IMG/VR virus record: IMGVR_UViG_3300028854_000016
Coordinates: 1 to 64,000 of that record
DNA: 64,000 bases
Strand: one strand, 5' to 3'
Origin: a virus
Part shown: positions 1-64,000 of the stretch, one piece after another
Layout: every line of letters starts with the position of its first letter
How positions within the stretch are numbered: position 1 is the first letter of the stretch
Notes under the pieces: generated by a model
The model's database searches: none
Told to the model about the DNA's origin: nothing
The model's input: only the letters and a program-made list of their open reading frames with translations
Made by a program: the position numbers and the translations under genes

Positions 1-106
1 CCAAGTGCCATAAAGCAAATAATATTGCTTAAAAGGCATTTTTAAGCTCTTTGTTTTGTGTTTGTTACAAATTGTTGATTGCAAAGCACTTATTTTCTTA
101 TTGACA
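1..106 (+). repeat. Conserved early-promoter cassette, copy A
   Basis: This stretch resembles 60343-60448 block by block and in the same order. Shared blocks are ccaagtgc, aaagcaaa, a gcattttt-like block, ctttgttttg, and an acttattttcttattgaca block ending in the -35 hexamer. It probably continues left of the window. It is non-coding, and its role as an extended upstream promoter element is inferred. Confidence 0.7.
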
Positions 107-129
107 TTTAACTTGAAAGCGAGTAATAT
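101..129 (+). promoter_or_regulatory. Sigma70-type early promoter, start codon at predicted +1
   Basis: The -35 is TTGACA (101-106), the spacer is 17 nt and the -10 is TAATAT (124-129). Only 6 nt separate the -10 from the ATG at 136, so the predicted transcription start coincides with the start codon. A weak gcgag at 119-123 lies 12 nt from the ATG and would fall outside the transcript. Confidence 0.8.
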
Positions 130-135
130 TTAACT

Positions 136-1512
136 ATGGCAAACACATTAAACAAGAATCAATCTCCAGAAAAGCTTGGTCGTATTACTGATCAACCAAT
201 TCCGCATGAGTTGGCAGTTCGTGTTGCAGACAAGATCACGCAGGCTCGGGTAAGTATGTTGTTCAATCAGCAATTTTTTGGAACAATCGCAATGCGCATG
301 GAACTAATGCCTGCTGATAAATGGTTGCCAACCATGGCAGTTGACGGCAAGTATATGTATTATAATCATAATTTTGTTGATGAATTGTTTCAAGACGAGC
401 TGATTTTTGTGGTATCTCATGAAGTTCTTCATTTGGTTTATGACCATTTGGGAAGAAATGAGTTTCGTGACCGTCAGCTTTACAATATTGCTGCTGATTA
501 TGTCGTGAATGATGAATTGATCTTGGCTAAAGTTGGAAAATTTCCAACTCATAAAATCCAGAAAAAGGACTCTTATGGTTCGATGCGAACAGTCGAAGAG
601 CCAATTGGTTTGCATGATGTAAAATATCGTGACTGGAACAGCGAGAAAGTCTATGACGATCTTTTGCAACAGCAGGAGAAAAATGGCTCTGGCAAGGGTA
701 AAAATTCTGATGGTAGTGGAACTATGAATGGTCAGGGTTTAAGCGAATTGCTTGATAAGTTGCTGGATGAGCATATTTCTCCTGGTGCTGGAAAAGATGG
801 AGAACCGTCAAAGTCTGATGGAAAAGCGAGTGCAGATGGTCCTGCGACATTTGGAGATGAAGAACGCAAGCAATTGAAAGCAGAGTTGACGGACCAGATT
901 GTAAATTTGGCCAAGTCTTGTAATCCTGGAAATTTGCCGTCTGGTGTTCAAAGAATTATTGAACAAATGACAGCACCAAAGATGGATTGGAGAGCATTAT
1001 TGCAGTCCAATCTCGATAGCATTCTTCCTATTGACTATAACTATATGAAAATTAGTAGAAAGAGTACTCATCTCAATGTAATTCTTCCTGGGATTGTCAA
1101 TGATCAGTTGCTGAATATCGCAGTTGCAATTGATATGTCAGGAAGTATTGGAGAGAAAGAAGCTGCTGAATTTTTGAGTGAAATCAATGGAATTATGGGA
1201 CAATACCAATCCTATGAAATTTTGGTTTTTTGTTTTGATACCAAGTGTTATAATCAACAGATATATTCTTCAGATAATGGAGAAAATATTAATACATATG
1301 TTCCAATGGGCGGCGGTGGAACTGATGGTTCCTGCATTTTTGAGTATTTGAAAAATGAAGGAATTGAGCCAATGAAACTTGTGGTTTTCACTGATGGTTA
1401 TGTTGGAAACTGGGGCGATGAATTCTATTGTCCGACAATTTGGTGCATCAAGGGAAGTAAAGAAGTTCCTCCATTTGGACAGGTAGCTTATTTGGATGAT
1501 CAAATGAACTAA
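136..1512 (+). CDS. Metallopeptidase-like / VWA-domain protein (DUF2201-type)
   Basis: This is a 458-residue protein. Residues 95-104 carry a zinc-metallopeptidase motif HEVLH followed by a further His at 104. The middle (about 185-245) is a Gly/Ser/Asp/Lys-rich linker. The C-terminal third has a VWA-type MIDAS: D333-x-S335-x-S337, a later GGGGTDG and a VVFTDG strand. This order matches the putative-peptidase/VWA-like proteins that often sit beside MoxR-type AAA+ ATPases; a MoxR partner might lie left of the window. The start is chosen because family homology begins before the next Met (40), although no ribosome site exists and the promoter implies a leaderless mRNA. The substrate is unknown. 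Confidence 0.8.
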   Translation: MANTLNKNQSPEKLGRITDQPIPHELAVRVADKITQARVSMLFNQQFFGTIAMRMELMPADKWLPTMAVDGKYMYYNHNFVDELFQDELIFVVSHEVLHLVYDHLGRNEFRDRQLYNIAADYVVNDELILAKVGKFPTHKIQKKDSYGSMRTVEEPIGLHDVKYRDWNSEKVYDDLLQQQEKNGSGKGKNSDGSGTMNGQGLSELLDKLLDEHISPGAGKDGEPSKSDGKASADGPATFGDEERKQLKAELTDQIVNLAKSCNPGNLPSGVQRIIEQMTAPKMDWRALLQSNLDSILPIDYNYMKISRKSTHLNVILPGIVNDQLLNIAVAIDMSGSIGEKEAAEFLSEINGIMGQYQSYEILVFCFDTKCYNQQIYSSDNGENINTYVPMGGGGTDGSCIFEYLKNEGIEPMKLVVFTDGYVGNWGDEFYCPTIWCIKGSKEVPPFGQVAYLDDQMN

Positions 1513-1536
1513 TTTTTGAAATATTGAATTAGAAAT

Positions 1537-1569
1537 AAAAAATCCACTCTAAATTAGAGTGGATTTTTT
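1537..1569. terminator. Bidirectional intrinsic terminator
   Basis: A near-perfect inverted repeat around tccactcta / tagagtgga is flanked by A-rich and T-rich runs, so it can work in both directions. It ends the metallopeptidase gene. The minus-strand HNH reading frame stops inside it. Confidence 0.85.
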
Positions 1570-1877
1570 ATTTCTTGGTTGTGTAATAAGGCAGAAAACA
1601 TTTTAGCTTTAATTTTTCCTTCAAACATTTTGGTAAGTAGATGATGGCAAATAAAATGTTCTTTGGCAGTAAGAAAAACTTGATTTTCTTTTATTTTGGG
1701 ATGTACTAATCCGAAAGATTTTGGAATTATGTGATGAGACTCGATATAGCCAAGTGTGGATTTGACAATTTTTTTATTTGTTCCACGAAAAATTGCTTTA
1801 GAACAAATATTGATATAAATTTTAGTATATTTGTTAAATATAGCAATATTTTGAATTTGAGATATATAAATAGACAT
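1554..1877 (-). CDS. HNH homing endonuclease, C-terminally short
   Basis: The 107-residue product has the phage HNH pattern: an upstream YTKIY segment, ESHHIIPKSFG (the HH of the HNH core), then LTAKEHFICHHLLTKM with the distal His residues. Related free-standing phage HNH enzymes are usually considerably longer. This one stops soon after the nuclease core, within a terminator stem, so it is probably a truncated or decaying homing endonuclease. No promoter was recognised on its strand. Confidence 0.7.
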   Translation of the reverse strand: MSIYISQIQNIAIFNKYTKIYINICSKAIFRGTNKKIVKSTLGYIESHHIIPKSFGLVHPKIKENQVFLTAKEHFICHHLLTKMFEGKIKAKMFSALLHNQEIKNPL

Positions 1878-1944
1878 ATGCTGGTGTCCTATGAGACATT
1901 AGAATTGGTGGGTGATCTTAACACCGCGACCAATAATATTTATC

Positions 1945-1973
1945 TTGACAAAATATAATTTATGCTCTAATAT
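1945..1973 (+). promoter_or_regulatory. Sigma70-type promoter
   Basis: TTGACA (1945-1950), a 17-nt spacer and TAATAT (1968-1973). The next gene on the strand starts at 2027, after a late box and a good Shine-Dalgarno (ggag at about 2011). The gene may therefore be transcribed both early and late. Confidence 0.6.
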
Positions 1974-1996
1974 TAAAGATATACAAGTTTAGAAAA

Positions 1997-2004
1997 GATA
2001 AATA
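1997..2004 (+). promoter_or_regulatory. T4-type late promoter box
   Basis: GATAAATA lies 22 nt before the start of the 2027 gene, with the ribosome site between them. It matches the TATAAATA late box of T4-like phages recognised by gp55/gp33. Confidence 0.55.
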
Positions 2005-2026
2005 AACACAGGAGAAACAAAACAAT

Positions 2027-2635
2027 ATGAGCAATAATATTTGCAAGCACGTTGGATTACATAATGCCAAGAAAATTTTAATTTTATGGAATAAAGTTCC
2101 TGGAGAATCTCATATGGCATTGGTTCTATTCGCTGATAAGATTCCCGCAGCATATTCTGAATTGGTTCATAAAACATTGGTAAGTGAAGCTGGGCAAAAA
2201 GCAAAAAATTTCGCAGATGCATTGAATGAAGTAAAGTTGCCTGACGGAAGAAATTTACTTAATGCTTTGCACACTGAATCGCATATTAAAAAAGTTCAAA
2301 CGAATCAGACATTTGTTACACCTGACTCAATTAACAAGATTAAGTTAAATGAACTCAATGATATGATGGATAAAATTGAAGAAGGCGGGGATGCTAAGAA
2401 AAAATTAGAAGATTTAGATTTATATAAAGGAATGAATAAAAGAAAACGACGAAATGGGCTGTCAACCACTCCCAGTGATTTAGATATTTCTGATAAAAAG
2501 ATGGTGGTAGCCTTGCAAGAGCAAGTCAAGCAATTGACTGGTGCTGTAGAAGCATTACTTGTTGAAGTTAGACAATTGAAAGGGGACAGATCAGAACCTG
2601 CTTCAGTTGCTCCCAAAACACGAAAAATAATTTAA
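2027..2635 (+). CDS. Conserved T4-like phage protein of unknown function
   Basis: A 202-residue protein. The N-terminal half (about 1-110) is globular, with a strand-rich start (KKILILWNKVPG, ALVLFADKIP) and a PDGRNLLNALH motif that I recognise from proteins of marine T4-like phages. Residues 155-190 form a predicted coiled coil (VVALQEQVKQLTGAVEALL) followed by a basic tail. It is a monocistronic unit with its own promoters and terminator. A virion or accessory role is possible; I do not know the function. Confidence 0.7.
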   Translation: MSNNICKHVGLHNAKKILILWNKVPGESHMALVLFADKIPAAYSELVHKTLVSEAGQKAKNFADALNEVKLPDGRNLLNALHTESHIKKVQTNQTFVTPDSINKIKLNELNDMMDKIEEGGDAKKKLEDLDLYKGMNKRKRRNGLSTTPSDLDISDKKMVVALQEQVKQLTGAVEALLVEVRQLKGDRSEPASVAPKTRKII

Positions 2636-2643
2636 GCACAAAT

Positions 2644-2675
2644 TAAAAAAGCCCAGCAAATTTGCTGGGCTTTTT
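2644..2675. terminator. Bidirectional intrinsic terminator
   Basis: The perfect stem agcccagcaaa / tttgctgggct is flanked by A and T runs. It separates the plus-strand gene ending at 2635 from the converging minus-strand gene ending at 2678. Confidence 0.9.
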
Positions 2676-2677
2676 AT

Positions 2678-3700
2678 TTAAATTATTGGCATTCCAAATT
2701 TTTTACTAGTTTCTATGTTTTCTTGAATGATTTTAGATATAGATTCCCTCTCAAAAGCTGTAAGATAATAAGCTTCAGAATATGAAATACTCCCACGCAT
2801 ATACCATATTAACTTTAATAACTCAGCCTTAATATTTTTTGTTTCTGAATTCATCTTTTCAAGCATTTCAATAATTTCAGATTCAAACGCAGTGATAAGT
2901 TTATTTCTAAATTGAGTACAAAAATCTAAATCAATTGGCACTGATAATTGTTCTTGACATTTGGAACAAGTTATTTCTACATTTGGCAAATAGCATTGCT
3001 TAATTGATTCTGCAATATAACTACTAATTTCATTTTGAGATTGAATATCAAGTTGTTTGAACCATTCTTGAATATGATATTGAGAAGTAACTGTATTATT
3101 TGATTTAGAAATAATAATTTTATTTATAGATTGTGAATGAAATGAGTACAATAAATTTTTTTGTTGTGCAATTAATGAAATTAATATTTCTTCATATCCT
3201 TCTATTGAATTTAATTTGGATATTTGATAAATTTGTTTTCTTAATTTAAAATCAGCAATTGAAAATATATTGAATTGTTTATATGTTGGTGGACTAAAAT
3301 ATATAATTAGATCATTCATTATTAATGGAGTAAACCACTTGTTGGCTGATAAAGAATTTATATATGAAGATAAATTAATTTCGTAAGGATCTTGAAAAGA
3401 ACATTTGGGACAAGTAATTAATAATTCAACTTTCATACCAGTTGTTGCAATTTTTATATTTGCCAATATTTGTTGAATATCACAAATTAACAAATTTTCA
3501 GGCTCAATAATTTCAGGACAGCAATTTTTAATTATTTCTTCAGTTGCTTTTCCAGACAATAAAGCGTCTGGTGTTCTTAAAGTAAATTCATCCAATATAA
3601 CCATCGAGTGAACAGAAATTTGCTTAGTGTTTCCAGTTATGGAATCACTAAGCAAATTTGTATAAAGTTTTGGTCGATTAAATGATATTTTGTTTTGCAT
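2678..3700 (-). CDS. Baseplate protein, T4 gp26/gp51-like family, paralog 2
   Basis: A 340-residue protein resembling the T4 baseplate family that includes gp26. It has the early 'LSGKATEEIIKNCCPEI' segment followed by 'NLLICDIQQILANIKIAT', as in its neighbour at 3678-4634. It adds two CxxC pairs: CPKC near residue 98 and CSKC near residue 249, so a bound zinc is likely. Its start overlaps the end of the upstream paralog by 23 nt, so translational coupling is likely. It probably acts in assembly of the central baseplate hub; which T4 gene it corresponds to is not resolved. Confidence 0.6.
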   Translation of the reverse strand: MQNKISFNRPKLYTNLLSDSITGNTKQISVHSMVILDEFTLRTPDALLSGKATEEIIKNCCPEIIEPENLLICDIQQILANIKIATTGMKVELLITCPKCSFQDPYEINLSSYINSLSANKWFTPLIMNDLIIYFSPPTYKQFNIFSIADFKLRKQIYQISKLNSIEGYEEILISLIAQQKNLLYSFHSQSINKIIISKSNNTVTSQYHIQEWFKQLDIQSQNEISSYIAESIKQCYLPNVEITCSKCQEQLSVPIDLDFCTQFRNKLITAFESEIIEMLEKMNSETKNIKAELLKLIWYMRGSISYSEAYYLTAFERESISKIIQENIETSKKFGMPII

Positions 3701-4634
3701 TTTGCTCTGGAAGAAATGAAGATCCCATAAATGTTATTTCAGCTTGCCATTCAGGTGGCGCACCAGCTTTTAATTCGTCTAAGGTGCTATGTTGAAGTGG
3801 TATTGAAAAAGCATATTTTTTTCTTTGTGCTTCCAAATGATCACGAATAGCATTAAAAAATTCAATATCCATTCCACGAATAATTTGATTAATTTGCTTT
3901 TCATCTTGAGGAGTGGAAGATGTGAGAGAAACAATTGTGTTATTATTGGAATCAATTAGTTCAAGAGTTTTAATACTGTCACATACTAAATTTATTGCAG
4001 TATTGGATAATTGATTTATACTATCAGTGAATAATTTTTCATCTTTAATATTTTCATTTGAATCAAAATTTTTTGTTAATGCTTTTTTCTGCTGGCTAAT
4101 ATCTTTAGAAATATTAAATAAATATTTTAGTGAAATTGGATAAATTGTAAGTGATATTTTTTGCCCATCTTCGCTTTCTATGATAATAGAATCATCCCAT
4201 TTATCTTTTCGTGATAAAAGTTCACACAAAAAAGTTGTTAATGATATTTTAAGTGTTCTTACTAATTTAGTATTTGGTACTGAGACATTTAATTCAAAAT
4301 CATCTCCATAACTGGCCAATCTTATAGCTAACAAAATAGTATCTACATCAATATTTGGTATATTTTCAGGATTCAATATTCCAGGTAGGCATTCTTTGAT
4401 TAGATCATATGTAGATTTTCCAGAAAGACTAATATCTCCTGCCCTAAATTTTATATCAGCATCAGCAGTCATGGCAAATACTGACAAACTTCCATCTTTA
4501 TCTAAAGATAGACTATTTTCTGGATACCATTGTCCTTTGCTTGGAAGAAATAATGATAATTTCTTTTTTCTAAAAAAAGAAGTAAGCGGATTTATTTCTG
4601 GAGTTTCATTATTTGATGAAGTAATTGTTTTCAT
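3678..4634 (-). CDS. Baseplate protein, T4 gp26/gp51-like family, paralog 1
   Basis: A 318-residue protein with the family's typical opening: 'LFLPSKGQWYPENSL' followed by an 'FAMTADADIKFRAGD' segment, then 'LIKECLPGILNPENI' and 'DTILLAIRLASYGDDFEL'. T4 gp26-type baseplate proteins share this layout (smooth strand, then a peptide listing conditions, then an Ile/Leu-rich helix). It is the first gene of a two-gene minus-strand operon read from the late box at 4649-4657. It lacks the CxxC pairs of its paralog. Confidence 0.65.
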   Translation of the reverse strand: MKTITSSNNETPEINPLTSFFRKKKLSLFLPSKGQWYPENSLSLDKDGSLSVFAMTADADIKFRAGDISLSGKSTYDLIKECLPGILNPENIPNIDVDTILLAIRLASYGDDFELNVSVPNTKLVRTLKISLTTFLCELLSRKDKWDDSIIIESEDGQKISLTIYPISLKYLFNISKDISQQKKALTKNFDSNENIKDEKLFTDSINQLSNTAINLVCDSIKTLELIDSNNNTIVSLTSSTPQDEKQINQIIRGMDIEFFNAIRDHLEAQRKKYAFSIPLQHSTLDELKAGAPPEWQAEITFMGSSFLPEQNAKQNII

Positions 4635-4648
4635 TGTAAACCTCTGAA

Positions 4649-4669
4649 GTATTTATGTGAGCTAAATAC
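4649..4669. promoter_or_regulatory. Divergent T4-type late promoters
   Basis: Minus strand: CATAAATAC (4657-4649) faces the baseplate operon starting at 4634. Plus strand: GCTAAATAC (4661-4669) faces the tape-measure candidate at 4699. The two boxes are back to back, with only a few bases between them. Confidence 0.65.
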
Positions 4670-4698
4670 ATAAGAATATAATTTTTTAATGGTGATAA

Positions 4699-6828
4699 AT
4701 GGCAACAGTAAGAATAGTTTCTAAGGGCAATACGCTGGATGGGTCAGAACTCGACAATATTGCGTCTGAGGAGACACTGTTAGCATTGCTTGAGCAATTG
4801 AAAATTATTAATGGCGGAGCTTCAGAAATTAAAAAAGAATCAACAAAAACAAAAACAAATACTGATAAGCATTTTGACTTACTGGGGAAAGTAATTGGTA
4901 AAAATAAAGCAGATACAGTTCAACACATATTTAATGCAATTAAAGGAGTTGGGGCTGGCGAGGCTGGTAGTGCGGGTGGCTTGATAGCTAAAATTGCTCC
5001 AGAATTGGCTGTTATGACTGCTTTTATTGCTGTATTGGACGTAGCAAAAAATACATTTTTTGGATTAGTTAATACTTCAGCATTATTGGTTAAATCATTT
5101 GTTGATGGCCAGTCATCGTTGTCTGATTATACCAAAGCTTTAGCAGCAGGAACACAGCATATTTTGATTATTGGCACATTGGTTGGTCTTTTTTCTAAAG
5201 GAATAGAAATTATTGATTCTTGGAATAATAAGTTATATGAACTTAACACTGTTGGTGCTGGATTTAATAATAGTCTTATTGAAATGAGACAGCGTGCGGC
5301 TGATGCTGGCTTATCGTTAGAAGATTACTCCAAAATAATTATCGCAAACAAAGATAATTTTGCTACTTTTGGTTCCATAATGAATGGAGTTAATACTTAT
5401 AATAAAATAGCCACTATTTCTATGAGAGATTATACAGATCAATTAGCTAATATGGGTATTTCTTTATCGCAGTATCAAGAAGAGTTACCAGGGGTATTAT
5501 CTCTTTTCGGGGCATCTATGAAAGCTCATGGGGCAAGTGATAAACAATTAGCTTCTAGCGCCATTGAATTGACCAGTCAATTTGATGCAATGGCAAAATT
5601 AACAGGAAAAACTCGTGAACAGCAAGTGGCTGATATGCAAAAATTAACTGCTGACGCTGCTTGGAAATTAAAATTATCTGAAATGAGCGATTCAGAAAGA
5701 ACACAAGAACTTGCAGCATTAAATGAAGTAAATTCAACAATGGGAGCAACTGCTGCTGAATTATACAAAATGAAAGTTCTTGGTATTGTTCCATTAGGGA
5801 AAGAAATGCAAATATTAATGGCAACTGTTCCTGGATTAGATAGACAATTTACAGAAATGTCTCAATTAGCAGCACAAGGAAAACTTCTTCCTGGAGAAAT
5901 GGATAGAAGAATTGCTGAAATGGTTGGTTCAGGCTTACGCGCTGGTAAAGGATTGGAACAAATTCTTAAAGCAGCCACATCAGGTATCGGAGGAACACCA
6001 GAAACTATTGCAAAGATTCAAAGTGAATTAATGGCTAATAGCCAATCATTTCTTGATAAAAATGGTGTTTTTAATGAAGAATTATTTAGACAAAATCTTG
6101 CAACTGTAAGAGCACAAGCTGATAAAGAAGATGGAATTCGCAAATCATTGGCTGAGTGGAATTCATCAGTTAAACTATTGCAAGATTTTTTCTTTCAAAA
6201 AATATTACAACCAATAATGTATAAACTTGCCCCAATTATATCGAATATAGTTAAAAAATTTGAAGCCAAGCAAGGATCTTTACAAGGATTGATAGATGGA
6301 GTAGTTAATATTGTTGTTGGATTTGTTGGTATTGTTGGAAGTATTGTATCATTCGTAATGAATAATTGGGGGTTGATTAAAATTATTTTTGATGTATTGT
6401 TGGTTTTGGGTGTAGCATTCTTAGGAGCGGTTATTGGCATAACACTGGCTGCTGTAGGATTGAGTATAGCTCTTGCGCCTGCTGCACTAATAACTGGTGC
6501 TCTTCTTGGCGGGTTAGTTGCATTAGTTGCATTGTTGGCGTCTATCGGGCTTATTAGTATGCCAACATTACCATCAGTTGCAGGGATTACTAGCGCAAAA
6601 ATTCCATCAATGCCAAAGCTATCTTCAATGGAAAATGCTACTTCAGAAAATACATCAGTTTTTCAACCACCAACTAATGTTCAATCAATAACAAGTGAAA
6701 ACTCTTCATCAACTATAGGATCAAAATTGGATGATCATTATGCCATTTTACAACAAATAAGAGATTCAATACAACAAACAGCAAATAATACTCATAAATT
6801 ACATCAAATAACTGTGGCTGGCCAATAA
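4699..6828 (+). CDS. Probable tail tape-measure / baseplate hub protein (gp29-like)
   Basis: A 709-residue protein, Ala/Gly/Ile-rich. Long helices fill about 60-500, and two long hydrophobic stretches lie around 530-625 (VVNIVVGFVGIVGSIVSFVM and a following Ala/Leu/Gly segment). This composition is typical of tape-measure proteins, which fix tail length and help DNA pass the membrane. T4 gp29 is somewhat shorter (about 590). It sits beside gp26-like baseplate genes, as expected for a hub component. A short glutamine-rich C-terminus follows. The identity is by composition and context, not a catalytic motif. Confidence 0.6.
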   Translation: MATVRIVSKGNTLDGSELDNIASEETLLALLEQLKIINGGASEIKKESTKTKTNTDKHFDLLGKVIGKNKADTVQHIFNAIKGVGAGEAGSAGGLIAKIAPELAVMTAFIAVLDVAKNTFFGLVNTSALLVKSFVDGQSSLSDYTKALAAGTQHILIIGTLVGLFSKGIEIIDSWNNKLYELNTVGAGFNNSLIEMRQRAADAGLSLEDYSKIIIANKDNFATFGSIMNGVNTYNKIATISMRDYTDQLANMGISLSQYQEELPGVLSLFGASMKAHGASDKQLASSAIELTSQFDAMAKLTGKTREQQVADMQKLTADAAWKLKLSEMSDSERTQELAALNEVNSTMGATAAELYKMKVLGIVPLGKEMQILMATVPGLDRQFTEMSQLAAQGKLLPGEMDRRIAEMVGSGLRAGKGLEQILKAATSGIGGTPETIAKIQSELMANSQSFLDKNGVFNEELFRQNLATVRAQADKEDGIRKSLAEWNSSVKLLQDFFFQKILQPIMYKLAPIISNIVKKFEAKQGSLQGLIDGVVNIVVGFVGIVGSIVSFVMNNWGLIKIIFDVLLVLGVAFLGAVIGITLAAVGLSIALAPAALITGALLGGLVALVALLASIGLISMPTLPSVAGITSAKIPSMPKLSSMENATSENTSVFQPPTNVQSITSENSSSTIGSKLDDHYAILQQIRDSIQQTANNTHKLHQITVAGQ

Positions 6829-7535
6829 TGAAGATATGTGAACTTAGATTTAGTTTCAATTCAACCACCAAAAAATATATGTTTGGTGATTTGAAAAAAC
6901 AATGGGATTTTATGGAAATTGCTCCCATAACTATCGGAAAAATTGGTGGATATAATTTGTTTTTAAAAAGAGAAAAAAATAACGAATTAATTCAAGTATT
7001 AGATACTATAAATGATAAGGACGCTGGATATATATCATTCATAATTAAAGGAAAAGCACATTCTATAAGCGAAACTGCATTTGATAATCTATATTTGGGG
7101 CTAGGGTTGGCTACTACAGTTTATGCATTTCTTATTCTAAAAAAGAATTATATTCTATGGAGCGAAGATGCTCAGACAAAAGGTGGAAAATCTATTTGGG
7201 ATAAGTTAGCAAAAGTTAATGGAATTACTGTGTTTGCTTGGGATAAGAAAAATAAAGAAGCAATAAGCCTTGATAAAAATGATTTAAATAGTGATGTTGA
7301 GATATATGACATTGATGTTGAATGGGATAAAAGTAAATATGCTAAATTATGGAAAGAATTCAATACATATTTTTATACAATTGCAAAATTGAAGAAAATG
7401 AAAAAATTATCTCCAAATATTCTTGAGCTTCAAAAGAAAATGATGGCAGTTTATCGAAAAATGCAAAATATTAGAAAAGAAGAATTAAATATAGAAAATA
7501 ATATGACATTAGTTGCTCAAAAGAGGATAAGATAA
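6828..7535 (+). CDS. GNAT-like protein with capsid-targeting-like N-terminus
   Basis: A 235-residue protein that starts at the last base of the preceding stop codon, so coupled translation is likely. The middle (about 85-150) reads GLGLATTVYAFLILKKNYILWSEDAQTKGG..IWDKLAKVNGITVFAWD in outline. This matches the layout of small phage GNAT-fold proteins: a Gly/Ala turn, 'SD-Q-GG-IW-L', then a V-x-V-(W/Y)-D strand. The protein at 33249 shares the second half. The N-terminus MKICEL resembles the injected-protein leader discussed in the findings. The C-terminal third is a Lys/Met-rich helix. Acetyltransferase activity is inference. Confidence 0.5.
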   Translation: MKICELRFSFNSTTKKYMFGDLKKQWDFMEIAPITIGKIGGYNLFLKREKNNELIQVLDTINDKDAGYISFIIKGKAHSISETAFDNLYLGLGLATTVYAFLILKKNYILWSEDAQTKGGKSIWDKLAKVNGITVFAWDKKNKEAISLDKNDLNSDVEIYDIDVEWDKSKYAKLWKEFNTYFYTIAKLKKMKKLSPNILELQKKMMAVYRKMQNIRKEELNIENNMTLVAQKRIR

Positions 7536-7543
7536 ATATTGGA

Positions 7544-8707
7544 ATGAAAGAAGTTATTGAAGCATACAATTATGCAAAAGAAAATAAGATTTCTTTAAGA
7601 AAAACTTCAATTGAATTAAGAAAAAATCCAATTGTGTTAGACTGGATAGATACACATTGCGATCCAAAACTTAATAAGAGACAACATGCCAAAAAATTGT
7701 ATTCAGCAGTTCATAATGGATTTTCATTTATTTGCATACATGGATTTGAATTTGGAATATCTGAATATATTGAGTTGAAATTTCCAAATAATATGAAAAA
7801 TGGATGTTGTTCATGTTATGAAGCATATATAAAATCAGATTATATGATTAAAAAAGTAGTTAATTCAAATAAGTTACAGAAGCAAACAAAGATAAAAAAA
7901 TATGGCGAATCATATGCTAAAGTTATTTCTAAAAAATGCATTAAAACTAATTTAAAGAAATATGGGGTTGAGTGGTCATCTCAAAATGAAGATATTCATA
8001 TGAAGTCGAAGCAAACTTGCAGAGAAAGATATGGAGCAGAGTTTCCATTGCAGTGCAATGATATTAAAGATAAAATGAAAATCGATTCTTTACAAATATA
8101 TGGAGTTGAATATCCAATGCAAAGCAATGTTGTTAAACAACATGTAATTGAAAATAATATTAAAGAACATGGGTGCCATCCTACACAATTGCATATCGAT
8201 GAAAAAGTAAGAGAAATTCTACAAAATAAAAATAAATTTTCAACATTATTGCAAGTTAATTCAGTTCATTCTTTGGCTAAACAGTTCAAAGTTAGTGATT
8301 ATTTAATTTTAAAAACACATAATAATTTTAAGCTTGATATTATCAAATCCAATTTAAGTTTATATGAAAATGAAATAGCGAATTGGTTACAAAGTATAAA
8401 TTTAATATTTAAACGAAAAGATAGAAAACATATTGGCAGAAAAGAATTAGATTTTTATTTTCCAGATTATCAATTTGCCATTGAATTCCAAGGAACTTTT
8501 TGGCATGGGCATGAAAGTTTATTTAAAGAAACAGATATTCACCCTATTTCTGGGAAATTAATTAAAGATATAAGAGAAGCAGATAACTTAAAAGCAAAAT
8601 TATGTGAAGAAAAAGAGATCGATTTATTTTGTATATGGGAACATGAGTGGAAACTAAATAAAGAAGAGATCAAGAAGCAAATTCTTGTCAAATTAGGATT
8701 GGTGTAA
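7544..8707 (+). CDS. Vsr-like (EDxHD) homing endonuclease, intact
   Basis: A 387-residue protein. Residues about 100-220 are tandem DNA-binding units of about 23 residues with the pattern K-x-T-x-x-K-Y-G-V-(E/x)-x-(P/S)-x-Q. A 'SVHSLAKQFKVSDYLILK' helix-turn-helix-like stretch follows. The C-terminal nuclease has YENEIANWL, KELDFYFPDY, AIEFQGTFWHGH and a final IWEHEW, which are the E, D, H positions of the Vsr-like family typified by I-Bth0305I. It lies directly before the portal gene, itself a common homing target. It has no decay and is probably active. Confidence 0.85.
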   Translation: MKEVIEAYNYAKENKISLRKTSIELRKNPIVLDWIDTHCDPKLNKRQHAKKLYSAVHNGFSFICIHGFEFGISEYIELKFPNNMKNGCCSCYEAYIKSDYMIKKVVNSNKLQKQTKIKKYGESYAKVISKKCIKTNLKKYGVEWSSQNEDIHMKSKQTCRERYGAEFPLQCNDIKDKMKIDSLQIYGVEYPMQSNVVKQHVIENNIKEHGCHPTQLHIDEKVREILQNKNKFSTLLQVNSVHSLAKQFKVSDYLILKTHNNFKLDIIKSNLSLYENEIANWLQSINLIFKRKDRKHIGRKELDFYFPDYQFAIEFQGTFWHGHESLFKETDIHPISGKLIKDIREADNLKAKLCEEKEIDLFCIWEHEWKLNKEEIKKQILVKLGLV

Positions 8708-8709
8708 TT

Positions 8710-11700
8710 ATGGCCTGGAAAAAATATTTCAAAAAAGCAACGCCAAATCAAGATGGGGTTTTTAGTCCTCTTTCTCGACGCGGTGGCAGAAGCACTGGAG
8801 AAGACGCAGTTGGTGTAAATAGTTATCCAAATCTTATTCAAGAGTCATATCTTGGATGCCCAAATCGTATAGAAAGATATCAGAATTTTGAAAGTATGGA
8901 TCAGGATTCAGAAGTGAACTCTGCCCTTGATATTTTAGCTGAATTTAGCACTCAAAGCAATGAGCAAGATAATATGTGTTTTAACGTAAAATTTAAAGAA
9001 CCTCCGACAGAAACTGAATCTAAAATTATCAAAAAGCAATTGCAGTCATGGTATTATTTGAATGAATTCAATAAAAGAGCATTTAGATTGTTTAGAAATG
9101 TTATTAAATATGGTGACCAAATCTTCCTTCGTGACCCAGAAACATTTAAATTATTTTATGTAGAAATGGATAATGTTATTAAAGTAATTGTAAATGAAAG
9201 CAAAGGTAAGAAGCCAGAACAATATATTATTCGTAATATGGCTCCAAATTTTGAAAATTTAACAGCAACACAAGTTACAGCAAATAATCTTTATAATGTT
9301 GTTCCCAGTGGGCCAGGATTTAATGCTGCTGGTTCTGGATATAATGCTCCCAATAGTCCTTACAGTTCTAGTAGTAGATTTACAAAAGGATTAAATGAAC
9401 ATGCTATTAATGCAGAACATATTCTTCATCTTTCATTGACTGAAGGACTTGATCCCAATTGGCCATTTGGTAATAGTATTTTGGAGTTAATTTTTAAAGT
9501 TTATAAACAGAAGGAGTTACTGGAAGATAGTATTATCATTTATCGTGTTCAGAGAGCGCCAGAACGTAGAGTGTTCAAAATTGATGTTGGAGATATGCCT
9601 CAGCATTTGGCAATGGCATTCATTGAAAAAGTAAAAAATGAAATGCACCAACGTAGAATTCCAGGAAGATCAGATGGTGGAAATTTTCAAGATTCTACAT
9701 ATTTTAGTATGGCTCCAAATGCTGATTTTTTCTTTCCCATCACTTCCAGCGGTCGAGGATCTTCAGTTGAGCAATTGGCAGGTGGCTGCTTAAAAATGGA
9801 TACTAAAGTTCCATTATTAGATGGTAGAACGCTTTCATTAATTGAATTAACTGAAGAATTCCAAGAAGGTAAAGAGAATTGGGTGTATAGTTGTAATCCA
9901 GAAACAGGAGAAGTAGTACCAGGAATTATTTCTTGGGCAGGAGTAACTCATGAGTCTGCCCAAGTAATGAAAATAACTCTTGATAATGAGGAAGAAATTA
10001 TTTGTACTCTTGATCATAAATTTCCCATCCTAGAAAAAGGATTCGTTGAAGCAAAAGATTTGAGTATTGGAGAAAGATTTATTCCTTTTAATATTCAAAA
10101 TAGAGAAATATTAAAAACTAGAAAAAAACAATATACACAAGTATATCAAAATAATACTAAAAAATGGGAATTTGTTCATAGAATGATAGCTCATTGTTTA
10201 GCATTAGAAAATTTTGTTTTTGATGAGCAATATAAAAATAGTAAAAAAGATGTAATTCACCATAAAAATTTTAACAGATTTGATAATTCTCCTTCTAATT
10301 TGGTTAGAATGGCATTTAAAGATCATACTGATTTTCATTCTTATTATGGATTTAGTAAGGATAGTCAAGTTCTTGGTACTATTGCTGCAAAAGAAAAAAT
10401 GGAATTTATTAAAATTAACTATCCAGAAAAATATAAAAAGTTAATGAAAGAAAAAGGAAAGCGTCATAAAGAATTTTGGGCTTCTTTAAATATAGAAGAA
10501 AGGCAGCAATATATTGATATTAAAAAAATCGGATTGCAGAATTATTTTAAAAATTTAACAGATAAAGAAAGAAATATTCGTATTGAAGAAATGATGCCAA
10601 CTATTAATAGTTTAATTAAAGCATCTAAAGATAAGTTAGAAAAAATGAATACAGATGAAGATTATTATAACTGGGTTTGCGAGCATCAGCAAAAAGGTTG
10701 GGATAAATTTAAGAAAACACCAGAAGCAAAAATTCGTGGAAAGAAAATTGGAAATGATAATCGTTTAAGATTTTCTCGCCCTGGTTATACAGAGAATGTT
10801 TTTAAAAACCAAAGAGTAAAAGTTGATAAACAAACATTGGATTATGTTCAAAGTTTGGTTTTACAAAAAAATAAAATTAAAATAGTTGAAGCAATTAAAT
10901 TATTTAATGACACAGATGAATATTTGAATTATTATTTAAATTTAAATAAAGAAACTTGCTGCGCAAATTGGAATAATGATAGATTGACTGGAAGCCAATT
11001 AAGAAATGCATTGAAAATTCGTGGATATAAAAATTGGAAGCAATTCAGAGATGAAGTTAGATTATATAACCATGCCATAGTATCAATTGAATATTTGTCT
11101 GAGCCAATACAAGTTGGAACTTTAACTATTGATAAAGATGAAAAATATCATAATTATCATACTTTTGCTTTGGCTAGTGGAATTTTTACAAAAAATTCTA
11201 ATTTGAATGAAATTGATGATTTAAAATACTTTAATAATAAGATGATGCGTGGATTAAGAATTCCGAGTAGTTATCTTCCAACTGGTCAAGATGATAGCCC
11301 TTCAACAATAAATGATGGAAGAGTTGGCACAGCATTAATTCAAGAATACAGATTTAATCAATATTGTGAAAGACTCCAAAAATTGGTTTGTGATCCTTTA
11401 GATTTGGAATTTAAAGCATATTTAAAATGGAGCGGAATTAATATTGATTCAAGTATGTTTCAATTGACTTTTAATCCACCACAAAATTTTGCTCACTATA
11501 GACAAGCAGAATTAGATAGTTCTAAAATTAGCACATTTACTCAATTAGAAGGATATCAATATTTTAGTAAGAGATTTTTGATGGAACGATATCTTGGTAT
11601 GACTTCTGAAGAAATCAATGAAAATCAAAAATTATGGAGAGAAGAAAATGTATCTCCTGATCAAATTGAATCAGAGCCTTCTGACTTGAGAAATCTTGGT

Positions 11701-11871
11701 ATAACTGCTGGTGGTATTGATTCAGACTTACAAAACTTTGGTGGTGAAGAAGGTATGGGAGAAGAAATGCCAGAAGGCGGAGAAGAAGCTGCTCCTGGGG
11801 AAGGCACACCAGAAGGAGCTAATACTCCAGTTGCTGCTCAAGGCCCTGCACCAACTAGCTCAGGCGCTTAA
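8710..11871 (+). CDS. 20: Portal vertex protein gp20, interrupted by an in-frame intein
   Basis: The reading frame has 1053 codons; removing the 470-residue intein leaves a portal of about 583 residues (T4 gp20 is 524). The N-extein holds the portal signature around SALDILAEF and the YKQKELLEDSIIIYRVQRAPERRVF helix. The C-extein resumes at SNLNEIDDLKYF, the conserved 'GGxNLxEIDDxxYF' portal motif, which is exactly where the intein sits. The C-terminus is an acidic Gly/Glu/Pro tail. The portal is the DNA gate of the head and the docking site for terminase. It is followed by small head genes and a late box. Confidence 0.93.
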   Translation: MAWKKYFKKATPNQDGVFSPLSRRGGRSTGEDAVGVNSYPNLIQESYLGCPNRIERYQNFESMDQDSEVNSALDILAEFSTQSNEQDNMCFNVKFKEPPTETESKIIKKQLQSWYYLNEFNKRAFRLFRNVIKYGDQIFLRDPETFKLFYVEMDNVIKVIVNESKGKKPEQYIIRNMAPNFENLTATQVTANNLYNVVPSGPGFNAAGSGYNAPNSPYSSSSRFTKGLNEHAINAEHILHLSLTEGLDPNWPFGNSILELIFKVYKQKELLEDSIIIYRVQRAPERRVFKIDVGDMPQHLAMAFIEKVKNEMHQRRIPGRSDGGNFQDSTYFSMAPNADFFFPITSSGRGSSVEQLAGGCLKMDTKVPLLDGRTLSLIELTEEFQEGKENWVYSCNPETGEVVPGIISWAGVTHESAQVMKITLDNEEEIICTLDHKFPILEKGFVEAKDLSIGERFIPFNIQNREILKTRKKQYTQVYQNNTKKWEFVHRMIAHCLALENFVFDEQYKNSKKDVIHHKNFNRFDNSPSNLVRMAFKDHTDFHSYYGFSKDSQVLGTIAAKEKMEFIKINYPEKYKKLMKEKGKRHKEFWASLNIEERQQYIDIKKIGLQNYFKNLTDKERNIRIEEMMPTINSLIKASKDKLEKMNTDEDYYNWVCEHQQKGWDKFKKTPEAKIRGKKIGNDNRLRFSRPGYTENVFKNQRVKVDKQTLDYVQSLVLQKNKIKIVEAIKLFNDTDEYLNYYLNLNKETCCANWNNDRLTGSQLRNALKIRGYKNWKQFRDEVRLYNHAIVSIEYLSEPIQVGTLTIDKDEKYHNYHTFALASGIFTKNSNLNEIDDLKYFNNKMMRGLRIPSSYLPTGQDDSPSTINDGRVGTALIQEYRFNQYCERLQKLVCDPLDLEFKAYLKWSGINIDSSMFQLTFNPPQNFAHYRQAELDSSKISTFTQLEGYQYFSKRFLMERYLGMTSEEINENQKLWREENVSPDQIESEPSDLRNLGITAGGIDSDLQNFGGEEGMGEEMPEGGEEAAPGEGTPEGANTPVAAQGPAPTSSGA
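9787..11196 (+). mobile_element. Intein with embedded HNH endonuclease in gp20
   Basis: It covers residues 360-829 of the portal frame. It begins with Cys after LAGG (CLKMDTKVPLLDG, block A). Block B-like 'CTLDHKFPIL' contains the conserved T-x-x-H variant (LDH). It ends in HTFALASGIFTKN followed by Ser+1. The middle holds an HNH core: DVIHHKNFNRFDNSPSNL, then two His residues downstream. The usual penultimate His of block G is Lys here (K828-N829). Splicing remains plausible, since natural inteins lacking this His are known. Confidence 0.88.
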
Positions 11872-11885
11872 TTATTTGGGATATT

Positions 11886-11895
11886 GAATAAATAC
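11886..11895 (+). promoter_or_regulatory. T4-type late promoter box
   Basis: GAATAAATAC lies 16 nt before the start of the 11911 gene, with a gaggtg ribosome site in between. It heads a run of four tightly packed small genes (11911-13782). Confidence 0.6.
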
Positions 11896-11910
11896 TTTAT
11901 GAGGTGAAAT

Positions 11911-12462
11911 ATGAATTTAACTGAAGAAATGACAAAATATAAAAATGTTATTAATGAGGATATCTTTGATTCTGTTAATGATTTTTTTAGTCCGATAACT
12001 AATATTATTCAACCACAAACAGTTACGATGATTTACAAAAAAGATGGCAAGTATTATGAAAAATCTTTGCATATCAAAACTGGTATTCGCTTAGAAAGAC
12101 TTAAAAATTGGTGCGACGATTATCTTGAAGGGTTTGGAGCAACTCCAGTTAGATTGACTGCTGAAAATGGAGCTTTTTTGGCCGGCAATAATAAGCTTCC
12201 TCCTCCAGAATTAATCAATATTGAAGAAAGTTTCGAAAGTGTGCGAGATGAAAAAGATGAACATTTTTATGGAAAAGAAAATGATGATAAAAATTTAAAT
12301 AATGCTTTAAATGCCCCAATTAAGAAAAATAAATCTTATAAAGAAGGATATGAGGCTGCATTGGGTGAATTTTGGAATGAATATAGAAATATAATTGACA
12401 ATTTAATCAAAAGGGATGAAGTAAAATCAATTTTATATAAATTGCTAGATAAAAACAAGTAA
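11911..12462 (+). CDS. Small head-module protein, MNLxEE family, candidate internal protein
   Basis: A 183-residue protein of unknown function. It opens with MNLTEEMTKYKNVINED, nearly the same as the proteins at 13048 and 16393. Residues about 105-132 share a module with 13048: (I/V)-E-E-S-F-(E/D)-S-V-R, then EKDEHFY, ENDDKNL and NA. The I-E-E|S and I-V-E|S points fit the (I/L)-x-E rule of the gp21 protease. The C-terminus has a G-Y-x-A-A-L helix also seen in 16393. I infer a head-packaged protein processed by gp21. Confidence 0.6.
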   Translation: MNLTEEMTKYKNVINEDIFDSVNDFFSPITNIIQPQTVTMIYKKDGKYYEKSLHIKTGIRLERLKNWCDDYLEGFGATPVRLTAENGAFLAGNNKLPPPELINIEESFESVRDEKDEHFYGKENDDKNLNNALNAPIKKNKSYKEGYEAALGEFWNEYRNIIDNLIKRDEVKSILYKLLDKNK

Positions 12463-12476
12463 TTATGAGATAAAAT

Positions 12477-12704
12477 ATGCAACTAAAAGAAATGTTTTCT
12501 GAATACGACACTGGTTATACATCTCCAGAAGATGATAATAGTATTCCCAGACTAAGTGATCTTAGAAAAACTAAGCTAACTCTTGGTCAAATTAATCGTC
12601 TTAGAAAGATCGAAGATGTTAGAAGATTTGAGCAACAAGAAAATTTAGAAAATATTCAAAGACAATATGGCAAACCAGCAGAAAGTGCTGGTGGAATGAT
12701 GTAA
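12477..12704 (+). CDS. Small conserved head-region protein
   Basis: A 75-residue protein. The N-terminus MQLKEMFSEYD is leader-like. The core RKTKLTLGQINRLRKIEDVRRFE is a strongly basic helical pair that I have seen in other large T4-like phages. No catalytic residues. It ends on an ATG overlap with the next gene (12704), so translation is probably coupled. Function unknown. Confidence 0.6.
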   Translation: MQLKEMFSEYDTGYTSPEDDNSIPRLSDLRKTKLTLGQINRLRKIEDVRRFEQQENLENIQRQYGKPAESAGGMM

Positions 12705-13051
12705 TGAAGATATTTGAAATTGCTGCTAGATCAATTAATGATCCACTTGGCTATAAAACGCATCAATTAACTCTCCCTGATGATATTCATGGTCAAACTT
12801 TTCATTTAGAGTTTGTGGGATCCAGTAAAAAATTTCCAAATACAGTTAGAGCCAAATATGATAATGAAGAATTATATAATAAAGAATATATTGTTACAGT
12901 TTATGATCGTTTGACTAATGAAGTTGAAGTAATTCATTTGGGTCAAAATCATTTGAAAGTTACTTATGATTTCGCCAATCCTGAAGAAGCACAAGAGTAT
13001 TTGGATGAATTTCATATTAAATTACTAATTGGAAAGGGGTATATAAAATGA
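12704..13051 (+). CDS. Small hypothetical protein with MKxxEI leader
   Basis: A 115-residue protein that begins MKIFEIAARS and is mostly beta-rich afterwards (TFHLEFVG, EYIVTVYDRLTNEVEVIHLG). It overlaps its neighbours by a few bases on both sides. I do not recognise a family; the leader and operon suggest a head-packaged protein. Confidence 0.55.
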   Translation: MKIFEIAARSINDPLGYKTHQLTLPDDIHGQTFHLEFVGSSKKFPNTVRAKYDNEELYNKEYIVTVYDRLTNEVEVIHLGQNHLKVTYDFANPEEAQEYLDEFHIKLLIGKGYIK

Positions 13052-13782
13052 ACCTTATTGAAGAGATTTTTAAATATCGAGCAGTTATTATTAACGAAGA
13101 AAAAGAATTTTATCTTGATGCGTTGAAAAGATTATTGAAAACTTCTGCTAAGAAAGGAGATACTGCTGCATATTTTTATTATGACCAATTATCAAATAAA
13201 CCAAATGTAGTTGCATTCACAGAATTTGATAACTTTATTCATAGTTGGGCAGGAGGACTATGGAGAAGAAGATATAAGAATGAAATCCAAAATTTAGCAG
13301 ATAAATTAAATAGTGAAGATGCGAGCAGAGGTCTATCAAAAAAATGGATAGTTGAAAGTTTTGATAGTGTGAGAAATGAAAAAGATGAGCATTTTTATGC
13401 TCAAGAAAACGACGATAAGAACTTAAAAAATGCTATTAACGATAATAACGATGAATTAAAAGAAATTGTCGATAAACATGCAAAGAATGGAATTAAAATT
13501 TCACTTTCAGTGCGACCAGATAGAATAATAGTTAACGTGATTAATGTAAAACCAGAAAATCGTAATAAAGGATTTGGCACAGCTCTTATGAAAGATTTAT
13601 GCTCTTATGCTGACAAAGTTCAAAAAACGATGTTTTTAACACCCAGTAAAGATTTTGGAGCAACGTCTGTCAATAGATTAAAAAAATTTTATAGTGAATT
13701 TGGATTTAAAAGTAATAAAGGAAAAACTATAGATTTTTCTGCAAAAGAGACAATGATTAGAAAACCAACGAAACATAAGTAA
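13048..13782 (+). CDS. GNAT N-acetyltransferase with MNLxEE leader
   Basis: A 244-residue protein. The leader is MNLIEEIFKYRAVIINE. Residues about 108-135 are the ESF-SVR / EKDEHFY linker shared with the 11911 gene. The C-terminal domain (about 145-240) has GNAT motif A, NVKPENRNKGFGTALMKDL (the R/Q-x-x-G-x-G/A acetyl-CoA loop as NKGFGT), and motif B RLKKFYSEFGFK. It would transfer an acetyl group from acetyl-CoA to an unknown target. The leader plus an I-V-E|S site suggests it is packaged in the head, trimmed by gp21 and delivered to the host. Confidence 0.7.
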   Translation: MNLIEEIFKYRAVIINEEKEFYLDALKRLLKTSAKKGDTAAYFYYDQLSNKPNVVAFTEFDNFIHSWAGGLWRRRYKNEIQNLADKLNSEDASRGLSKKWIVESFDSVRNEKDEHFYAQENDDKNLKNAINDNNDELKEIVDKHAKNGIKISLSVRPDRIIVNVINVKPENRNKGFGTALMKDLCSYADKVQKTMFLTPSKDFGATSVNRLKKFYSEFGFKSNKGKTIDFSAKETMIRKPTKHK

Positions 13783-13814
13783 TTCGTGCTTAATTAAAAG
13801 AAATGCATAAATCA

Positions 13815-13823
13815 TAATAAATA
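13815..13823 (+). promoter_or_regulatory. T4-type late promoter box
   Basis: TAATAAATA lies 60 nt before the start of the acidic prohead-core gene at 13883, in a short non-coding gap. The ribosome site is caggag. Confidence 0.5.
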
Positions 13824-13882
13824 ACTTTAAGAGTTGATTTATGCGTAATCAAACAATTTTAAAGTAACACAGGAGAATTAAG

Positions 13883-14794
13883 ATGGCATCCAACAAATTT
13901 GAGAAGTTAATTGAATACGTGGTAGCTAATGATGAAAAGAAAGCTCGTCAGCTTTTCCACAAAATCGTAGTTGAAAAGAGTCGCAAAATTTACGAGGATT
14001 TAGATATTGAAGATAATTCTCGGGCTTTTGACGAGGTTGAATCAGATGAAACTTCATTAGATGACGCTGCTGGTCCAGTTGATGAATTTGGCGGGGACGA
14101 AGTAGACGATCTAGAGCATGATACATTTTCAGAAGAAGGCGATGAAGATTTTGGTGAAGGATTGCCAACTGATGACGAATTTGGAGCAGAAGGCGAATTG
14201 ACACCAGAAGTGGATGATCGTCTTGCTGATTTGGAATCAAGTTTCGATGAATTGAAAGCTGAATTTGAAGCATTGCTTGGCGATGAAGAAAAAACAGATG
14301 AAGATATTATCGATAAAAACGAAGACGAAGAAGAAGATATCGAAATTGAAGATGAAAATCTTGAAGACGATGAAGAAGCTGAAGAAGATTTAGAATCTGA
14401 CGATTTAGAATCTGAAGATTTAGATAGTGACGAAAAAGAAGAAGACGAAGACGAAGAAGAAGAGAAAGTTGAAGAAGATGAGCCAGTTGACGAAAGCGTA
14501 ATTCGTGAGTATGTTGACAAAGTAACTAAAGGTCTTGCCAATACTACAGAAGAGCCATCAACTAATAAGAAATCAGTAGTTGCTGGAAAGAATCCTCTTG
14601 GTGCAGGCTCTGCTAGTCCAAAGAACATTGTTGCTGGCGGAACTGAAAAAGGACGCACTGCTCCAACATCTGGTAAGTTTACCACAGAACCAATTGTAAA
14701 CGTTCCTGGTGGAAAAGCTAAGTTAAAACCAGTTGCAAAACCAGTTACAACTAAAGAAGCAGAAGGAACAAACAAAAAGAGTAATTTGTCATAA
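13883..14794 (+). CDS. Acidic prohead core protein (gp67/gp68-like)
   Basis: A 303-residue protein. Residues 1-40 (FEKLIEYVVANDEKKARQLF, then EKSRKIYEDL) are a short helical head resembling prohead-core proteins. About 45-210 is extraordinarily acidic Asp/Glu repeats with Ser. The C-terminus (about 215-303) is a Lys/Pro/Gly/Thr tail. It sits just before gp21, gp22 and gp23, as genes 67/68 do in T4. It probably fills the prohead core and is degraded by gp21. A PVDESVIREYV segment could be a cleavage point. A long antisense open frame here is an effect of the repetitive GAA/GAT codons. Confidence 0.65.
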   Translation: MASNKFEKLIEYVVANDEKKARQLFHKIVVEKSRKIYEDLDIEDNSRAFDEVESDETSLDDAAGPVDEFGGDEVDDLEHDTFSEEGDEDFGEGLPTDDEFGAEGELTPEVDDRLADLESSFDELKAEFEALLGDEEKTDEDIIDKNEDEEEDIEIEDENLEDDEEAEEDLESDDLESEDLDSDEKEEDEDEEEEKVEEDEPVDESVIREYVDKVTKGLANTTEEPSTNKKSVVAGKNPLGAGSASPKNIVAGGTEKGRTAPTSGKFTTEPIVNVPGGKAKLKPVAKPVTTKEAEGTNKKSNLS

Positions 14795-14808
14795 TTGTTA
14801 AGCAATGA

Positions 14809-14850
14809 AATTGTGGCGAGGTGATTTTACATCGCCTCGCCACAATTTTT
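14809..14850 (+). terminator. Strong terminator hairpin between prohead core gene and gp21
   Basis: A 17-bp stem (aattgtggcgagg... / ...cctcgccacaatt, one mismatch) ends in a T run. It falls 16 nt before the gp21 start codon. Because gp21 has no other obvious promoter here, read-through probably sets the low dose of protease relative to core protein. Confidence 0.85.
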
Positions 14851-14865
14851 AAGAGGGGAAATAAA

Positions 14866-15516
14866 ATGGAAAGAATTCCACTATTTGAATATCAACATCA
14901 AAGTGCAGTAGCTACAGAATTACTAGAAGCAGTAGATCCTTTGACTGGTGCTAAGAAAAAAGATTTATATATGAAAGGAATTTTCATTCAAGGTGACATA
15001 AGAAACCAAAATCAAAGAGTTTATCCAGTTTATGAGATTAAGAAAGCTGTTGATTCTATTACGGCATTAATAAATGAAAATATTTCAATTTTCGGCGAAG
15101 GGGACCATCCGGCTGATTTAAAGATTAATCTTGATCGAGTGTCTCATGTTATTACAGGTATGTGGATGGAGGGAGCTAATGGTTTTGGAAAATTAAAAGT
15201 ATTACCTACTCCAATGGGAAATATTATTAAAGCTATTCTTGAAAGTGGATGTAAATTGGGAGTTAGTTCTCGTGGTTCAGGAAATGTAAATGAATCTACA
15301 GGACAAGTTTCGGATTTTGAGATTATAACAGTGGATTGTGTATGTCAGCCAAGTGCTCCAAATGCATACCCTGTTCCAATTTACGAATCTCTAAAAAATT
15401 ACAAAAGAAATGGAGATAATTTATTGGAAATGGCAGCAGAGGTAAATTCAGATACTAAAGTACAAAAATATTTACAAAATGAAATAATTAGATTCATTAA
15501 GGACTTAAAATTATAA
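14866..15516 (+). CDS. 21: Prohead core protease gp21
   Basis: A 216-residue serine protease of the T4 prohead type. The catalytic His is in GEGDHPADL (H81) and the nucleophile Ser in GVSSRGSG (S134/S135). The layout and length match T4 gp21 (212). It cleaves core and shell proteins after (I/L)-x-E when the prohead matures. I chose the start at 14866, after a strong aagagggg ribosome site; the in-frame extension upstream reads through the terminator. The stop overlaps the start of a GIY-YIG gene. Confidence 0.93.
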   Translation: MERIPLFEYQHQSAVATELLEAVDPLTGAKKKDLYMKGIFIQGDIRNQNQRVYPVYEIKKAVDSITALINENISIFGEGDHPADLKINLDRVSHVITGMWMEGANGFGKLKVLPTPMGNIIKAILESGCKLGVSSRGSGNVNESTGQVSDFEIITVDCVCQPSAPNAYPVPIYESLKNYKRNGDNLLEMAAEVNSDTKVQKYLQNEIIRFIKDLKL

Positions 15517-16367
15517 TGAGAGAAACAAAAGCATTTGTTTATAAATGGACTGAACTTTCTACAGGAAAATGGTATATAGGTTCACGAACTAAAAAAGGAT
15601 GTAATCAAGATGATGGTTATATTTGTTCTAGTAAAATTGTAAAACCATTAATATTAGAAAATAAGTTTAATTGGTTTAGAGAAATATTATTTGAAGGAGA
15701 ACCAAAAGAAGTAAGAGAATATGAAACAAAATTATTAGTATCATTAAATGCAGCATATGATATTAATAGTTATAATCAGCATAATAGTGATGGCAAATGG
15801 CACACAATAGGAAAAGAACCATGGAATAAAGGAAAACATGGAGTTCAATCTCCAGTTTGGAACAAAGGATTACCAGCAGAAATGCAACCATTTTATGGAA
15901 AAGTTTTTTCAGTAGAACATAGAAAGAATTTAAGTGAATCAAGTATAGAATACTGGAAAGAACATGAAGGAAGAGAACCATGGAATAAAGGATTAATTTT
16001 GGGTTCACAATCTGTAGAAGTAATTAAAAAGAGAACATCATGGCAAAAAGGTTGTAAACGATCAGAATTAGTAGGAAGAAAAATTAGTGAAACTAAAAAT
16101 ATGAAGAGAAAGGAACGAGAACTTTCTGGTATTAAATTATTTTCCTGGGAAGAAAAATATTCTCAAGAATATATTGAAAAAAGAAAATCAAAACTTGCAG
16201 AAAAATTTAAAGTTAATAATCCTAATTCTAAAAATAAAGGAAAATCATGGGACGAAATAATGGGACCAGAACGAGCAGAAGAGAGAAGAAATAAATTGAA
16301 AAATCCTAAAAGACCAAGAAAGAAAAGAAATGATATAGGACTGACAAGAAATAAAAATATTACATAA
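15516..16367 (+). CDS. GIY-YIG homing endonuclease with NUMOD3-like repeats
   Basis: A 283-residue protein. The N-terminal nuclease (about 1-95) has FVYKWTELSTGKWYIGSRT (the GIY...YIG pair with GIY as VYK) and a Glu near 68-72 (REYETKLL). Repeats follow of the pattern (E/V)-P-W-N-K-G-(K/L) at about 105, 117 and 150 (NUMOD3, DNA binding). It is inserted between the protease and the next head gene, overlapping the gp21 stop. Typical of T4 Seg-type elements. Not needed for head assembly. Confidence 0.85.
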   Translation: MRETKAFVYKWTELSTGKWYIGSRTKKGCNQDDGYICSSKIVKPLILENKFNWFREILFEGEPKEVREYETKLLVSLNAAYDINSYNQHNSDGKWHTIGKEPWNKGKHGVQSPVWNKGLPAEMQPFYGKVFSVEHRKNLSESSIEYWKEHEGREPWNKGLILGSQSVEVIKKRTSWQKGCKRSELVGRKISETKNMKRKERELSGIKLFSWEEKYSQEYIEKRKSKLAEKFKVNNPNSKNKGKSWDEIMGPERAEERRNKLKNPKRPRKKRNDIGLTRNKNIT

Positions 16368-16370
16368 ATA
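16363..16370 (+). promoter_or_regulatory. T4-type late promoter box
   Basis: CATAAATA overlaps the end of the GIY-YIG gene and precedes the 16393 gene by 22 nt. Confidence 0.5.
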
Positions 16371-16392
16371 TAAATGAAATGGGAGTTATGTC

Positions 16393-17109
16393 ATGAATTT
16401 AACAGAAGAAATTTCTAAATATAAAAATATCGTTAAAGAAGAATGGGATTATGGCAAGGGAATTTATGATAAAGCTCCTGTAAAAACAGTGTCATCTTCA
16501 ACAAATGGCCCGCTGAAGAATGTTAAAGCAGAAGATAAAGAACCAACTCCAGCCAAACTAACCCCAGTTAAGAAAGAAGAAATAGTACAACCCAAAGAAT
16601 TTCGATCAGCAAGAGACAAAAAGCCAGGTCCATTTACTAAAAAAGCAAAAGTTGAAGAAGCATGGAACAAAGAAATGAAAACCCCAGAAAGCAAGAAAGG
16701 CATGTTCAAGGGAAAAACAAAAGATGAATTAAAATCTGAATTATCAGCAGCTAAAGAACGCTCCAAGAAATTACATGATGCAGATAAGTCAGAGCCAGAA
16801 TCATTGAAGACTAAAATTAAAGAACTTGAATTTGCTTTAAGAGCGAAGAATAAGTTTGGTAAAGTAAGTGAATCTGTTGATATGAAAAGATGCAAAGGGT
16901 GTGGAAAGAAAACAAAATCGAAATATTGCTCAGATGACTGTCGTGCTGAATATCTTAAATCCTATCTTAACTCAATGACTAAAGCTCCTTCAATCGCTAA
17001 TGAGCGAGAATTTAATCAAGGTTGGTCGGCTGCTTTAGATGAAGTATGTGAATATATTATTGGTGCTGGCTATCCAAAGTTGGCCAAAGAATTAAGAGAG
17101 AATTTTTAA
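16393..17109 (+). CDS. MNLxEE-family protein with zinc ribbon, candidate internal head protein
   Basis: A 238-residue protein. The leader MNLTEEISKYKNIVKEE matches 11911 almost residue for residue. The middle is Lys/Pro/Glu-rich and low in complexity. The C-terminus has a zinc-ribbon C-K-G-C-G-K-K...Y-C-S-D-D-C and a GWSAALDEV helix like the one in 11911. A K-V-S-E|S point precedes the ribbon, at the right position for gp21 trimming. Placed between gp21 and gp22; I infer a core or injected protein. Biochemical function unknown. Confidence 0.6.
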   Translation: MNLTEEISKYKNIVKEEWDYGKGIYDKAPVKTVSSSTNGPLKNVKAEDKEPTPAKLTPVKKEEIVQPKEFRSARDKKPGPFTKKAKVEEAWNKEMKTPESKKGMFKGKTKDELKSELSAAKERSKKLHDADKSEPESLKTKIKELEFALRAKNKFGKVSESVDMKRCKGCGKKTKSKYCSDDCRAEYLKSYLNSMTKAPSIANEREFNQGWSAALDEVCEYIIGAGYPKLAKELRENF

Positions 17110-17186
17110 GAATAAGTATAAGTTTTTTAAGCTTATATGTATGAAAATATGTATTAGATGTAAATATTATTAATGGGAGACATATT

Positions 17187-18272
17187 ATGTTAGAGATCCT
17201 AAAACCACTTCTTGAAAGTGGATTAGTAAATGAAGAAACTCGCACAGCCATTAATGAAGCATGGCAAAGCAAGCTCAAAGAAGTTAAGTCTCAAGTAAGG
17301 ACTGAAATTCGTGAAGAGTTTGCTGGTCGTTACGAGCATGATAAAGCAACTATGATTAAAACTCTTGATAAAATGGTTTCAGAGACACTAAGCAATGAAG
17401 TCAAACAAATCAAAGAAGAGCGCAATCAAGTAGCTAAATTGAAAATTCAAACAATCAAAGAAACTAAACAAGCAGCAGCAAAATTTAATAAATTTGCAAC
17501 AAGAGCATTAGCTGAAGAATTGGCTGAATTTGCTCAAGAACGCAAATTAAGTGAAGCACACAAGAATAAATTAGAAAAATTTATTATGAGTTCTCTCGCA
17601 GAAGAAATTAATGAGTTTGCTCAAGACAAAAAGAATTTAGTTGAAACAAAAGTTAAACTTATTTCAGAAGCAAAGAATCAATTAAATCTTTTGAAACAGA
17701 AATTTGTTGCAAGAAGCAGCAAAGCCGTAAGCGAGATAGTTGCACAAACATTGAATCATGAGCTAAAGCAACTACACGAAGATATTAAGATCGCCCGCCA
17801 AAATAATTTCGGACGTAAGATTTATGAAGCGTTCGCAACTGAATTCACTGGAACTTATCTTAACGAAAACGCAGAAGTTAAGAAACTGCGTAACGAAATT
17901 GAAAGAGTTACTAATAAATTAACAGAAGCAAAGAAAGAAGTAGTAACAAAAACTAAATTAGTTGAATCAAAAGACAAAGACTTAACAATTATTAAAAATA
18001 GAGCAGAAAGATCAAAGATTTTATCTGAATTATTTTCTCCTCTTGAAAAAAGCAAAAAAGAAGTAATGACTCAATTGTTAGAAAATGTGCAGACAAATCA
18101 GTTAAGATCAGCATATGATAAGTATTTGCCAGCAGTTTTAAATAATAGAACTAAGCCAGTTATTGAGACTGGTAAAGATTTGTTAAATGAATCAACTGGT
18201 AATAAAAACAAAGTAGTACCCGTCGAAGCGGATTCTTTAGTAGATATTAAACGTTTGGCAGGGCTAAAGTAA
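17187..18272 (+). CDS. 22: Prohead scaffold protein gp22
   Basis: A 361-residue protein that is almost entirely helical and Lys/Glu/Ala-rich. The start (LEILKPLLESGLVNEETRTAI) and the SLAEEINEFAQ repeats fit T4-like scaffold proteins. It lies immediately before gp23, as in T4. It builds the prohead core and is later broken down by gp21. It ends SLVDIKRLAGLK, a terminus shared with the 526-residue protein at 52928. The size is larger than T4 gp22 (269). Confidence 0.85.
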   Translation: MLEILKPLLESGLVNEETRTAINEAWQSKLKEVKSQVRTEIREEFAGRYEHDKATMIKTLDKMVSETLSNEVKQIKEERNQVAKLKIQTIKETKQAAAKFNKFATRALAEELAEFAQERKLSEAHKNKLEKFIMSSLAEEINEFAQDKKNLVETKVKLISEAKNQLNLLKQKFVARSSKAVSEIVAQTLNHELKQLHEDIKIARQNNFGRKIYEAFATEFTGTYLNENAEVKKLRNEIERVTNKLTEAKKEVVTKTKLVESKDKDLTIIKNRAERSKILSELFSPLEKSKKEVMTQLLENVQTNQLRSAYDKYLPAVLNNRTKPVIETGKDLLNESTGNKNKVVPVEADSLVDIKRLAGLK

Positions 18273-18287
18273 ATAAAGGAGAATACA

Positions 18288-19472
18288 ATGTCAACACCAT
18301 TATTGGAAAATCGTTGGGCTGATACAAAAGCTGCCCTGCTCGAAGGACTTCAAGGTAATCGTAAGTCAGTTATGAGTACAGTCCTAGAGAACACTCGCAA
18401 ATATTTGTCAGAAAGTGCAACAACTGGTTCTACTACTGCTGGCAATATTGCTACACTAAATCGCGTAATTCTGCCTGTAATTCGTCGAGTTATGCCAACA
18501 GTTATTGCCAACGAACTTGTTGGTGTTCAGCCAATGACTGGACCAGTTGGACAGATTCAGACTTTGCGTGTTCGTTATGCACAGACTGATAATGTTACTG
18601 CTCCTTATCCTTGGAATACTGGAACTACAGCAGGAGATGAAGCATTAAGCCCATTCAAGATTGCAACAGCTTACTCTGGTAGTGCATCTACTGGTATGGC
18701 TGATTATACAGCTAATCTTGAAGGACAAGCTGGTAATAAAATTAACGTTCAAATTCTACGTCAGACAGTTGAAGCCAAGAGCCGCAAGCTATCTGCCCGC
18801 TGGACATTTGAAGCAGCACAAGATGCACAAGCAATGCACGGCATCGATGTGGAAGCTGAAATTATGGCTGCTCTTGCTCAAGAAATCACTGCTGAAATCG
18901 ACCAAGAAATCATTGGTTCATTGCAAGCACTTTCTGGAACAGATCAGACTTATGATCAGTCTCTAGTTTCTGGAACTGCAACTTATGTTGGTGACGAACA
19001 TGCTGCTCTAGCAGTTATGATTAATCGTGCAGCTAACTTAATTGCACAACGCACTCATCGTGGCGCTGGCAACTGGGCAGTTGTAAGTCCAACAGCATTA
19101 ACAGTATTGCAAAGTGCAACAACTTCAGCTTTTGCAAGAACCACTGAAGGAACATTTGAAGCACCAACAAATACAAAATTAGTTGGCACATTAAATGGAT
19201 CAATGAAAATTTATGTAAATGGATATGCTCCAGATTCTCAGCCAGTGCTTGTAGGTTATAAAGGCGCTTCTGAGTCAGATGCAGCAGCTTTCTATTGTCC
19301 ATATATTCCATTGATGAGTTCTGGAGTTGTTCTTGATCCAGTCACATTCGAGCCAGTAACTAGCTTCTTGACTCGTTATGGATACGTTGAATTAACTAAC
19401 AGCGCAAGTTCTTTGGGTAATGCTGCTGACTATCTCAGCAGTATCAACGTGGCAAATCTTTCATTTAGCTAA
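18288..19472 (+). CDS. 23: Major capsid protein gp23
   Basis: A 394-residue shell protein. The core LNRVILPVIRRVMPTVIANELVGVQPMTGPVGQI is the hallmark of T4-like gp23. An L-S-E|S point after residue 42 is the likely gp21 maturation cut. It is shorter than T4 gp23 (521) and closer to marine relatives. Codon use is less AT-rich than most neighbours, as expected for the most abundant virion protein. A terminator follows directly. Confidence 0.95.
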   Translation: MSTPLLENRWADTKAALLEGLQGNRKSVMSTVLENTRKYLSESATTGSTTAGNIATLNRVILPVIRRVMPTVIANELVGVQPMTGPVGQIQTLRVRYAQTDNVTAPYPWNTGTTAGDEALSPFKIATAYSGSASTGMADYTANLEGQAGNKINVQILRQTVEAKSRKLSARWTFEAAQDAQAMHGIDVEAEIMAALAQEITAEIDQEIIGSLQALSGTDQTYDQSLVSGTATYVGDEHAALAVMINRAANLIAQRTHRGAGNWAVVSPTALTVLQSATTSAFARTTEGTFEAPTNTKLVGTLNGSMKIYVNGYAPDSQPVLVGYKGASESDAAAFYCPYIPLMSSGVVLDPVTFEPVTSFLTRYGYVELTNSASSLGNAADYLSSINVANLSFS

Positions 19473-19488
19473 TAAACAGTAATATAAA

Positions 19489-19524
19489 ATAAAAGCCTCA
19501 GGGAAATCTGAGGCTTTTATTTTA
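19489..19524 (+). terminator. Intrinsic terminator after gp23
   Basis: The stem aataaaagcctca / tgaggcttttatt has a short loop and a T-rich tail. It ends the head-module transcript. Confidence 0.9.
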
Positions 19525-19754
19525 TTCAGAAAAGAAATCACAGTAGCTTTAGCTCTGTGGATGAATTTTCTGTTGCAATTAATATAAATCGAGAAGGACT
19601 TAGAATAATAGGGATGGAATGTCCCAAATATACACTTGTGGAGATACCACCGCTGGGCAATATTGATGAAAATCAATCTTGTAAGTATGTGTCAGAGAAA
19701 CAGGAAGCAAACTGCCTTAGTATGTGTGATTCACACAGCAATACATCCAAATGA

Positions 19755-19985
19755 AAAATATTGTGTACTTGTGGGTCTGGGAAATTACGAAAATATATTT
19801 CTCTTTCTAAAAGATTGTCGTTTTGCGAAAAAGCCAATTTTTTCTACTCTGCTAAAGAATGTATCAGCAAAAAATGTATTGAAGCTGCAAAATTGTGAGA
19901 CAAAGAACTTGCAAAAACACGACGAGCAAAAACTAATTTAATAAAATATGGGGTTAAAAATAGCAGGCAAGATGCTTGGCTATGA
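19755..19985 (+). pseudogene. Remnant of a Vsr-like (EDxHD) homing endonuclease
   Basis: One frame, interrupted by a TGA at 19896, reads C-T-C-G-S-G-K-L-R-K-Y, then KRLSFCEK and KECISKKC. It continues AKTNLIKYGVKNSRQDAWL and stops at 19983. This matches the Cys-rich region and one 'K-T-N-x-x-K-Y-G-V' unit of the five larger endonucleases in the window. The nuclease domain is gone. The stretch 19525-19754 holds nothing else I can support. Confidence 0.7.
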
Positions 19986-19989
19986 AATA

Positions 19990-19997
19990 GATAAATA
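19990..19997 (+). promoter_or_regulatory. T4-type late promoter box
   Basis: GATAAATA lies directly after the endonuclease remnant, 18 nt before the fibre-like gene at 20016, with an aagagg ribosome site between. Confidence 0.55.
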
Positions 19998-20015
19998 TAT
20001 AAGAGGATTAAATAA

Positions 20016-22796
20016 ATGAAGAAGTTACTTATTTTTTCAGCAATATTATCATTAATTACATTACCTTCAATATTTCTTGGTCAGCAAGTTCAGGCTCCTG
20101 GTGGAGTAAATTTTGGTAATAAAAATATACTTACTGAAATATCTGGAAATGGTGTGCCAACAGGTAGTTGTTCATATAGAGCCCGATATATTCAATTGGA
20201 TGCTGTAGCAGGAGCTAACTCTTGGGAATGTATTAACGGAGGATGGGTAAATCAAGGAGGAAGCAGCAGTAGTGGCGTAGCCAGTGTAACGGCTATATTA
20301 CCTCTTTTAGTCAATGGTGGCGCTGGCCCAGTCACTGGAGCAGCTACTGTGTCCTGCCCTACGTGTGGTGGAGGTAGTGGGGGTGTTCCCAGTGTCAATG
20401 GAATCACCAGTGCAGTGACTATTCTGGCTGGAGCAAACATGGGCGTAGCTACAGTCGGCGACAACATCACTCTTAGTAGTACAGGCGGCGGCGCGGGTGT
20501 TCCCAGTGTCAATGGAATCACTAATGCGGTGACTATTCTGGCTGGCGCGAACATGGGAGTAGCTACAGTTGGCGACAACATCACGCTTAGTAGTACAGGC
20601 AGCGGAGGGGGTTATATATTGCCTCCTGCAACTACATCTACTTTGGGAGGAGTAAAAGCAGATGGTGTTACAACAACTGTGGCAGTCGATGGTACTATAT
20701 CTTCAACTAGTGGCTTATATACTATTCCAGTAAACACAAATGTATTGGTCGGATTTGATTCTAGAAATTTAGTGTCAACAACATGCCAAAGTACTGGGCT
20801 GTCCGTATCTGGAGATGGCTCAATTACATCAGGAAGTATTGCAGGAGGAGTGTTCACAGCCACTTCAATTAACAACGATATTCCTGGAACCATTTTAACT
20901 CTGAGCCAGTTTACAGGTGCAGCATCAGTATTGAACGGCCAAGTAATTACTCTATTACCAACTCCTACTCCTACCAGTTTTACTGCTAATGTGACTGGAA
21001 TTACTACTCTCAGCAGCACAGGAAGCGGCATGTCTGTCTGTACAAATATAGTACCAACGCAACTTAGTCGGGAGCCTGTTGCATCTCATGCAAATGTAAT
21101 AAACGTATCATCAGGAAATTATACTACTACGATGTTTATTGCCAACTTTGCATCCATAGTAGGACCCTACTATCCGTCTGTCACTGGAAAGCCAGCTTTA
21201 GCAATACTACAAGGCGGCGCGTTCGATGCACTTAGTTGTGATACAGCAGCAAGTATCGAGGCAAATCTACAGACAATTTGGGGTCTTTATCATTCACAAG
21301 GAATTCCTGTTATGCAATCAACTCTCATTCCAGTACAGATTAATGATTTCTGTCCTGTTGCTCAGATGACTATTTACCAAGTAAATAATTGGCTTAAAAC
21401 TCAGGGACCCACCCAAGTTGCCACTGGTAATTCATCTTGGGATAACTTAGTCGATCTTGGGGGATTAATATGGGATCCATATAACCCATTGTTCATGCTT
21501 CAAACAGGAACAGTTGATCATCCTACTGATGCAGGAGCATCTAGAATTGCTGATGCTCTTAATGCTGGAATTGCTAATCCAGGAAGTATGGCTAATATTC
21601 CAGGGGGTGTTATTATTGTAAGTGCAGTAGAACAAGGCTCGTATTATCAAGGATTCCAATTAATTGATCCTCCAAATAACGGGTCAATGATGATCTTTCC
21701 TGCTGGAGATGGTAGCACAGGGACAAGTATTGACGGCTGGGGTGAGTTGGTCAATGATTTTCTTTTTGATTTCTTAGCTATTCGACCTTCCTACACTGCT
21801 AGGGTAATGCCAAGTTCACTTGGTGCTTATGGTTTTGCAAATAGTGTAAGCGGTCGATTGGATAATTTCCCTCCTTCTTTATGCATGATGGCTGATTCCA
21901 GTATGAATGGAATATTTAGTTTTGGCTGGTCTGGAGGATATGGAAATGACTGTGTGCCATTTGCTAAGAATGCTGGTATGGGATTTGGATACTGGTATGG
22001 TCCTGCTACTGCTCCTACTGGCGCTTGTAATACTTCAGTTACATCTCCAATAGGATCTTGGATTTCAAGCCGTGATGGAAAATTGACTTACTGTAATAGT
22101 TCCAGTGTTTATCAAGATGAAACTCCTGGTTCAACTATATCTGGAGTATCTTCAATTATTCCATCAAGAGGAATCATTTGCAGTCCTTTGGATTTGGTAT
22201 CAGGTACATGTAGTGGTGTTGTAACTTTAAGCAGCTCATCTCCTTCTATCAGTTATGGCGTGGGTGCTCCTACAGCTTTTATTGGAACTCACTCATATTG
22301 GCGTGTAACTGTGGACGCAGTACGTGGTTCTTTTGCTGTGATTGGAGAGTTACAATTTAGAGAAGTTTCAGGAGTAAACGAAATTCCAGTAGGTGGCTCT
22401 CCTATCGAAAGCAGTGAATATAGCAGTGGTTGGAGTGATGTTTTGGCTTACGATGGTGACTTTACAACAGGTTGGGCGCCTACAACCACAATAAGTGAGT
22501 GGATTGGATACCATTTTGGAACAGCTAGGAGCGTTTCTCAACTAGCCATCGCTCCAATGACTGGGCGCGAGTCTGATGTTCCTTCTGGATTTACTGTATC
22601 TTTTTCAGATGACAATGTGGCGTATACCAATGTTTTGTCAGAAACCAGCGTGCCAATTGGAATCACTGGAGTATTTAATACATATACAATTCCAGGAGGA
22701 ACTCCCAACAATGAAAATGATATATATTACGATACAAGTGGCGCATCTTATATTATGTATGTATTTCATTTAGGAGCATGGCATCAAATAAACTAA
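20016..22796 (+). CDS. Fibre-like protein with signal peptide, SGNH-hydrolase and discoidin-like domains
   Basis: A 926-residue protein. Residues 1-27 form a classic Sec signal peptide: KK, a long hydrophobic core, then Q-V-Q-A. About 90-200 is Gly/Ser-rich with two near-identical units beginning PSVNGITSAVTILAGANMGV. About 240-520 looks like an SGNH/GDSL hydrolase: F-D-S-R around S249, L-Q-G-G-A-F-D, and V-D-H-P-T-D with H502. The C-terminus (about 765-900) resembles an F5/8 discoidin lectin domain. It probably binds or deacylates host surface glycan. A Sec signal on a virion protein is unusual. Confidence 0.6.
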   Translation: MKKLLIFSAILSLITLPSIFLGQQVQAPGGVNFGNKNILTEISGNGVPTGSCSYRARYIQLDAVAGANSWECINGGWVNQGGSSSSGVASVTAILPLLVNGGAGPVTGAATVSCPTCGGGSGGVPSVNGITSAVTILAGANMGVATVGDNITLSSTGGGAGVPSVNGITNAVTILAGANMGVATVGDNITLSSTGSGGGYILPPATTSTLGGVKADGVTTTVAVDGTISSTSGLYTIPVNTNVLVGFDSRNLVSTTCQSTGLSVSGDGSITSGSIAGGVFTATSINNDIPGTILTLSQFTGAASVLNGQVITLLPTPTPTSFTANVTGITTLSSTGSGMSVCTNIVPTQLSREPVASHANVINVSSGNYTTTMFIANFASIVGPYYPSVTGKPALAILQGGAFDALSCDTAASIEANLQTIWGLYHSQGIPVMQSTLIPVQINDFCPVAQMTIYQVNNWLKTQGPTQVATGNSSWDNLVDLGGLIWDPYNPLFMLQTGTVDHPTDAGASRIADALNAGIANPGSMANIPGGVIIVSAVEQGSYYQGFQLIDPPNNGSMMIFPAGDGSTGTSIDGWGELVNDFLFDFLAIRPSYTARVMPSSLGAYGFANSVSGRLDNFPPSLCMMADSSMNGIFSFGWSGGYGNDCVPFAKNAGMGFGYWYGPATAPTGACNTSVTSPIGSWISSRDGKLTYCNSSSVYQDETPGSTISGVSSIIPSRGIICSPLDLVSGTCSGVVTLSSSSPSISYGVGAPTAFIGTHSYWRVTVDAVRGSFAVIGELQFREVSGVNEIPVGGSPIESSEYSSGWSDVLAYDGDFTTGWAPTTTISEWIGYHFGTARSVSQLAIAPMTGRESDVPSGFTVSFSDDNVAYTNVLSETSVPIGITGVFNTYTIPGGTPNNENDIYYDTSGASYIMYVFHLGAWHQIN

Positions 22797-22804
22797 CTTA
22801 GTAT

Positions 22805-22839
22805 GCATCAGTAACTATAACTGATCTAGTTACTGATGC
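22805..22839. other. Perfect 12-bp inverted repeat without a T run
   Basis: The arms gcatcagtaact and agttactgatgc have an 11-nt loop, just after the stop codon of the fibre-like gene. The lack of a T tract argues against a simple intrinsic terminator. An mRNA 3' stabiliser or processing site is possible. Confidence 0.6.
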
Positions 22840-22921
22840 GTAACTGGCGCACTATCCAATTTATAATGTAACAGTGTTTTAGATAGAATTATTTACTTTA
22901 CAACCAAAAATTATATAAATT

Positions 22922-22930
22922 GATAAATAC
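22922..22930 (+). promoter_or_regulatory. T4-type late promoter box
   Basis: GATAAATAC with a second AATAAATAT box around 22940. Both precede the structural gene at 23004 (aagaggt ribosome site). Confidence 0.55.
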
Positions 22931-23003
22931 TAATGACTAATAAATATTAGTTTTATGAAGTAAGTAATCTTCGTAGGGAGTAGAACTCCAAAGAGGTAAT
23001 ATA

Positions 23004-23888
23004 ATGGGTCGCCCGTTAAAAAGACAAAAATATTTTGATCACGTTGATGCAAATAAAACCAATGTAGTTCATCAAATTCAATCAACAACTTGGGGACCAG
23101 CAGATTCATCTGCGCTTCCTGGTTATTTAACAAAGCAAAATAGCACAAATAGATTCCGTGCTCATACAGTCAATGGAAATAGTTTAACCACTCTTTCTAA
23201 TGGGACACCCACTTCTGCTGGTTATTCAGCAGTTAAAGTTTTTCCAGTTGGGTCAGATCCTGTTGTTTATGCAAATGCTACTGCAAAGTTAAAAATTATT
23301 AATGCTACAGTGGTAAATGGTGGAAATAATTATCATGCTAATGATGTTCTAAGTGTTTCTGGTGGAACATTTGGTAATTCAGCAACAATAACAGTCAATT
23401 CAGTGTTTGGTAATAGTGCTGTAAATGCAATCACTCTAAATGCTGTGGCAAATCAAGGATATTCTGCTTTGCCAGCAAATATTGCTGGAGTTGCAACTGT
23501 TGATACAACCAATGCAAATGGAATTGGAGCAATATTCAGCGTTAATTTTGGTCTTGAAAGCGTGAATGTTGTTTCTGGTGGAAACAATTATTCCAGCGCA
23601 ACTCTAGTATTTCCAGGATCCCAAACAGCCCCAACAGTTACTTCATTTGTTGTTGCTGGATCACTTGTTAACAACGTAGCTGTGAATACACCTGGAGTTA
23701 TCAATGTTAACCCAACTGTTACTGTTGAAGGAACATCAGGAACAACTGAATATGTTAAACAGATTCAATCTGAACACCAAGTTCTTACGTTCGGAGGAAA
23801 TGTATATAATTGGTTGCCAAAAGGAGTAACTCCTCCTGCTGATTATGCAAATCTTAACATTAAATTGGCTTACTTAGACACTTTGTAA
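23004..23888 (+). CDS. Virion structural protein, beta-rich
   Basis: A 294-residue protein. The N-terminus MGRPLKRQKYF is of a type found in structural proteins of marine T4-like phages. The body is Gly/Asn/Thr/Val-rich with two repeats of the pattern V-(N/S)-G-G-N-N-Y and no charge clusters. This suggests beta-helix or jelly-roll folds as in head decoration or fibre proteins. It has its own late promoter and terminator. Exact role unknown. Confidence 0.6.
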   Translation: MGRPLKRQKYFDHVDANKTNVVHQIQSTTWGPADSSALPGYLTKQNSTNRFRAHTVNGNSLTTLSNGTPTSAGYSAVKVFPVGSDPVVYANATAKLKIINATVVNGGNNYHANDVLSVSGGTFGNSATITVNSVFGNSAVNAITLNAVANQGYSALPANIAGVATVDTTNANGIGAIFSVNFGLESVNVVSGGNNYSSATLVFPGSQTAPTVTSFVVAGSLVNNVAVNTPGVINVNPTVTVEGTSGTTEYVKQIQSEHQVLTFGGNVYNWLPKGVTPPADYANLNIKLAYLDTL

Positions 23889-23904
23889 ATAATTGTGATA
23901 ATTT

Positions 23905-23945
23905 TATAGGCATGAATAAATTATTCATGCCTATAAATTTGTTTT
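23905..23945 (+). terminator. Intrinsic terminator
   Basis: The stem tataggcatgaata / tattcatgcctata is followed by a T-rich tract; it ends the structural gene at 23888. Confidence 0.85.
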
Positions 23946-23947
23946 TA

Positions 23948-23955
23948 TATAAATA
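23948..23955 (+). promoter_or_regulatory. T4-type late promoter, perfect box
   Basis: TATAAATA is identical to the T4 late consensus. It lies directly behind the terminator and 18 nt before the 23974 gene, with an agaggg ribosome site. Confidence 0.7.
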
Positions 23956-23973
23956 ACATTAGAGGGTATAATA

Positions 23974-24345
23974 ATGTCAGACTCTAATGTTACGGTAACC
24001 ACATCTGCAACACTATCAGAAACAACTTCAACAGCAAATATAGCTGAAACAGATGATAATGGCGTTGAAGTTTATAATCCATCTATAAACAATTGGGATA
24101 AAAGATTCTGGCGTTCAGTAGTTTCAGTCCCAAATGGCACTGGAAGCACTTCAAAAGTAGCTACATTATCTATAGTATGGATAACATTAGGGATTTTGAT
24201 TTATCTTATTGCAATAACTCATGGTATACCAGATCATATAATGCTATTGAGTTATTTTAGTAGTTTGCTTATCTGTGTAATTTATAGCCCAGCAAAAATT
24301 ATTGAATTATTACAACTACGATTTGGTAATGGAAGTAAAAAATAA
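23974..24345 (+). CDS. Small two-helix membrane protein
   Basis: A 123-residue protein. Residues 1-60 are Ser/Thr-rich and polar. Two hydrophobic segments follow: ATLSIVWITLGILIYLIAIT (about 68-87) and MLLSYFSSLLICVIY (about 95-109). A short basic tail ends the protein. Late promoter. Function unknown; a holin-like or membrane-anchored accessory role cannot be told from sequence. It converges with a minus-strand gene with no gap. Confidence 0.6.
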   Translation: MSDSNVTVTTSATLSETTSTANIAETDDNGVEVYNPSINNWDKRFWRSVVSVPNGTGSTSKVATLSIVWITLGILIYLIAITHGIPDHIMLLSYFSSLLICVIYSPAKIIELLQLRFGNGSKK

Positions 24346-24765
24346 TTATTTGGAAAATAAGCTTTCAGCTAATTGAATTTTTTCTTTGATGGTAGCAATT
24401 GATAACGAATTAAAAAGTCCAGGATGCAAAGGTTTCGGGAATTTTTCTAATGCAGTCCAACAATAACCATCATGCTCACTATTTAAAGTAGGAATAAATT
24501 CCCTTTCAATAATAAAAATGAATGAATGATATCTAAATTCTTCATCAAAACTAGTAAATGTTTCTAGAGGAATATATTTTTCTATTTCTGGAATACTTCC
24601 CAATTCTTCAAGCAATTCTCGATTTAATCCAACAATAGTATTTTCATCTAGATTTAATTTTCCACCAGGCAACCCCCAAGTCCCTCTTGTTTTCGTATTA
24701 TTGCGAAGAAGGAATAAAAATCGTTTTGTTGATTTTGAATAGAAGAGTGCTCCAGCAGCAATCAT
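24346..24765 (-). CDS. NUDIX hydrolase
   Basis: A 139-residue enzyme. The complete NUDIX box lies at 35-57: G-x5-E41-x7-R49-E50-L-L-E53-E54-x-G56, which binds the divalent metal and cleaves a nucleoside diphosphate linked to X. The preceding RGTWGLPGG is typical of MutT-like members. The last gene of a minus-strand run with gp15 and the gp14-like gene, sharing one base with the gp15 stop. Substrate unknown (oxidised dNTP, NAD-type or ADP-ribose compounds are all possible). Confidence 0.88.
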   Translation of the reverse strand: MIAAGALFYSKSTKRFLFLLRNNTKTRGTWGLPGGKLNLDENTIVGLNRELLEELGSIPEIEKYIPLETFTSFDEEFRYHSFIFIIEREFIPTLNSEHDGYCWTALEKFPKPLHPGLFNSLSIATIKEKIQLAESLFSK

Positions 24766-26108
24766 TAGATTATTAATCTCCAGTTTTCAGCAGTATAGGG
24801 ACCGTTCCATCCATTCACCCATGCATTTCCATTCCATTGAATTTGAGAACTGGTATTATTGTCGTATACAAACTGAATATTTCCAATATTGTTATTGGCA
24901 GAAAAGGTAGTGATCCATGAATTTCCATTATAACTTATAATATCATTGACTTTTGCAGATGCGTTACTATTTACAGTATTATATGGCCAATTTGTCCCAA
25001 TATCACTAGTTAGTAAATAACTTTGGCCAATGTTAGCATTGGGCAATCCAATATTTGGTGCTTCACTTTCAGGATTTATAATTGCAGTAATTGCTGGCAA
25101 AGTGTTTATTGGCAAAGTTGCTATATTGGCGTTGAAAAGAACAATTGTAGAATCAGAAGGATTAACAGTTATGGTTCCAATAATTTCATTTGTGTCTCCA
25201 GCATAAGTTAACCCAATTTCTGATACCCCTTGTCTAATATTTCCATAAACTCCAAGAATTCCATTCCAATCCAACGGCTGTCCGTAGACTCCAGCCACAT
25301 TGGATGAATTGACTCCTTGATTAAGAATTCTTATTTGATTATTATTTACAAACAGTCCATAATTATTGTATGTTACTACTTGTCTAGTTCCATATACAAT
25401 ATCATTAATTCCTGCCAATTCGCCAATATTGGAAATAACTTTGAATATAACTCCCATTTTACTAACATGAGCAGGGAGAGTTAACCAAATAGGAGATTCA
25501 AATTGTAACGTACTTATATCATAAGAAGTGTCATTTCCTTGACCAACTGGAATAGTTCTATTTGACCAAGTGGTATCGTTTAATTCCAAATAACTTAAAC
25601 TTTCCCAATCTTCATAATTGTCAGTTTTTTGAATTTCTATTGATGGGTTAAATAATGGCAATATTTGTTCTAAAATTTGTAATTTTTGTTGTGTATTGCT
25701 AGTAACAATGTCGAGACGCACTTCTAATTTATATGGAACAGGCATGAATTTTTTAACTGTGTAAGCATTTCCTTGAGCAGGAAGATAAGTTCCGCAAGCA
25801 GGAGAAAATACTCTAGTTCTCACTGTAGATGAATCTACATATGTTGGGGTTTGAGTTCTTGGTCTGTCAAATTTTAGATTATTAATGTATATGGAAATCA
25901 TCGGGATACTAGGTAAAATATTCTCGCTGTTTAATCTTTGAATTGTCGCTGCTTGTATAGAGCCATCTCCCCATATAACAGGAACAGATGAATATAATTG
26001 ATTTCCAGATGCATCCAATCCATATTGCACTTGGAATTCGCTGAATACTCGCATAATCTGCAAAATCCATTTTCTTATTTGGGCTGAATATTGAAAAGTT
26101 TGTGCCAT
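24765..26108 (-). CDS. 15: Tail sheath stabiliser / terminator gp15-like
   Basis: A 447-residue protein. The N-terminal 270 residues follow the T4 gp15 plan: IRKWILQIMRVFSEFQVQYG near the start and then PVIWGDG. Later come PVPYKLEVRLDIVTSNTQQK and LQILEQILPLFNPSIEI. gp15 caps the sheath and tube and joins the tail to the neck. T4 gp15 has 272 residues; the extra C-terminal part (about 275-447) is beta-rich with Asn/Trp and may be a surface decoration domain. It follows the gp14-like gene by 12 nt. Confidence 0.8.
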   Translation of the reverse strand: MAQTFQYSAQIRKWILQIMRVFSEFQVQYGLDASGNQLYSSVPVIWGDGSIQAATIQRLNSENILPSIPMISIYINNLKFDRPRTQTPTYVDSSTVRTRVFSPACGTYLPAQGNAYTVKKFMPVPYKLEVRLDIVTSNTQQKLQILEQILPLFNPSIEIQKTDNYEDWESLSYLELNDTTWSNRTIPVGQGNDTSYDISTLQFESPIWLTLPAHVSKMGVIFKVISNIGELAGINDIVYGTRQVVTYNNYGLFVNNNQIRILNQGVNSSNVAGVYGQPLDWNGILGVYGNIRQGVSEIGLTYAGDTNEIIGTITVNPSDSTIVLFNANIATLPINTLPAITAIINPESEAPNIGLPNANIGQSYLLTSDIGTNWPYNTVNSNASAKVNDIISYNGNSWITTFSANNNIGNIQFVYDNNTSSQIQWNGNAWVNGWNGPYTAENWRLII

Positions 26109-26120
26109 TATTCCTCAAAT

Positions 26121-27593
26121 TTATATAGATATATCATTTGTCATGGTAGTTGAAGCTAAAAATTGATTAAGTATTGGTTGATAAACAAAAGATTGGCTGC
26201 TAAATGTATTGGGATTTGCGGTAGCTGCATTGGAAGAAATTTCCCCTGCTCCAATAAAATTTGTCGGCCAATTAAATGAATGTTGACCTATACTATCTTG
26301 AATAATTATAAATGTAAATTCTCTTGGGCATGGATTAATGATTATTGCGTTTGCATCTCCAGTTAGTGTTATGACTTGTATCGATCCAAGAGTTAAGTCA
26401 AAAATTGGATTGGGATAGTAGGGTACAATATTTTCCATTGAAATGTCTCCGTCTTCTGGATAATTTTTCCCAATATTGAAAAGACTGTCCAAAGATTGTA
26501 AGATTGGTTCTGATATATTAGAGTTATTAACAAAAGTATTTGAATTATTTATAAATGTATCTTTTTGAGTTTTTCCTTTTCCTGGAGTTAATTGAGTCCT
26601 AACATCTTTATTTACAAATTGCCACATACTTCCATTCCATCTAAATAGTCTCGCTGGAAAATAATCTTGGCGAAGAATATATTGTCCAACAGTTGGCGAC
26701 GGAGGAAATTCAGTAGCTGGGTAAACTGAATAACCATCAATTGCTTCTCCATTTCCCACCAAATAACCAGTAAATTTTTGTTCAGGACTTGACCCTAATG
26801 GCGCTGGACCATTTTTGGGATTTCCGCCAATATATAATGGTGCCCATAATGGATTGGTATCATAACCTGACTCAGGAACTTCGTGCTCTGCTTGTTTTAT
26901 AATGGCAACATCCATAGTTTCATATGTATTTATTGAACTACTAATATTACCATAAGTAGTAGTATTTCCATTTATTAACACTGGACTTCCATTCACTCCA
27001 ATAACTGTTTGGTTTAAAATATCTGCATATTCTTGAGAATCTACCATTGGAATACATTTAACTCTCCAAAGATGAGGCCACCAATCCCAGCCGTACCCCA
27101 ATGCACTTTTGGTAGCATCTTGAATTACATAATATCTTTTTAATGCTACTGGTACAGTTTCGTCGAGGCTATAAAATTCTTTAAGATTGGGAAGTTCCAA
27201 AACATCCCCAGACATTAACTTTCTTCCAATAGTATTAACCATTTCATTGAGATGAAAAGTAATAAATAATGTTCCAGAAGAAATCATCAATCCCCATTGG
27301 CTCAAATCTAAATCCAATTCAGAGATAGAATAATGGCATCTCAAACGAAATATATCTTGTCTATATTTTCTATCTCTATTTTCAAGAAACAGCACATCTT
27401 GAATATTCTGAGCACTCAAATTTGGATAGTTAGGTTGAGTTGCATCGTTTGTAACATTGGGATTTTCTGCACCAAGGTATAAATGAATATAAGAATCCAC
27501 TCCACCAACAGTGAATTGTTCATTAATTTGTCTATCTAGCCACTTTGAATCAGTGCCATATTTTTCATTTTTCCAACCACTGATTCTTGACAT
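26121..27593 (-). CDS. Neck protein gp14-like
   Basis: A 490-residue protein. Residues about 75-195 hold an 'RQDIFRLRCHYSI', 'RKLMSGDVLELPNL', 'RYYVIQDATKSALGYGWDWW' and 'PHLWRVKC' series that I recognise from neck proteins next to gp15 in marine T4-like phages. The rest is Pro/Asn/Gly-rich. About twice the size of T4 gp14. It probably forms part of the neck to which the finished tail attaches. The start codon is directly after the stop of a homing endonuclease. Confidence 0.6.
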   Translation of the reverse strand: MSRISGWKNEKYGTDSKWLDRQINEQFTVGGVDSYIHLYLGAENPNVTNDATQPNYPNLSAQNIQDVLFLENRDRKYRQDIFRLRCHYSISELDLDLSQWGLMISSGTLFITFHLNEMVNTIGRKLMSGDVLELPNLKEFYSLDETVPVALKRYYVIQDATKSALGYGWDWWPHLWRVKCIPMVDSQEYADILNQTVIGVNGSPVLINGNTTTYGNISSSINTYETMDVAIIKQAEHEVPESGYDTNPLWAPLYIGGNPKNGPAPLGSSPEQKFTGYLVGNGEAIDGYSVYPATEFPPSPTVGQYILRQDYFPARLFRWNGSMWQFVNKDVRTQLTPGKGKTQKDTFINNSNTFVNNSNISEPILQSLDSLFNIGKNYPEDGDISMENIVPYYPNPIFDLTLGSIQVITLTGDANAIIINPCPREFTFIIIQDSIGQHSFNWPTNFIGAGEISSNAATANPNTFSSQSFVYQPILNQFLASTTMTNDISI

Positions 27594-27594
27594 A

Positions 27595-28752
27595 TTATAT
27601 TACCTCTATCGTATTTATGGATTTATTTGAAATATATTGTAGTATATCATTTTTGATTTCTTCTTTTTTAGAATTCCAGTCCAATTCCCATATGATCATT
27701 AAATCAATTTCTTTTTCTTTGCACAATTTTGATTTTCGCGCATCTCTTTCCCATATTTTTTGAGCACTTCCCTTGCATTTATTAATATCGTGTTCATTAT
27801 ATTTTCTAGGGTCCATGTGCCAATAAGTTCCTTGAAATTCAATAGCGAAATTTATATTGGGACAGTAAAAATCAAGTTCAAATTTTTTTAAGGGTTTCCA
27901 AGTATTTGATACAAATTGTATATTATTTTCATTTAAAAAATTGGAAAGCTCAAGCTCATAACTTGAAGTCCCAGTATCTGTTATAATATTTAAATTATAT
28001 CGTTTATGATAATTGTAAATAGTTACTGGAGTACATCCTAATATTTTTGATAATTTAATAACTCCATATTTTATTAGCATTTTAGTAAAAACATCTTTAT
28101 TTTCAAGTATTTTAATAGTTTCTTGAGAGAAATGTTTTTGAGCATAAAAAGAAACTCCATTATTTTCTATACAAGTATCAATTTTTTGTTGTTTAACTTT
28201 TGGATTTTTAGATGGATTATCATAACCAGAATTTTTCATACAGGTATTTTTGATAATTTTTTGAACTTTTTCTTCTCTCATGGGATGGCCACTAACATAG
28301 TTTTTTATAAATGTTTCTTTTATTCGAGTTTTGATAATAGAAGATTTTGATGGATTATTGACTCCCCAATTTTTAATAAACTTTTGTTTATTTTCTTCTT
28401 TAATTTTTTCTGATTTTCCAGGATTATCTGTTCCATATTTTTCTAAACAGGTTTCTTTAGTTCTATATTGAATACATTTACAGCCACGTTTACAGCTAAA
28501 TTTATGTGTCGATGGCCTGTATTTTTGTTTATTTCCATATGAACAAATTAATTCAAAATTAGGATTTAAAATTAAAAAAATTTTTGATCCCAAAGAATCA
28601 TTAAAATTAGAATATAAATTATTAATTTCGTCATTTATCCATTTTAATAAATCTTTATGATCATTGTTTCTAATTAAATTAATAAAATATGGAGATTCCT
28701 TTTTTAATTTTAAAATTTCTCCAACAGCATTTTCACGAGTATAAATATTCAT
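27595..28752 (-). CDS. Vsr-like (EDxHD) homing endonuclease, intact
   Basis: About 385 residues from the Met at 28752 (MNIYTRENAVGEILKL), chosen because the paralog at 40242 begins the same way; an earlier in-frame Met lies at 28770. It has the Cys-rich block CKRGCKCIQYRTKETC and several K-Y-G/N-x-x-N-P-(G/S)-K units. A 'LSKILGCTPVTIYNYHKRY' helix-turn-helix follows. The nuclease has SYELELSNFL, FELDFYCPN, AIEFQGTYWHMD and IIWELDW. It sits in the neck operon, right before gp14. Confidence 0.85.
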   Translation of the reverse strand: MNIYTRENAVGEILKLKKESPYFINLIRNNDHKDLLKWINDEINNLYSNFNDSLGSKIFLILNPNFELICSYGNKQKYRPSTHKFSCKRGCKCIQYRTKETCLEKYGTDNPGKSEKIKEENKQKFIKNWGVNNPSKSSIIKTRIKETFIKNYVSGHPMREEKVQKIIKNTCMKNSGYDNPSKNPKVKQQKIDTCIENNGVSFYAQKHFSQETIKILENKDVFTKMLIKYGVIKLSKILGCTPVTIYNYHKRYNLNIITDTGTSSYELELSNFLNENNIQFVSNTWKPLKKFELDFYCPNINFAIEFQGTYWHMDPRKYNEHDINKCKGSAQKIWERDARKSKLCKEKEIDLMIIWELDWNSKKEEIKNDILQYISNKSINTIEVI

Positions 28753-28818
28753 AAGCTGATACTTCTCCATACACAGTATTAGAGTAGTCGAGGACCCCTA
28801 TTCCTGTGGTCTGCATTA

Positions 28819-28843
28819 GTATTTATGGATTTTAAATAAATAC
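28819..28843. promoter_or_regulatory. Divergent T4-type late promoters
   Basis: Minus strand: CATAAATAC (28827-28819) reads into the endonuclease/gp14/gp15/NUDIX operon. Plus strand: AAATAAATAC (28834-28843) has its box end 5 nt before the ATG at 28848, which puts the start codon at the predicted +1 with no ribosome site. Confidence 0.7.
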
Positions 28844-28847
28844 TTAT

Positions 28848-29342
28848 ATGATTATTAATGAGATAATAAAACATGGATTAATAAATCCTGGTGATATTTC
28901 GAGAATACACGAATCTAAAAGATTTGTGGGAGTTTCTAAATATATTCAAAATCATTGCTCTGATATTCTAAAAATATATAGAGAAACAGACAATTATTTA
29001 TTTCGTGGATGGGCAGGTGATAAGCCATCAATTTTTATGGGCAATCCAAGAATAGATAGACAGCCAAAAGATGTAGCTTATAACATTCAAGTAGGAGTCG
29101 ATGAAAAATTAAAAGATGCAGGATTTACTGCATTAAGAAGCAATAGTATTTTTTGTACTTGTGAAAGAAATCACGCTGGAAAGTATGGAGCTGTATATGT
29201 GATTTTTCCAATTAATGGATTTAATTATACATGGGCTCTTGGATTATATGATTTATATATGAAGAAATATATTGTCAAAGGGACTCTTGACTTTACTCCA
29301 AAACAGTTTGTTAAACAGTGGAATTTTAAAAAACGGGAATAG
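28848..29342 (+). CDS. ADP-ribosyltransferase-like protein A, frameshifted
   Basis: A 164-residue open frame. The leader is MIINEIIKHG. The ART-like pattern is Y-L-F-R53-G, then ALRSNSIFCTCE (Ser block), then Y-V-I-F-P-I-N-G-F. The frame breaks at a six-A run near 29330; restoring one A continues into 29336-29476 with the conserved I-E-I-Y-I-N-G-P-Y block that holds the candidate catalytic Glu. It is the first of three tandem paralogs (next at 29473 and 30172). T4 Alt is the functional model: a packaged, injected ADP-ribosyltransferase. Predicted leaderless late mRNA. Enzyme activity is inference from motif order. Confidence 0.55.
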   Translation: MIINEIIKHGLINPGDISRIHESKRFVGVSKYIQNHCSDILKIYRETDNYLFRGWAGDKPSIFMGNPRIDRQPKDVAYNIQVGVDEKLKDAGFTALRSNSIFCTCERNHAGKYGAVYVIFPINGFNYTWALGLYDLYMKKYIVKGTLDFTPKQFVKQWNFKKRE

Positions 29343-29476
29343 AAACATTATTAAAAAATCATATTGGAATTGAAATTTATATCAATGGGCCATATATTGC
29401 AGTTGAAAGAGATTTTCTCTATGGAAAGCCAGATACCACGAAACCATTATTTGATATTTTAGGATTGAAAATATGA
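29343..29476 (+). pseudogene. C-terminal part of ADP-ribosyltransferase-like protein A in a shifted frame
   Basis: In the frame starting at 29336, codons read through G-I-E-T-L-L-K, then GIEIYINGPYIAVE and finish at TGA 29474-29476. The stop overlaps the ATG of the next paralog. The sequence aligns with the ends of paralogs B and C, so the gene was once (or still is) a single frame. A sequencing error in the A run is equally possible. Confidence 0.65.
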
Positions 29477-30150
29477 TAATATCAGAAGTTATAAATCATG
29501 AAAAATTAACACCTGGTCAAGAGCAATGGATGTTAAGCACGCAGCGAAAAGAACTCGCAGAGTTTATGAAGAAGAATTGCTCAAATATTATTGAAACATA
29601 TAATTATGAAAATAGATATTTGTATCACGGTATGCGGAGCACACATTCACATATTTTTATGGCTCAAACCAGAGAAGATAGGCTCCCAAGGGATACTCCA
29701 GAATATGTGCAAATTAAACTAGATAAAATACTGGCTTCTCAAGGATTTACTGCATTAAGAAGCAATAGTATTTTTTGTACTTCTGATTTTAAGTTTGTGC
29801 ATGATTACGGTTCTCCTTTTATGATTTTTCCAATCAATGGTTTCACTTATACTTGGAATACTACTGCCAAAGACTTGTTTCAAAGATATGAATTACGATA
29901 TGATTCTTCATTGTTGACTACAGAGATGAATAAACCAGATTTAGATCCCAAAAAATTTATCAGCGATTTCAATTTTAAAAATAATGAAGGATTATTAACA
30001 GCGTTAAGAAAAGAAAATGAAGTTTGTATTCATGGATCATATATAGGTATAGAGTGTGAATCAAATATAATTCAGATAATGTTACCTATATTGGGATTAA
30101 ACCATCCTAATTTGGAAGACTATTATGGTCATTATGAAAGAAAGAGATAA
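29473..30150 (+). CDS. ADP-ribosyltransferase-like protein B (Arg replaced by His)
   Basis: A 225-residue protein. The leader is MIISEVINHEK. It has the family pattern but with Y-L-Y-H52-G in place of the Arg. It keeps ALRSNSIFCTSD, MIFPINGFTYTWN and the late NEVCIHGSYIGIE with the Glu position. In ADP-ribosyltransferases the first Arg is needed to hold NAD, so this copy may be inactive or altered. It shares a 41-nt identical stretch with copy A (29120-29160 and 29742-29782), a sign of recent conversion. It overlaps the end of copy A. Confidence 0.55.
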   Translation: MIISEVINHEKLTPGQEQWMLSTQRKELAEFMKKNCSNIIETYNYENRYLYHGMRSTHSHIFMAQTREDRLPRDTPEYVQIKLDKILASQGFTALRSNSIFCTSDFKFVHDYGSPFMIFPINGFTYTWNTTAKDLFQRYELRYDSSLLTTEMNKPDLDPKKFISDFNFKNNEGLLTALRKENEVCIHGSYIGIECESNIIQIMLPILGLNHPNLEDYYGHYERKR

Positions 30151-30171
30151 AAACTTTTTAAGGAATGAGTA

Positions 30172-30882
30172 ATGAAACTTTTTGAAATCATAAATTACGA
30201 AGAATTAAAATCAGGTCAGATTCAGCGCATACTTGGTCAAAAGAGTAAATCTATTTCCAACTTTATTGAGAATCATTGTTCTCAAATTTTAGATATATAT
30301 TGGAAAGAACAAAAATATTTATATCGTGGTGTAAACTTAATTAGCACGTCACAATTTATGCTGGGAAATTCAAGAGATAACAGATCACCGAAAGATACAC
30401 CAAAAGAAGTCCAATTATTAATTGATAAAAGATTGCAAGAAGCAGGATTTGAGGCCCGAAGATCAAACAGTATTTTTTGCACTTCAAATTTATATACAGC
30501 AGAGGCATATGCAATACCATTGAGAAATGTTTTTATAATTTTTCCAATTAATGGATTTTCATTTACATATAATTCAATGGCTAGGGATTTGTATACATAT
30601 TATGGTTTAAAAAGACAATTAGATAGAACTGATTCAGTGTCTTCTTTTATGAGAGAACTAAACGATGATTCTATTTCTTCAGATATTTTTTGCAGTAAAT
30701 ATGGATTTGAAAAAACTAACTTGGGATATGGTATTAGTAACTTGAGAGAAATATATATTAATGGAAAATATGTTGCTATTAAAATTAAAACAAAATTATT
30801 AGATCATGTTTTGGAAGATTTAAATCTATCAGAAAAAACAAAAGTTAACATAGATCAAGATGGTGTAGTAGCAGGAGAATAA
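30172..30882 (+). CDS. ADP-ribosyltransferase-like protein C
   Basis: A 236-residue protein. The leader is MKLFEIINYEELK. Pattern: Y-L-Y-R52-G, then RRSNSIFCTSN, then FIIFPINGFSFTYN, then L-R-E-I-Y-I-N-G-K-Y with the candidate Glu. The most complete member of the tandem three, with all three key positions. The next gene (gp13-like) starts one base after its stop. Probably packaged and injected, by analogy with T4 Alt; target unknown. Confidence 0.55.
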   Translation: MKLFEIINYEELKSGQIQRILGQKSKSISNFIENHCSQILDIYWKEQKYLYRGVNLISTSQFMLGNSRDNRSPKDTPKEVQLLIDKRLQEAGFEARRSNSIFCTSNLYTAEAYAIPLRNVFIIFPINGFSFTYNSMARDLYTYYGLKRQLDRTDSVSSFMRELNDDSISSDIFCSKYGFEKTNLGYGISNLREIYINGKYVAIKIKTKLLDHVLEDLNLSEKTKVNIDQDGVVAGE

Positions 30883-30883
30883 A

Positions 30884-31654
30884 ATGTCTGAAGAAATAGA
30901 AGTAGTAGATATAAAAAAATTACGAGATAAAGTATTTGATTATGTATTGAATAGATTAGGTCAAGGTATGATTGACGTTGAACTTGATCCTGTCCATTTA
31001 CAAAATGCTTTAGATCGAGCCATCGAAGTTTTTCGTACTCGAAGCAGTGCTGCTGTTGAAGAATCTTTTGCATTTTTAACAACTCAAAGAAATGTGCAAA
31101 TTTATACTCTCCCAGAAGAAACAGAAACAGTGTTAAAAATATGGCGCAGGTCTTTGGGAGATTTGGGAAATGGCGGAAGTCAATTTGATCCATTTTCTCA
31201 AGGGTATCTGAATGTATACATTCTAAATGCTGGCAGAAGCGGGGGATTATTGTCGTATGAATTATTTTCAGATTTCCAATTTCAAGTTGATCGTATGTTT
31301 GGTGGACAGATAGATTTCAATTTTAACTCAGTAACTAAAAAGTTAACATTAGTTAGAAGACCAGAAGGAAGTGGCGAGCATCTATTACTTCAGATTTATG
31401 TAAAAAAACCAGAATGCCAGTTACTTTCTGATTATAAGTCATTAACTTTTCTTAAAGATTATGTTCTTGCTCTTTCTAAGATAACTCTCGGTGAAGCAAG
31501 AGAGAAATTTGGAACAATTCCAGGTCCATCTGGAGGGACAAATTTAAATGGCGCTGCATTAAAGACAGAAGGTCAAGCTATGATCGATAAACTTCACGAA
31601 AATATTCAAAATTATCAATATGGCGAAATTCCACTCGGACTTCTTATAGGTTAA
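30884..31654 (+). CDS. Neck protein gp13-like
   Basis: A 256-residue protein. The start DIKKLRDKVFDYVLNRLG, then 'VELDPVHLQNALDRAIEVFR', matches the beginning of gp13 neck proteins in marine T4-like phages (short helix, then D-x-x-x-x-A-I-D/E-R-A-L motif). A beta-rich middle and a final 'LALSKITLGEAREKFG' follow. T4 gp13 has 309 residues. It completes the head after packaging, with gp14. It ends in a strong terminator. Confidence 0.7.
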   Translation: MSEEIEVVDIKKLRDKVFDYVLNRLGQGMIDVELDPVHLQNALDRAIEVFRTRSSAAVEESFAFLTTQRNVQIYTLPEETETVLKIWRRSLGDLGNGGSQFDPFSQGYLNVYILNAGRSGGLLSYELFSDFQFQVDRMFGGQIDFNFNSVTKKLTLVRRPEGSGEHLLLQIYVKKPECQLLSDYKSLTFLKDYVLALSKITLGEAREKFGTIPGPSGGTNLNGAALKTEGQAMIDKLHENIQNYQYGEIPLGLLIG

Positions 31655-31657
31655 TTA

Positions 31658-31691
31658 AATAAAAGCTTGCTAATTAGTAAGCTTTTATTTT
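31658..31691 (+). terminator. Intrinsic terminator
   Basis: The stem aaataaaagctt / aagcttttattt has an inner ctaattag palindrome and ends in a T-rich tract after the gp13-like gene. Confidence 0.85.
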
Positions 31692-31704
31692 ATAATATTG
31701 ATAT

Positions 31705-32982
31705 ATGAAATTAAAAGAAATATTAAAACAACTGGAAGAATTAAAATTAGAGTCCCCATATTATATCACTTTGATTAATCAAATGCCAAAATATTTGAAA
31801 TTAAAAAATAGCATTAATAATGAATTCAAAAAGTTGTATCCAAATATAAAAGAAAAATCTCTTGTAGCTAAAATTTTCGCCATTAGAAATCCAGAGATAA
31901 GTATAATTTGCCCATACACGCAAAAGAAAAAGAAATATAATTATTCCCAAAAAAGATATGTTTGTCCAAATACTTGCCAATGTACCAAAGATTATACTAT
32001 AGAAAGATGTATGACAAAACACGGAGTTACTTCAACTAATAAATTGGCTGTAACAAAAGAAAATAAAAAGAATGCGTATATTAGATTATGGGGTGTTGAT
32101 AATCCATCTAAAGTTCCAGAAATTCAAGAACAGAAAAAGATAACAAGTATTAAAAATTGGGGTTGTGAATTTCCATTACAATCAGAAGAAATAAAAGAGA
32201 AAGGAAGAAAAACTAATTTATCAATTCGTGGTGTGGAATATGGTATGCAGGACTCAGTAATTAGAGAGAAAGCCAGAAAAACTAATTTAAAAATTAGAGG
32301 AGTGGAATATCCTTCCCAAGATAAATCAGTAAAAGATAAGATTAAACAAACAAATTTAAAAAATTGGAATTACGAAAATACTTCTAAATCTCCTCCAATA
32401 AAACAAAAGAAAATAGAAACATCATTGCGTAATTTTAATAGAGAATATGGAACACAACGTCATTTAACTTTGGAAGCTATTGATATTATCAATGATAAAG
32501 AAAAATTTGCGAAAGTTTTATTAAAATATGGGTCAAGTGGGGCAGTTGGTATATTGGGAATTAATCAATCATCCATTAGTAGAATACATTCAAAATATGG
32601 TTTAGCTATATTAAAAAATCGATATAGTTCTTATGAAAATGAAATTGAAACTTGGTTAAATGATAATAATATTGATTACCTAAGAAATGATAGAATTCAA
32701 ATTGGACCAAAAGAATTAGATTTTTATTTTCCTAGACATAATGTAGCAGTAGAATTTCAAGGAGATTATTGGCATATGAATCCTTCTTTATATGAAGCTG
32801 ATGATTTAAATGCTCAAACAAATAAACAAGCAAAAGATATATGGAAATATGATCAAGATAAATTTAATAAATGTAAATCTAATGGTATTAAATTAATAAT
32901 TATATGGGAATCTCAATGGGAAGATAATAAAGAGCAAATAAAAGAAAATATTCTTGCTATTCTCAAAGAAAAGGAGTTATAA
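31705..32982 (+). CDS. Vsr-like (EDxHD) homing endonuclease, intact
   Basis: A 425-residue protein. It has an N-terminal helical part and a Cys block (CPNTCQCT). About six units follow of the pattern K-T-(N/S)-x-x-x-(R/W)-G-(V/C)-E-(Y/F)-P-(S/L)-Q. The middle 'AVGILGINQSSISRIHSKYG' is helix-turn-helix-like. The nuclease has SYENEIETWL, KELDFYFPRH, AVEFQGDYWHMN and IIWESQW. Between the gp13-like gene and the 32989 gene. Its start lies 6 nt after a TATAATAT box, with no ribosome site. The MKLKEIL start looks like the injected-protein leader but probably by chance. Confidence 0.85.
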   Translation: MKLKEILKQLEELKLESPYYITLINQMPKYLKLKNSINNEFKKLYPNIKEKSLVAKIFAIRNPEISIICPYTQKKKKYNYSQKRYVCPNTCQCTKDYTIERCMTKHGVTSTNKLAVTKENKKNAYIRLWGVDNPSKVPEIQEQKKITSIKNWGCEFPLQSEEIKEKGRKTNLSIRGVEYGMQDSVIREKARKTNLKIRGVEYPSQDKSVKDKIKQTNLKNWNYENTSKSPPIKQKKIETSLRNFNREYGTQRHLTLEAIDIINDKEKFAKVLLKYGSSGAVGILGINQSSISRIHSKYGLAILKNRYSSYENEIETWLNDNNIDYLRNDRIQIGPKELDFYFPRHNVAVEFQGDYWHMNPSLYEADDLNAQTNKQAKDIWKYDQDKFNKCKSNGIKLIIIWESQWEDNKEQIKENILAILKEKEL

Positions 32983-32988
32983 TAAAGT

Positions 32989-33252
32989 ATGATTAACAAA
33001 ATTGAAGTAACCAGCGAACTAATAGATGAATTGCGAGCTAAAACAAAATTGGCAACCCCTGGATTTTGGTCTTGGGAAGACTCACCGCCAACTTTATACT
33101 CAAATAGAAATTATAATATGCATGGCATGAATCTTCTTGGTAGATTGGATTTGGATTGGAATGGAAAAAATAACTTGGATTTTATAGCAGCAACAGGACC
33201 AGAAATTATTAATGCTTTATTGGATAAAATTGAGGAACTGGAAAATAAATGA
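32989..33252 (+). CDS. Ead/Ea22-like small phage protein
   Basis: An 87-residue protein. The layout matches the widespread Ea22-like phage proteins: an opening 'ELIDELRAKTKLATPGFWSWED' and an ending 'DFIAATGPEIINALLDKIEELE'. Function unknown in the whole family. Four bases overlap with the next gene (ATGA). Confidence 0.7.
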   Translation: MINKIEVTSELIDELRAKTKLATPGFWSWEDSPPTLYSNRNYNMHGMNLLGRLDLDWNGKNNLDFIAATGPEIINALLDKIEELENK

Positions 33253-33881
33253 AATCAACAGAAATAACAGATTATTCTAAAACAGATCGATCATTATTCA
33301 ATGAGTCATTTTTATTGGAGATGCCACAACTTCATGATCCAGCAGAATATTTTGATAATTTAAATATGGAAGTTCAAGAATATATAGCTGATAATATAAC
33401 TCCAATAAATTTAGGTAATAATCTATATAAAATAGAATTGGAAACAATTGTTTTTTATTGGTTTGAAAAAAATGGCTCTCCTTCAATAATTATCGAATTA
33501 GAAAAGACACCAAGAACTTTAGTCGTGAGATTATTGGGTAAAAAAGATAAAAAAAGTCCTTATGCAGTTGATTTATATTTGGGAATTCTAAAAGATGTTG
33601 GAAAAAATATAACAATAATGAGTGATAATCAAATAACAGAAAAAGGATTTAATGTTTGGGAGAGACTATTTGCTGCTGGTCATAAGATTACAATTTATGA
33701 CAAAAATTCTCCTGGTTCTACTTGGAAAACTGTAAAGTCATTGAAAGAATTTGGTGAGGAATATAAATATAGAACATACAGATATGTTTTAAGTGAATCT
33801 AAATTTGTAAATGAAACTCGCTCATATTTTAGATTGAGACAGATTAGAGAAGAAAACAAATCTGCATTGGAGGACTACTGA
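33249..33881 (+). CDS. GNAT-like protein with leader-like start
   Basis: A 210-residue protein beginning MKSTEITDYSK. Residues about 115-150 read ITIMSDNQITEKGFNVWERL then AAGHKITIYDKNSPG, the same 'SD-Q-G-x-W-x-L-x-H-x-I-x-V-Y-D' plan as the 6828 protein. Related phage proteins with this plan look like one-domain GNAT folds. The motif A loop is not visible, so catalysis is uncertain. Start and stop both overlap neighbours by single bases (coupled). Confidence 0.45.
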   Translation: MKSTEITDYSKTDRSLFNESFLLEMPQLHDPAEYFDNLNMEVQEYIADNITPINLGNNLYKIELETIVFYWFEKNGSPSIIIELEKTPRTLVVRLLGKKDKKSPYAVDLYLGILKDVGKNITIMSDNQITEKGFNVWERLFAAGHKITIYDKNSPGSTWKTVKSLKEFGEEYKYRTYRYVLSESKFVNETRSYFRLRQIREENKSALEDY

Positions 33882-34459
33882 TGAAAAGCAAAGAATTATT
33901 TGAATCTAAATCTACAAATGTTGTAGTCTGCGATGTTCAGCCAGAATATGATAAATGGTGTAATAGAATAGTTGCCCCTCTATGCAATTTTCTTAACAAT
34001 CAAACTGGAAAAATATATGTATGGTTCAATGGACAAGGAATGTCCAGCGATGAGATGGGAGATGTAAAGAACTATTATGAAGAGAATGGTTTGGACACTG
34101 AAGTAAATGATAGAATAATTTTTATTGAAAAAGAATATGGATTTTTAAGAAACTGGATTGATGGTGGAGTTCCAGATAGAATAATTATCAAAGTTATTAG
34201 AGCAATGGTCCAAAATAAAGTTGATTACAGTAGATTGCTTAATTTAAATAGTGTTTTAAATGATATAGAGCAAGAAGAATTAAATAATTGGGAAGATGAC
34301 GGAATTTATTTCCCTTATTGGTTTGAAGTAAATGAAATCAGAAATATGTCTCCGTTTTATATTTGCGGCGGCGGAAAAGATGAATGTCTTAAAGAAATTG
34401 AATTAATATGCAATGCATTAAATATTAAATATAAACGAATTAATAATTTAGTTTATTGA
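33881..34459 (+). CDS. Hypothetical protein, DVQPEY-type
   Basis: A 192-residue protein of unknown function beginning MKSKELFESKSTN. A beta strand VVVCDVQPEY opens the core. 'VWFNGQGMSSDEM' and 'YGFLRNWIDGGVP' follow. The end is Y-I-C-G-G-G-K-D-E-C. Similar proteins occur in other large T4-like phages. Start overlaps the upstream stop. A nucleotide-binding fold is possible from the strand-and-Asp start, but I see no certain motif. Confidence 0.5.
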   Translation: MKSKELFESKSTNVVVCDVQPEYDKWCNRIVAPLCNFLNNQTGKIYVWFNGQGMSSDEMGDVKNYYEENGLDTEVNDRIIFIEKEYGFLRNWIDGGVPDRIIIKVIRAMVQNKVDYSRLLNLNSVLNDIEQEELNNWEDDGIYFPYWFEVNEIRNMSPFYICGGGKDECLKEIELICNALNIKYKRINNLVY

Positions 34460-34468
34460 AGGATTAAA

Positions 34469-35098
34469 ATGATCATTGGTGTTTTGGGGTTAATAAATAG
34501 TGGCAAAACTACAATAAGTAGCATTTTGGAAAAGAATCATAACTTTAAACAATTATCATTTGCTGACTCGTTAAAAGAAGCAGTTTCGTCTATTTTTGGC
34601 TGGCCGTTAGAAATGATTCAAGGCAATACACCAGAAAGTAGATTATGGAGAGATGATGTTGATGAATGGTGGGCGAATAGACTACAGATTCCAGAATTAA
34701 CTCCAAGATGGATTTTGCAGCAATGGGGTACTACAATAGGAAGAAATAGTTTTCATAATGATATATGGATTGCTTCGCTTCAGAGAAAATTGATTAATAA
34801 TAAAGATAATATAGTTATCAATGATTGCAGATTTGCAAATGAAATAGAAGCAATACGAGAAAGCGGAAGTAAATTCATTAAAGTCATTCGAGGTGATTCA
34901 CCTGAATGGTTGAATACAGCAGTTGATGTTCTCAATAATCCAAAGACAAGCACTAATAATATGTCATTGTTATATCCAACAGTTCATATTTCTGAATGGG
35001 GTTGGGCTAATCAAGAAGTGGATTTTATTATTGAAAATAATTCTGATTTTAAAGATTTGGAAATAAAAATAAATGATTTGATTAATAGTTTGCAATGA
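34469..35098 (+). CDS. Deoxynucleoside monophosphate kinase (gp1-like)
   Basis: A 209-residue kinase. The P-loop G7-L-I-N-S-G-K-T14 is followed by the family's 'LSFADSLKEAVSSIFGWP' lid and 'TPRWILQQWGTTIGR' substrate segment. NDCRFANEIEAI contains the D-x-R of dNMP kinases such as T4 gp1. It phosphorylates dNMPs to dNDPs for phage DNA synthesis. In an otherwise structural region, between a hypothetical gene and the sheath gene. Confidence 0.88.
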   Translation: MIIGVLGLINSGKTTISSILEKNHNFKQLSFADSLKEAVSSIFGWPLEMIQGNTPESRLWRDDVDEWWANRLQIPELTPRWILQQWGTTIGRNSFHNDIWIASLQRKLINNKDNIVINDCRFANEIEAIRESGSKFIKVIRGDSPEWLNTAVDVLNNPKTSTNNMSLLYPTVHISEWGWANQEVDFIIENNSDFKDLEIKINDLINSLQ

Positions 35099-35136
35099 AA
35101 TATGTTCTTCTAAAACAGGTATTTTAAAAGAAATAA

Positions 35137-35145
35137 GCTAAATAT
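35137..35145 (+). promoter_or_regulatory. T4-type late promoter box
   Basis: GCTAAATAT lies 58 nt before the sheath start at 35204, in the only non-coding gap in the area. The gene has a gtgagg ribosome site. Confidence 0.5.
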
Positions 35146-35203
35146 CTTCAGTGAGTATCATATGTTATCGATATTAATCAAGCTTAACAAGTGAGGAAAT
35201 CAA

Positions 35204-38200
35204 ATGAGTACAAATTTAATATCTCCTGGAGTGAAAACTTCTATAGTAGATCAAAGTCAGTATTTGACTGCTCCAGCAGGATCAATTCCTTTTATTTTAA
35301 TTGCAACTGAAGAAAATAAAATTAATCCAAGCGGAGTAGTTGCTCAATATACTACTTCAAATACTGCTGGTCAAGTATTTTTGGAAACTAGTCAACGCAG
35401 TTTAATAAATGACTTCGGCGCACCAGTATTTCAAACTATTCAAGGATCGCCAGTAAATGCAGATGAACAAAATGAATATGGATTGCTCGCAGCATATTCT
35501 ACTTTAGGAGTTTCAGATGCTGCATATATTATGAGAGCACCAATTGATTTAAATTCTCTATCTGGTTCTTTGGTTCCCCCTTCTTCTTCTCCTGCCAATG
35601 GAACTCTTTGGTTAGATACTACTGAAACTAATTGGGGAATTTTACAATACAATGCTGCATTACAAACATTTATCCCAATTGCTACAACTAATGTATCAGG
35701 AAATGGAAAACTTTGGGTAATTACAAATACTGCTCAAACCAGTGATTTTGCTTTTAGTGTTCCATTGTCATCAATCGGAAAACCTGGTGATTATGCAGTA
35801 GTAACAACCAATGTTAATAATCCAGTTTGGTATAACAATTATGCTGGAGTTTGGGTAGAAGTTGGAACCGTTACTTGGCAAGCAAGTATTCCAACAGCAA
35901 TAGGAACAGTTGTTAATCCAACTGTCACTGGAAATCTTGTATTGAATAACACAAATGTTGTTATATCTTCAGCCAATGTTACTGTTGCTGCCGCAGATGT
36001 AAATTCAGCATTGATCACTGGGGTTGGCGCAATTGTAGTTGGTAATAGGCTTGGATTAACTGCCACTAGTTCGGCTGCTAATGGAGCAGTATTAGTGTCA
36101 GGCACAGCAGCAACACAAGTTGGAATAACTTCTGGAACATATTATGCTCCTGCGTTTCAAGCAAGTCCATACACACAAGTTCCACAATGGAATATCACTG
36201 ATGCCACCCCAGAACCAACTGGAAGCGTATGGCTTAATACTACACCACAACAAAATGGAGCAAATATTTCACTTCAACTTTACAACGCAACTAGTAATGT
36301 TTGGATAGTTGAACCAGTTTCCATCGGAGCAAATGATGCAGTAATAAATTATCAACTTGATCCTCTTGGTGGAGGAATTAATATTCCAGCAGGAACTTTT
36401 TACGCAGAAACTGGAATAAATTTTACAACAGTATTATTAGAAAGAAAGTCAGGAGTTACAGAAGTAACAGGAACTAACGCAAACATTTCAGCATTGGCTT
36501 CTGGAGTTAATACAATTAATATTAGCACTAGTACACCAGGAAGTTCATTATTTTCTGGAAATGTTGCTATTTCATTTTCTGGACCAAGTACAGCTAATTT
36601 AGTATCTGCTATTAATAGCGCAGCAATTACTGGAATATCAGCAAGTTTAACTAACAATTTAGTTGAAATTCAAAATTCCAATGGAGGCACGTTCTTCTTA
36701 TATGATGGTTCAAATGCTCCATTGGCAGCAGTCGGAATAGCATCAGGAAAAGTTAGCAATTGGTTTGCTCCATCCTATGTTGTAAATCCTTTTGCACCAA
36801 CTGCTGATCCTATAAATGGTACATTATGGTATTATGATGATCCAACGCAAGTTGATATTATGATTAATACTGGTGCTGCATGGGTTGGTTATCATACTCT
36901 TACTAATGATTCTCGCGGCGCAAATTTAGCATTAACAGATACAAATGGACCAATCATCAGTGCTTCTGTTCCAACAACTCAGAGTACAGGAAATGCAGTA
37001 GTAAATGGTGATTTATGGATTAACACTTCAAATCTAGATAATTTGCCAAGTATTTATAGATTGCAAGGAGCAACTGGGCCAGGTGCAAATATTGGCGGAA
37101 CTTGGACACAAATCAACAATACTGATCATACAAGCAGCAATGGTATAGTATTTGCAGATGCAAGATGGTCTACAACAGGATTGGTTGATCCAGCATCAGA
37201 ACCTTTTCCAGCAATCAGTACATTAGTAAATAGTAATTATCTGGATTCAGATGCACCTTCATTCTCATTATATCCACGAGGAACATTATTATTCAATACT
37301 CGCAGAAGCGGAATGAATGTAAAATCATTCGCAACAAATTACTTAACTGGTTCGCCAGTAACTTCAACTTGGGTTACTGCAAGCGGAAATAATGAATTAG
37401 GAGTAGCATTTCAAGGAAGTTCAGCACAAAGAAATATGGTGGTTGAATCTCTTATTTCAGCAATTAGAAATAGTAATCAATTAATGGAAGAATTTTATAA
37501 CTTCTCATTAATTTCTTGTCCAGGATATATAGAATTATTGTCAGTATTAGCAGAACTAAATGTGGATCGTGGGGAAACAGCATTTATCGTAAGTGATAGT
37601 CCATTAACATTACAAGCAAATGCAAATGTGTTAAACACATGGGCAAATAACTTGAATGGTGCTACAACAGATGGTGTTGATGGATTGGTAACCTTCTATG
37701 ATTATGCTGCAACATATTATTCTGCTGGATTAACTACTGATTTGAGCGGGAACAGCGTTGTTGTTCCAGCAAGTCATATGGCCATTCCAGCAATTATTCA
37801 AAGTGATGCAGTTTCATTTCCATGGTTTGCTCCTGCTGGCTCTAGAAGAGGATTAATTAATAATGCAACATCAGTTGGTTATGTTGATGGGACAACTGGT
37901 AACTTTATTGTTAACAGTGTTGGCAAAGCATTACGAGATGTTCTCTATCCTGCCGCAGTAAATCCAATTAGCAATATTCCAGGTTCTGGCATTGAACTTT
38001 ATGGTCAAAAAACTCGTGCTGCATTAGTGGGAGGAGAACTAACTGAATTAAGCAGAATTAATGTTGCTAGATTGGCAATTTATGTTCGCAGTCAACTAGC
38101 AATTATTGCAAATTCATTCTTATTTGAGCAAAATGATAGCATAACTCGCAAAACTATTGCTTTCCAGATAGGAGAATTCTTGACTAGCATTCAAGCAAAT

Positions 38201-38383
38201 CGCGGAATTTCTGATTGGGCAGTTGTTTGCAATTCAACAAACAATACTCCTGCAACAATTGATGCGAATGAACTACATGTTGATGTCGCAATCTCGCCTA
38301 TTACAAGCGTGGAATTCATCTACATTCCAATAACTATCGTTGGTAGTGGAGTTATTACATCCAGTGGTGTATCTGCTGCTTAA
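35204..38383 (+). CDS. 18: Tail sheath protein gp18, enlarged
   Basis: A 1059-residue contractile sheath protein (T4 gp18 has 659). The opening 'LISPGVKTSIVDQSQYLT' and the ending 'RLAIYVRSQLAIIANSFLF' with 'FLTSIQANRGISDWAVVC' are standard sheath ends that hold the polymerising domain. The centre (about 130-700) is an extra Asn/Thr/Gly-rich, beta-type insertion with repeats of 'P-A-N-G-T-L-W' and 'A-P-S-Y/F'. It probably forms outward domains. A late promoter precedes and a terminator follows. Confidence 0.9.
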   Translation: MSTNLISPGVKTSIVDQSQYLTAPAGSIPFILIATEENKINPSGVVAQYTTSNTAGQVFLETSQRSLINDFGAPVFQTIQGSPVNADEQNEYGLLAAYSTLGVSDAAYIMRAPIDLNSLSGSLVPPSSSPANGTLWLDTTETNWGILQYNAALQTFIPIATTNVSGNGKLWVITNTAQTSDFAFSVPLSSIGKPGDYAVVTTNVNNPVWYNNYAGVWVEVGTVTWQASIPTAIGTVVNPTVTGNLVLNNTNVVISSANVTVAAADVNSALITGVGAIVVGNRLGLTATSSAANGAVLVSGTAATQVGITSGTYYAPAFQASPYTQVPQWNITDATPEPTGSVWLNTTPQQNGANISLQLYNATSNVWIVEPVSIGANDAVINYQLDPLGGGINIPAGTFYAETGINFTTVLLERKSGVTEVTGTNANISALASGVNTINISTSTPGSSLFSGNVAISFSGPSTANLVSAINSAAITGISASLTNNLVEIQNSNGGTFFLYDGSNAPLAAVGIASGKVSNWFAPSYVVNPFAPTADPINGTLWYYDDPTQVDIMINTGAAWVGYHTLTNDSRGANLALTDTNGPIISASVPTTQSTGNAVVNGDLWINTSNLDNLPSIYRLQGATGPGANIGGTWTQINNTDHTSSNGIVFADARWSTTGLVDPASEPFPAISTLVNSNYLDSDAPSFSLYPRGTLLFNTRRSGMNVKSFATNYLTGSPVTSTWVTASGNNELGVAFQGSSAQRNMVVESLISAIRNSNQLMEEFYNFSLISCPGYIELLSVLAELNVDRGETAFIVSDSPLTLQANANVLNTWANNLNGATTDGVDGLVTFYDYAATYYSAGLTTDLSGNSVVVPASHMAIPAIIQSDAVSFPWFAPAGSRRGLINNATSVGYVDGTTGNFIVNSVGKALRDVLYPAAVNPISNIPGSGIELYGQKTRAALVGGELTELSRINVARLAIYVRSQLAIIANSFLFEQNDSITRKTIAFQIGEFLTSIQANRGISDWAVVCNSTNNTPATIDANELHVDVAISPITSVEFIYIPITIVGSGVITSSGVSAA

Positions 38384-38396
38384 TTTAAAATAAAAC

Positions 38397-38430
38397 AAAA
38401 AATGAGCCAGATTTATTCTGGCTCATTTTT
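38397..38430 (+). terminator. Intrinsic terminator after the sheath gene
   Basis: The stem aaaatgagccaga / tctggctcatttt, flanked by A and T runs. An ATG in its arm is not a real start for the following endonuclease. Confidence 0.9.
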
Positions 38431-38479
38431 ATGCTTATATGGTATAATTAAAGTTAATAGAGAGGTTGTTAACATAAAT

Positions 38480-39509
38480 ATGGTGTATACAAAAGAATTA
38501 GCAATAAAAGAAATTAACAGACTTAAAAAAATTTTTACTAAACCAAGTGTTGAAGCAAAAAAAGACAAAGATTTAGTTAATTGGATCAATAAAGAAATAG
38601 AGAAAAATTATCCCAATTTAAATGAATCATTATCTGCAAAAATGTGGTTGGTTCTGCATGAAGGATATAAATTAATATGTCCTTATGGAAATAAAAGAAA
38701 ATTTTGTAGACGAAGTAGAAATGAGCCACAATTTAATTGTGTTACTTCATGCCAATGTACTATTGAAAATAGGAACAAAACAATTATAGAAAAATATGGC
38801 GTATTGGGTTTATTATCAATTCCAGAAAATCAAAATAAATTAGTAAAAACTTGTTTGGAGAAATATGGCTCAAAAAGCGCAAATGGAAACAAGGATATAA
38901 TGAAGAAACAAATTAATACTAGAAAAAATAAATGTATGATTAAATATGGAGTCTCTCACGAAAAGCAAATACATTTTTCAGAATATGCAAAAGAAATATT
39001 GAATAATAAAGAAAAATTTAGTGAAATGATTTTAAAATTGGGATCACGAGAAATGGCAAAGCAACTTAATGTTAGTCAAAGTACTATTGTAGTATATCAT
39101 AAAAATTAGAATTGAATGTAATTTCCAGAACCAGATCATGTTATGAAATAGAATTAGAAAATTGGCTAATTGACCAAAAATAAAGTTTATATCTAATGAT
39201 ATGAAAATAATAAAACCAAAAGAATTGGATTTTTATTTACAAGATTATAATATTGGTATAGAAATTCAAGGAAATTATTGGCATGGGAATCCAAAGAAAT
39301 ATAAATCAACTAATATGATTCGATCTAATCGTGGTTTGATTTCTGTGGCTGAAATATGGAAGAAAGATGAATACAAAAAGAAATTATGTCAAAATAAAGG
39401 AATTAAATTGTTAGTGTTTTGGGAAGATGAATGGTTAGAAAATAATGATAAAATTAAAAAGACAATTTTAGAAAATTTGCCTTGTGGGATAAATACTTAC
39501 AAGAAGTAA
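38480..39509 (+). pseudogene. Vsr-like (EDxHD) homing endonuclease with two frameshifts
   Basis: Start at 38480 (MVYTKELAIKEINRLKKIF), as in its paralogs. The first frame runs to a stop at 39107-39109. The protein continues in another frame (RTRSCYEIELENWLIDQK, the first nuclease Glu) and then in a third from about 39183 (KELDFYLQDY, EIQGNYWHGN, VFWEDEW). Both shifts fall in runs of A (near 39104 and 39178). Between sheath and tube genes. Inactive as read, unless the A runs are sequencing errors. Confidence 0.75.
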
Positions 39510-39525
39510 TATGGAGAATAATTAG

Positions 39526-40137
39526 ATGGCTACCAGCTCATTATTGAATTTTACAGTCCCTCTATCAGATATTGGTATTCCTGCATCAGGCCAAGGTCTT
39601 TTGATGCCAAAAATCAAATACAGATTTCGCATTCTTTTTATTGGTTTTGGTGTGTCTGCTCCAACAACCGAATTAACTAAACAAGTTGTCGATTTCAAGC
39701 GACCATCTATTTCATTTGATGAGCAAGAAATTGACGTATACAACAGCAAAATTCACTATGCTGGAAAACCAAAATGGTCTGATACCACCATCACTCTGCG
39801 TGATGATATGCAAGGAGAAGTATCAACATTGGTGGGGCAACAAATTCAGAAACAATTTGATTTTTTAAATCAATCGAGCGCAAGTTCAGCTTCAGATTAC
39901 AAATTCCAAACTATTTGTGAAATGTTGGATGGTGGTAATGGAGCGAACGAGCCAACAGTATTGGAAACTTGGAATTTGATCGGCTGTTACATCAAGAGTT
40001 CAGATTATGATTCGCTTGATTATAAGACTTCTGATCCAGTTATGATAAAATTAGACATTGTGTTTGATAACGCTTTACAGACACCAGCAGGAATCGGCGC
40101 TGCTGTAACTAGAACACTTGGAACTATAGCAATTTAA
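39526..40137 (+). CDS. 19: Tail tube protein gp19
   Basis: A 203-residue tube protein (T4 gp19 has 163). It has 'YRFRILFIGFGV', 'VVDFKRPSISFDEQEIDVYN', 'WSDTTITLRDDM' and a final 'VMIKLDIVFDNA', the beta-rich plan of T4 tube proteins. It stacks as hexamers under the sheath. Lies after the broken endonuclease and ends in a terminator. Confidence 0.9.
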   Translation: MATSSLLNFTVPLSDIGIPASGQGLLMPKIKYRFRILFIGFGVSAPTTELTKQVVDFKRPSISFDEQEIDVYNSKIHYAGKPKWSDTTITLRDDMQGEVSTLVGQQIQKQFDFLNQSSASSASDYKFQTICEMLDGGNGANEPTVLETWNLIGCYIKSSDYDSLDYKTSDPVMIKLDIVFDNALQTPAGIGAAVTRTLGTIAI

Positions 40138-40143
40138 TGCTAT

Positions 40144-40177
40144 AAAAAAGAGCCAGATATTAATATCTGGCTCTTTT
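40144..40177 (+). terminator. Intrinsic terminator after the tube gene
   Basis: The stem aaaagagccagatat / atatctggctctttt is close to perfect, with a T run on the plus strand. Confidence 0.9.
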
Positions 40178-40241
40178 AACTTGCCATTCACGACTCTGAC
40201 AAGTCCAATGGCTCTATCATAACTTGGAGAAATGACAGCCT

Positions 40242-41718
40242 ATGTCTATTTATACATACGAATCAGCACTCGCAGAAATTATCAGATTGAAATCAAAAAC
40301 TCCGTATTATGTTAACTTAATTAGAAAAATTGAATATAAATCATTGCTTGAGTGGATTAATATCCAAATTCCTGATGAAAAATACACAATAGGAGCAAAA
40401 ATTTTTCTTTTGCTTAACTCAGATTTAGAATTAATATGCCCATATGGAAAAGAAAAGAAATACAGAGCAGATTTATCTAAATTTGTTTGTATTAAATCGT
40501 GTCAATGTACAAAAGATAATAGATCCAAAACAAATGTTGATGTTTATGGATCAAGCTGTCCTTTGAAAAGCATAGAAGTGCAAGAAAAGAGAAAAAATAC
40601 TTGTATAGAATTGTATGGAGTTGATCATCCATCTAAATCAGAAGAAATTAAGAATAAAAAGAAACAAACCTGCATTAAAAATTTTGGTTATGATAATAAT
40701 TTAAAATCCCCAAAATGCAGAGAGAAGCGAAAGAAAACAATGTTAGAAAAATATGGATACGAAAATCCAGGAAATTGCCCAGAAATAATAGAAAAACAGC
40801 AAAACACTTGTATGGAAAATAATGGAGTTTCCTTCCCCTTTCAAGCAAAAGAAATTCAAGATAGAGTTAAGAAAACAATGTTAGAAAAATATGGATACGA
40901 AAATCCAGGAAATTGCCCAGAAATAATAGAAAAACAGCAAACCACTTGTATGGAAAGATATGGAGTTAATACTCCTTTTGACTCAAAAGAAATTCAAGAA
41001 AAAAGCAAAAATACACGAGAAAAAAATTATAAATTAAATTCTGTAATCAAAAAATCTAATGAAAAATTAAAAAATATAAGTATTTATGGAAAAGAAGATC
41101 CTACTAGTAAAGAAAAAGCAATAAAATATAAGAAAAACTAATATACAAAAATATGGAACTGAATGGTCAGTTCAAAAACATATTACTTCAAAATCTTTAG
41201 AAATTCTAAATTCTAAAAAATTATTAAATGAGATGTTAGAAAAAAATTCATTTGATGAAATATCAAAATTATTAGGAGTTACTTATTCTACAATTAATAG
41301 AAGATACAGAAAACACAATCCAGAAAAACCCTTGATTAAAAGGTCAAGTTCATTTCAAAATGAAATTGCTTGTTGGTTAATACAAGAAAATATAAAATTT
41401 ACTGAAAAAAATCGCACAATTTTAAAAAATAAAATTAAAATTAAAAATTTAAAAACAAAAGAATTAGATTTTTATCTTCCAGATTATAAAATTGGAATTG
41501 AATTCAATGGAACATATTGGCATATGGACCCAAGAAAATATAAATCAATTGATTATAATGAAATTGCTAAAAAGACAGCTCAAGAAATTTGGGATAAAGA
41601 CAAATATAAAGAAGATTTATGCAAATCATTGGATATAAAATTAATAGTTATTTGGGAGCAAGACTGGAAATCCAACAAAGAACAAATCAAAACAAATATA
41701 CTATCCCAACTTAGCTAA
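40242..41718 (+). pseudogene. Vsr-like (EDxHD) homing endonuclease with one frameshift
   Basis: The first frame (40242-41141, 299 residues) has the leader MSIYTYESALAEI, the Cys block CIKSCQCT and eight K-Y-G-type units. At the A run near 41134 the frame shifts; the second frame continues K-T-N-I-Q-K-Y-G-T-E-W-S and joins the 41233-41718 open frame with FQNEIACWL, KELDFYLPDY, GIEFNGTYWHMD and VIWEQDW. Removing one A restores a single protein of about 490 residues. Between tube and tube-initiator genes. Confidence 0.8.
40731..40953 (+). repeat. Near-identical 138-bp tandem duplication inside the endonuclease
   Basis: 40731-40815 and 40869-40953 are nearly identical over 85 bp, a 138-bp period. 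This equals two DNA-binding units of 23 residues (MLEKYGYENPGNCPEIIEKQ in both). A recent duplication. Confidence 0.8.
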
Positions 41719-41721
41719 ATA
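41714..41721 (+). promoter_or_regulatory. T4-type late promoter, start codon at predicted +1
   Basis: GCTAAATA ends 5 nt before the ATG at 41727. By the T4 late rule (box at -13 to -6) the mRNA would start on the ATG. No ribosome site is present. Confidence 0.55.
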
Positions 41722-41726
41722 TTAAT

Positions 41727-42878
41727 ATGGGAACTCTTAATAGTGTTTTATCATCGATTAAATATGCAGCGCAACCATCTATAACTCTGCGTAACTATCA
41801 ACACGCGACTAAAATTTTTGGACCAAATAATAATAGTCTAGCGCCGAAAACAAAAAACTGGTTCCATATATATTTCCAAGTAAATCCTTCTGTAGTAACA
41901 CAAGTAACCAACCAGTTGAGCGCGGCTGTAACTAATGATAGGATAAACTGGAATCCCGCAAATCTTCCTGTTCTTGGAGTGTTAGCTAAAACAGTTGCCC
42001 TTCCAAAAATTAAAATAAATACTGAAAAAAATAATCAATATAATAGATGGTCATTGACTCCAACAAAAATTAATTATGACCCAATTTCAATAAGTTTTTG
42101 GGATGATACTATTAATGTTATTCAGCATTTTTGGTATGGTTATTACCAATATATGAATCAGGATCCAAATTTTGTTAATTGGGCTGCTAGTCAATCGCAG
42201 GGAATAAATATCCCGCCTCAATGGTCACAATCCAGTGGAAATGTCAGTTCATTGTATAATAGTTCATTTTTTAACTATGGACTTGATACAATTCCTACAA
42301 CAAGCAATGGGAGTCCACTTGCATTTGCTCCTGGAGTAAATTTTAGTAGGAGCAATAATTTTTTGGAGAGTATTAGAATATATCAGTTCAATAGAGCTGT
42401 TAATCCCAAAGGAGTAGAATATACTGAATTCACGTTAGTAAATCCAATTATAACTGGATTCAGTCATGATGATTTGGAATCATCTTCATCTGACTTTATG
42501 ATCAATAAAATGGATGTAGAATATGAAACTGTATTTTATAATAATGGTTATCTAAATAATGATGAAATTGCATCATGGGATGCAGTAACTTCTACATTAT
42601 TTGATAATACTCCAAGTCCATTGGGATCAATAAATCCATTACTCAATACTATTTCGCAAAGTATATCAACTACTCAAAGTGCTGTTGCAACAGGTCAAGA
42701 AATTTCTCGCAATACTGGCGGAGTTACCAGCGTTGCAACTATTCTAAGTGAAGCTGGCCAAGTTTCATCATTAACTAATGCTGCGGGACAATTAATCAAT
42801 AATGGTTCATTAACTGTGCCAACACCAGCCAATAGTTTTGGAGATTCTGGCTTACCGCCATTATCTGTTGGAGTTTAA
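41727..42878 (+). CDS. Baseplate tail-tube initiator-like protein (gp48/gp54-type)
   Basis: A 383-residue protein. The segment 'VALPKIKINTEKNNQYNRWS' then 'KINYDPISISFWDDTINVIQHFWYGYYQYM' is the plan of tube-like baseplate proteins on which the tail tube starts to grow. The later part 'VNPKGVEYTEFTLVNPIITGFSHDDL' also fits. A Ser/Thr/Asn-rich tail ends the protein. It lies close to the tube gene. Which of gp48 and gp54 it matches is unclear. Confidence 0.6.
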   Translation: MGTLNSVLSSIKYAAQPSITLRNYQHATKIFGPNNNSLAPKTKNWFHIYFQVNPSVVTQVTNQLSAAVTNDRINWNPANLPVLGVLAKTVALPKIKINTEKNNQYNRWSLTPTKINYDPISISFWDDTINVIQHFWYGYYQYMNQDPNFVNWAASQSQGINIPPQWSQSSGNVSSLYNSSFFNYGLDTIPTTSNGSPLAFAPGVNFSRSNNFLESIRIYQFNRAVNPKGVEYTEFTLVNPIITGFSHDDLESSSSDFMINKMDVEYETVFYNNGYLNNDEIASWDAVTSTLFDNTPSPLGSINPLLNTISQSISTTQSAVATGQEISRNTGGVTSVATILSEAGQVSSLTNAAGQLINNGSLTVPTPANSFGDSGLPPLSVGV

Positions 42879-42880
42879 TT

Positions 42881-43633
42881 ATGAAAATTGATGAAATACT
42901 TTGTGAATATACTCAATTACAAGGAATAATACCTCCATATGGAAAGGGGCATATTGACTTCGATGAATTTTTAAAAAAGAAATGGCCAATAGCGTATAAC
43001 TCTTCATTTACAATTTATCGTGGTGTCGAAATTAAATCAGAAGGTTATTTATTATATGGCGATAGCAGGTTAACAGAAAGAGTGTCTGCAAATACTGACA
43101 ATTATTATACACAAATAATAGACAATATTCTTCCAGAATGGGAAAAATTTCCAAAAAGATCGAGAAGTTTTATTTGCACAAATGAGCATTTTGATGCAAT
43201 GGCAATGGGAAGACCATATAGAGTATATCCAGTTGGAGATCCTTTAATTGGAATTTGTCCATATTCTGATTTGTGGATTTCATTTAAACATATTCACCTT
43301 GGTAAATTTGCTCGCATGTTTGAAGAAATAGAAAAAGAATTAGGAATAGTTGTCAATGACAAAGATTTAGGATCAATCAAAAATTTTATTAAATATGCTA
43401 ATGAAAATTTTGATAAAATAATAAAAATTATTAAAAAATATGTGCAAGAAACTTACCCAAATACAATAGAAGATAAAAAATCATTTATGGAAGTTTTAGA
43501 ATGGATATTAGATCCTATTAGCAATAGTTTCAGATTAGCCAGATTATCTCAAATTCCTGCTCTATATAATGGATTAAATGATCATGAACACGAATTTTGG
43601 TTCTCTGGGCCAGCGTATTTTGTATCATCTTAA
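42881..43633 (+). CDS. ADP-ribosyltransferase-like protein E (divergent)
   Basis: A 250-residue protein. The leader is MKIDEILCEYTQL. Pattern: F-T-I-Y-R47-G-V, then R-S-R-S-F-I-C-T-N (Ser block), then Y-R-V-Y-P-V-G-D. The end of the protein differs from the other members, and the Glu position is not certain. A run of Lys/Ile-rich helix fills about 150-200. It follows the tube-initiator gene by two bases. Confidence 0.45.
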   Translation: MKIDEILCEYTQLQGIIPPYGKGHIDFDEFLKKKWPIAYNSSFTIYRGVEIKSEGYLLYGDSRLTERVSANTDNYYTQIIDNILPEWEKFPKRSRSFICTNEHFDAMAMGRPYRVYPVGDPLIGICPYSDLWISFKHIHLGKFARMFEEIEKELGIVVNDKDLGSIKNFIKYANENFDKIIKIIKKYVQETYPNTIEDKKSFMEVLEWILDPISNSFRLARLSQIPALYNGLNDHEHEFWFSGPAYFVSS

Positions 43634-43642
43634 AGGAGTTAT

Positions 43643-43954
43643 ATGGCAACGTTAAAAATAAAATCGACTAATGTAGAAAGAAATAATTATGATTATGTAC
43701 GAGCATACGCAGAAACTCAAAGCTCAAATTCGACAATTGTTGACGAATTAATACAGGCCTATGTATTAGTTGCACAAAATTTAAATATAACTCCTTTACA
43801 ATTTATTCAATTAGTTGAAAGTAAAGGTAATACTGTTGAGCAAGCACAATATTTGGCACAGCAATTAAATAGTGTTAGAGTAAGATCGGCGTATTTGGGT
43901 GTTAGATTGAACCAAAATACTCCAGTATTTATTGCTAGAGAGATTGCGGCCTAA
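43643..43954 (+). CDS. Small conserved protein, unknown function
   Basis: A 103-residue helical protein, 'NYDYVRAYAETQ' then 'LIQAYVLVAQNLNITPLQFIQL' and 'YLAQQLNSVRVRSAYLGV'. A good aaaggag ribosome site. It stands before gp4 and gp16 and after baseplate genes. I do not recognise a family; a tail or head completion role fits the place. Confidence 0.55.
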   Translation: MATLKIKSTNVERNNYDYVRAYAETQSSNSTIVDELIQAYVLVAQNLNITPLQFIQLVESKGNTVEQAQYLAQQLNSVRVRSAYLGVRLNQNTPVFIAREIAA

Positions 43955-43963
43955 CGAGGAAAT

Positions 43964-44398
43964 ATGCCAAAATACCATAAAGGATTTTATACTATTAAGA
44001 ATAAAGAAAAGTATATAGGAAAAAGAGCGCCCATTTACAGAAGCGGCTGGGAAGCGACTTTTATGCAATTTTGTGATTTCAATCCCAATGTTTTGCAATG
44101 GGCCTCAGAATCAATAGCAATTTTATATCAAGACCCATTAACTGGAAAGAAGAAAAATTATTATCCAGATTTCCTTGTTATATACAATGATAAAGATAAT
44201 ATTCGGAAAGCAGAAATTGTAGAAATTAAGCCCAGCACACAGACTGGACAAACAAAAACTAAAAGTAAAATAAATAATGCAGCAATTATTCGCAATCATG
44301 CTAAGTGGGCTGCTGCATTACAATACGCAGAAATGAATGGGCTTAATTTTCGTCTAATCACAGAGAATGAGTTGTTTGGTATTAAAGGAAAAATATGA
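43964..44398 (+). CDS. 4: Head completion protein gp4-like (TnsA-type nuclease fold)
   Basis: A 144-residue protein. It has the T4 gp4 plan: K-x-F-Y...K-R-A-P-I-Y-R-S-G-W-E early, then LQWASES, YYPDFLVIYND, AEIVEIKP. The E-(x)n-D-(x)n-E-x-K residues (E in SGWE, D in PDF, E-I-K) match the TnsA-like restriction-endonuclease fold. gp4 (with gp50 and gp2 in T4) finishes heads after DNA packaging. Its end overlaps the next gene by 4 nt. Confidence 0.8.
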   Translation: MPKYHKGFYTIKNKEKYIGKRAPIYRSGWEATFMQFCDFNPNVLQWASESIAILYQDPLTGKKKNYYPDFLVIYNDKDNIRKAEIVEIKPSTQTGQTKTKSKINNAAIIRNHAKWAAALQYAEMNGLNFRLITENELFGIKGKI

Positions 44399-44868
44399 AA
44401 ACAAATACTAAATTAGAAGAAGTATTTAATATGTCTCCAGCTACTTCTCTTGAAATTGTTCCAGTTCAAAAAGAAGAAACTTCTTTAGTTATGGAAACAA
44501 AATATAAAGAGCTTGATATTATTGAACGAGCATTACAAGAAGTTGCTGGATTAACTTCTGATGATAATGAACTTGATAAATTGGCAGAACTTGCTATAAC
44601 TTCTCATAATGATATGATCGAACTTTCTCTTAATGTGGAACAACGCTTTTGCGGTGAGATTGCAGGTGTCGCCTCCAATTTTTTAAGTGCAGCAATTACT
44701 GCCAAAACAAATAAAATCAAATCAAAATTAGACAGAATTGAGCTTCAACTTAAAAAGAAACTCATTGATTTCAAGACAAAAGAAAGTCAAGATAAAATAC
44801 CATTAGACGGCGAGAGTATGGTAATGGATCGCAACCAATTACTAGCTGAATTACTTAAAAAGCCATAA
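44395..44868 (+). CDS. 16: Terminase small subunit gp16-like
   Basis: A 157-residue protein (T4 gp16: 164). Order: acidic start with LEEVFNMSP, a long central helical pair (AELAITSHNDMIELSLNVEQ then VASNFLSAAITAKTNKIKSKLD), then a charged tail. This is the plan of T4-like small terminases, where the helices form the ring core. It controls DNA cutting and packaging with gp17 (51326). The two genes are separated by about 6.5 kb here, unlike T4. Confidence 0.7.
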   Translation: MKTNTKLEEVFNMSPATSLEIVPVQKEETSLVMETKYKELDIIERALQEVAGLTSDDNELDKLAELAITSHNDMIELSLNVEQRFCGEIAGVASNFLSAAITAKTNKIKSKLDRIELQLKKKLIDFKTKESQDKIPLDGESMVMDRNQLLAELLKKP

Positions 44869-44871
44869 AGT

Positions 44872-44879
44872 GATAAATA
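44872..44879 (+). promoter_or_regulatory. T4-type late promoter box
   Basis: GATAAATA lies 17 nt before the start at 44897, with tagagg as the ribosome site in between. This supports that start over an upstream in-frame one. Confidence 0.6.
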
Positions 44880-44896
44880 ATACTAGAGGATTAAAT

Positions 44897-45502
44897 ATGA
44901 AATTATTCAGCCAACTTTTGAAAGAAAGCGTGAGAACTTATAATTATAGCATTAAACTCAACTTTAACCCAACAGATGATGTGATGGATAAAATTGAGCA
45001 AGCATTGGCAAAATATCAATTGGTGGATATAAGCAAACCGAAAAGTAGACCAATTTCTCGTGTTGATAAGGATTTTCCTGGTTTGAATCCAGAAGTTTAT
45101 ACTATTGATGTTAGTTTGGCATATCCAGGATCATCTAATATGGTTCGCCACACAGTTGCATCTATTGGGTTAGAATTGCAGAATGTTGCAGTTGTTAGCA
45201 CAGATCATGAAGCTTCTGTGGATGCTGAAGAAAATCTTATTGATACTAATGACGCAGAAGGTATTGCATTATTGGACAAAGCAGAACCAAAGCAAGATAA
45301 TAAGAAAATTAGTGAAGAGAATTTTGGAGACGCTTACAATGAGCGTTTAATAAAAAATTCAATTGGCTCCACAGATCAAATTATTCCCAAAGAACTGAAG
45401 AAAATTAAAGCAGAAACAACTAATGATCTTCCAATTGGAAAGAAATCAGCTATGGGAAGCGTAAAACCAAAAATTCCAACAGTTAAGAGTTTTGCTCGTT
45501 AA
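44897..45502 (+). CDS. Hypothetical protein with leader-like start
   Basis: A 201-residue protein. The start MKLFSQLLKES is leader-like. The first 100 residues form a small alpha/beta domain ('YNYSIKLNFNPTDDVMDKIEQAL', 'TIDVSLAYPGSSNMVRHTVASI'). The rest is charged and low in complexity. Similar proteins occur in marine T4-like phages; function unknown. I chose 44897 because of the late box and ribosome site; 44870 is an earlier in-frame alternative. Confidence 0.55.
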   Translation: MKLFSQLLKESVRTYNYSIKLNFNPTDDVMDKIEQALAKYQLVDISKPKSRPISRVDKDFPGLNPEVYTIDVSLAYPGSSNMVRHTVASIGLELQNVAVVSTDHEASVDAEENLIDTNDAEGIALLDKAEPKQDNKKISEENFGDAYNERLIKNSIGSTDQIIPKELKKIKAETTNDLPIGKKSAMGSVKPKIPTVKSFAR

Positions 45503-45513
45503 GGATTAATAAA

Positions 45514-48500
45514 ATGGAAATGGAAAGAATATTAGCAGTATTTAATGCGATGCAGAATAATAATTTGACTGCCACACCTCCAACTTCATTAGTTTCTGAA
45601 GAAAATTCTTCATATAAATGCGATCAATGTTATGATACTGGCGATAAAGATTGCAGTATTTGTAATGGCAAAGGTTATATAGATGAAGATTGGATGGAAA
45701 GTAGAAATTGCGCTCATTGCGATGCAAGTGGCAAAATTCCTTGTAGATGCAAAACTGATAGAGTAAATGAAGAACAAGAATGTTGGAAATGTAATGGTTC
45801 TGGAGTTAATTGCCCAGATTGCCAAGGTGCTGGAAGAGTTGAAAAAGTGAAAAATAAAAAAATTAACGAAGATTGGGGCAGCAGTGATACTTCTATTGCA
45901 ATGCAGCAGATGAAGCAGGATATGGAAGATTATCCTTCTGAAACATTAGAAGATGCTGCTTATGCGACTGCTGAAAGATTTTGGGATCAAATGGGATATT
46001 CCAATGTAGAAATGGCAAAAGATAGACTGCTTCAACTATGGGAACTTAGAAAGAATAGAGGAAGATTTTTTGAATCTGCTGAACCTATTTCTAAAAATAA
46101 TATTGAAGATTTGTATACAGAAGCAATGACACAATGTAATTTTATAACTCAACAATTTAAATTAATTAATCCAACTCGTAAATCAATAATTCAACAAAAT
46201 TTAACTAATTTGGGAATTGAGTTTTTAGAAATTGGAAAAATGGCAAAAAATGCCATGAAATTTCTAATAGATGGCGATAAAGATCAAGCTATAGTTACAT
46301 ATCAATATGCTATAAATAAACTGGATGATGCTTCAAATAAATGGGGAACATTGGTGGTTGAAAATAAATTAAATAAATTAAATAAAAATCACAAATGTTC
46401 ATTTTGTGATGGGAATAAATATGTCCCAGAGCCTTTACCGACAAAAGATTTAGGAAATGGCAGTTTTACAACTGGTTCTAGAGCAGTGCCATGTAAATAT
46501 TGCAATAAGAATGGAAAACAAATTTCAGAATCTAAAGAAGTAATTTGTAAAAATTGCAGCGCGGATGGTGTAATCCCGTGCCAAGCTTGTAAGGGAAAAG
46601 ATGGAAATTTTGAATGTAAAGAATGTTTTGGAGAAGGCGAAATAACTTGCAATAAATGTAAAGGGAAGGGATATGTTGAAATGAAAAAAGTTAATGAATG
46701 CGATACTATTGGCATTGAGCAAACAACTCCAAGCAATTTAACAATTAATACAAGCTATGATAGTTTAACTAATAAAAAGACGATTAATATTAGCGCAGAT
46801 AATGAAAGAGCAGAAGAGTTGGATCGCATTCTTAAATTAAGTGGAATAATTCCTGATCGAACTCAAGTTGAAGAACCCATTGAAAAAGATAATTTTTATG
46901 GTCTAAGAGAAGATTTTAACTCTGATCCTGAAGATGAAATTGATTTTAGGGATAGTGATGAAAGTGTAGAACCAGGATTGTGTTGCAGATGTTCTTGGCC
47001 AATTGAAAATGATGGTTTTGATTTTAGTGGTCTGTGTTATGATTGCTACAATAAAGTATCTGAAAAGTTAGAAGATAATTATTTGGAGAATGATAGATTT
47101 AATGAATCATTTCTTAGAGAATCAAGTGAATATATTGTTCGTGGAGAATTACCTGGGCTTAACTTATCTAACATGCGAACAGTTTATTTACATGTTATTA
47201 ATGGAACTCCGACATACTATGATTTTTGTGATAGAAATATGGCAACTAAGTTTTCTGATTTAGAAGAAGCTAAACAAAAAGCTGCTCATTTTAAAAGAGA
47301 TTGGGATTACATTCACATTCAAAATGTTAAAGTTGTTCCACTTGGGATTAATGAAAGTTCAATTGATGTAAAAGCTATAAAGAATTTTGATTGTCCAAGA
47401 TGCAAAGCTAAAAAAGGCGATGAATGCCATACATCTGAGGGAGAACGCATTGTTTTCCCACATGAAGAGCGTGTTAAAAAAGCTGAAAAAGTAAATGAAA
47501 GTAAATATTCAACATTAGTAGATACTTGTAAAGTTTGTGGCGATAAATTATATTTTAACAATTCATCCCATATATGGATTCATGATGATCCAACGATTAC
47601 AAATAAACATAATCATAAAGCTGTTCCAAAACAACATAAAGAAAACGGAATGCCATTAGAAGAATCTTCAGAACCAAAGAGAATTAAACATCCAGGCGTT
47701 CAATGTGCTGGGAAAGATTGCAAGAAAGCTGCTCGATGGAGAATGACTGATGGAAAATTAATGTGTGATGGCTGCAAATCTAAAGGAAAAATAAATGAAT
47801 GGGTGGGTAGTATTGAACCATCTGTTGGGCCAATTTCAAGATTTCTTAAAGAGAAAGGTTTTAAATTAGGAGCATCTAATAATTCTTATTCTCATTGGAC
47901 TTATGGTAATTTTACCGTAACTTTATATCCAGGAAAATTTGATGGTAAACGTACTCCAAGAACAACTTGGGCAATTTATAGTGGAAATACTCGCGTACCA
48001 TCAATGCATGGTGCTGGTCTTACAGAATTAGAAAGAGCAATAAATGCTTCCATTATTCCTATGAATGAATCATGGCAAGATAAGCGTGATAATGAACTAC
48101 GTGTTAAAGGAAATTTTGGAAAATGCGTTAGTTGTGGGGAAGATGTTGGAAAACACAATGAAGAAGAATCTAAAAAATGTATGGATAAAAAGAAGGATAA
48201 AAATATGAATGAAGCATTGACACCAAAGAGAGAAAATTCAGGATTAAATGGCGCATCAAGAGGTTGGGCAAACAGTCCCAATGAGCAAATCGCTGGTTGG
48301 AGAGCATTGGTTGATGATGCTGATGGTCCAAATAAACCAAAAGAAATGTTGAATAAAATCAAAGGTAATGATAACACAATGACTGTTGTTGCCAATGAAA
48401 AAGATAAACCTTTGCATGAAAATAAACAAATTAATGTCATTGCTGAAAAACTAAGCAAGAAATTTACTTCTTTAAATGAAAACGAAGCAAGATATGCAGC

Positions 48501-49005
48501 AAACCAGCTTAATTTTAATCATGTTGAAAGAAAATTAAAAGAAGCTGGCTTCAAACACAATCCTGAAAAGGAAGCTGAAATTAATCGTTCTGCTCATATT
48601 TTTACTGGAAATAATGGAAGTTTTGTTTCAGTATCCAAAGATGGAAAATGGGACTGGGCATATCATCATGACGAAACATTGGATGAAGGTTCAGGAAAAG
48701 CTTCTTTATTAGATTTAATTTATCAGTTTCTTATGGATGAATATAATTCTGGAGAATGGGAATCAGAACCATCATTAGAAGATGAATTAGAAGCAAATGC
48801 AGCTTTTGATGAAGAACCAATGATGGAAGATTCAAAATCAGAACATGATAAGGCTGTGGATGCAGCATTTGATCAAAATGAAAAATATGGAAAGATGCTT
48901 TCAGCATTAGACAAACAGCCAAATATATTTTCAAAAGCAGCGAAAAGAATGGGAAAAGTTTCCAAAGATTATAAACCAGCAGGAGTTCCAGTTAGGGAGA
49001 AATAA
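45514..49005 (+). CDS. Giant modular zinc-finger protein, possible gp21-processed polyprotein
   Basis: A 1163-residue protein. Residues 34-110 and 293-392 are DnaJ-type CxxCxGxG clusters. 490-512 is CCRC...LCYDC; 627-650 is C-P-R-C-x8-C-H...H-E-E-R, a phage zinc finger. Further Cys pairs lie at 672, 731 and 871. 434-445 is ELDRILKLSGI. Two small alpha/beta domains follow (about 770-845 and 990-1060). Most modules follow a hydrophobic-(N/S/E)-E-S/D tripeptide-like point, e.g. I-S-E-S (about 343), I-N-E-S (612), V-N-E-S (660), L-E-E-S (about 708), M-N-E-S (850). I infer a packaged polyprotein; function unknown. Confidence 0.6.
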   Translation: MEMERILAVFNAMQNNNLTATPPTSLVSEENSSYKCDQCYDTGDKDCSICNGKGYIDEDWMESRNCAHCDASGKIPCRCKTDRVNEEQECWKCNGSGVNCPDCQGAGRVEKVKNKKINEDWGSSDTSIAMQQMKQDMEDYPSETLEDAAYATAERFWDQMGYSNVEMAKDRLLQLWELRKNRGRFFESAEPISKNNIEDLYTEAMTQCNFITQQFKLINPTRKSIIQQNLTNLGIEFLEIGKMAKNAMKFLIDGDKDQAIVTYQYAINKLDDASNKWGTLVVENKLNKLNKNHKCSFCDGNKYVPEPLPTKDLGNGSFTTGSRAVPCKYCNKNGKQISESKEVICKNCSADGVIPCQACKGKDGNFECKECFGEGEITCNKCKGKGYVEMKKVNECDTIGIEQTTPSNLTINTSYDSLTNKKTINISADNERAEELDRILKLSGIIPDRTQVEEPIEKDNFYGLREDFNSDPEDEIDFRDSDESVEPGLCCRCSWPIENDGFDFSGLCYDCYNKVSEKLEDNYLENDRFNESFLRESSEYIVRGELPGLNLSNMRTVYLHVINGTPTYYDFCDRNMATKFSDLEEAKQKAAHFKRDWDYIHIQNVKVVPLGINESSIDVKAIKNFDCPRCKAKKGDECHTSEGERIVFPHEERVKKAEKVNESKYSTLVDTCKVCGDKLYFNNSSHIWIHDDPTITNKHNHKAVPKQHKENGMPLEESSEPKRIKHPGVQCAGKDCKKAARWRMTDGKLMCDGCKSKGKINEWVGSIEPSVGPISRFLKEKGFKLGASNNSYSHWTYGNFTVTLYPGKFDGKRTPRTTWAIYSGNTRVPSMHGAGLTELERAINASIIPMNESWQDKRDNELRVKGNFGKCVSCGEDVGKHNEEESKKCMDKKKDKNMNEALTPKRENSGLNGASRGWANSPNEQIAGWRALVDDADGPNKPKEMLNKIKGNDNTMTVVANEKDKPLHENKQINVIAEKLSKKFTSLNENEARYAANQLNFNHVERKLKEAGFKHNPEKEAEINRSAHIFTGNNGSFVSVSKDGKWDWAYHHDETLDEGSGKASLLDLIYQFLMDEYNSGEWESEPSLEDELEANAAFDEEPMMEDSKSEHDKAVDAAFDQNEKYGKMLSALDKQPNIFSKAAKRMGKVSKDYKPAGVPVREK

Positions 49006-49006
49006 C

Positions 49007-49327
49007 GTGAAAACAAGTGCAGAATTATTAAGAGAATATTCCTCTATGATTAAAGAAGACGAAGATGATTTTGATGCTTCAGATTTTAATGAAAATGAAC
49101 CAGACGATTTTGAAGAAATGAATCGCAACGAAGCTGATGATTATAGAAATGAAAGTTCTTCAGATATGGACAACGACGACAATCCAGTTAGTAAATTAGT
49201 AGATTATTTAGATGCTGAAACAAATAATGAGTTTGATTTTACTACACTTATCAGTCAATTTATGAAGGAAAATAATTATGAATTAGTTCCTACTAATAGT
49301 TTGGAGAATTCTACTGGGAATGTATAA
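49007..49327 (+). CDS. Small acidic protein with leader-like start
   Basis: A 106-residue protein starting on GTG: leader M-K-T-S-A-E-L-L-R-E-Y-S. The middle (25-60) is rich in Asp, Glu and Asn. A helical end 'FDFTTLISQFMKENNYELV' follows. Its stop overlaps the next ATG. It lies next to the giant zinc-finger gene; a head-internal role is suspected from the leader. No known family. Confidence 0.5.
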   Translation: MKTSAELLREYSSMIKEDEDDFDASDFNENEPDDFEEMNRNEADDYRNESSSDMDNDDNPVSKLVDYLDAETNNEFDFTTLISQFMKENNYELVPTNSLENSTGNV

Positions 49328-49701
49328 TGGAAATAATAATTAGTGAATTGAGATCGAGACGAGCGCCTATGTTTGAGTCTGATGCTGCTGGCAGCATGGA
49401 TTCAAACACAACTTCTGCTATGCCTAATACTCGATACTATGATGGTGGAGATGCTTATTTTCATTATAGATCGATGGTAATGGTCAGCAGTTTTCCAGAC
49501 AAACCAAAAATTGATCCTTATGGACCAACTGCTGATTATCCATTTTCAAGTGCTTATACTCCAGAGGAAGATTCTATGATAGCAGCCGCTGCAAAGTTGT
49601 GTGGTTATCCAGGTAAAAGGTTGGGAAATTCCAAAAGCATAGAAAATGATGATATTCATCGTGTTTCACCTAATAATCACAATAGCGGGAAAAATAAATA
49701 A
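49327..49701 (+). CDS. Small hypothetical protein with leader-like start
   Basis: A 124-residue protein beginning MEIIISELRSRRAPMFESD; T4 Alt begins with a similar M-E-L-I-T-E-L-F. The rest is Ser/Pro/Tyr/Asp-rich with little predicted structure, ending in a Lys/Asn tail. Its first base overlaps the upstream stop. Function unknown. Confidence 0.5.
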   Translation: MEIIISELRSRRAPMFESDAAGSMDSNTTSAMPNTRYYDGGDAYFHYRSMVMVSSFPDKPKIDPYGPTADYPFSSAYTPEEDSMIAAAAKLCGYPGKRLGNSKSIENDDIHRVSPNNHNSGKNK

Positions 49702-49744
49702 AGGAAATTTAAGTCAGCACATAAAATCAAAACATCTAAATAAG

Positions 49745-49752
49745 CATAAATA
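49745..49752 (+). promoter_or_regulatory. T4-type late promoter, start codon at predicted +1
   Basis: CATAAATA ends 5 nt before the ATG at 49758. No Shine-Dalgarno exists in the preceding 30 nt. The geometry is the same as at 28848 and 41727. Confidence 0.65.
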
Positions 49753-49757
49753 CTAAT

Positions 49758-51092
49758 ATGAAAATAGATGAAGTTCTTAAAATTGGAAAAATAAAGCCAG
49801 GAGGTTTTCGCAAAATTTCTCCTAAGAGAGTCAATGATGTAATTGGATTTATTCAAAACAATTGTACGGATATTTTATCTACATACAAACAAACAAACAA
49901 ATTACTTTATCGTGGTACAAAAGAATTTAACTTTTTAAGAAGTCCAGAATTTTTTTTAAAAAAATCCTATGATAAAAGAATACCAAAAGATACTATCAAA
50001 AAATATCAAGATCAGTTAGATAGAAAATTAAAAGAAGCTGGATTTGAAGCATTAAGAAGTAACAGTATTTTTACAACTGGACAAGAAAGTACAGCAGATT
50101 CTTATGGAGATAAGTATGCTATATTTCCAATTGATGGATTTTCATATACTTGGGCGGAAGGAGTAGAAGATTTAACTACTAAATATGGGTTGACTGATGA
50201 ACATGAGCACGGAGATTTTAAACACGATTTGGAATTTTCTAAAGCAAAAGATTTTATAAAAGATTATCATTTTAGAAATGATGATTTAAAACAGGCGATA
50301 AAAAATAAAGTAGAAGTTTATATTCATGGAACATTTGTTGCAGTAAAAGCAGAACATGGATTATTTGAAATTATAATGTATGCATTGTTTGAAAATAAAA
50401 TTGCTGAATTGTTTATAAAAGAAAGATTAAAAGTTGATGGAACTTTATTACAATACATAAAAAATCCAACCAAAACAATGATTTTTACAGCATTAAAAAA
50501 ATCAGGAAATGCTATTAAATTTGTAAATAATCCGACGTATGCAATGCAACTGGCTGCTGTTAATAGTTTTGGATGCTCTATACAATACATAGAAAATCCA
50601 AGCGAAGAATTAAAACTGGCTGCGGTTTCTGAGAATCCATATGCTTTAAAATATATAAAAGATCCAAGTTATCAACTTCAAAAAATGGCAATAGAAAACG
50701 ATGGTACTATAATTTATTATATAGAAAGACCAACTGAAGAATTACTAGTAATGGCTGTATCTGACTATCCTTCAATATTTGGAAGTATAGTTAATAAATT
50801 ACCCAAAAATAAAATGTCATTAAAAGTATTACTAGCTGCTGTTAAAGATGTATCAAATCTTAGATTTATAAAAGAAATATTTGGAAGTATACCATTACAA
50901 GTTCAGATGGCAGCAGTAAAACACGATGCTTTTGCAATGCAATGGTTACGCGATGCGTCTAAAGAAGTACAGATAGCAGCAATAAAACAAAATAATACTG
51001 TTGTTCGTAATCTTTCTAATTTTCCATGGTGTACAGAAGCAAGAGATTTGGCATATAAACTATCAGGAATGAAGAAAGTTAACGATAAATAG
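49758..51092 (+). CDS. ADP-ribosyltransferase-like protein D fused to 22-residue-type repeats
   Basis: A 444-residue protein. The leader is MKIDEVLKIGKIK. Residues about 45-205 hold the ART-like pattern: L-L-Y-R52-G, EALRSNSIFTTGQ, AIFPIDGFSYTWA, VEVYIHGTFVAVK. About 230-430 are repeats with the pattern (N/D/R)-P-(S/T)-x-x-(M/L)-x-(L/M)-A-A-V-x-x-x-x-x-A-I-x-(Y/F)-I. The gene at 60478 is built of the same repeat alone. The two-part build suggests an effector enzyme with a protein-binding solenoid. The late mRNA is predicted to be leaderless. Confidence 0.6.
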   Translation: MKIDEVLKIGKIKPGGFRKISPKRVNDVIGFIQNNCTDILSTYKQTNKLLYRGTKEFNFLRSPEFFLKKSYDKRIPKDTIKKYQDQLDRKLKEAGFEALRSNSIFTTGQESTADSYGDKYAIFPIDGFSYTWAEGVEDLTTKYGLTDEHEHGDFKHDLEFSKAKDFIKDYHFRNDDLKQAIKNKVEVYIHGTFVAVKAEHGLFEIIMYALFENKIAELFIKERLKVDGTLLQYIKNPTKTMIFTALKKSGNAIKFVNNPTYAMQLAAVNSFGCSIQYIENPSEELKLAAVSENPYALKYIKDPSYQLQKMAIENDGTIIYYIERPTEELLVMAVSDYPSIFGSIVNKLPKNKMSLKVLLAAVKDVSNLRFIKEIFGSIPLQVQMAAVKHDAFAMQWLRDASKEVQIAAIKQNNTVVRNLSNFPWCTEARDLAYKLSGMKKVNDK

Positions 51093-51096
51093 ATAT

Positions 51097-51321
51097 ATGC
51101 CGTCAAAACTTACAACTGAACAATTTATAAAAAAAGCTAAAATAAAGCATTCTAATATTTTTGACTATTCAAAATCAGTATATATTGATTCTAGAACAAA
51201 GATAGAAATTATTTGCCCAATGCATGGTTCATTTTGGCAAGTAGCTCGCGCTCATTTATTTGGAAAAGGTTGTTATAAATGTAATGGAAAAGAATTATTG
51301 AATTCACAAGCAAAATATTAA
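51097..51321 (+). pseudogene. N-terminal DUF723-type homing endonuclease fragment
   Basis: A 74-residue frame. 'TTEQFIKKAKIKHSNIFDYSKSVYIDS' and 'TKIEIICPMHGSFWQ' with a final 'GKGCYKCNG' match the DUF723 DNA-binding domain at the start of many phage homing endonucleases. The nuclease part is absent. It is placed in front of the terminase gene, a known homing target, with a 4-nt gap. Confidence 0.7.
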
Positions 51322-51325
51322 TATA

Positions 51326-52897
51326 ATGAAAAATCAAGCGGATTACTCATTAATTAAAAAACCACACAGACCAATGGCTTTTACAACGGATCAGTTGAAG
51401 GAGTTCGCAAAATGTGCTGACCCAATAACTGGTCCTGCTTATTTTTTAAATAATTATTTTTGGACGCAACATCCAACAAAAGGAAAGTTACAATATCATC
51501 CATATGATTATCAAGAAAATATGCTTAATGTTATGCATAATAATAGAAAAAGTGTTTTATTATGCGGCAGACAATTAGGAAAAACTATTACTGCTGCTGG
51601 ATATTTATTATGGTGTGCATCTTTCACTTCAGATTTAACGGTTATGATAGCAGCCCACAAATTTTCATTTGCTACTGAAGTTATGGTTAGAATTAAATAT
51701 GCTTATGAATCAATACCAGATTTTTTACGAGCAGGAGTAGTAGAATATAATAAACAGTCAATAACATTCGATAATGGTTCAAGAATAATATCTCAAACTA
51801 CTACACCCACTACTGGTAGAGGATTCTCAGTTGGATTATTCTTTGTTGATGAATTTTCTTATGTAGCTCCGTCTATTCAAGAAGCATTTTATACATCAAT
51901 TTCTCCAACATTGTCAACTGGTGGTAAAATTATTATTTCTTCGACGCCGCAAAGTAATGAGGACAAATTTGCTAATATATGGAATGAAGCTAATAAAACT
52001 GTTGATGCAAATGGAGATACTATTGCTGGAGAAGTTGGAATTAATGGATTTAAAGCATTTAAAGCGTTATGGTATGAACACCCAGAAAGAGATGAAAAGT
52101 GGGAAGCAGAAGCAAGAGCTGACTTAGGCCCTGAAAAATTTTTGAGAGAGCATCTTTGTGAATTTATTATTGATGAAGAAACATTGATTAATCCTTTCAA
52201 ATTAAATCAACTACAAGGGATAGAACCAATAGAAAAACAAGGCCAAATAAGATGGTATGGAAGACCTATAAAAGATAATACTTATTTAGTAGCTCTTGAT
52301 CCTAGTTTTGGAACTGGGGGAGACCCAGCAGCCATTCAAGTTATAGAATGTGAAACATTGAAACAAATTGCTGAATGGACACATAATAAAACAGTTATTG
52401 AAAAGCAAGTAGATTTATTAAAAGAAATAACTACTCAATTGGTCAATGTTACGCCAAACGATAAAGTTTTTTGGAGTGTAGAAAATAATAATTTAGGAGA
52501 AGCAGTTCTTGTAACTATTAGAAATATTGGGGAAGAAAATATTCCAGGAATATTTTTATCAGAGCCAGTAAAACTTGGTCAATCAAGAAAATTTAGAAAA
52601 GGATTTTGCACAACTAACTCTAGTAAATTAACTGCTTGCGCAAAATTAAAGAAATTAATTGAAAGTGATAAATTAAAAATATATAGTAAAAAATTAATAA
52701 GTGAATTAAAAACGTTTATCGCTGTTGAAAATACATACAAAGCAAAAACTGGCGAAACTGATGATTTGGTTACATCAATGTTAACTAATATAAGAATGCT
52801 AACTTTAATTCAAACCTATATTCCTAATTTAGATGAAGAAAAAGAAGAATCGGATGAAGATATTCCATTGCCATTTTTTGTTGAGCACTATTGGTAA
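51326..52897 (+). CDS. 17: Terminase large subunit gp17
   Basis: A 523-residue packaging motor (T4 gp17: 610). ATPase: Walker A C80-G-R-Q-L-G-K-T87, Walker B ending F-F-V-D175-E176, coupling segment IIISSTPQS. Nuclease: LDPSFG with D325 starting the RNase H-like fold, SVENNN in the middle, and T-D-D-L-V-T-S near the end. It translocates DNA into the prohead through gp20 and cuts at headful. No intein present. Confidence 0.95.
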   Translation: MKNQADYSLIKKPHRPMAFTTDQLKEFAKCADPITGPAYFLNNYFWTQHPTKGKLQYHPYDYQENMLNVMHNNRKSVLLCGRQLGKTITAAGYLLWCASFTSDLTVMIAAHKFSFATEVMVRIKYAYESIPDFLRAGVVEYNKQSITFDNGSRIISQTTTPTTGRGFSVGLFFVDEFSYVAPSIQEAFYTSISPTLSTGGKIIISSTPQSNEDKFANIWNEANKTVDANGDTIAGEVGINGFKAFKALWYEHPERDEKWEAEARADLGPEKFLREHLCEFIIDEETLINPFKLNQLQGIEPIEKQGQIRWYGRPIKDNTYLVALDPSFGTGGDPAAIQVIECETLKQIAEWTHNKTVIEKQVDLLKEITTQLVNVTPNDKVFWSVENNNLGEAVLVTIRNIGEENIPGIFLSEPVKLGQSRKFRKGFCTTNSSKLTACAKLKKLIESDKLKIYSKKLISELKTFIAVENTYKAKTGETDDLVTSMLTNIRMLTLIQTYIPNLDEEKEESDEDIPLPFFVEHYW

Positions 52898-52910
52898 AAA
52901 GAATAAATAC

Positions 52911-52920
52911 AATAGAGGAA
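52911..52920 (+). promoter_or_regulatory. T4-type late promoter box
   Basis: GAATAAATAC directly behind the terminase stop, 8 nt before an agagga ribosome site and 18 nt before the ATG at 52928. Confidence 0.6.
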
Positions 52921-52927
52921 TTATAAT

Positions 52928-54508
52928 ATGCTAAAAGAAAATACCAGTTCATATGTATTTGAATTTTTAAAATCCCGCTTTGAATTGGGAGAAGCAGTCG
53001 ATGAAAATGGCAATTCTACTACAACTCCAGAAGATATGCGAGTTTTTTCTTTTGATTTTAAGAATAAAAAAGGAGAAGACCTTGGTTGTGTAGTTTGTAG
53101 TCTGGTTGATGATAGCGAGTCCTCAAATTCTTTAAAAATTTATTTTGGAGATGAATTAGCAAATGTTGATGCTGAATATCAAAAAGAGTGGTTGGATTTT
53201 CTTAAAAGCATTAGACAATTTGCCAAAATACATATGCTTGGTTTTGATATAAGAAATATTAATAAATCAACTATTACTAGAAGAGATGTTGACCCAATGT
53301 TTGAAAGTTCTTTTGGACCGATTGATGGCACAGTGAGAACTAGCCGCCAGCCATTGGAAAATATGCAAATAATTATTAAACATACTGCAAATGTTGATCC
53401 TAAAATTAAAAATTCAAGAAGTAGAAAAATTCAAAAGATATATCTTGCTAATAATCAAGGAGAAAAGTTTTTACTTCCATTCAAGAGTTTAATGGCTGCA
53501 AGAGCAATGGCTCGTCATATATATGCTGGTGGGACCCCATATGATGCAGTTGGTTCTGATATTTGTAGTTTAGTTGAAGAAATGGTTTCTCTAAGCAAAT
53601 TCGTTAGAAAAATGAAATCAAATACTTATGAAAATCCAGAAGCCATTAATGCAATTAATTCATCTATAGAAAGAATTCATGATATTAAACGCCAATTATC
53701 TAGTTTAAGTTCTCAAGGTGGTTATGATAAAAATAAACCATCTTTGACTGGAAATATGGGAAAATTAGAAGAAGATGAAGATATGCCTGATTTGTTTAAT
53801 AATGAATCTCTAGATGACGAAAATAAAATGGCACTTCCTCATGTTATGAGAGCATATAGAAATAGAAAAACTCCAACAGAGACTGGTGAGTTTGAACAAT
53901 GGGCAAATTCAGTTTCAACTGGCGAACCAGAACCAGGTGAAGAAATTTTGACAGATGAAGAGCAGAAAATATGTGGCACTTGCCCAAACACTATAGAAGG
54001 TAATGGTTTTGATGATTCAGGATTGTGTCAAGATTGTTACAAATACAGTAGAAATCAAGAAGAATCTGATAGATATTGGGAACATAATAATTCATTGGAT
54101 GAATCAGAAACATGGCAAGATAAATTGACTCAATGGGTAAATAGCAGTTTGGTTGATCCAAAATTAGAAGCAATTATAAAAGAAAGAGTCCCAACATTAT
54201 ATGCTCGTCTGGAAGATTTGAGACATGGCCGGGCAGCAGAAAAAATAACTAATAATGAAAAAATAAGAATAGAAAAAGCATTGAGAGCCATGTCTAAATT
54301 GACAGAAGCTGATATGCCATCGTCTGCTGGTTCTGGCTCTCCTTTATCATATCCAAATTTAAAACCAATGGACGATTTTCACTCACCCAAAGAAATTAAA
54401 AAATTGAAAAATACAATCGGTAAAGAAAGTCCACTTTCACTTATTTCAAGCAAAGAGAAATTAGAAGAAAGTGAATTAAATGATATTATTCGATTAAGCG
54501 GAAGATAA
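52928..54508 (+). CDS. Virion-associated protein with zinc ribbon and LSG terminus
   Basis: A 526-residue protein. The first 240 residues form a conserved globular domain ('YVFEFLKSRFELG', 'RNINKSTITRRDVDPMFESSFG', 'PFKSLMAARAMARHIYAGGTP') also found in other large T4-like phages. Residues 349-371 are a zinc ribbon like that in the giant protein at 45514 (C-G-T-C ... L-C-Q-D-C). An E-T-W-Q-D-K segment is also shared. The C-terminus E-L-N-D-I-I-R-L-S-G-R resembles the end of gp22. Probably packaged in the head; function unknown. Confidence 0.6.
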   Translation: MLKENTSSYVFEFLKSRFELGEAVDENGNSTTTPEDMRVFSFDFKNKKGEDLGCVVCSLVDDSESSNSLKIYFGDELANVDAEYQKEWLDFLKSIRQFAKIHMLGFDIRNINKSTITRRDVDPMFESSFGPIDGTVRTSRQPLENMQIIIKHTANVDPKIKNSRSRKIQKIYLANNQGEKFLLPFKSLMAARAMARHIYAGGTPYDAVGSDICSLVEEMVSLSKFVRKMKSNTYENPEAINAINSSIERIHDIKRQLSSLSSQGGYDKNKPSLTGNMGKLEEDEDMPDLFNNESLDDENKMALPHVMRAYRNRKTPTETGEFEQWANSVSTGEPEPGEEILTDEEQKICGTCPNTIEGNGFDDSGLCQDCYKYSRNQEESDRYWEHNNSLDESETWQDKLTQWVNSSLVDPKLEAIIKERVPTLYARLEDLRHGRAAEKITNNEKIRIEKALRAMSKLTEADMPSSAGSGSPLSYPNLKPMDDFHSPKEIKKLKNTIGKESPLSLISSKEKLEESELNDIIRLSGR

Positions 54509-54602
54509 AATAAAATTAAAAGAAGGTCGGACAAAGTACAAATAGTATCTATTAAATATTACTGAATATCCAAAATAATTTCATAATTACTGTAGAAAAA
54601 AC

Positions 54603-54644
54603 TTGACATGAGGATAAATACAATGTTACTATATAAATAGTAAC
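54603..54644 (+). promoter_or_regulatory. gp32 control region: promoters and palindrome
   Basis: It holds TTGACA (54603-54608), a late-type GATAAATAC (54613-54621) and a second TATAAATA-like box inside a perfect palindrome gttactat-ataa-atagtaac (54625-54644). The palindrome is 52 nt before the gp32 start. gp32 represses its own translation in T4, so an operator or leader structure is plausible. Confidence 0.55.
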
Positions 54645-54696
54645 AAACATGGTTGATACAAAATATAAATTAAATTATGGTATATGGAGAAATGAC

Positions 54697-55674
54697 ATGG
54701 GAAACACATTAGCAGATATTCGCAAACGTCTTGCAGAAGCAGAAAAAAATAACAATCAACAATTTGATAATTCAAACTATGCTTTTTGGAATGCTCCAAA
54801 TGGTTCAACAGCAGAAGTTCGTTTTGTCCCAGATGGCGATCCAACTAACACTTTCTTTTGGGTTGAAAAACTTCAGATTAAACTTCCATTTAATGGAATT
54901 AAAAATGGCGAATCAAAGCCAATTTATGTAAATGTTCCTTGTGTTGAAATGTTCGGGCGCACTGAATATCCACAAGGTTGCCCAATTTTAAGTGAAGTTC
55001 GTGCATGGTATAAAGAAAAAGACCCTGCTTCAACTGAATTGGCAAACAAGTATTGGAAGAAACCAACATTCATTATGCACGGATTTGTTCGTGTAAATCC
55101 AGTAGCAGATGATAAAGCACCTGAAAATCCAATTCGCAAATTTTCGTTCAATAAACAGTTGTTCAATATTATTAAAGCTGGTCTGATGGATAAAGATATG
55201 GAAAATATTCCATCTGATTATTCAACTGGGACTGATTTTAAAATCCTAAAGACAGCAAAAGGTCAATATGCAGATTATGGAACAAGTTCATATTCTCGCA
55301 GAGAATCAGCATTGACTCCTGTAGAATTGGCTGCAATTGAAACTTATAAACTAAACAACTTATCTGATTATTTGGGTAAGAAGCCAACAGCAGAGGACTT
55401 GGAAGTTATCAAAGAAATGTTTGAAGCTTCAGTTAATGGCGAGGCTTATGATGAAGAAAAGTGGGGCAAATTTTATCGTCCTGTTAATTTCAAAGTCAAT
55501 GAAACTTCAACTTCTGCGGAAACTAGTGAACCAGTTGAAGCTAACTCAGTTGTTAGTGAGAAATCAACTCCAGTAGAAGATGCTCCTCCAGCAGTTCCAG
55601 CAACCACTGGAAAAAATAATGCTGCTGATATTTTGGCTGCAATTAGACGCAAAAAATCAGAAACACCCAAGTAA
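54697..55674 (+). CDS. 32: Single-stranded DNA-binding protein gp32
   Basis: A 325-residue protein (T4: 301). The start MGNTLADIRKRLAEAEKNN is the self-association domain. The core contains 'YAFWNAPNGSTAEVRFVPDG', the zinc-type C-x-x-x-x-R...C-P segment (VEMFGRTEYPQGCPIL) and 'FRV/FVRVNPV'. The tail is acidic and Pro/Ala/Thr-rich, for binding replication partners. I take the start at 54697, behind tatggaga; a 16-residue longer in-frame start at 54649 has no ribosome site. Confidence 0.9.
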   Translation: MGNTLADIRKRLAEAEKNNNQQFDNSNYAFWNAPNGSTAEVRFVPDGDPTNTFFWVEKLQIKLPFNGIKNGESKPIYVNVPCVEMFGRTEYPQGCPILSEVRAWYKEKDPASTELANKYWKKPTFIMHGFVRVNPVADDKAPENPIRKFSFNKQLFNIIKAGLMDKDMENIPSDYSTGTDFKILKTAKGQYADYGTSSYSRRESALTPVELAAIETYKLNNLSDYLGKKPTAEDLEVIKEMFEASVNGEAYDEEKWGKFYRPVNFKVNETSTSAETSEPVEANSVVSEKSTPVEDAPPAVPATTGKNNAADILAAIRRKKSETPK

Positions 55675-55688
55675 ATTGGAGAATAATA

Positions 55689-55729
55689 CGAAAGCCAGTG
55701 TATAAAATCATTGGCTTTCGTTCTGTTTT
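55689..55729 (+). terminator. Intrinsic terminator after gp32
   Basis: The stem cgaaagccagtg / cattggctttcg (one G-T pair) has an 8-nt loop and a T-rich tail. Confidence 0.8.
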
Positions 55730-55761
55730 ATAATAAATTACAATTTTTATAGGAGTTCATC

Positions 55762-56694
55762 ATGGCAAAGCCTTTTGATGTAAGTCGTTTTAGGAAAAGC
55801 ATAACCAAATCAATAGAAGGCATGAGCATTGGTTTTCGTGATCCAAAGATTTGGATTTCAACTGGAAACTATTGTCTTAATTATTTAATTAGTGGAAGAT
55901 TTGATACAGGCATCCCGTTGGGAAAAATTACAGTATTTGCAGGCGCTCCAGGAGCAGGAAAATCATTAATTGTATCTGGAAATATTATAAAAGATGCACA
56001 AGAACAGGGAATTTATGTAATTTTAATTGATAGTGAAAATGCTCTTGATGAAGATTGGTTGAAAGCATTGGGAGTTGATACAAGCGAAGATAAGTTACTG
56101 AAATTAAATATGGCAATGATTAATGATGTTGCTAAAATGATCAGTGATTTTGTTAAGCAATATAAATTGATTCCAGTTGATGAACGACAAAAAGTATTAT
56201 TTGTGGTTGATTCTTTGGGTATGCTTTTAACTCCTACTATGGTAAATCAAATGGAAGCAGGATCTATGAAAGGAGATATGGGAATTAAAGCCAAACAGCT
56301 AAAAGCAATGATTATTAATTGCGTTAATATGTTTGGTGATCTCGATATAGGAATGGTGGCAACAAATCATATCTATTCTTCTCAAGATCAATATTCAGAT
56401 GATATAATTTCAGGCGGGTGTTTAACAAATGATCATAAAATACAGTTAGTTAACGATGAGTTAAAATTAATTGGAGATATTAAAGTTGGTGATATTGTTA
56501 AAACTTTGGATGGCGATAAAGAAGTTACAGAAACTTATAATTATCTTGATAAAGAAGTGTTTGAATTACAACTAGAGGATGGGCAAATTATTAAAGCTAC
56601 TTCGGAACATAAATTTTTAGTAGAATCTGATGATGGTTATATTTGGAAAAAAGTAGCAGATTTAAATGAAGAAGATGAAATCTTATCCCTTTAA
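55762..56694 (+). CDS. uvsX: Recombinase UvsX, N-terminal part fused to N-intein
   Basis: 310 residues. Residues 1-219 are the RecA-like N-extein, with Walker A G61-A-P-G-A-G-K-S68, LIDSENALD and VVDSLG (Walker B). They end at I-S-G-G in the L2 region. Residues 220-310 (56419-56691) are an N-intein: Cys1-L-T-N-D-H-K-I-Q-L, KVGDIVKTLDG, then 'KATSEHKFLVESDDGY' (block B) and a stop. The 91-residue length is close to natural split N-inteins (88 in gp41-1). The rest of UvsX is at 56859-57389; protein trans-splicing would give about 357 residues (T4 UvsX: 391). Confidence 0.92.
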   Translation: MAKPFDVSRFRKSITKSIEGMSIGFRDPKIWISTGNYCLNYLISGRFDTGIPLGKITVFAGAPGAGKSLIVSGNIIKDAQEQGIYVILIDSENALDEDWLKALGVDTSEDKLLKLNMAMINDVAKMISDFVKQYKLIPVDERQKVLFVVDSLGMLLTPTMVNQMEAGSMKGDMGIKAKQLKAMIINCVNMFGDLDIGMVATNHIYSSQDQYSDDIISGGCLTNDHKIQLVNDELKLIGDIKVGDIVKTLDGDKEVTETYNYLDKEVFELQLEDGQIIKATSEHKFLVESDDGYIWKKVADLNEEDEILSL

Positions 56695-56722
56695 TCCTGA
56701 TCCTCCACTAATATTATCATAA

Positions 56723-56878
56723 ATAAGAGCAAAAAATATATGGAATGAAGATAATGAGAGAATAGAAGCAATAAAACGTCTTAGAAATTTTAAAGTATTC
56801 ATTGTTTGGGAAAGTGAAGCGAAATTAATGATAACTAAAATTAAAGAGGAAATTAAAAATGAAATCAATAAAAATTAA
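56723..56878 (+). pseudogene. Remnant of a Vsr-like homing endonuclease between the split-intein halves
   Basis: A 51-codon frame after a stop codon: I-R-A-K-N-I-W-N-E-D, then LRNFKVFIVWESE, then 'TKIKEEIKNEI'. This matches the extreme C-terminus of the endonucleases in this window (e.g. K-I-W-E-R-D...IDLMIIWELDW...EEIKNDIL). It runs into the start of the C-intein gene in another frame. The N-terminal and catalytic parts are deleted. The layout is the known fractured-gene pattern, with a decayed endonuclease. Confidence 0.75.
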
Positions 56879-57389
56879 ATCAAAGCAATGTATTGGAATT
56901 AAGCCAGTTTACGATATTCAAGTAAAAGATGCTCATCATTATATATTAGAAAATGGAGTAATAAGTCATAATAGTGGTTTTCTCTTTGCCAGCAGTATTA
57001 TTGTATCAATGGATGTTTTTAAGTTAAAACAAGATGAAGAAGGAAACAAAACTAAAGAAGTTGCTGGAATTAGATCAAAATGTAAAGTGGTAAAATCCCG
57101 TTATAATAAACCGTTTGAATCAGTGGAAATTCACATCCCGTATGCTTCAGGAATGGACCCATATTCAGGATTGTTCGATTTATTTTTTGAAAAACAGCAT
57201 TTACTTACTAAAGCTGGCAATAGATATGTTTATACTGACTTAACTGGAGTAGAGCATTCACATTGGAAGAAAGATTATCTAACAAATAAAGATCAAATTC
57301 TTGATTTGATAATGAAAGAATTTGATCCAGAAAAAGTAAATATGACTAGTACTGTGGAAGATATTTCAGAAGAAACAGAAGAAGAATAA
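56859..57389 (+). CDS. uvsX: Recombinase UvsX, C-intein fused to C-terminal part
   Basis: 176 residues. Residues 1-38 (56859-56972) are a C-intein: MKSIKIKSKQCIGIKPVYDI, then D-A-H-H-Y-I-L-E-N-G-V-I-S-H-N (blocks F and G with the His-Asn end). Ser39 is the +1 residue. Residues 39-176 are the UvsX C-extein (SGFLFASSIIVSMDVF..., acidic end). The gene has its own ribosome-binding region (aaagagg) inside the endonuclease remnant. Together with the 55762 gene it makes UvsX by trans-splicing. Confidence 0.92.
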   Translation: MKSIKIKSKQCIGIKPVYDIQVKDAHHYILENGVISHNSGFLFASSIIVSMDVFKLKQDEEGNKTKEVAGIRSKCKVVKSRYNKPFESVEIHIPYASGMDPYSGLFDLFFEKQHLLTKAGNRYVYTDLTGVEHSHWKKDYLTNKDQILDLIMKEFDPEKVNMTSTVEDISEETEEE

Positions 57390-57400
57390 TTCTACTTTGA

Positions 57401-57431
57401 ATAAATAACGGGTGAAGGAAACTTCACCCTA
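57401..57431 (+). promoter_or_regulatory. Late box followed by a hairpin
   Basis: ATAAATA (57401-57407) is followed at once by the hairpin gggtgaa-ggaaac-ttcaccc (57411-57431), with no strong T run. The next gene starts at 57460. It could be a 5'-stem that protects the mRNA. Confidence 0.45.
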
Positions 57432-57459
57432 TTAAATAATGTGCAAAAGGAAAGAAAAA

Positions 57460-57705
57460 ATGACCAAAGAAACTCCTGAACTTATCGCTGAATGCTGGTT
57501 GCTTTTAGTGGAATACATCCCACGCAGAGATCATATTCCAGCCGCTGAACAATTATTGACATATTTAGAGTCTGTGTTGGACAAAGAAGAATTGGCAGAA
57601 ATTGCAGATTTGGATGCTGATTTATCTAAAGCATACGATGTTATTTCAGAAGAAAATTCAGATGAATATGATGATGATTTTGATGATACTGAAGAGGATG
57701 AGTAA
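57460..57705 (+). CDS. Small acidic protein between uvsX and the uvsY-like gene
   Basis: An 81-residue protein. 'ELIAECWLLLVEYIPRRDHIPAAEQLLTYL' is a helical domain and the end is Asp/Glu-rich (DEYDDDFDDTEEDE). Similar small proteins are common beside recombination genes of marine T4-like phages, without known function. Start at 57460 after aaagga; an in-frame upstream ATG lies at 57439. It shares one base with the next gene (TAATG). Confidence 0.6.
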   Translation: MTKETPELIAECWLLLVEYIPRRDHIPAAEQLLTYLESVLDKEELAEIADLDADLSKAYDVISEENSDEYDDDFDDTEEDE

Positions 57706-58163
57706 TGTGGTATAACAAAATAGTTTCCAATATTTCACTAATTCCTGATATGATATCATATTATGAAGGTGAATTATTGGAAGCTAAAAAAGAAGTTAGT
57801 ATATATGGAAACTTAGAAAAGAATTTGGCTTGTCTTCCTGGTCAAACTGAATTTAGATTTTATCAACTTCAGGAAATTGAAGCTATCCTAAATTATCTCA
57901 ACATAGAATTAAGAAAGATTCAACAAAAATATTTCAAACAATATTCAGAATCATACAATAAAGCATTGACAAGTAGGGAATCTGAGAAGTATGCATCAGG
58001 AGAACAGGATGTTTGTGATTTTGAAATGATCATTAATGATGTTGCATTGGTAAGAAATAAATATTTGGGAATCCTTAAAGGCCTTGAATCTAAAGGATTT
58101 CAATTGAGTAGTATTACAAAGATTAGATGCGCTGGAATGGAAGATGTAACAATATCAAAATAA
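57705..58163 (+). CDS. uvsY: Recombination mediator UvsY-like
   Basis: A 152-residue helical protein (T4 UvsY: 137). The tail order fits T4 UvsY: 'SEKYASGEQDVCDFEMIIND' and 'VALVRNKYLGILKGLESKGFQLSSITKIRC'. This corresponds to the 'L-x-x-D-x-D...A-I-x-S-R-G-F-x-I-x-x-I' end of T4 UvsY. It loads UvsX onto gp32-covered single-stranded DNA. The position after uvsX agrees. Ends in a bidirectional terminator. Confidence 0.75.
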   Translation: MWYNKIVSNISLIPDMISYYEGELLEAKKEVSIYGNLEKNLACLPGQTEFRFYQLQEIEAILNYLNIELRKIQQKYFKQYSESYNKALTSRESEKYASGEQDVCDFEMIINDVALVRNKYLGILKGLESKGFQLSSITKIRCAGMEDVTISK

Positions 58164-58195
58164 AAGCCACTCAAATTGAGTGGCTTTTATTTTGT
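58161..58195. terminator. Bidirectional terminator between recombination and early minus-strand genes
   Basis: A perfect palindromic stem of the type aaaagccactcaa / ttgagtggctttt with A and T runs on both sides. It separates the converging transcripts of the UvsY-like gene and the minus-strand cluster. Confidence 0.9.
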
Positions 58196-58501
58196 TAATC
58201 TAAATTGAATCCATTTAATATATAATTTTTTCAGTGTTCGATTGATAGCATATATTTCTTTACGATCTGGCAAAACATTAAATGGTTCCCAAAAATGTGT
58301 TGTATATAACTCTCTTAAAATTTCCTTAGTATGATATAAATCATCACCTAAATTTATTAAATTTTGTGTATAACTATTTGGCTTTTCGCCAAAATAACAA
58401 GTTCCGACTAAGATGGTAGTATACTCATAGATTTTTGAAGAACATAAATCTAGTTCATTCATTACTTTGATTGTATCTTTTTTACTTAATATTCTCCACA
58501 C
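58187..58501 (-). CDS. Small hypothetical protein, last of an early minus-strand cluster
   Basis: A 104-residue protein, mostly helical, with aromatic residues (TTHFWEPFNVL). No known motif. Its upstream neighbour ends one base away (58503), so the two are co-translated. Its end lies in the terminator. Confidence 0.55.
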   Translation of the reverse strand: MWRILSKKDTIKVMNELDLCSSKIYEYTTILVGTCYFGEKPNSYTQNLINLGDDLYHTKEILRELYTTHFWEPFNVLPDRKEIYAINRTLKKLYIKWIQFRLTK

Positions 58502-58502
58502 A

Positions 58503-58796
58503 TCAACTCTCCAGTTTGATAATTAACGCTAGATTATAGTTAGCTCTCAATAATTCATTTATTTCATAAAGTTTATTGCTACTTACATTGGAATCCGCTG
58601 GTATAAGTTTTTCAATTTCATCTATACGCGCATCGAACACTCTAATGTTTTCATTTTCTTCTATATCCATAGAATCCATGTCAAATCTTGAAATATAATT
58701 AAGAAATATATCAATCATTTCGTTACGAATTGGATCATAATCTTTGGCTTTTTTAATCTTCCACATATTTTCTTGCGATGCAATGATCTGGTTCAT
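58503..58796 (-). CDS. Small hypothetical protein
   Basis: A 97-residue acidic protein ('FDMDSMDIEENENIRVFD', then 'KLYEINELLRANYNLAL'). Overlaps the upstream gene by 4 nt (ATGA). It shares the 'LLRANYNLAL'-type helical end with cluster neighbours. Unknown function. Confidence 0.55.
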   Translation of the reverse strand: MNQIIASQENMWKIKKAKDYDPIRNEMIDIFLNYISRFDMDSMDIEENENIRVFDARIDEIEKLIPADSNVSSNKLYEINELLRANYNLALIIKLES

Positions 58797-59062
58797 TGAG
58801 ATAATTTCTCCGCGACCCTATTTTGTACAACTGTCCATCCAAGCTTCCAAGCATGTTTTTCATTTTTGTGGCTGGCAGAAATTTCTTGATTATTAATAGA
58901 AACTACCCAAAGAATAATACTCTGTCCAATATTATCGTATGTATATCCTCTTTGCTGCTTATATTTTTTTTCAGGTCTGAAGTAAAAACGAATAGGCAAA
59001 GATATTGCACGAATGTATGCATCAGGATAAATGTTTAATATTTTTTGTTTATATGATTTCAT
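58793..59062 (-). CDS. Small hypothetical phage protein
   Basis: An 89-residue protein. The final part 'NEKHAWKLGWTVVQNRVAEKL' is of the 'A-W-x-x-A-W' type very common in small phage proteins of unknown function. Beta-rich in the middle. In the minus-strand early operon. The 76 nt before it (59063-59138) hold nothing I recognise. Confidence 0.55.
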   Translation of the reverse strand: MKSYKQKILNIYPDAYIRAISLPIRFYFRPEKKYKQQRGYTYDNIGQSIILWVVSINNQEISASHKNEKHAWKLGWTVVQNRVAEKLSQ

Positions 59063-59138
59063 TCGCTCATCTTTCTAAGTATTTGTTAAATTCTTTTCCA
59101 AGCATTCTTCCATGCTGAACTGTAAAATATAGATGGCA

Positions 59139-59366
59139 TTAGCTTGCCAACTTTCTAATAAGTAGTTCGTTTTTCAATACTTGTAGTTCTGCCATCACTT
59201 TGCTTTCATTATTGCGAATAAAAGAATCTCTAATACAATAAAAATGGAAGTTGGTAAATATAGTAAACTTTTTATCTTCTGGTGAAAATGGATACGATAA
59301 TTTTTTTACTATGTCTTTATATATTCTTTCAATATCATTGATTTCTTTCATTAATTCATTTTTCAT
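59139..59366 (-). CDS. Small hypothetical protein
   Basis: A 75-residue helical protein (MKNELMKEINDIERIYKDIV) with start overlapping the stop of the gene upstream. Its end 'VLKNELLIRKLAS' resembles the end of the 62329 protein (LEHEYLIKKLAE). Unknown function. Confidence 0.5.
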   Translation of the reverse strand: MKNELMKEINDIERIYKDIVKKLSYPFSPEDKKFTIFTNFHFYCIRDSFIRNNESKVMAELQVLKNELLIRKLAS

Positions 59367-59608
59367 TATCTGGCCAACTTTATCATAAGCAATATATATT
59401 GAATTGTCATTTTTGGGTAACGCATTTCTAACATTGCTTCATTTATAAGCAATGTTAGAAATGCTTTAGTACATTCTGGATGTGCTAGAATTAGTTCTCT
59501 GCAAATTTTGATATTTTCAATAAGTGTGGCATCTGAAAAAGAACCTGGTAAGATTAGTGGAAGAAACTCTTTCAAAACTGTCTTCTTCGTTTTGTCTGAT
59601 ATTTTCAT
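59366..59608 (-). CDS. Small hypothetical protein
   Basis: An 80-residue protein with 'KEFLPLILPGSFSDATLIEN' and two helices. It ends 'QYILLMIKLAR', similar to 'IRLIIKLES' at the end of the 59608 gene, so the two may be distant paralogs. Start overlaps the upstream stop (TAATG). Confidence 0.5.
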   Translation of the reverse strand: MKISDKTKKTVLKEFLPLILPGSFSDATLIENIKICRELILAHPECTKAFLTLLINEAMLEMRYPKMTIQYILLMIKLAR

Positions 59609-59811
59609 TATGACTCCAATTTTATTATTAGTCGAATATCTTCTGGTGACATATCTGGGTATCTCTCAAATAAAATTTGAGCAAGCATGAACATATTTCG
59701 CCCAAAGATATAGGAACCAACGTCTGAATGTTCACGTTCAGACGCAAATTCGCTAAGTAATCTGTCAATTAGGTCCAAGCACCAATAACTTTCATAATTC
59801 TCAGTATTCAT
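59608..59811 (-). CDS. Small hypothetical protein
   Basis: A 67-residue protein, 'YWCLDLIDRLLSEFASERE' followed by 'RNMFMLAQILFERYPDMSPED'. Helical, no catalytic motif. Between the GIY-YIG gene and the rest of the minus-strand cluster. Confidence 0.5.
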   Translation of the reverse strand: MNTENYESYWCLDLIDRLLSEFASEREHSDVGSYIFGRNMFMLAQILFERYPDMSPEDIRLIIKLES

Positions 59812-59819
59812 TAAACCAG

Positions 59820-60158
59820 CTATTTCTTAGTAGATGCCAGATTCAATTCAGGATCAAACGTTTTGATAAGTTCAACTTCAAGAGCATGAGCAGCAGCCCT
59901 ATCGCGAACAGTTTCAAGAATGAAAATTTTAGCACATTCAATTCCATGCTGTCTTAATGCAATATACAACGGCCAAGACTTGTTTTCGTTTCTGGCACGT
60001 TCAGAGTGCTTTTGAAAACGAATTTTTACGCTTTTCAGCATAGTGCTTTGCGTCTTTGCAGTGATTCCAATGTATGATTGACCAGCGATAACGATTTCAT
60101 AAATCGCATGAAGTCGATCACAGCGTTTCTTTCTCGATTTGGTCTTGTTTTCCATCAC
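59820..60158 (-). CDS. Small GIY-YIG nuclease-domain protein, GTG or ATG start
   Basis: A 112-residue protein. 'HAIYEIVIAGQSYIGITAKT' is the GIY...YIG core (as IYE...YIG). Arg and Glu positions follow ('VKIRFQKHSERA', 'HALEVELIKTFDPELN'). No DNA-binding repeats, so it is closer to free GIY-YIG enzymes than to Seg-type homing endonucleases. GTG at 60158 is directly followed by an in-frame ATG (60155). The promoter puts the mRNA start on or within 3 nt of these codons. It heads the minus-strand early cluster. Confidence 0.7.
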   Translation of the reverse strand: MMENKTKSRKKRCDRLHAIYEIVIAGQSYIGITAKTQSTMLKSVKIRFQKHSERARNENKSWPLYIALRQHGIECAKIFILETVRDRAAAHALEVELIKTFDPELNLASTKK

Positions 60159-60165
60159 TATTAAG

Positions 60166-60194
60166 ATGATAGCAAACTTTTGAGTCTATGTCAA
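60166..60194 (-). promoter_or_regulatory. Sigma70-type early promoter (minus strand)
   Basis: On the minus strand TTGACA (60194-60189), a 17-nt spacer that contains aaagtttg, and TATCAT (60171-60166). The GTG start codon is 7 nt further and the ATG 10 nt, so the transcript has little or no leader. Confidence 0.75.
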
Positions 60195-60342
60195 CCTAAA
60201 TTAATCATTTCAAGCTTTATTGGCTGAATTTTTAGATGATATGCAGTTGGAAAGCTTAAAATTGAATTTTTAAGTTGTTGATTCTAAAGAGCAAAAATTG
60301 TATAAATTGCCCTATAAACCGCTCTAAGCCTTTTGGTTATGT

Positions 60343-60448
60343 CCAAGTGCTAGAAAGCAAAGAGAATCGCTGTATAGAGCATTTTAAGTGCTTTGTTTTG
60401 ATATATTTATAAAATACTCATTCTAAAGAACTTATTTTCTTATTGACA
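60343..60448 (+). repeat. Conserved early-promoter cassette, copy B
   Basis: It repeats the arrangement of 1-106 (ccaagtgc, aaagcaaa, gcattttaag, ctttgttttg, acttattttcttattgaca). The rest of the 319-nt gap 60159-60477 is the minus-strand promoter and AT-rich sequence without genes. Confidence 0.7.
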
Positions 60449-60471
60449 AATAAATTTATTTAGGATATTCT
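60443..60471 (+). promoter_or_regulatory. Sigma70-type early promoter, start codon at predicted +1
   Basis: TTGACA (60443-60448), a 17-nt spacer and TATTCT (60466-60471). The ATG at 60478 follows after exactly 6 nt. An agga at 60462 lies too far upstream (12 nt) and would not be transcribed. Confidence 0.8.
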
Positions 60472-60477
60472 TTATAT

Positions 60478-61047
60478 ATGAATGAAAAAGCACAACTGGC
60501 TGCTGTTCAACAAAATGGTCGTGCAATTGAATACATCGACAATCCAAGCGAAGCTGTGCAACTGGCTGCTGTTCAACAAAATGGTTGTGCAATTTACCAC
60601 ATCAGCAAGCCAAGCGAAGCTGTGCAACTGGCTGCTGTTCAAGAAGATGGTTGTGCAATTGAATACATCAGCAAGCCAAGCGAAGCTGTGCAACTGGCTG
60701 CTGTTCAAGAAGATGGTTATGCAATTCAATTCATCAGCAATCCAAGCGAAGCTATGCAAATGGCTGCTGTTCAACAAAATGGTTATGCAATTCAATTCAT
60801 CAGCAATCCAAGCGAAGCTGTGCAACTGGCTGCTGTTCAAGAAGATGGTTGTGCAATTCAATTCATCAGCAATCCAAGCGAAGCTGTGCAAATGGCTGCT
60901 GTTCAAGAAAATGGTTATGCAATTCAATTCATCAGCAATCCAAGCGAAGCTGTGCAACTGGCTGCTGTTCAACAAAATGGTTGTGCAATTAAATTCATAA
61001 AAAATCCAACAATTAATGTCAAATTAGTGGCTAAATTGCTGTCTTAA
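60478..61047 (+). CDS. Early protein made of eight 22-residue repeats
   Basis: A 189-residue protein. It consists of eight units of the pattern S-E-A-V-Q-L-A-A-V-Q-x-x-G-x-A-I-x-x-I-S-x-P, then a short end. Each is probably a helix pair, giving a solenoid for protein binding; the pattern recalls DUF4116-type repeats. The 49758 protein carries diverged copies behind its ART-like domain. The DNA repeats (66 bp) are very similar, so the array is young. Open frames on the other strand and in another frame are only by-products of the period of 66. Confidence 0.75.
   Translation: MNEKAQLAAVQQNGRAIEYIDNPSEAVQLAAVQQNGCAIYHISKPSEAVQLAAVQEDGCAIEYISKPSEAVQLAAVQEDGYAIQFISNPSEAMQMAAVQQNGYAIQFISNPSEAVQLAAVQEDGCAIQFISNPSEAVQMAAVQENGYAIQFISNPSEAVQLAAVQQNGCAIKFIKNPTINVKLVAKLLS
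60547..61008 (+). repeat. 66-bp tandem coding repeats
   Basis: Copies begin at 60547, 60613, 60679 and every 66 bp onwards, each starting agcgaagctgtgca or a variant. Seven full copies follow a partial first copy at 60478. The spacing is exact. This is a coding repeat, not a CRISPR array. Confidence 0.85.
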
Positions 61048-61077
61048 AATATTCAAAACAAAGCATTTATTTTCTTA

Positions 61078-61106
61078 TTGACAATCAACCCAAAGTTTGA
61101 TAATAT
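61078..61106 (+). promoter_or_regulatory. Sigma70-type early promoter, start codon at predicted +1
   Basis: TTGACA (61078-61083), a 17-nt spacer ending caaagtttga and TAATAT (61101-61106). The ATG at 61113 follows after 6 nt. The upstream aaagcatttattttctta block is shared with the promoters at 101 and 60443. Confidence 0.8.
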
Positions 61107-61112
61107 CTTTAT

Positions 61113-61343
61113 ATGACGAAAACTGAGACTGAAATTCTGAATGAGATAAAAGATCGTGGATATTCTATTATCGAGCATGGTCATGGATTTTTGCGTCATT
61201 CTACATATGGAACTCGACGCATTAATGCTCGTAACAAACTCATTCATAAAGGGTTAGTAAAGATCGATATTAGAGGAACTGAAAAAGATTCTGAACATGG
61301 CCGATCATCCATTTCATATTGGTCAAGAATAATTTCAATTTAA
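61113..61343 (+). CDS. Small early protein, possible winged-helix DNA-binding protein
   Basis: A 76-residue basic protein. 'TETEILNEIKDRGYSIIEHG', then 'GTRRINARNKLIHKGLVKI' has the helix-turn-helix and wing layout of small winged-helix proteins. A C-terminal tail is rich in Ser. From a strong, leaderless-type early promoter, as expected for an early regulator; the function is inferred. Confidence 0.55.
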   Translation: MTKTETEILNEIKDRGYSIIEHGHGFLRHSTYGTRRINARNKLIHKGLVKIDIRGTEKDSEHGRSSISYWSRIISI

Positions 61344-61344
61344 C

Positions 61345-61373
61345 TTGACATTTAATCCAAAGTTTGGTATTCT
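61345..61373 (+). promoter_or_regulatory. Sigma70-type early promoter with normal leader
   Basis: TTGACA (61345-61350), a 17-nt spacer with ccaaagtttgg and TATTCT (61368-61373). Unlike its neighbours it gives a leader of about 21 nt with an agaaagagag ribosome site before the ATG at 61401. Confidence 0.8.
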
Positions 61374-61400
61374 ATCTTTGTTGGACAAGAAAGAGAGCAA

Positions 61401-61835
61401 ATGAACTCATTCACTCGCACGAATCTGGCTGTTCTTCGCAACGATCTGAATACAGCCATTGCGACTGTTGCTGCAAAGCATGGTCTGATTATCTCGCTCG
61501 GTAATTGTCGCTTTACCAATACTGAAGCGCATTTCACAAAGCTGTCAATGATTACGAAGACTCTCCCAAATTCTGCTGTTGTAAATCCGTCTGCTGGATT
61601 TGGCAATGGTAGTGATCCATACAATACAGTTGAAAGCCGCGAGTATTTGCATTTGGCTTATATGTTTAATCTTCCAAAAAATGGACTTGGCTGCAAGTTT
61701 CGCGCTGGCACCACTACATATACTGTGATTGGTCTAAAGGCATCTCGCCGCAAGTATCCGGTGCTCGGTGTTGGTCCTGCTGGTGGCCGCTACAAGTTTG
61801 CTGCTGATACTGTTCGGCGCGGATTGGTGGTTTAA
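61401..61835 (+). CDS. Early protein of unknown function
   Basis: A 144-residue basic protein. 'TAIATVAAKHGLIISLGNCRF' then 'GLGCKFRAGTTTYTVIGLKASRRKYPV' and 'GRYKFAADTVRRGL'. The last part looks like a small beta-barrel that binds nucleic acid (K-F-R-x-G-x-x-Y-x-V-x-G). Similar proteins exist in other large phages without known role. The GC content is higher than in the late genes. Confidence 0.6.
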   Translation: MNSFTRTNLAVLRNDLNTAIATVAAKHGLIISLGNCRFTNTEAHFTKLSMITKTLPNSAVVNPSAGFGNGSDPYNTVESREYLHLAYMFNLPKNGLGCKFRAGTTTYTVIGLKASRRKYPVLGVGPAGGRYKFAADTVRRGLVV

Positions 61836-61837
61836 TT

Positions 61838-62068
61838 ATGATCAATAATCTTGGACATATTAACATCGATCAATTCATTACTGATCTCACTGTTATTGAT
61901 ATTAAGGGAAATGCCGAAGTGCGCGACCTTCTTAAAGATGCCGTTCGTGATATTTTTGGAATCGCTGCTATTTTGGCTACTGATAACAGAAAGAGCAATC
62001 GTCAGTTGATTAATTTGGAAGCAACCAGCGTGATTTTCAAGATGAATACTATCAAAGAGTTGATTTAA
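61838..62068 (+). CDS. Small early hypothetical protein
   Basis: A 76-residue protein, two base pairs after the previous stop. 'HINIDQFITDLTVIDIKGNA' then helices with 'DIFGIAAILATDNRKSNRQL'. No motif. Probably co-transcribed from 61345. Confidence 0.55.
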   Translation: MINNLGHINIDQFITDLTVIDIKGNAEVRDLLKDAVRDIFGIAAILATDNRKSNRQLINLEATSVIFKMNTIKELI

Positions 62069-62070
62069 TC

Positions 62071-62258
62071 ATGAAAATGATTGACGTTTAAAAGAATTTG
62101 TTGATCATAATTGTGATCTAACGGCTAAAGAAGTTGAAATTGAGAAAGGCAAATCAATGATTGAGTATTGTTTGGTAGCTTATACATTTTTGTTTATGAC
62201 ATTTCTTACAGTTGCCCAGATTCGTTTTCGTCGTGCAATGGCAAGAATTGCAAAGTAA
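62071..62258 (+). pseudogene. Small gene with a frameshift; C-terminal membrane segment
   Basis: ATG at 62071 reads M-K-M-I-D-V and stops at 62089. A shift of -1 at gttt continues as L-K-E-F-V-D-H-N-C-D-L-T-A-K-E-V-E-I-E-K, then M-I-E-Y-C and a hydrophobic helix ending in RFRRAMARIAK at the stop 62256-62258. The internal ATG at 62157 (with gagaaagg upstream) could give a 33-residue membrane peptide by itself. A lost base or a real frameshift are both possible. Confidence 0.5.
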
Positions 62259-62328
62259 TGTAAAATGAATTGCATCGTCGTTGCTCAGAGTGTAAGTTTT
62301 AGATAATCTGAATTGAAGGAGTAATAAA

Positions 62329-62619
62329 ATGCTATGGGTTATTAAACAAAGAAGTGATTATCTTACTCTTCGTAGTGATTTAATAACAATACATCGAAAA
62401 GAATCTCATCGCTCTTGCGGAGATGAAGTAGCAAATGCATTTAATTCAATGGTTTGTAAAACTGTTAATCAGTTGGATTCCATTTTTGGAGTTGGATATA
62501 TACAAAAATATTGCACAGAACCAGAGTCAATGTATATATCAGAAAAAAATATTTCCAGAGCGAATAGAATTTTGAAGAGATTGGAGCACGAATACTTGAT
62601 TAAAAAATTAGCAGAATAA
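62329..62619 (+). CDS. Small hypothetical protein
   Basis: A 96-residue basic helical protein beginning MLWVIKQRSDYLTLRSDL after an aaggag ribosome site. It ends R-L-E-H-E-Y-L-I-K-K-L-A-E. No known domain. Followed after 8 nt by the 62628 gene. Confidence 0.55.
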   Translation: MLWVIKQRSDYLTLRSDLITIHRKESHRSCGDEVANAFNSMVCKTVNQLDSIFGVGYIQKYCTEPESMYISEKNISRANRILKRLEHEYLIKKLAE

Positions 62620-62627
62620 AGGAAATT

Positions 62628-62813
62628 ATGACACTTGACGCAGTAATTGAAAATTTAAACCATACTATTGATGGAAAATTGAAATTGCATAAAGAATTGG
62701 TTTCAGCAAATAGTGCTATTTCTAATGTTGTTGCAAAGTTTTTGGAAATCAATATTTGGGAACTAAAAACAATTCTTGGAGATTTAAATACTTTAAAAGA
62801 GGAGAAGCAATGA
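62628..62813 (+). CDS. Small hypothetical protein
   Basis: A 61-residue protein, one long amphipathic helix (VIENLNHTIDGKLKLHKELV and 'NIWELKTILGDLNTLKEE'). Its stop overlaps the next start (ATGA at 62810). Confidence 0.5.
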   Translation: MTLDAVIENLNHTIDGKLKLHKELVSANSAISNVVAKFLEINIWELKTILGDLNTLKEEKQ

Positions 62814-63184
62814 GTACAAGATCAGCAATCATTCGTCAAACAGAAGATGGCACATATGAAGGAATCTACTGTCACTTTGACGGTTATTTGGAAGGAGTTG
62901 GTGCGACTCTGAAAGAGTATTATATTAATCCCAAGAAAGTTGCATTTCTAATGGCACTTGGAGATTTATCATCTCTTGCAGAGAATGTTATGCCAACAAG
63001 ATTCCATTCACTTGATAATCCAGAAAAAGGAGTTACTGTTGCGTATATGCGTGATCTCGGAGAAACTGATTGTGAGAAGAAAATTGGAAAGACGATCAAA
63101 TCAGTTGCAAAACAAATTGAAAATAATGGTTATGTTTATGTATTCAAAGATGGAATTTGGAAGTGCAATGGAAAGAAATTTTAA
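62810..63184 (+). CDS. Conserved phage protein, MSTRSAI family
   Basis: A 124-residue protein. The pattern 'MSTRSAIIRQTEDGTYEGIYCHFDGYLEGVG' and 'FLMALGDLSSL' is found in very many phages of unrelated hosts. The function is unknown throughout the family. Start at 62810, after a gaggagaag ribosome site and on the stop of the previous gene. Confidence 0.8.
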   Translation: MSTRSAIIRQTEDGTYEGIYCHFDGYLEGVGATLKEYYINPKKVAFLMALGDLSSLAENVMPTRFHSLDNPEKGVTVAYMRDLGETDCEKKIGKTIKSVAKQIENNGYVYVFKDGIWKCNGKKF

Positions 63185-63196
63185 CGTTGACTGATT

Positions 63197-63228
63197 AAAA
63201 TGGCCAGAAATTCTCTGACCATTTTTTG
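63197..63228 (+). terminator. Intrinsic terminator
   Basis: The stem aaaatggccagaaa / tctgaccatttt with one mismatch (C-A) and a following T run. Behind the 62810 gene. Confidence 0.75.
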
Positions 63229-63263
63229 AATTAGCCTGAACCCAATATTGAAAGAGAAGGAAT

Positions 63264-63734
63264 ATGAGCACGTACAGAGAACTCATCGCACAGCGCTTGA
63301 ACATCGAGAACGAGTGCTTCAAACTTTCCAAGGAAGCATTCAACAAGCTTCAGGACGCTCGTGTTATCCATGACGAAAACTGGAGACCGGATTTTGACTG
63401 GAGGTTTCCAGATGAAGACACTGAGGATCGGCTCAACCCGGCTCAAGGGTACAAGTTTCACGAGGACGAGGTTACAACCAATGGAATCTGCCTCAATGGG
63501 TATAAGTACGTTGGTGGTGGGGAGAACTACTATGTCAGTATCGTCGTCCCTTTCGACTGTATCGACAACCTTGATTTATTCATTGAAGAGCGGCGTGTCT
63601 TTTACGCAGCCAAAGCGAAGAAACACAGGGAAGCCCGTCAGGCGTATCTCGCTGCACAGAAGATTGAACAAGCAGAGCATGACCGCTTGATGTATGAACG
63701 TCTGAAAACTCAGTTTGAAGGAGCTGCACAATGA
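63264..63734 (+). CDS. Hypothetical protein with higher GC content
   Basis: A 156-residue charged protein. 'ELIAQRLNIENECFKLSKEAF' is helical, the middle 'WRPDFDWRFPDEDTEDRL' is rich in Trp/Asp, and a long C-terminal helix 'EERRVFYAAKAKKHREARQA' ends it. Its DNA is visibly richer in G+C than the region before it. This hints at a different origin or a different gene class. The stop overlaps the next gene. Confidence 0.6.
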   Translation: MSTYRELIAQRLNIENECFKLSKEAFNKLQDARVIHDENWRPDFDWRFPDEDTEDRLNPAQGYKFHEDEVTTNGICLNGYKYVGGGENYYVSIVVPFDCIDNLDLFIEERRVFYAAKAKKHREARQAYLAAQKIEQAEHDRLMYERLKTQFEGAAQ

Positions 63735-64000
63735 ACTACACAATTCTTGCATACAAACCAGACTCTGACGACTACTGCATGGGGTGTGTCAGGGCCAGAT
63801 ACTCTGCTGACTTTGAATATCGCTGCACTGAAAGTCGAGAAGAGGCTGTCAAATTCATCATTGAAAAGTTGAAGGCTAATAAGAAAATGGAGTTCAATGA
63901 ATCAGGATACGAAATAACCATCCTCATCAATGGCAAGGAAGTCGATTCAGGCACATGGCTTGATGAAACTGAAACGTGGGATTATTCAGATAAGGAGACC
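63731..64000 (+). CDS. Hypothetical protein, cut by the window end
   Basis: Open from ATG 63731 to the end of the window: at least 90 residues (MNYTILAYKPDSDDYCMGCV at the start, 'SREEAVKFIIEKLKANKKME', then 'ITILINGKEVDSGTW'). It overlaps the previous stop (ATGA). It shares the higher G+C content of its neighbour. No known family. Confidence 0.6.
   Translation, partial: MNYTILAYKPDSDDYCMGCVRARYSADFEYRCTESREEAVKFIIEKLKANKKMEFNESGYEITILINGKEVDSGTWLDETETWDYSDKET

What the first reader, a model, noticed from the sequence alone, without database searches (positions are those of the whole stretch)
55762..57389. uvsX recombinase broken in two by a split intein with a decayed homing endonuclease between the halves
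The N-half ends in a 91-residue N-intein (Cys220 to stop) and the C-half starts with a 38-residue C-intein (ends S-H-N, then Ser+1). Together they restore a UvsX of about 357 residues. The frame at 56723-56878 is a 51-codon C-terminal remnant of the same Vsr-like endonuclease family found elsewhere in the window. This is the fractured-gene layout known from phage metagenomes, here in the recombinase that itself drives homing, with the endonuclease lost. UvsX function, and so homing of all other elements, would depend on trans-splicing. The insertion is after ISGG in the L2 DNA-binding loop.
Basis: partly seen in the sequence, partly recalled or inferred. Interest (0 to 1): 0.93.

Follow-up and report, generated by a model that had tools for sequence, protein, structure and literature searches.

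The report
Split-intein recombinase gene with endonuclease scar
A giant-phage recombinase gene (uvsX) is broken into two pieces that should be stitched together as proteins by a split intein; the DNA-cutting enzyme that once sat between the pieces has decayed to a short scar, and relatives show every stage of this process, so it is a clear but not unique case of a known kind of gene break.

Summary
Window 55762-56694 encodes UvsX residues 1-219 plus a 91-residue N-intein. Window 56859-57389 encodes a 38-residue C-intein (ends HN) plus Ser+1 and 138 UvsX residues. A second contig is identical across the locus. The site directly follows the conserved Gly-Gly of DNA-binding loop L2. The frame between the halves is confirmed as the C-terminal scar of an EDxHD/Vsr-like homing endonuclease. 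It is 61% identical to the tail of an intact endonuclease at exactly this site in a related phage (L122), and its catalytic core is deleted. The Shine-Dalgarno of the C-half lies inside the scar, which probably explains why that piece survives. Both intein halves are conserved and keep the splicing residues, so trans-splicing of UvsX is by far the best reading, though untested. The arrangement is not unique: about 45 non-redundant split-uvsX loci at this site were found, including T4-like isolates (Yersinia TG1, Escherichia HY03, Shewanella Thanatos-1) and a Lak megaphage. In several lineages the endonuclease is lost. The claim that all homing in this phage depends on trans-splicing is untested and overstated. 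New member of a known kind; it helps document a full cycle at one site.

The parts
55762..56418 (+). UvsX N-extein, residues 1-219, ends ISGG (end of loop L2)
   Evidence: ORF; phrog_97 1e-47; RecA/UvsX fold in AF2 model, pLDDT 84, top PDB hit UvsX 7z3m
56419..56694 (+). N-intein, 91 residues from Cys1, block B TSEH, then stop (TAA 56692-56694)
   Evidence: PF14890 4.1e-8; 57-60% identical to N-inteins of L122/L120/L001 at the same site; gp41-1 and DnaE inteins in PDB
56690..56878 (+). Homing endonuclease scar: C-terminal remnant of an EDxHD/Vsr-like endonuclease; frame holds one internal TAA (56720-56722), then 51 codons 56723-56875 and TAA 56876-56878
   Evidence: 61% identical to the tail of the intact endonuclease at the same site in L122, 2.7e-15 in a small search set; matches EDxHD endonucleases in the window and in L103/L104
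56845..56850 (+). Shine-Dalgarno-like AGAGGA of the C-half, encoded inside the Lys-Glu-Glu codons of the endonuclease scar, 8 nt before the ATG
   Evidence: sequence; SD-like motif at 37/45 C-half starts versus 13% of random ATGs in the same loci
56859..56972 (+). C-intein, 38 residues, ATG start, ends His-Asn
   Evidence: ORF; 63-79% identical to C-inteins of L122/L120/L001
56973..57389 (+). UvsX C-extein, 138 residues, begins Ser+1
   Evidence: phrog_97 2.4e-14 and PF00154
54649..55674 (+). Context: gp32-like single-strand DNA binding protein upstream
   Evidence: phrog_1192 4.6e-57
57705..58163 (+). Context: UvsY-like recombination mediator downstream
   Evidence: phrog_231 1e-12

Best explanation
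uvsX was invaded at the end of the L2 DNA-binding loop by an intein whose coding sequence is split. An EDxHD/Vsr-like homing endonuclease gene sat between the two parts, as it still does in L119, L120, L122 and L123. In this phage about 950 bp holding the endonuclease start, DNA-binding part and catalytic core were lost. Left behind is a ~60-codon scar that overlaps, and contains, the ribosome-binding site of the C-half. The two halves lie close together on one strand, between the SSB and uvsY genes, and are probably co-transcribed. The acidic N-intein and basic C-intein associate, fold into one HINT domain, excise themselves and join ISGG to SGFL, giving a 357-residue UvsX. Shown: layout, homology, endonuclease loss, position of the SD, conservation of both intein halves. 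Inferred: trans-splicing, co-transcription, and the reason the scar is retained.
For: Layout and identities. Same locus in a second contig. Intact endonuclease at the same site in the nearest split relatives, with the scar matching its tail. Purifying selection on both intein halves: dN 0.14-0.33 with synonymous sites saturated or nearly so (dS about 1.3 or more), against L122/L120/L001. Splicing residues Cys1, block-B T/SxxH, terminal HN and Ser/Thr+1 in 49/49 loci (partly circular because many loci were retrieved by an HN[ST]G pattern, but the same residues are seen in loci retrieved by N-intein alone). Charge: N-intein -13, C-intein +3. Relatives in the same lineage carry the intein in one piece (L127: 132 aa) or have an empty site (L002-L005). 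Isolated phages carry the same split. Extein tree: window, L120, L122 (both with endonuclease) and L002, L004 (empty) form one fully supported group.
Against: No splicing, expression or proteomic data. The record is a 72.6-kb fragment, so a second intact recombinase gene elsewhere in this phage cannot be excluded (only one match in the held record). dS is saturated, so selection strength is not quantified. Charge opposition is only partial across the family (25 of 45 loci have a negative N-part with a positive C-part).
Confidence: 0.9

Rival explanations
1. The halves are stable separate subunits that assemble without splicing (as reported for the split NrdA of phage Aeh1 and split gp43 of phage 25), and the intein pieces are inert tails.
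For: Split phage enzymes that work without ligation are known (PMC2988022).
Against: Both intein pieces keep the catalytic residues and evolve under constraint. The break lies in the L2 DNA-binding loop inside the ATPase core, where a gap plus a 91-residue tail should hurt function.
Confidence: 0.06
2. The locus is a dying pseudogene: recombination is supplied by host RecA or by another recombinase, and the halves drift.
For: T4-type homing can use host RecA (PMC2988022); the record is incomplete.
Against: Both extein halves are intact and conserved (dN well below dS), gp32-like and UvsY-like neighbours are present as full-length matches, and the C-half has an intact start and SD.
Confidence: 0.03
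3. The gap is a sequencing or assembly artefact or a self-splicing RNA intron in an otherwise continuous gene.
For: None found.
Against: Identical second contig; no Rfam intron; the same break with an intact endonuclease in relatives.
Confidence: 0.01

Closest known systems
Fractured genes: split intein with a free-standing homing endonuclease between the gene halves (Dassa et al. 2009, doi 10.1093/nar/gkp095; paper not held, seen here only as cited in other papers, details from memory)
   Same: A DNA-metabolism enzyme is broken by a split intein, and the intervening gene was an endonuclease of the Vsr/EDxHD family named in that work
   Different: Here the endonuclease is gone except for a tail. 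Whether UvsX was among the enzyme types listed in 2009 could not be checked
Fractured uvsX of isolated Straboviridae: Yersinia TG1, Escherichia HY03, Salmonella SEA1, Pseudomonas PspYZU05, Shewanella Thanatos-1, Vibrio EniLVp02 and VmeM-32
   Same: Same insertion position after GG of L2, same N-intein/C-intein break, C-half with its own start
   Different: An endonuclease-like gene is still present between the halves, annotated or matched as GIY-YIG/NUMOD3 type where identified; +1 is Thr rather than Ser; their UvsX belongs to the T4 branch
Split UvsX loci L122, L120, L119, L123 (IMG/VR) in the same giant-phage UvsX lineage
   Same: Same site, same split; N-intein 53-60% and C-intein 68-79% identical to the window's in L122, L120 and L119, lower in L123
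   Different: Intact 338-422 aa EDxHD-type endonuclease between the halves
Cis mini-inteins at the same UvsX site: L127-L134, L100, L150 and Salicola phage SCTP-2 gp204
   Same: Same site and homologous intein
   Different: Contiguous, 132-136 aa, no trans-splicing needed; SCTP-2 has a second intein in the P-loop
gp41-1 and DnaE split inteins
   Same: HINT fold and class 1 splicing residues; sequence match in PDB
   Different: Different host genes; split activity here not measured

Membership tests
Naturally split class 1 intein | Cys1, block B T-x-x-H, C-terminal His-Asn and Ser/Thr/Cys at +1 | tested here: met
   C220, TSEH, SHN, Ser+1
Naturally split class 1 intein | HINT-fold homology of N- plus C-part | tested here: met
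   PF14890 on both halves; joined halves match DnaE and gp41-1 structures; AF2 of the N-half gives beta strands in the intein part at pLDDT about 82-92
Naturally split class 1 intein | Two parts on separate polypeptides with their own stop and start | tested here: met
   stop 56692-56694, SD plus ATG 56859
Naturally split class 1 intein | Protein trans-splicing activity | not testable with these tools
   needs co-expression
Fractured gene (split intein plus endonuclease) | Conserved DNA-metabolism enzyme broken in two by a split intein | tested here: met
   phrog_97 on both halves
Fractured gene (split intein plus endonuclease) | Free-standing endonuclease gene between the halves | tested here: not met
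   only a C-terminal scar in the window; present in L119, L120, L122, L123. The window locus is therefore filed as an endonuclease-less derivative
EDxHD/Vsr-type homing endonuclease (the scar) | Homology to the C-terminal part of the nuclease domain | tested here: met
   2.7e-15 to the L122 tail, 61% identity; also matches HEGs at window 31702-32979 and in L104
EDxHD/Vsr-type homing endonuclease (the scar) | Catalytic D...E...WH core | tested here: not met
   alignment shows the scar begins after the WH-NP motif
UvsX/RecA recombinase | Walker A, Walker B, L2 Gly-Gly and RecA fold | tested here: met
   GAPGAGKS, VVDS, ISGG; PDB fold hits 7z3m and 9gbg UvsX

The most novel reading that the evidence does not exclude
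The end of the UvsX L2 loop is a nearly mutation-proof, heavily used intein site at which the endonuclease tail doubles as the ribosome-binding region of the C-half. Loss of the endonuclease then locks the gene in the split state (a ratchet towards permanent gene fission), and the retained trans-splicing step acts as a timing or damage-sensitive switch on recombination, as has been proposed for recombinase inteins elsewhere (from memory).
Probability: 0.12. Interest if true: 0.75.

Novelty: new member of a known kind. Interest (0 to 1): 0.5.

Why it matters
The locus and its relatives show empty site, split intein with endonuclease, split intein with scar, split intein with almost no gap, and contiguous intein at one site in one gene. 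This makes the order of events in gene fission by inteins directly testable. The gene is the recombinase that can carry out homing itself, and T4-like phages grown on laboratory E. coli carry the same intein site, so trans-splicing can be tested in a real infection. The intein pair is also a candidate split-intein tool.

Tried and rejected
RNA intron: none in Rfam. Assembly error: rejected by the identical contig L083. Cyanophage hits S-RIM32, S-RIM8 and S-PM2: looked split from annotation but are uninterrupted uvsX. L096 and L102-L105 from the N-intein scan are not uvsX; L103 and L104 are split-intein loci in what looks like a ribonucleotide reductase (judged by sequence only) and helped identify the scar. 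L113 (Lak-A1) is a different gene. Window endonuclease 31705-32982 has no PDB sequence match; 7544-8707 matches Vsr only weakly (0.2). Literature: no open-access paper holds both 'split intein' and 'uvsX'; of the nine papers with 'intein' and 'uvsX', four were searched by term and none describes an intein in uvsX; Dassa 2009 is not held, so UvsX may or may not be in its list. Selection on the scar itself: inconclusive, because most divergence may predate endonuclease loss.

Full report
Observation. Both halves match UvsX (phrog_97) and both carry intein signal. The joined intein matches DnaE and gp41-1 inteins of known structure. The window lies in an IMG/VR record of 72,594 bases; a second contig, L083, is identical over the whole locus. 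No RNA intron is detected.

Position. The window sequence NHIYSSQDQYSDDIISGG^SGFLFASS aligns by eye with the loop L2 region of E. coli RecA ending in Gly211-Gly212 (RecA sequence from general knowledge). Those two glycines are reported as completely conserved even in UvsX, RadA and Rad51 (PMC2663765). A site that can hardly mutate is a safe target for a homing element. AF2 gives the N-half a RecA/UvsX fold with a beta-strand appendage where the intein lies (pLDDT 84; PDB hits 7z3m and 9gbg), and the contiguous relative L127 likewise matches UvsX and RecA.

The middle frame. An HMM of the window frame and its L001 counterpart matches the C-termini of EDxHD/Vsr-like endonucleases, among them one at 31702-32979 of this window (family assignment). 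A scan with the C-half then found the locus in closer relatives with the endonuclease intact: L119, L120, L122 and L123 (all four hit phrog_22677, as do several of the window's own endonucleases). The window frame is 61% identical to the last 49 aligned codons of the L122 enzyme. It begins just after the WH-NP motif and holds a stop, so the catalytic core is gone. About 950 bp are missing relative to L122 (gap 1120 versus 164 nt).

Why a tail is left (inference). The C-half ATG lies inside the endonuclease tail, and its Shine-Dalgarno is made of tail codons: AAA GAG GAA in the window, AAA GAG GAG in L122. An SD-like motif precedes 37 of 45 C-half starts, versus 13% of random ATGs in the same loci. 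Deleting the endonuclease therefore has to spare its last codons or provide another SD. L001 keeps a tail as well.

Function. Cys1, TxxH, HN and Ser+1 are intact, and both intein parts evolve with dN far below saturated dS. Splicing residues are constant in 49 loci, with the caveat that part of this set was retrieved by an HN[ST]G pattern. Trans-splicing is thus inferred with high confidence but not shown. Dependence of other homing events on it is not shown; host RecA is an alternative in T4 (PMC2988022).

Distribution. Forty-five full-length non-redundant split loci plus several contiguous ones were found at the same site. They span T4-like isolates with GIY-YIG/NUMOD3-type endonucleases, metagenomic phages whose endonucleases carry HNH/NUMOD3 domains, and giant-phage relatives of the window; Lak-B5, read with TAG as Gln, is a further case. 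phrog_8337 and phrog_18112 are in effect the two halves of this broken UvsX. On the UvsX extein tree the endonuclease-less state needs at least 8 changes, so its presence or absence has switched repeatedly. The window groups at full support with L120 and L122 (endonuclease present) and L002 and L004 (empty). L162 and L184, close in UvsX, differ in endonuclease presence. Uninvaded giant-phage relatives mostly carry Gln at +1 (73 of 83 loci not deduplicated, 4 Asn, 4 Ser, 2 unread), which cannot serve as a splicing nucleophile; invaded ones carry Ser or Thr.

Novelty. The kind, a split intein in a fractured gene, is known. Fractured uvsX exists in public isolate genomes, annotated as two RecA-like or recombination proteins. 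No open-access paper found here describes a split intein in uvsX, but the key 2009 paper could not be read. The window adds an endonuclease-less member with a readable scar and a plausible reason for that scar.

Noticed in passing
L189:2593-6558 (second contig L191): UvsX broken into THREE ORFs by two split inteins, each gap holding its own endonuclease-like ORF; the middle extein is only 11 residues (SMFPTAVISGG). L191 is 99.98% identical over L189 5067-9169, covering the downstream part of the second break.
   Followed up: partly
L195:4589-6645: UvsX with a split intein after LNHTY and a contiguous intein 13 residues later at the GGG^C site.
   Followed up: partly
L081 (Salicola phage SCTP-2 gp204): Isolate phage UvsX, annotated hypothetical protein, with two contiguous inteins: one inside the P-loop and one at the L2 site of this finding.
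   Followed up: partly
window 8710-11871: T4-like portal protein interrupted by a contiguous intein (residues about 368-817) with an HNH-type domain.
   Followed up: no
window 7544-8707, 27595-28770 (-), 31705-32982, 39201-39509, 41233-41718: At least five EDxHD/Vsr-related endonuclease genes; the last two are truncated, so this phage holds several stages of endonuclease decay.
   Followed up: partly
L116 (Prevotella phage Lak-B5): Lak megaphage split uvsX with a 463-aa endonuclease-like ORF between the halves, readable only with TAG as Gln.
   Followed up: partly
window 60493-61009: 66-bp-period tandem array (DUF4116-like repeats) whose length differs between the window and the near-identical contig L083.
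   Followed up: no
L002-L088 empty sites: Uninvaded UvsX genes of this lineage mostly carry Gln at the +1 position (ISGGQG), which cannot act as splicing nucleophile; a possible barrier to invasion.
   Followed up: partly
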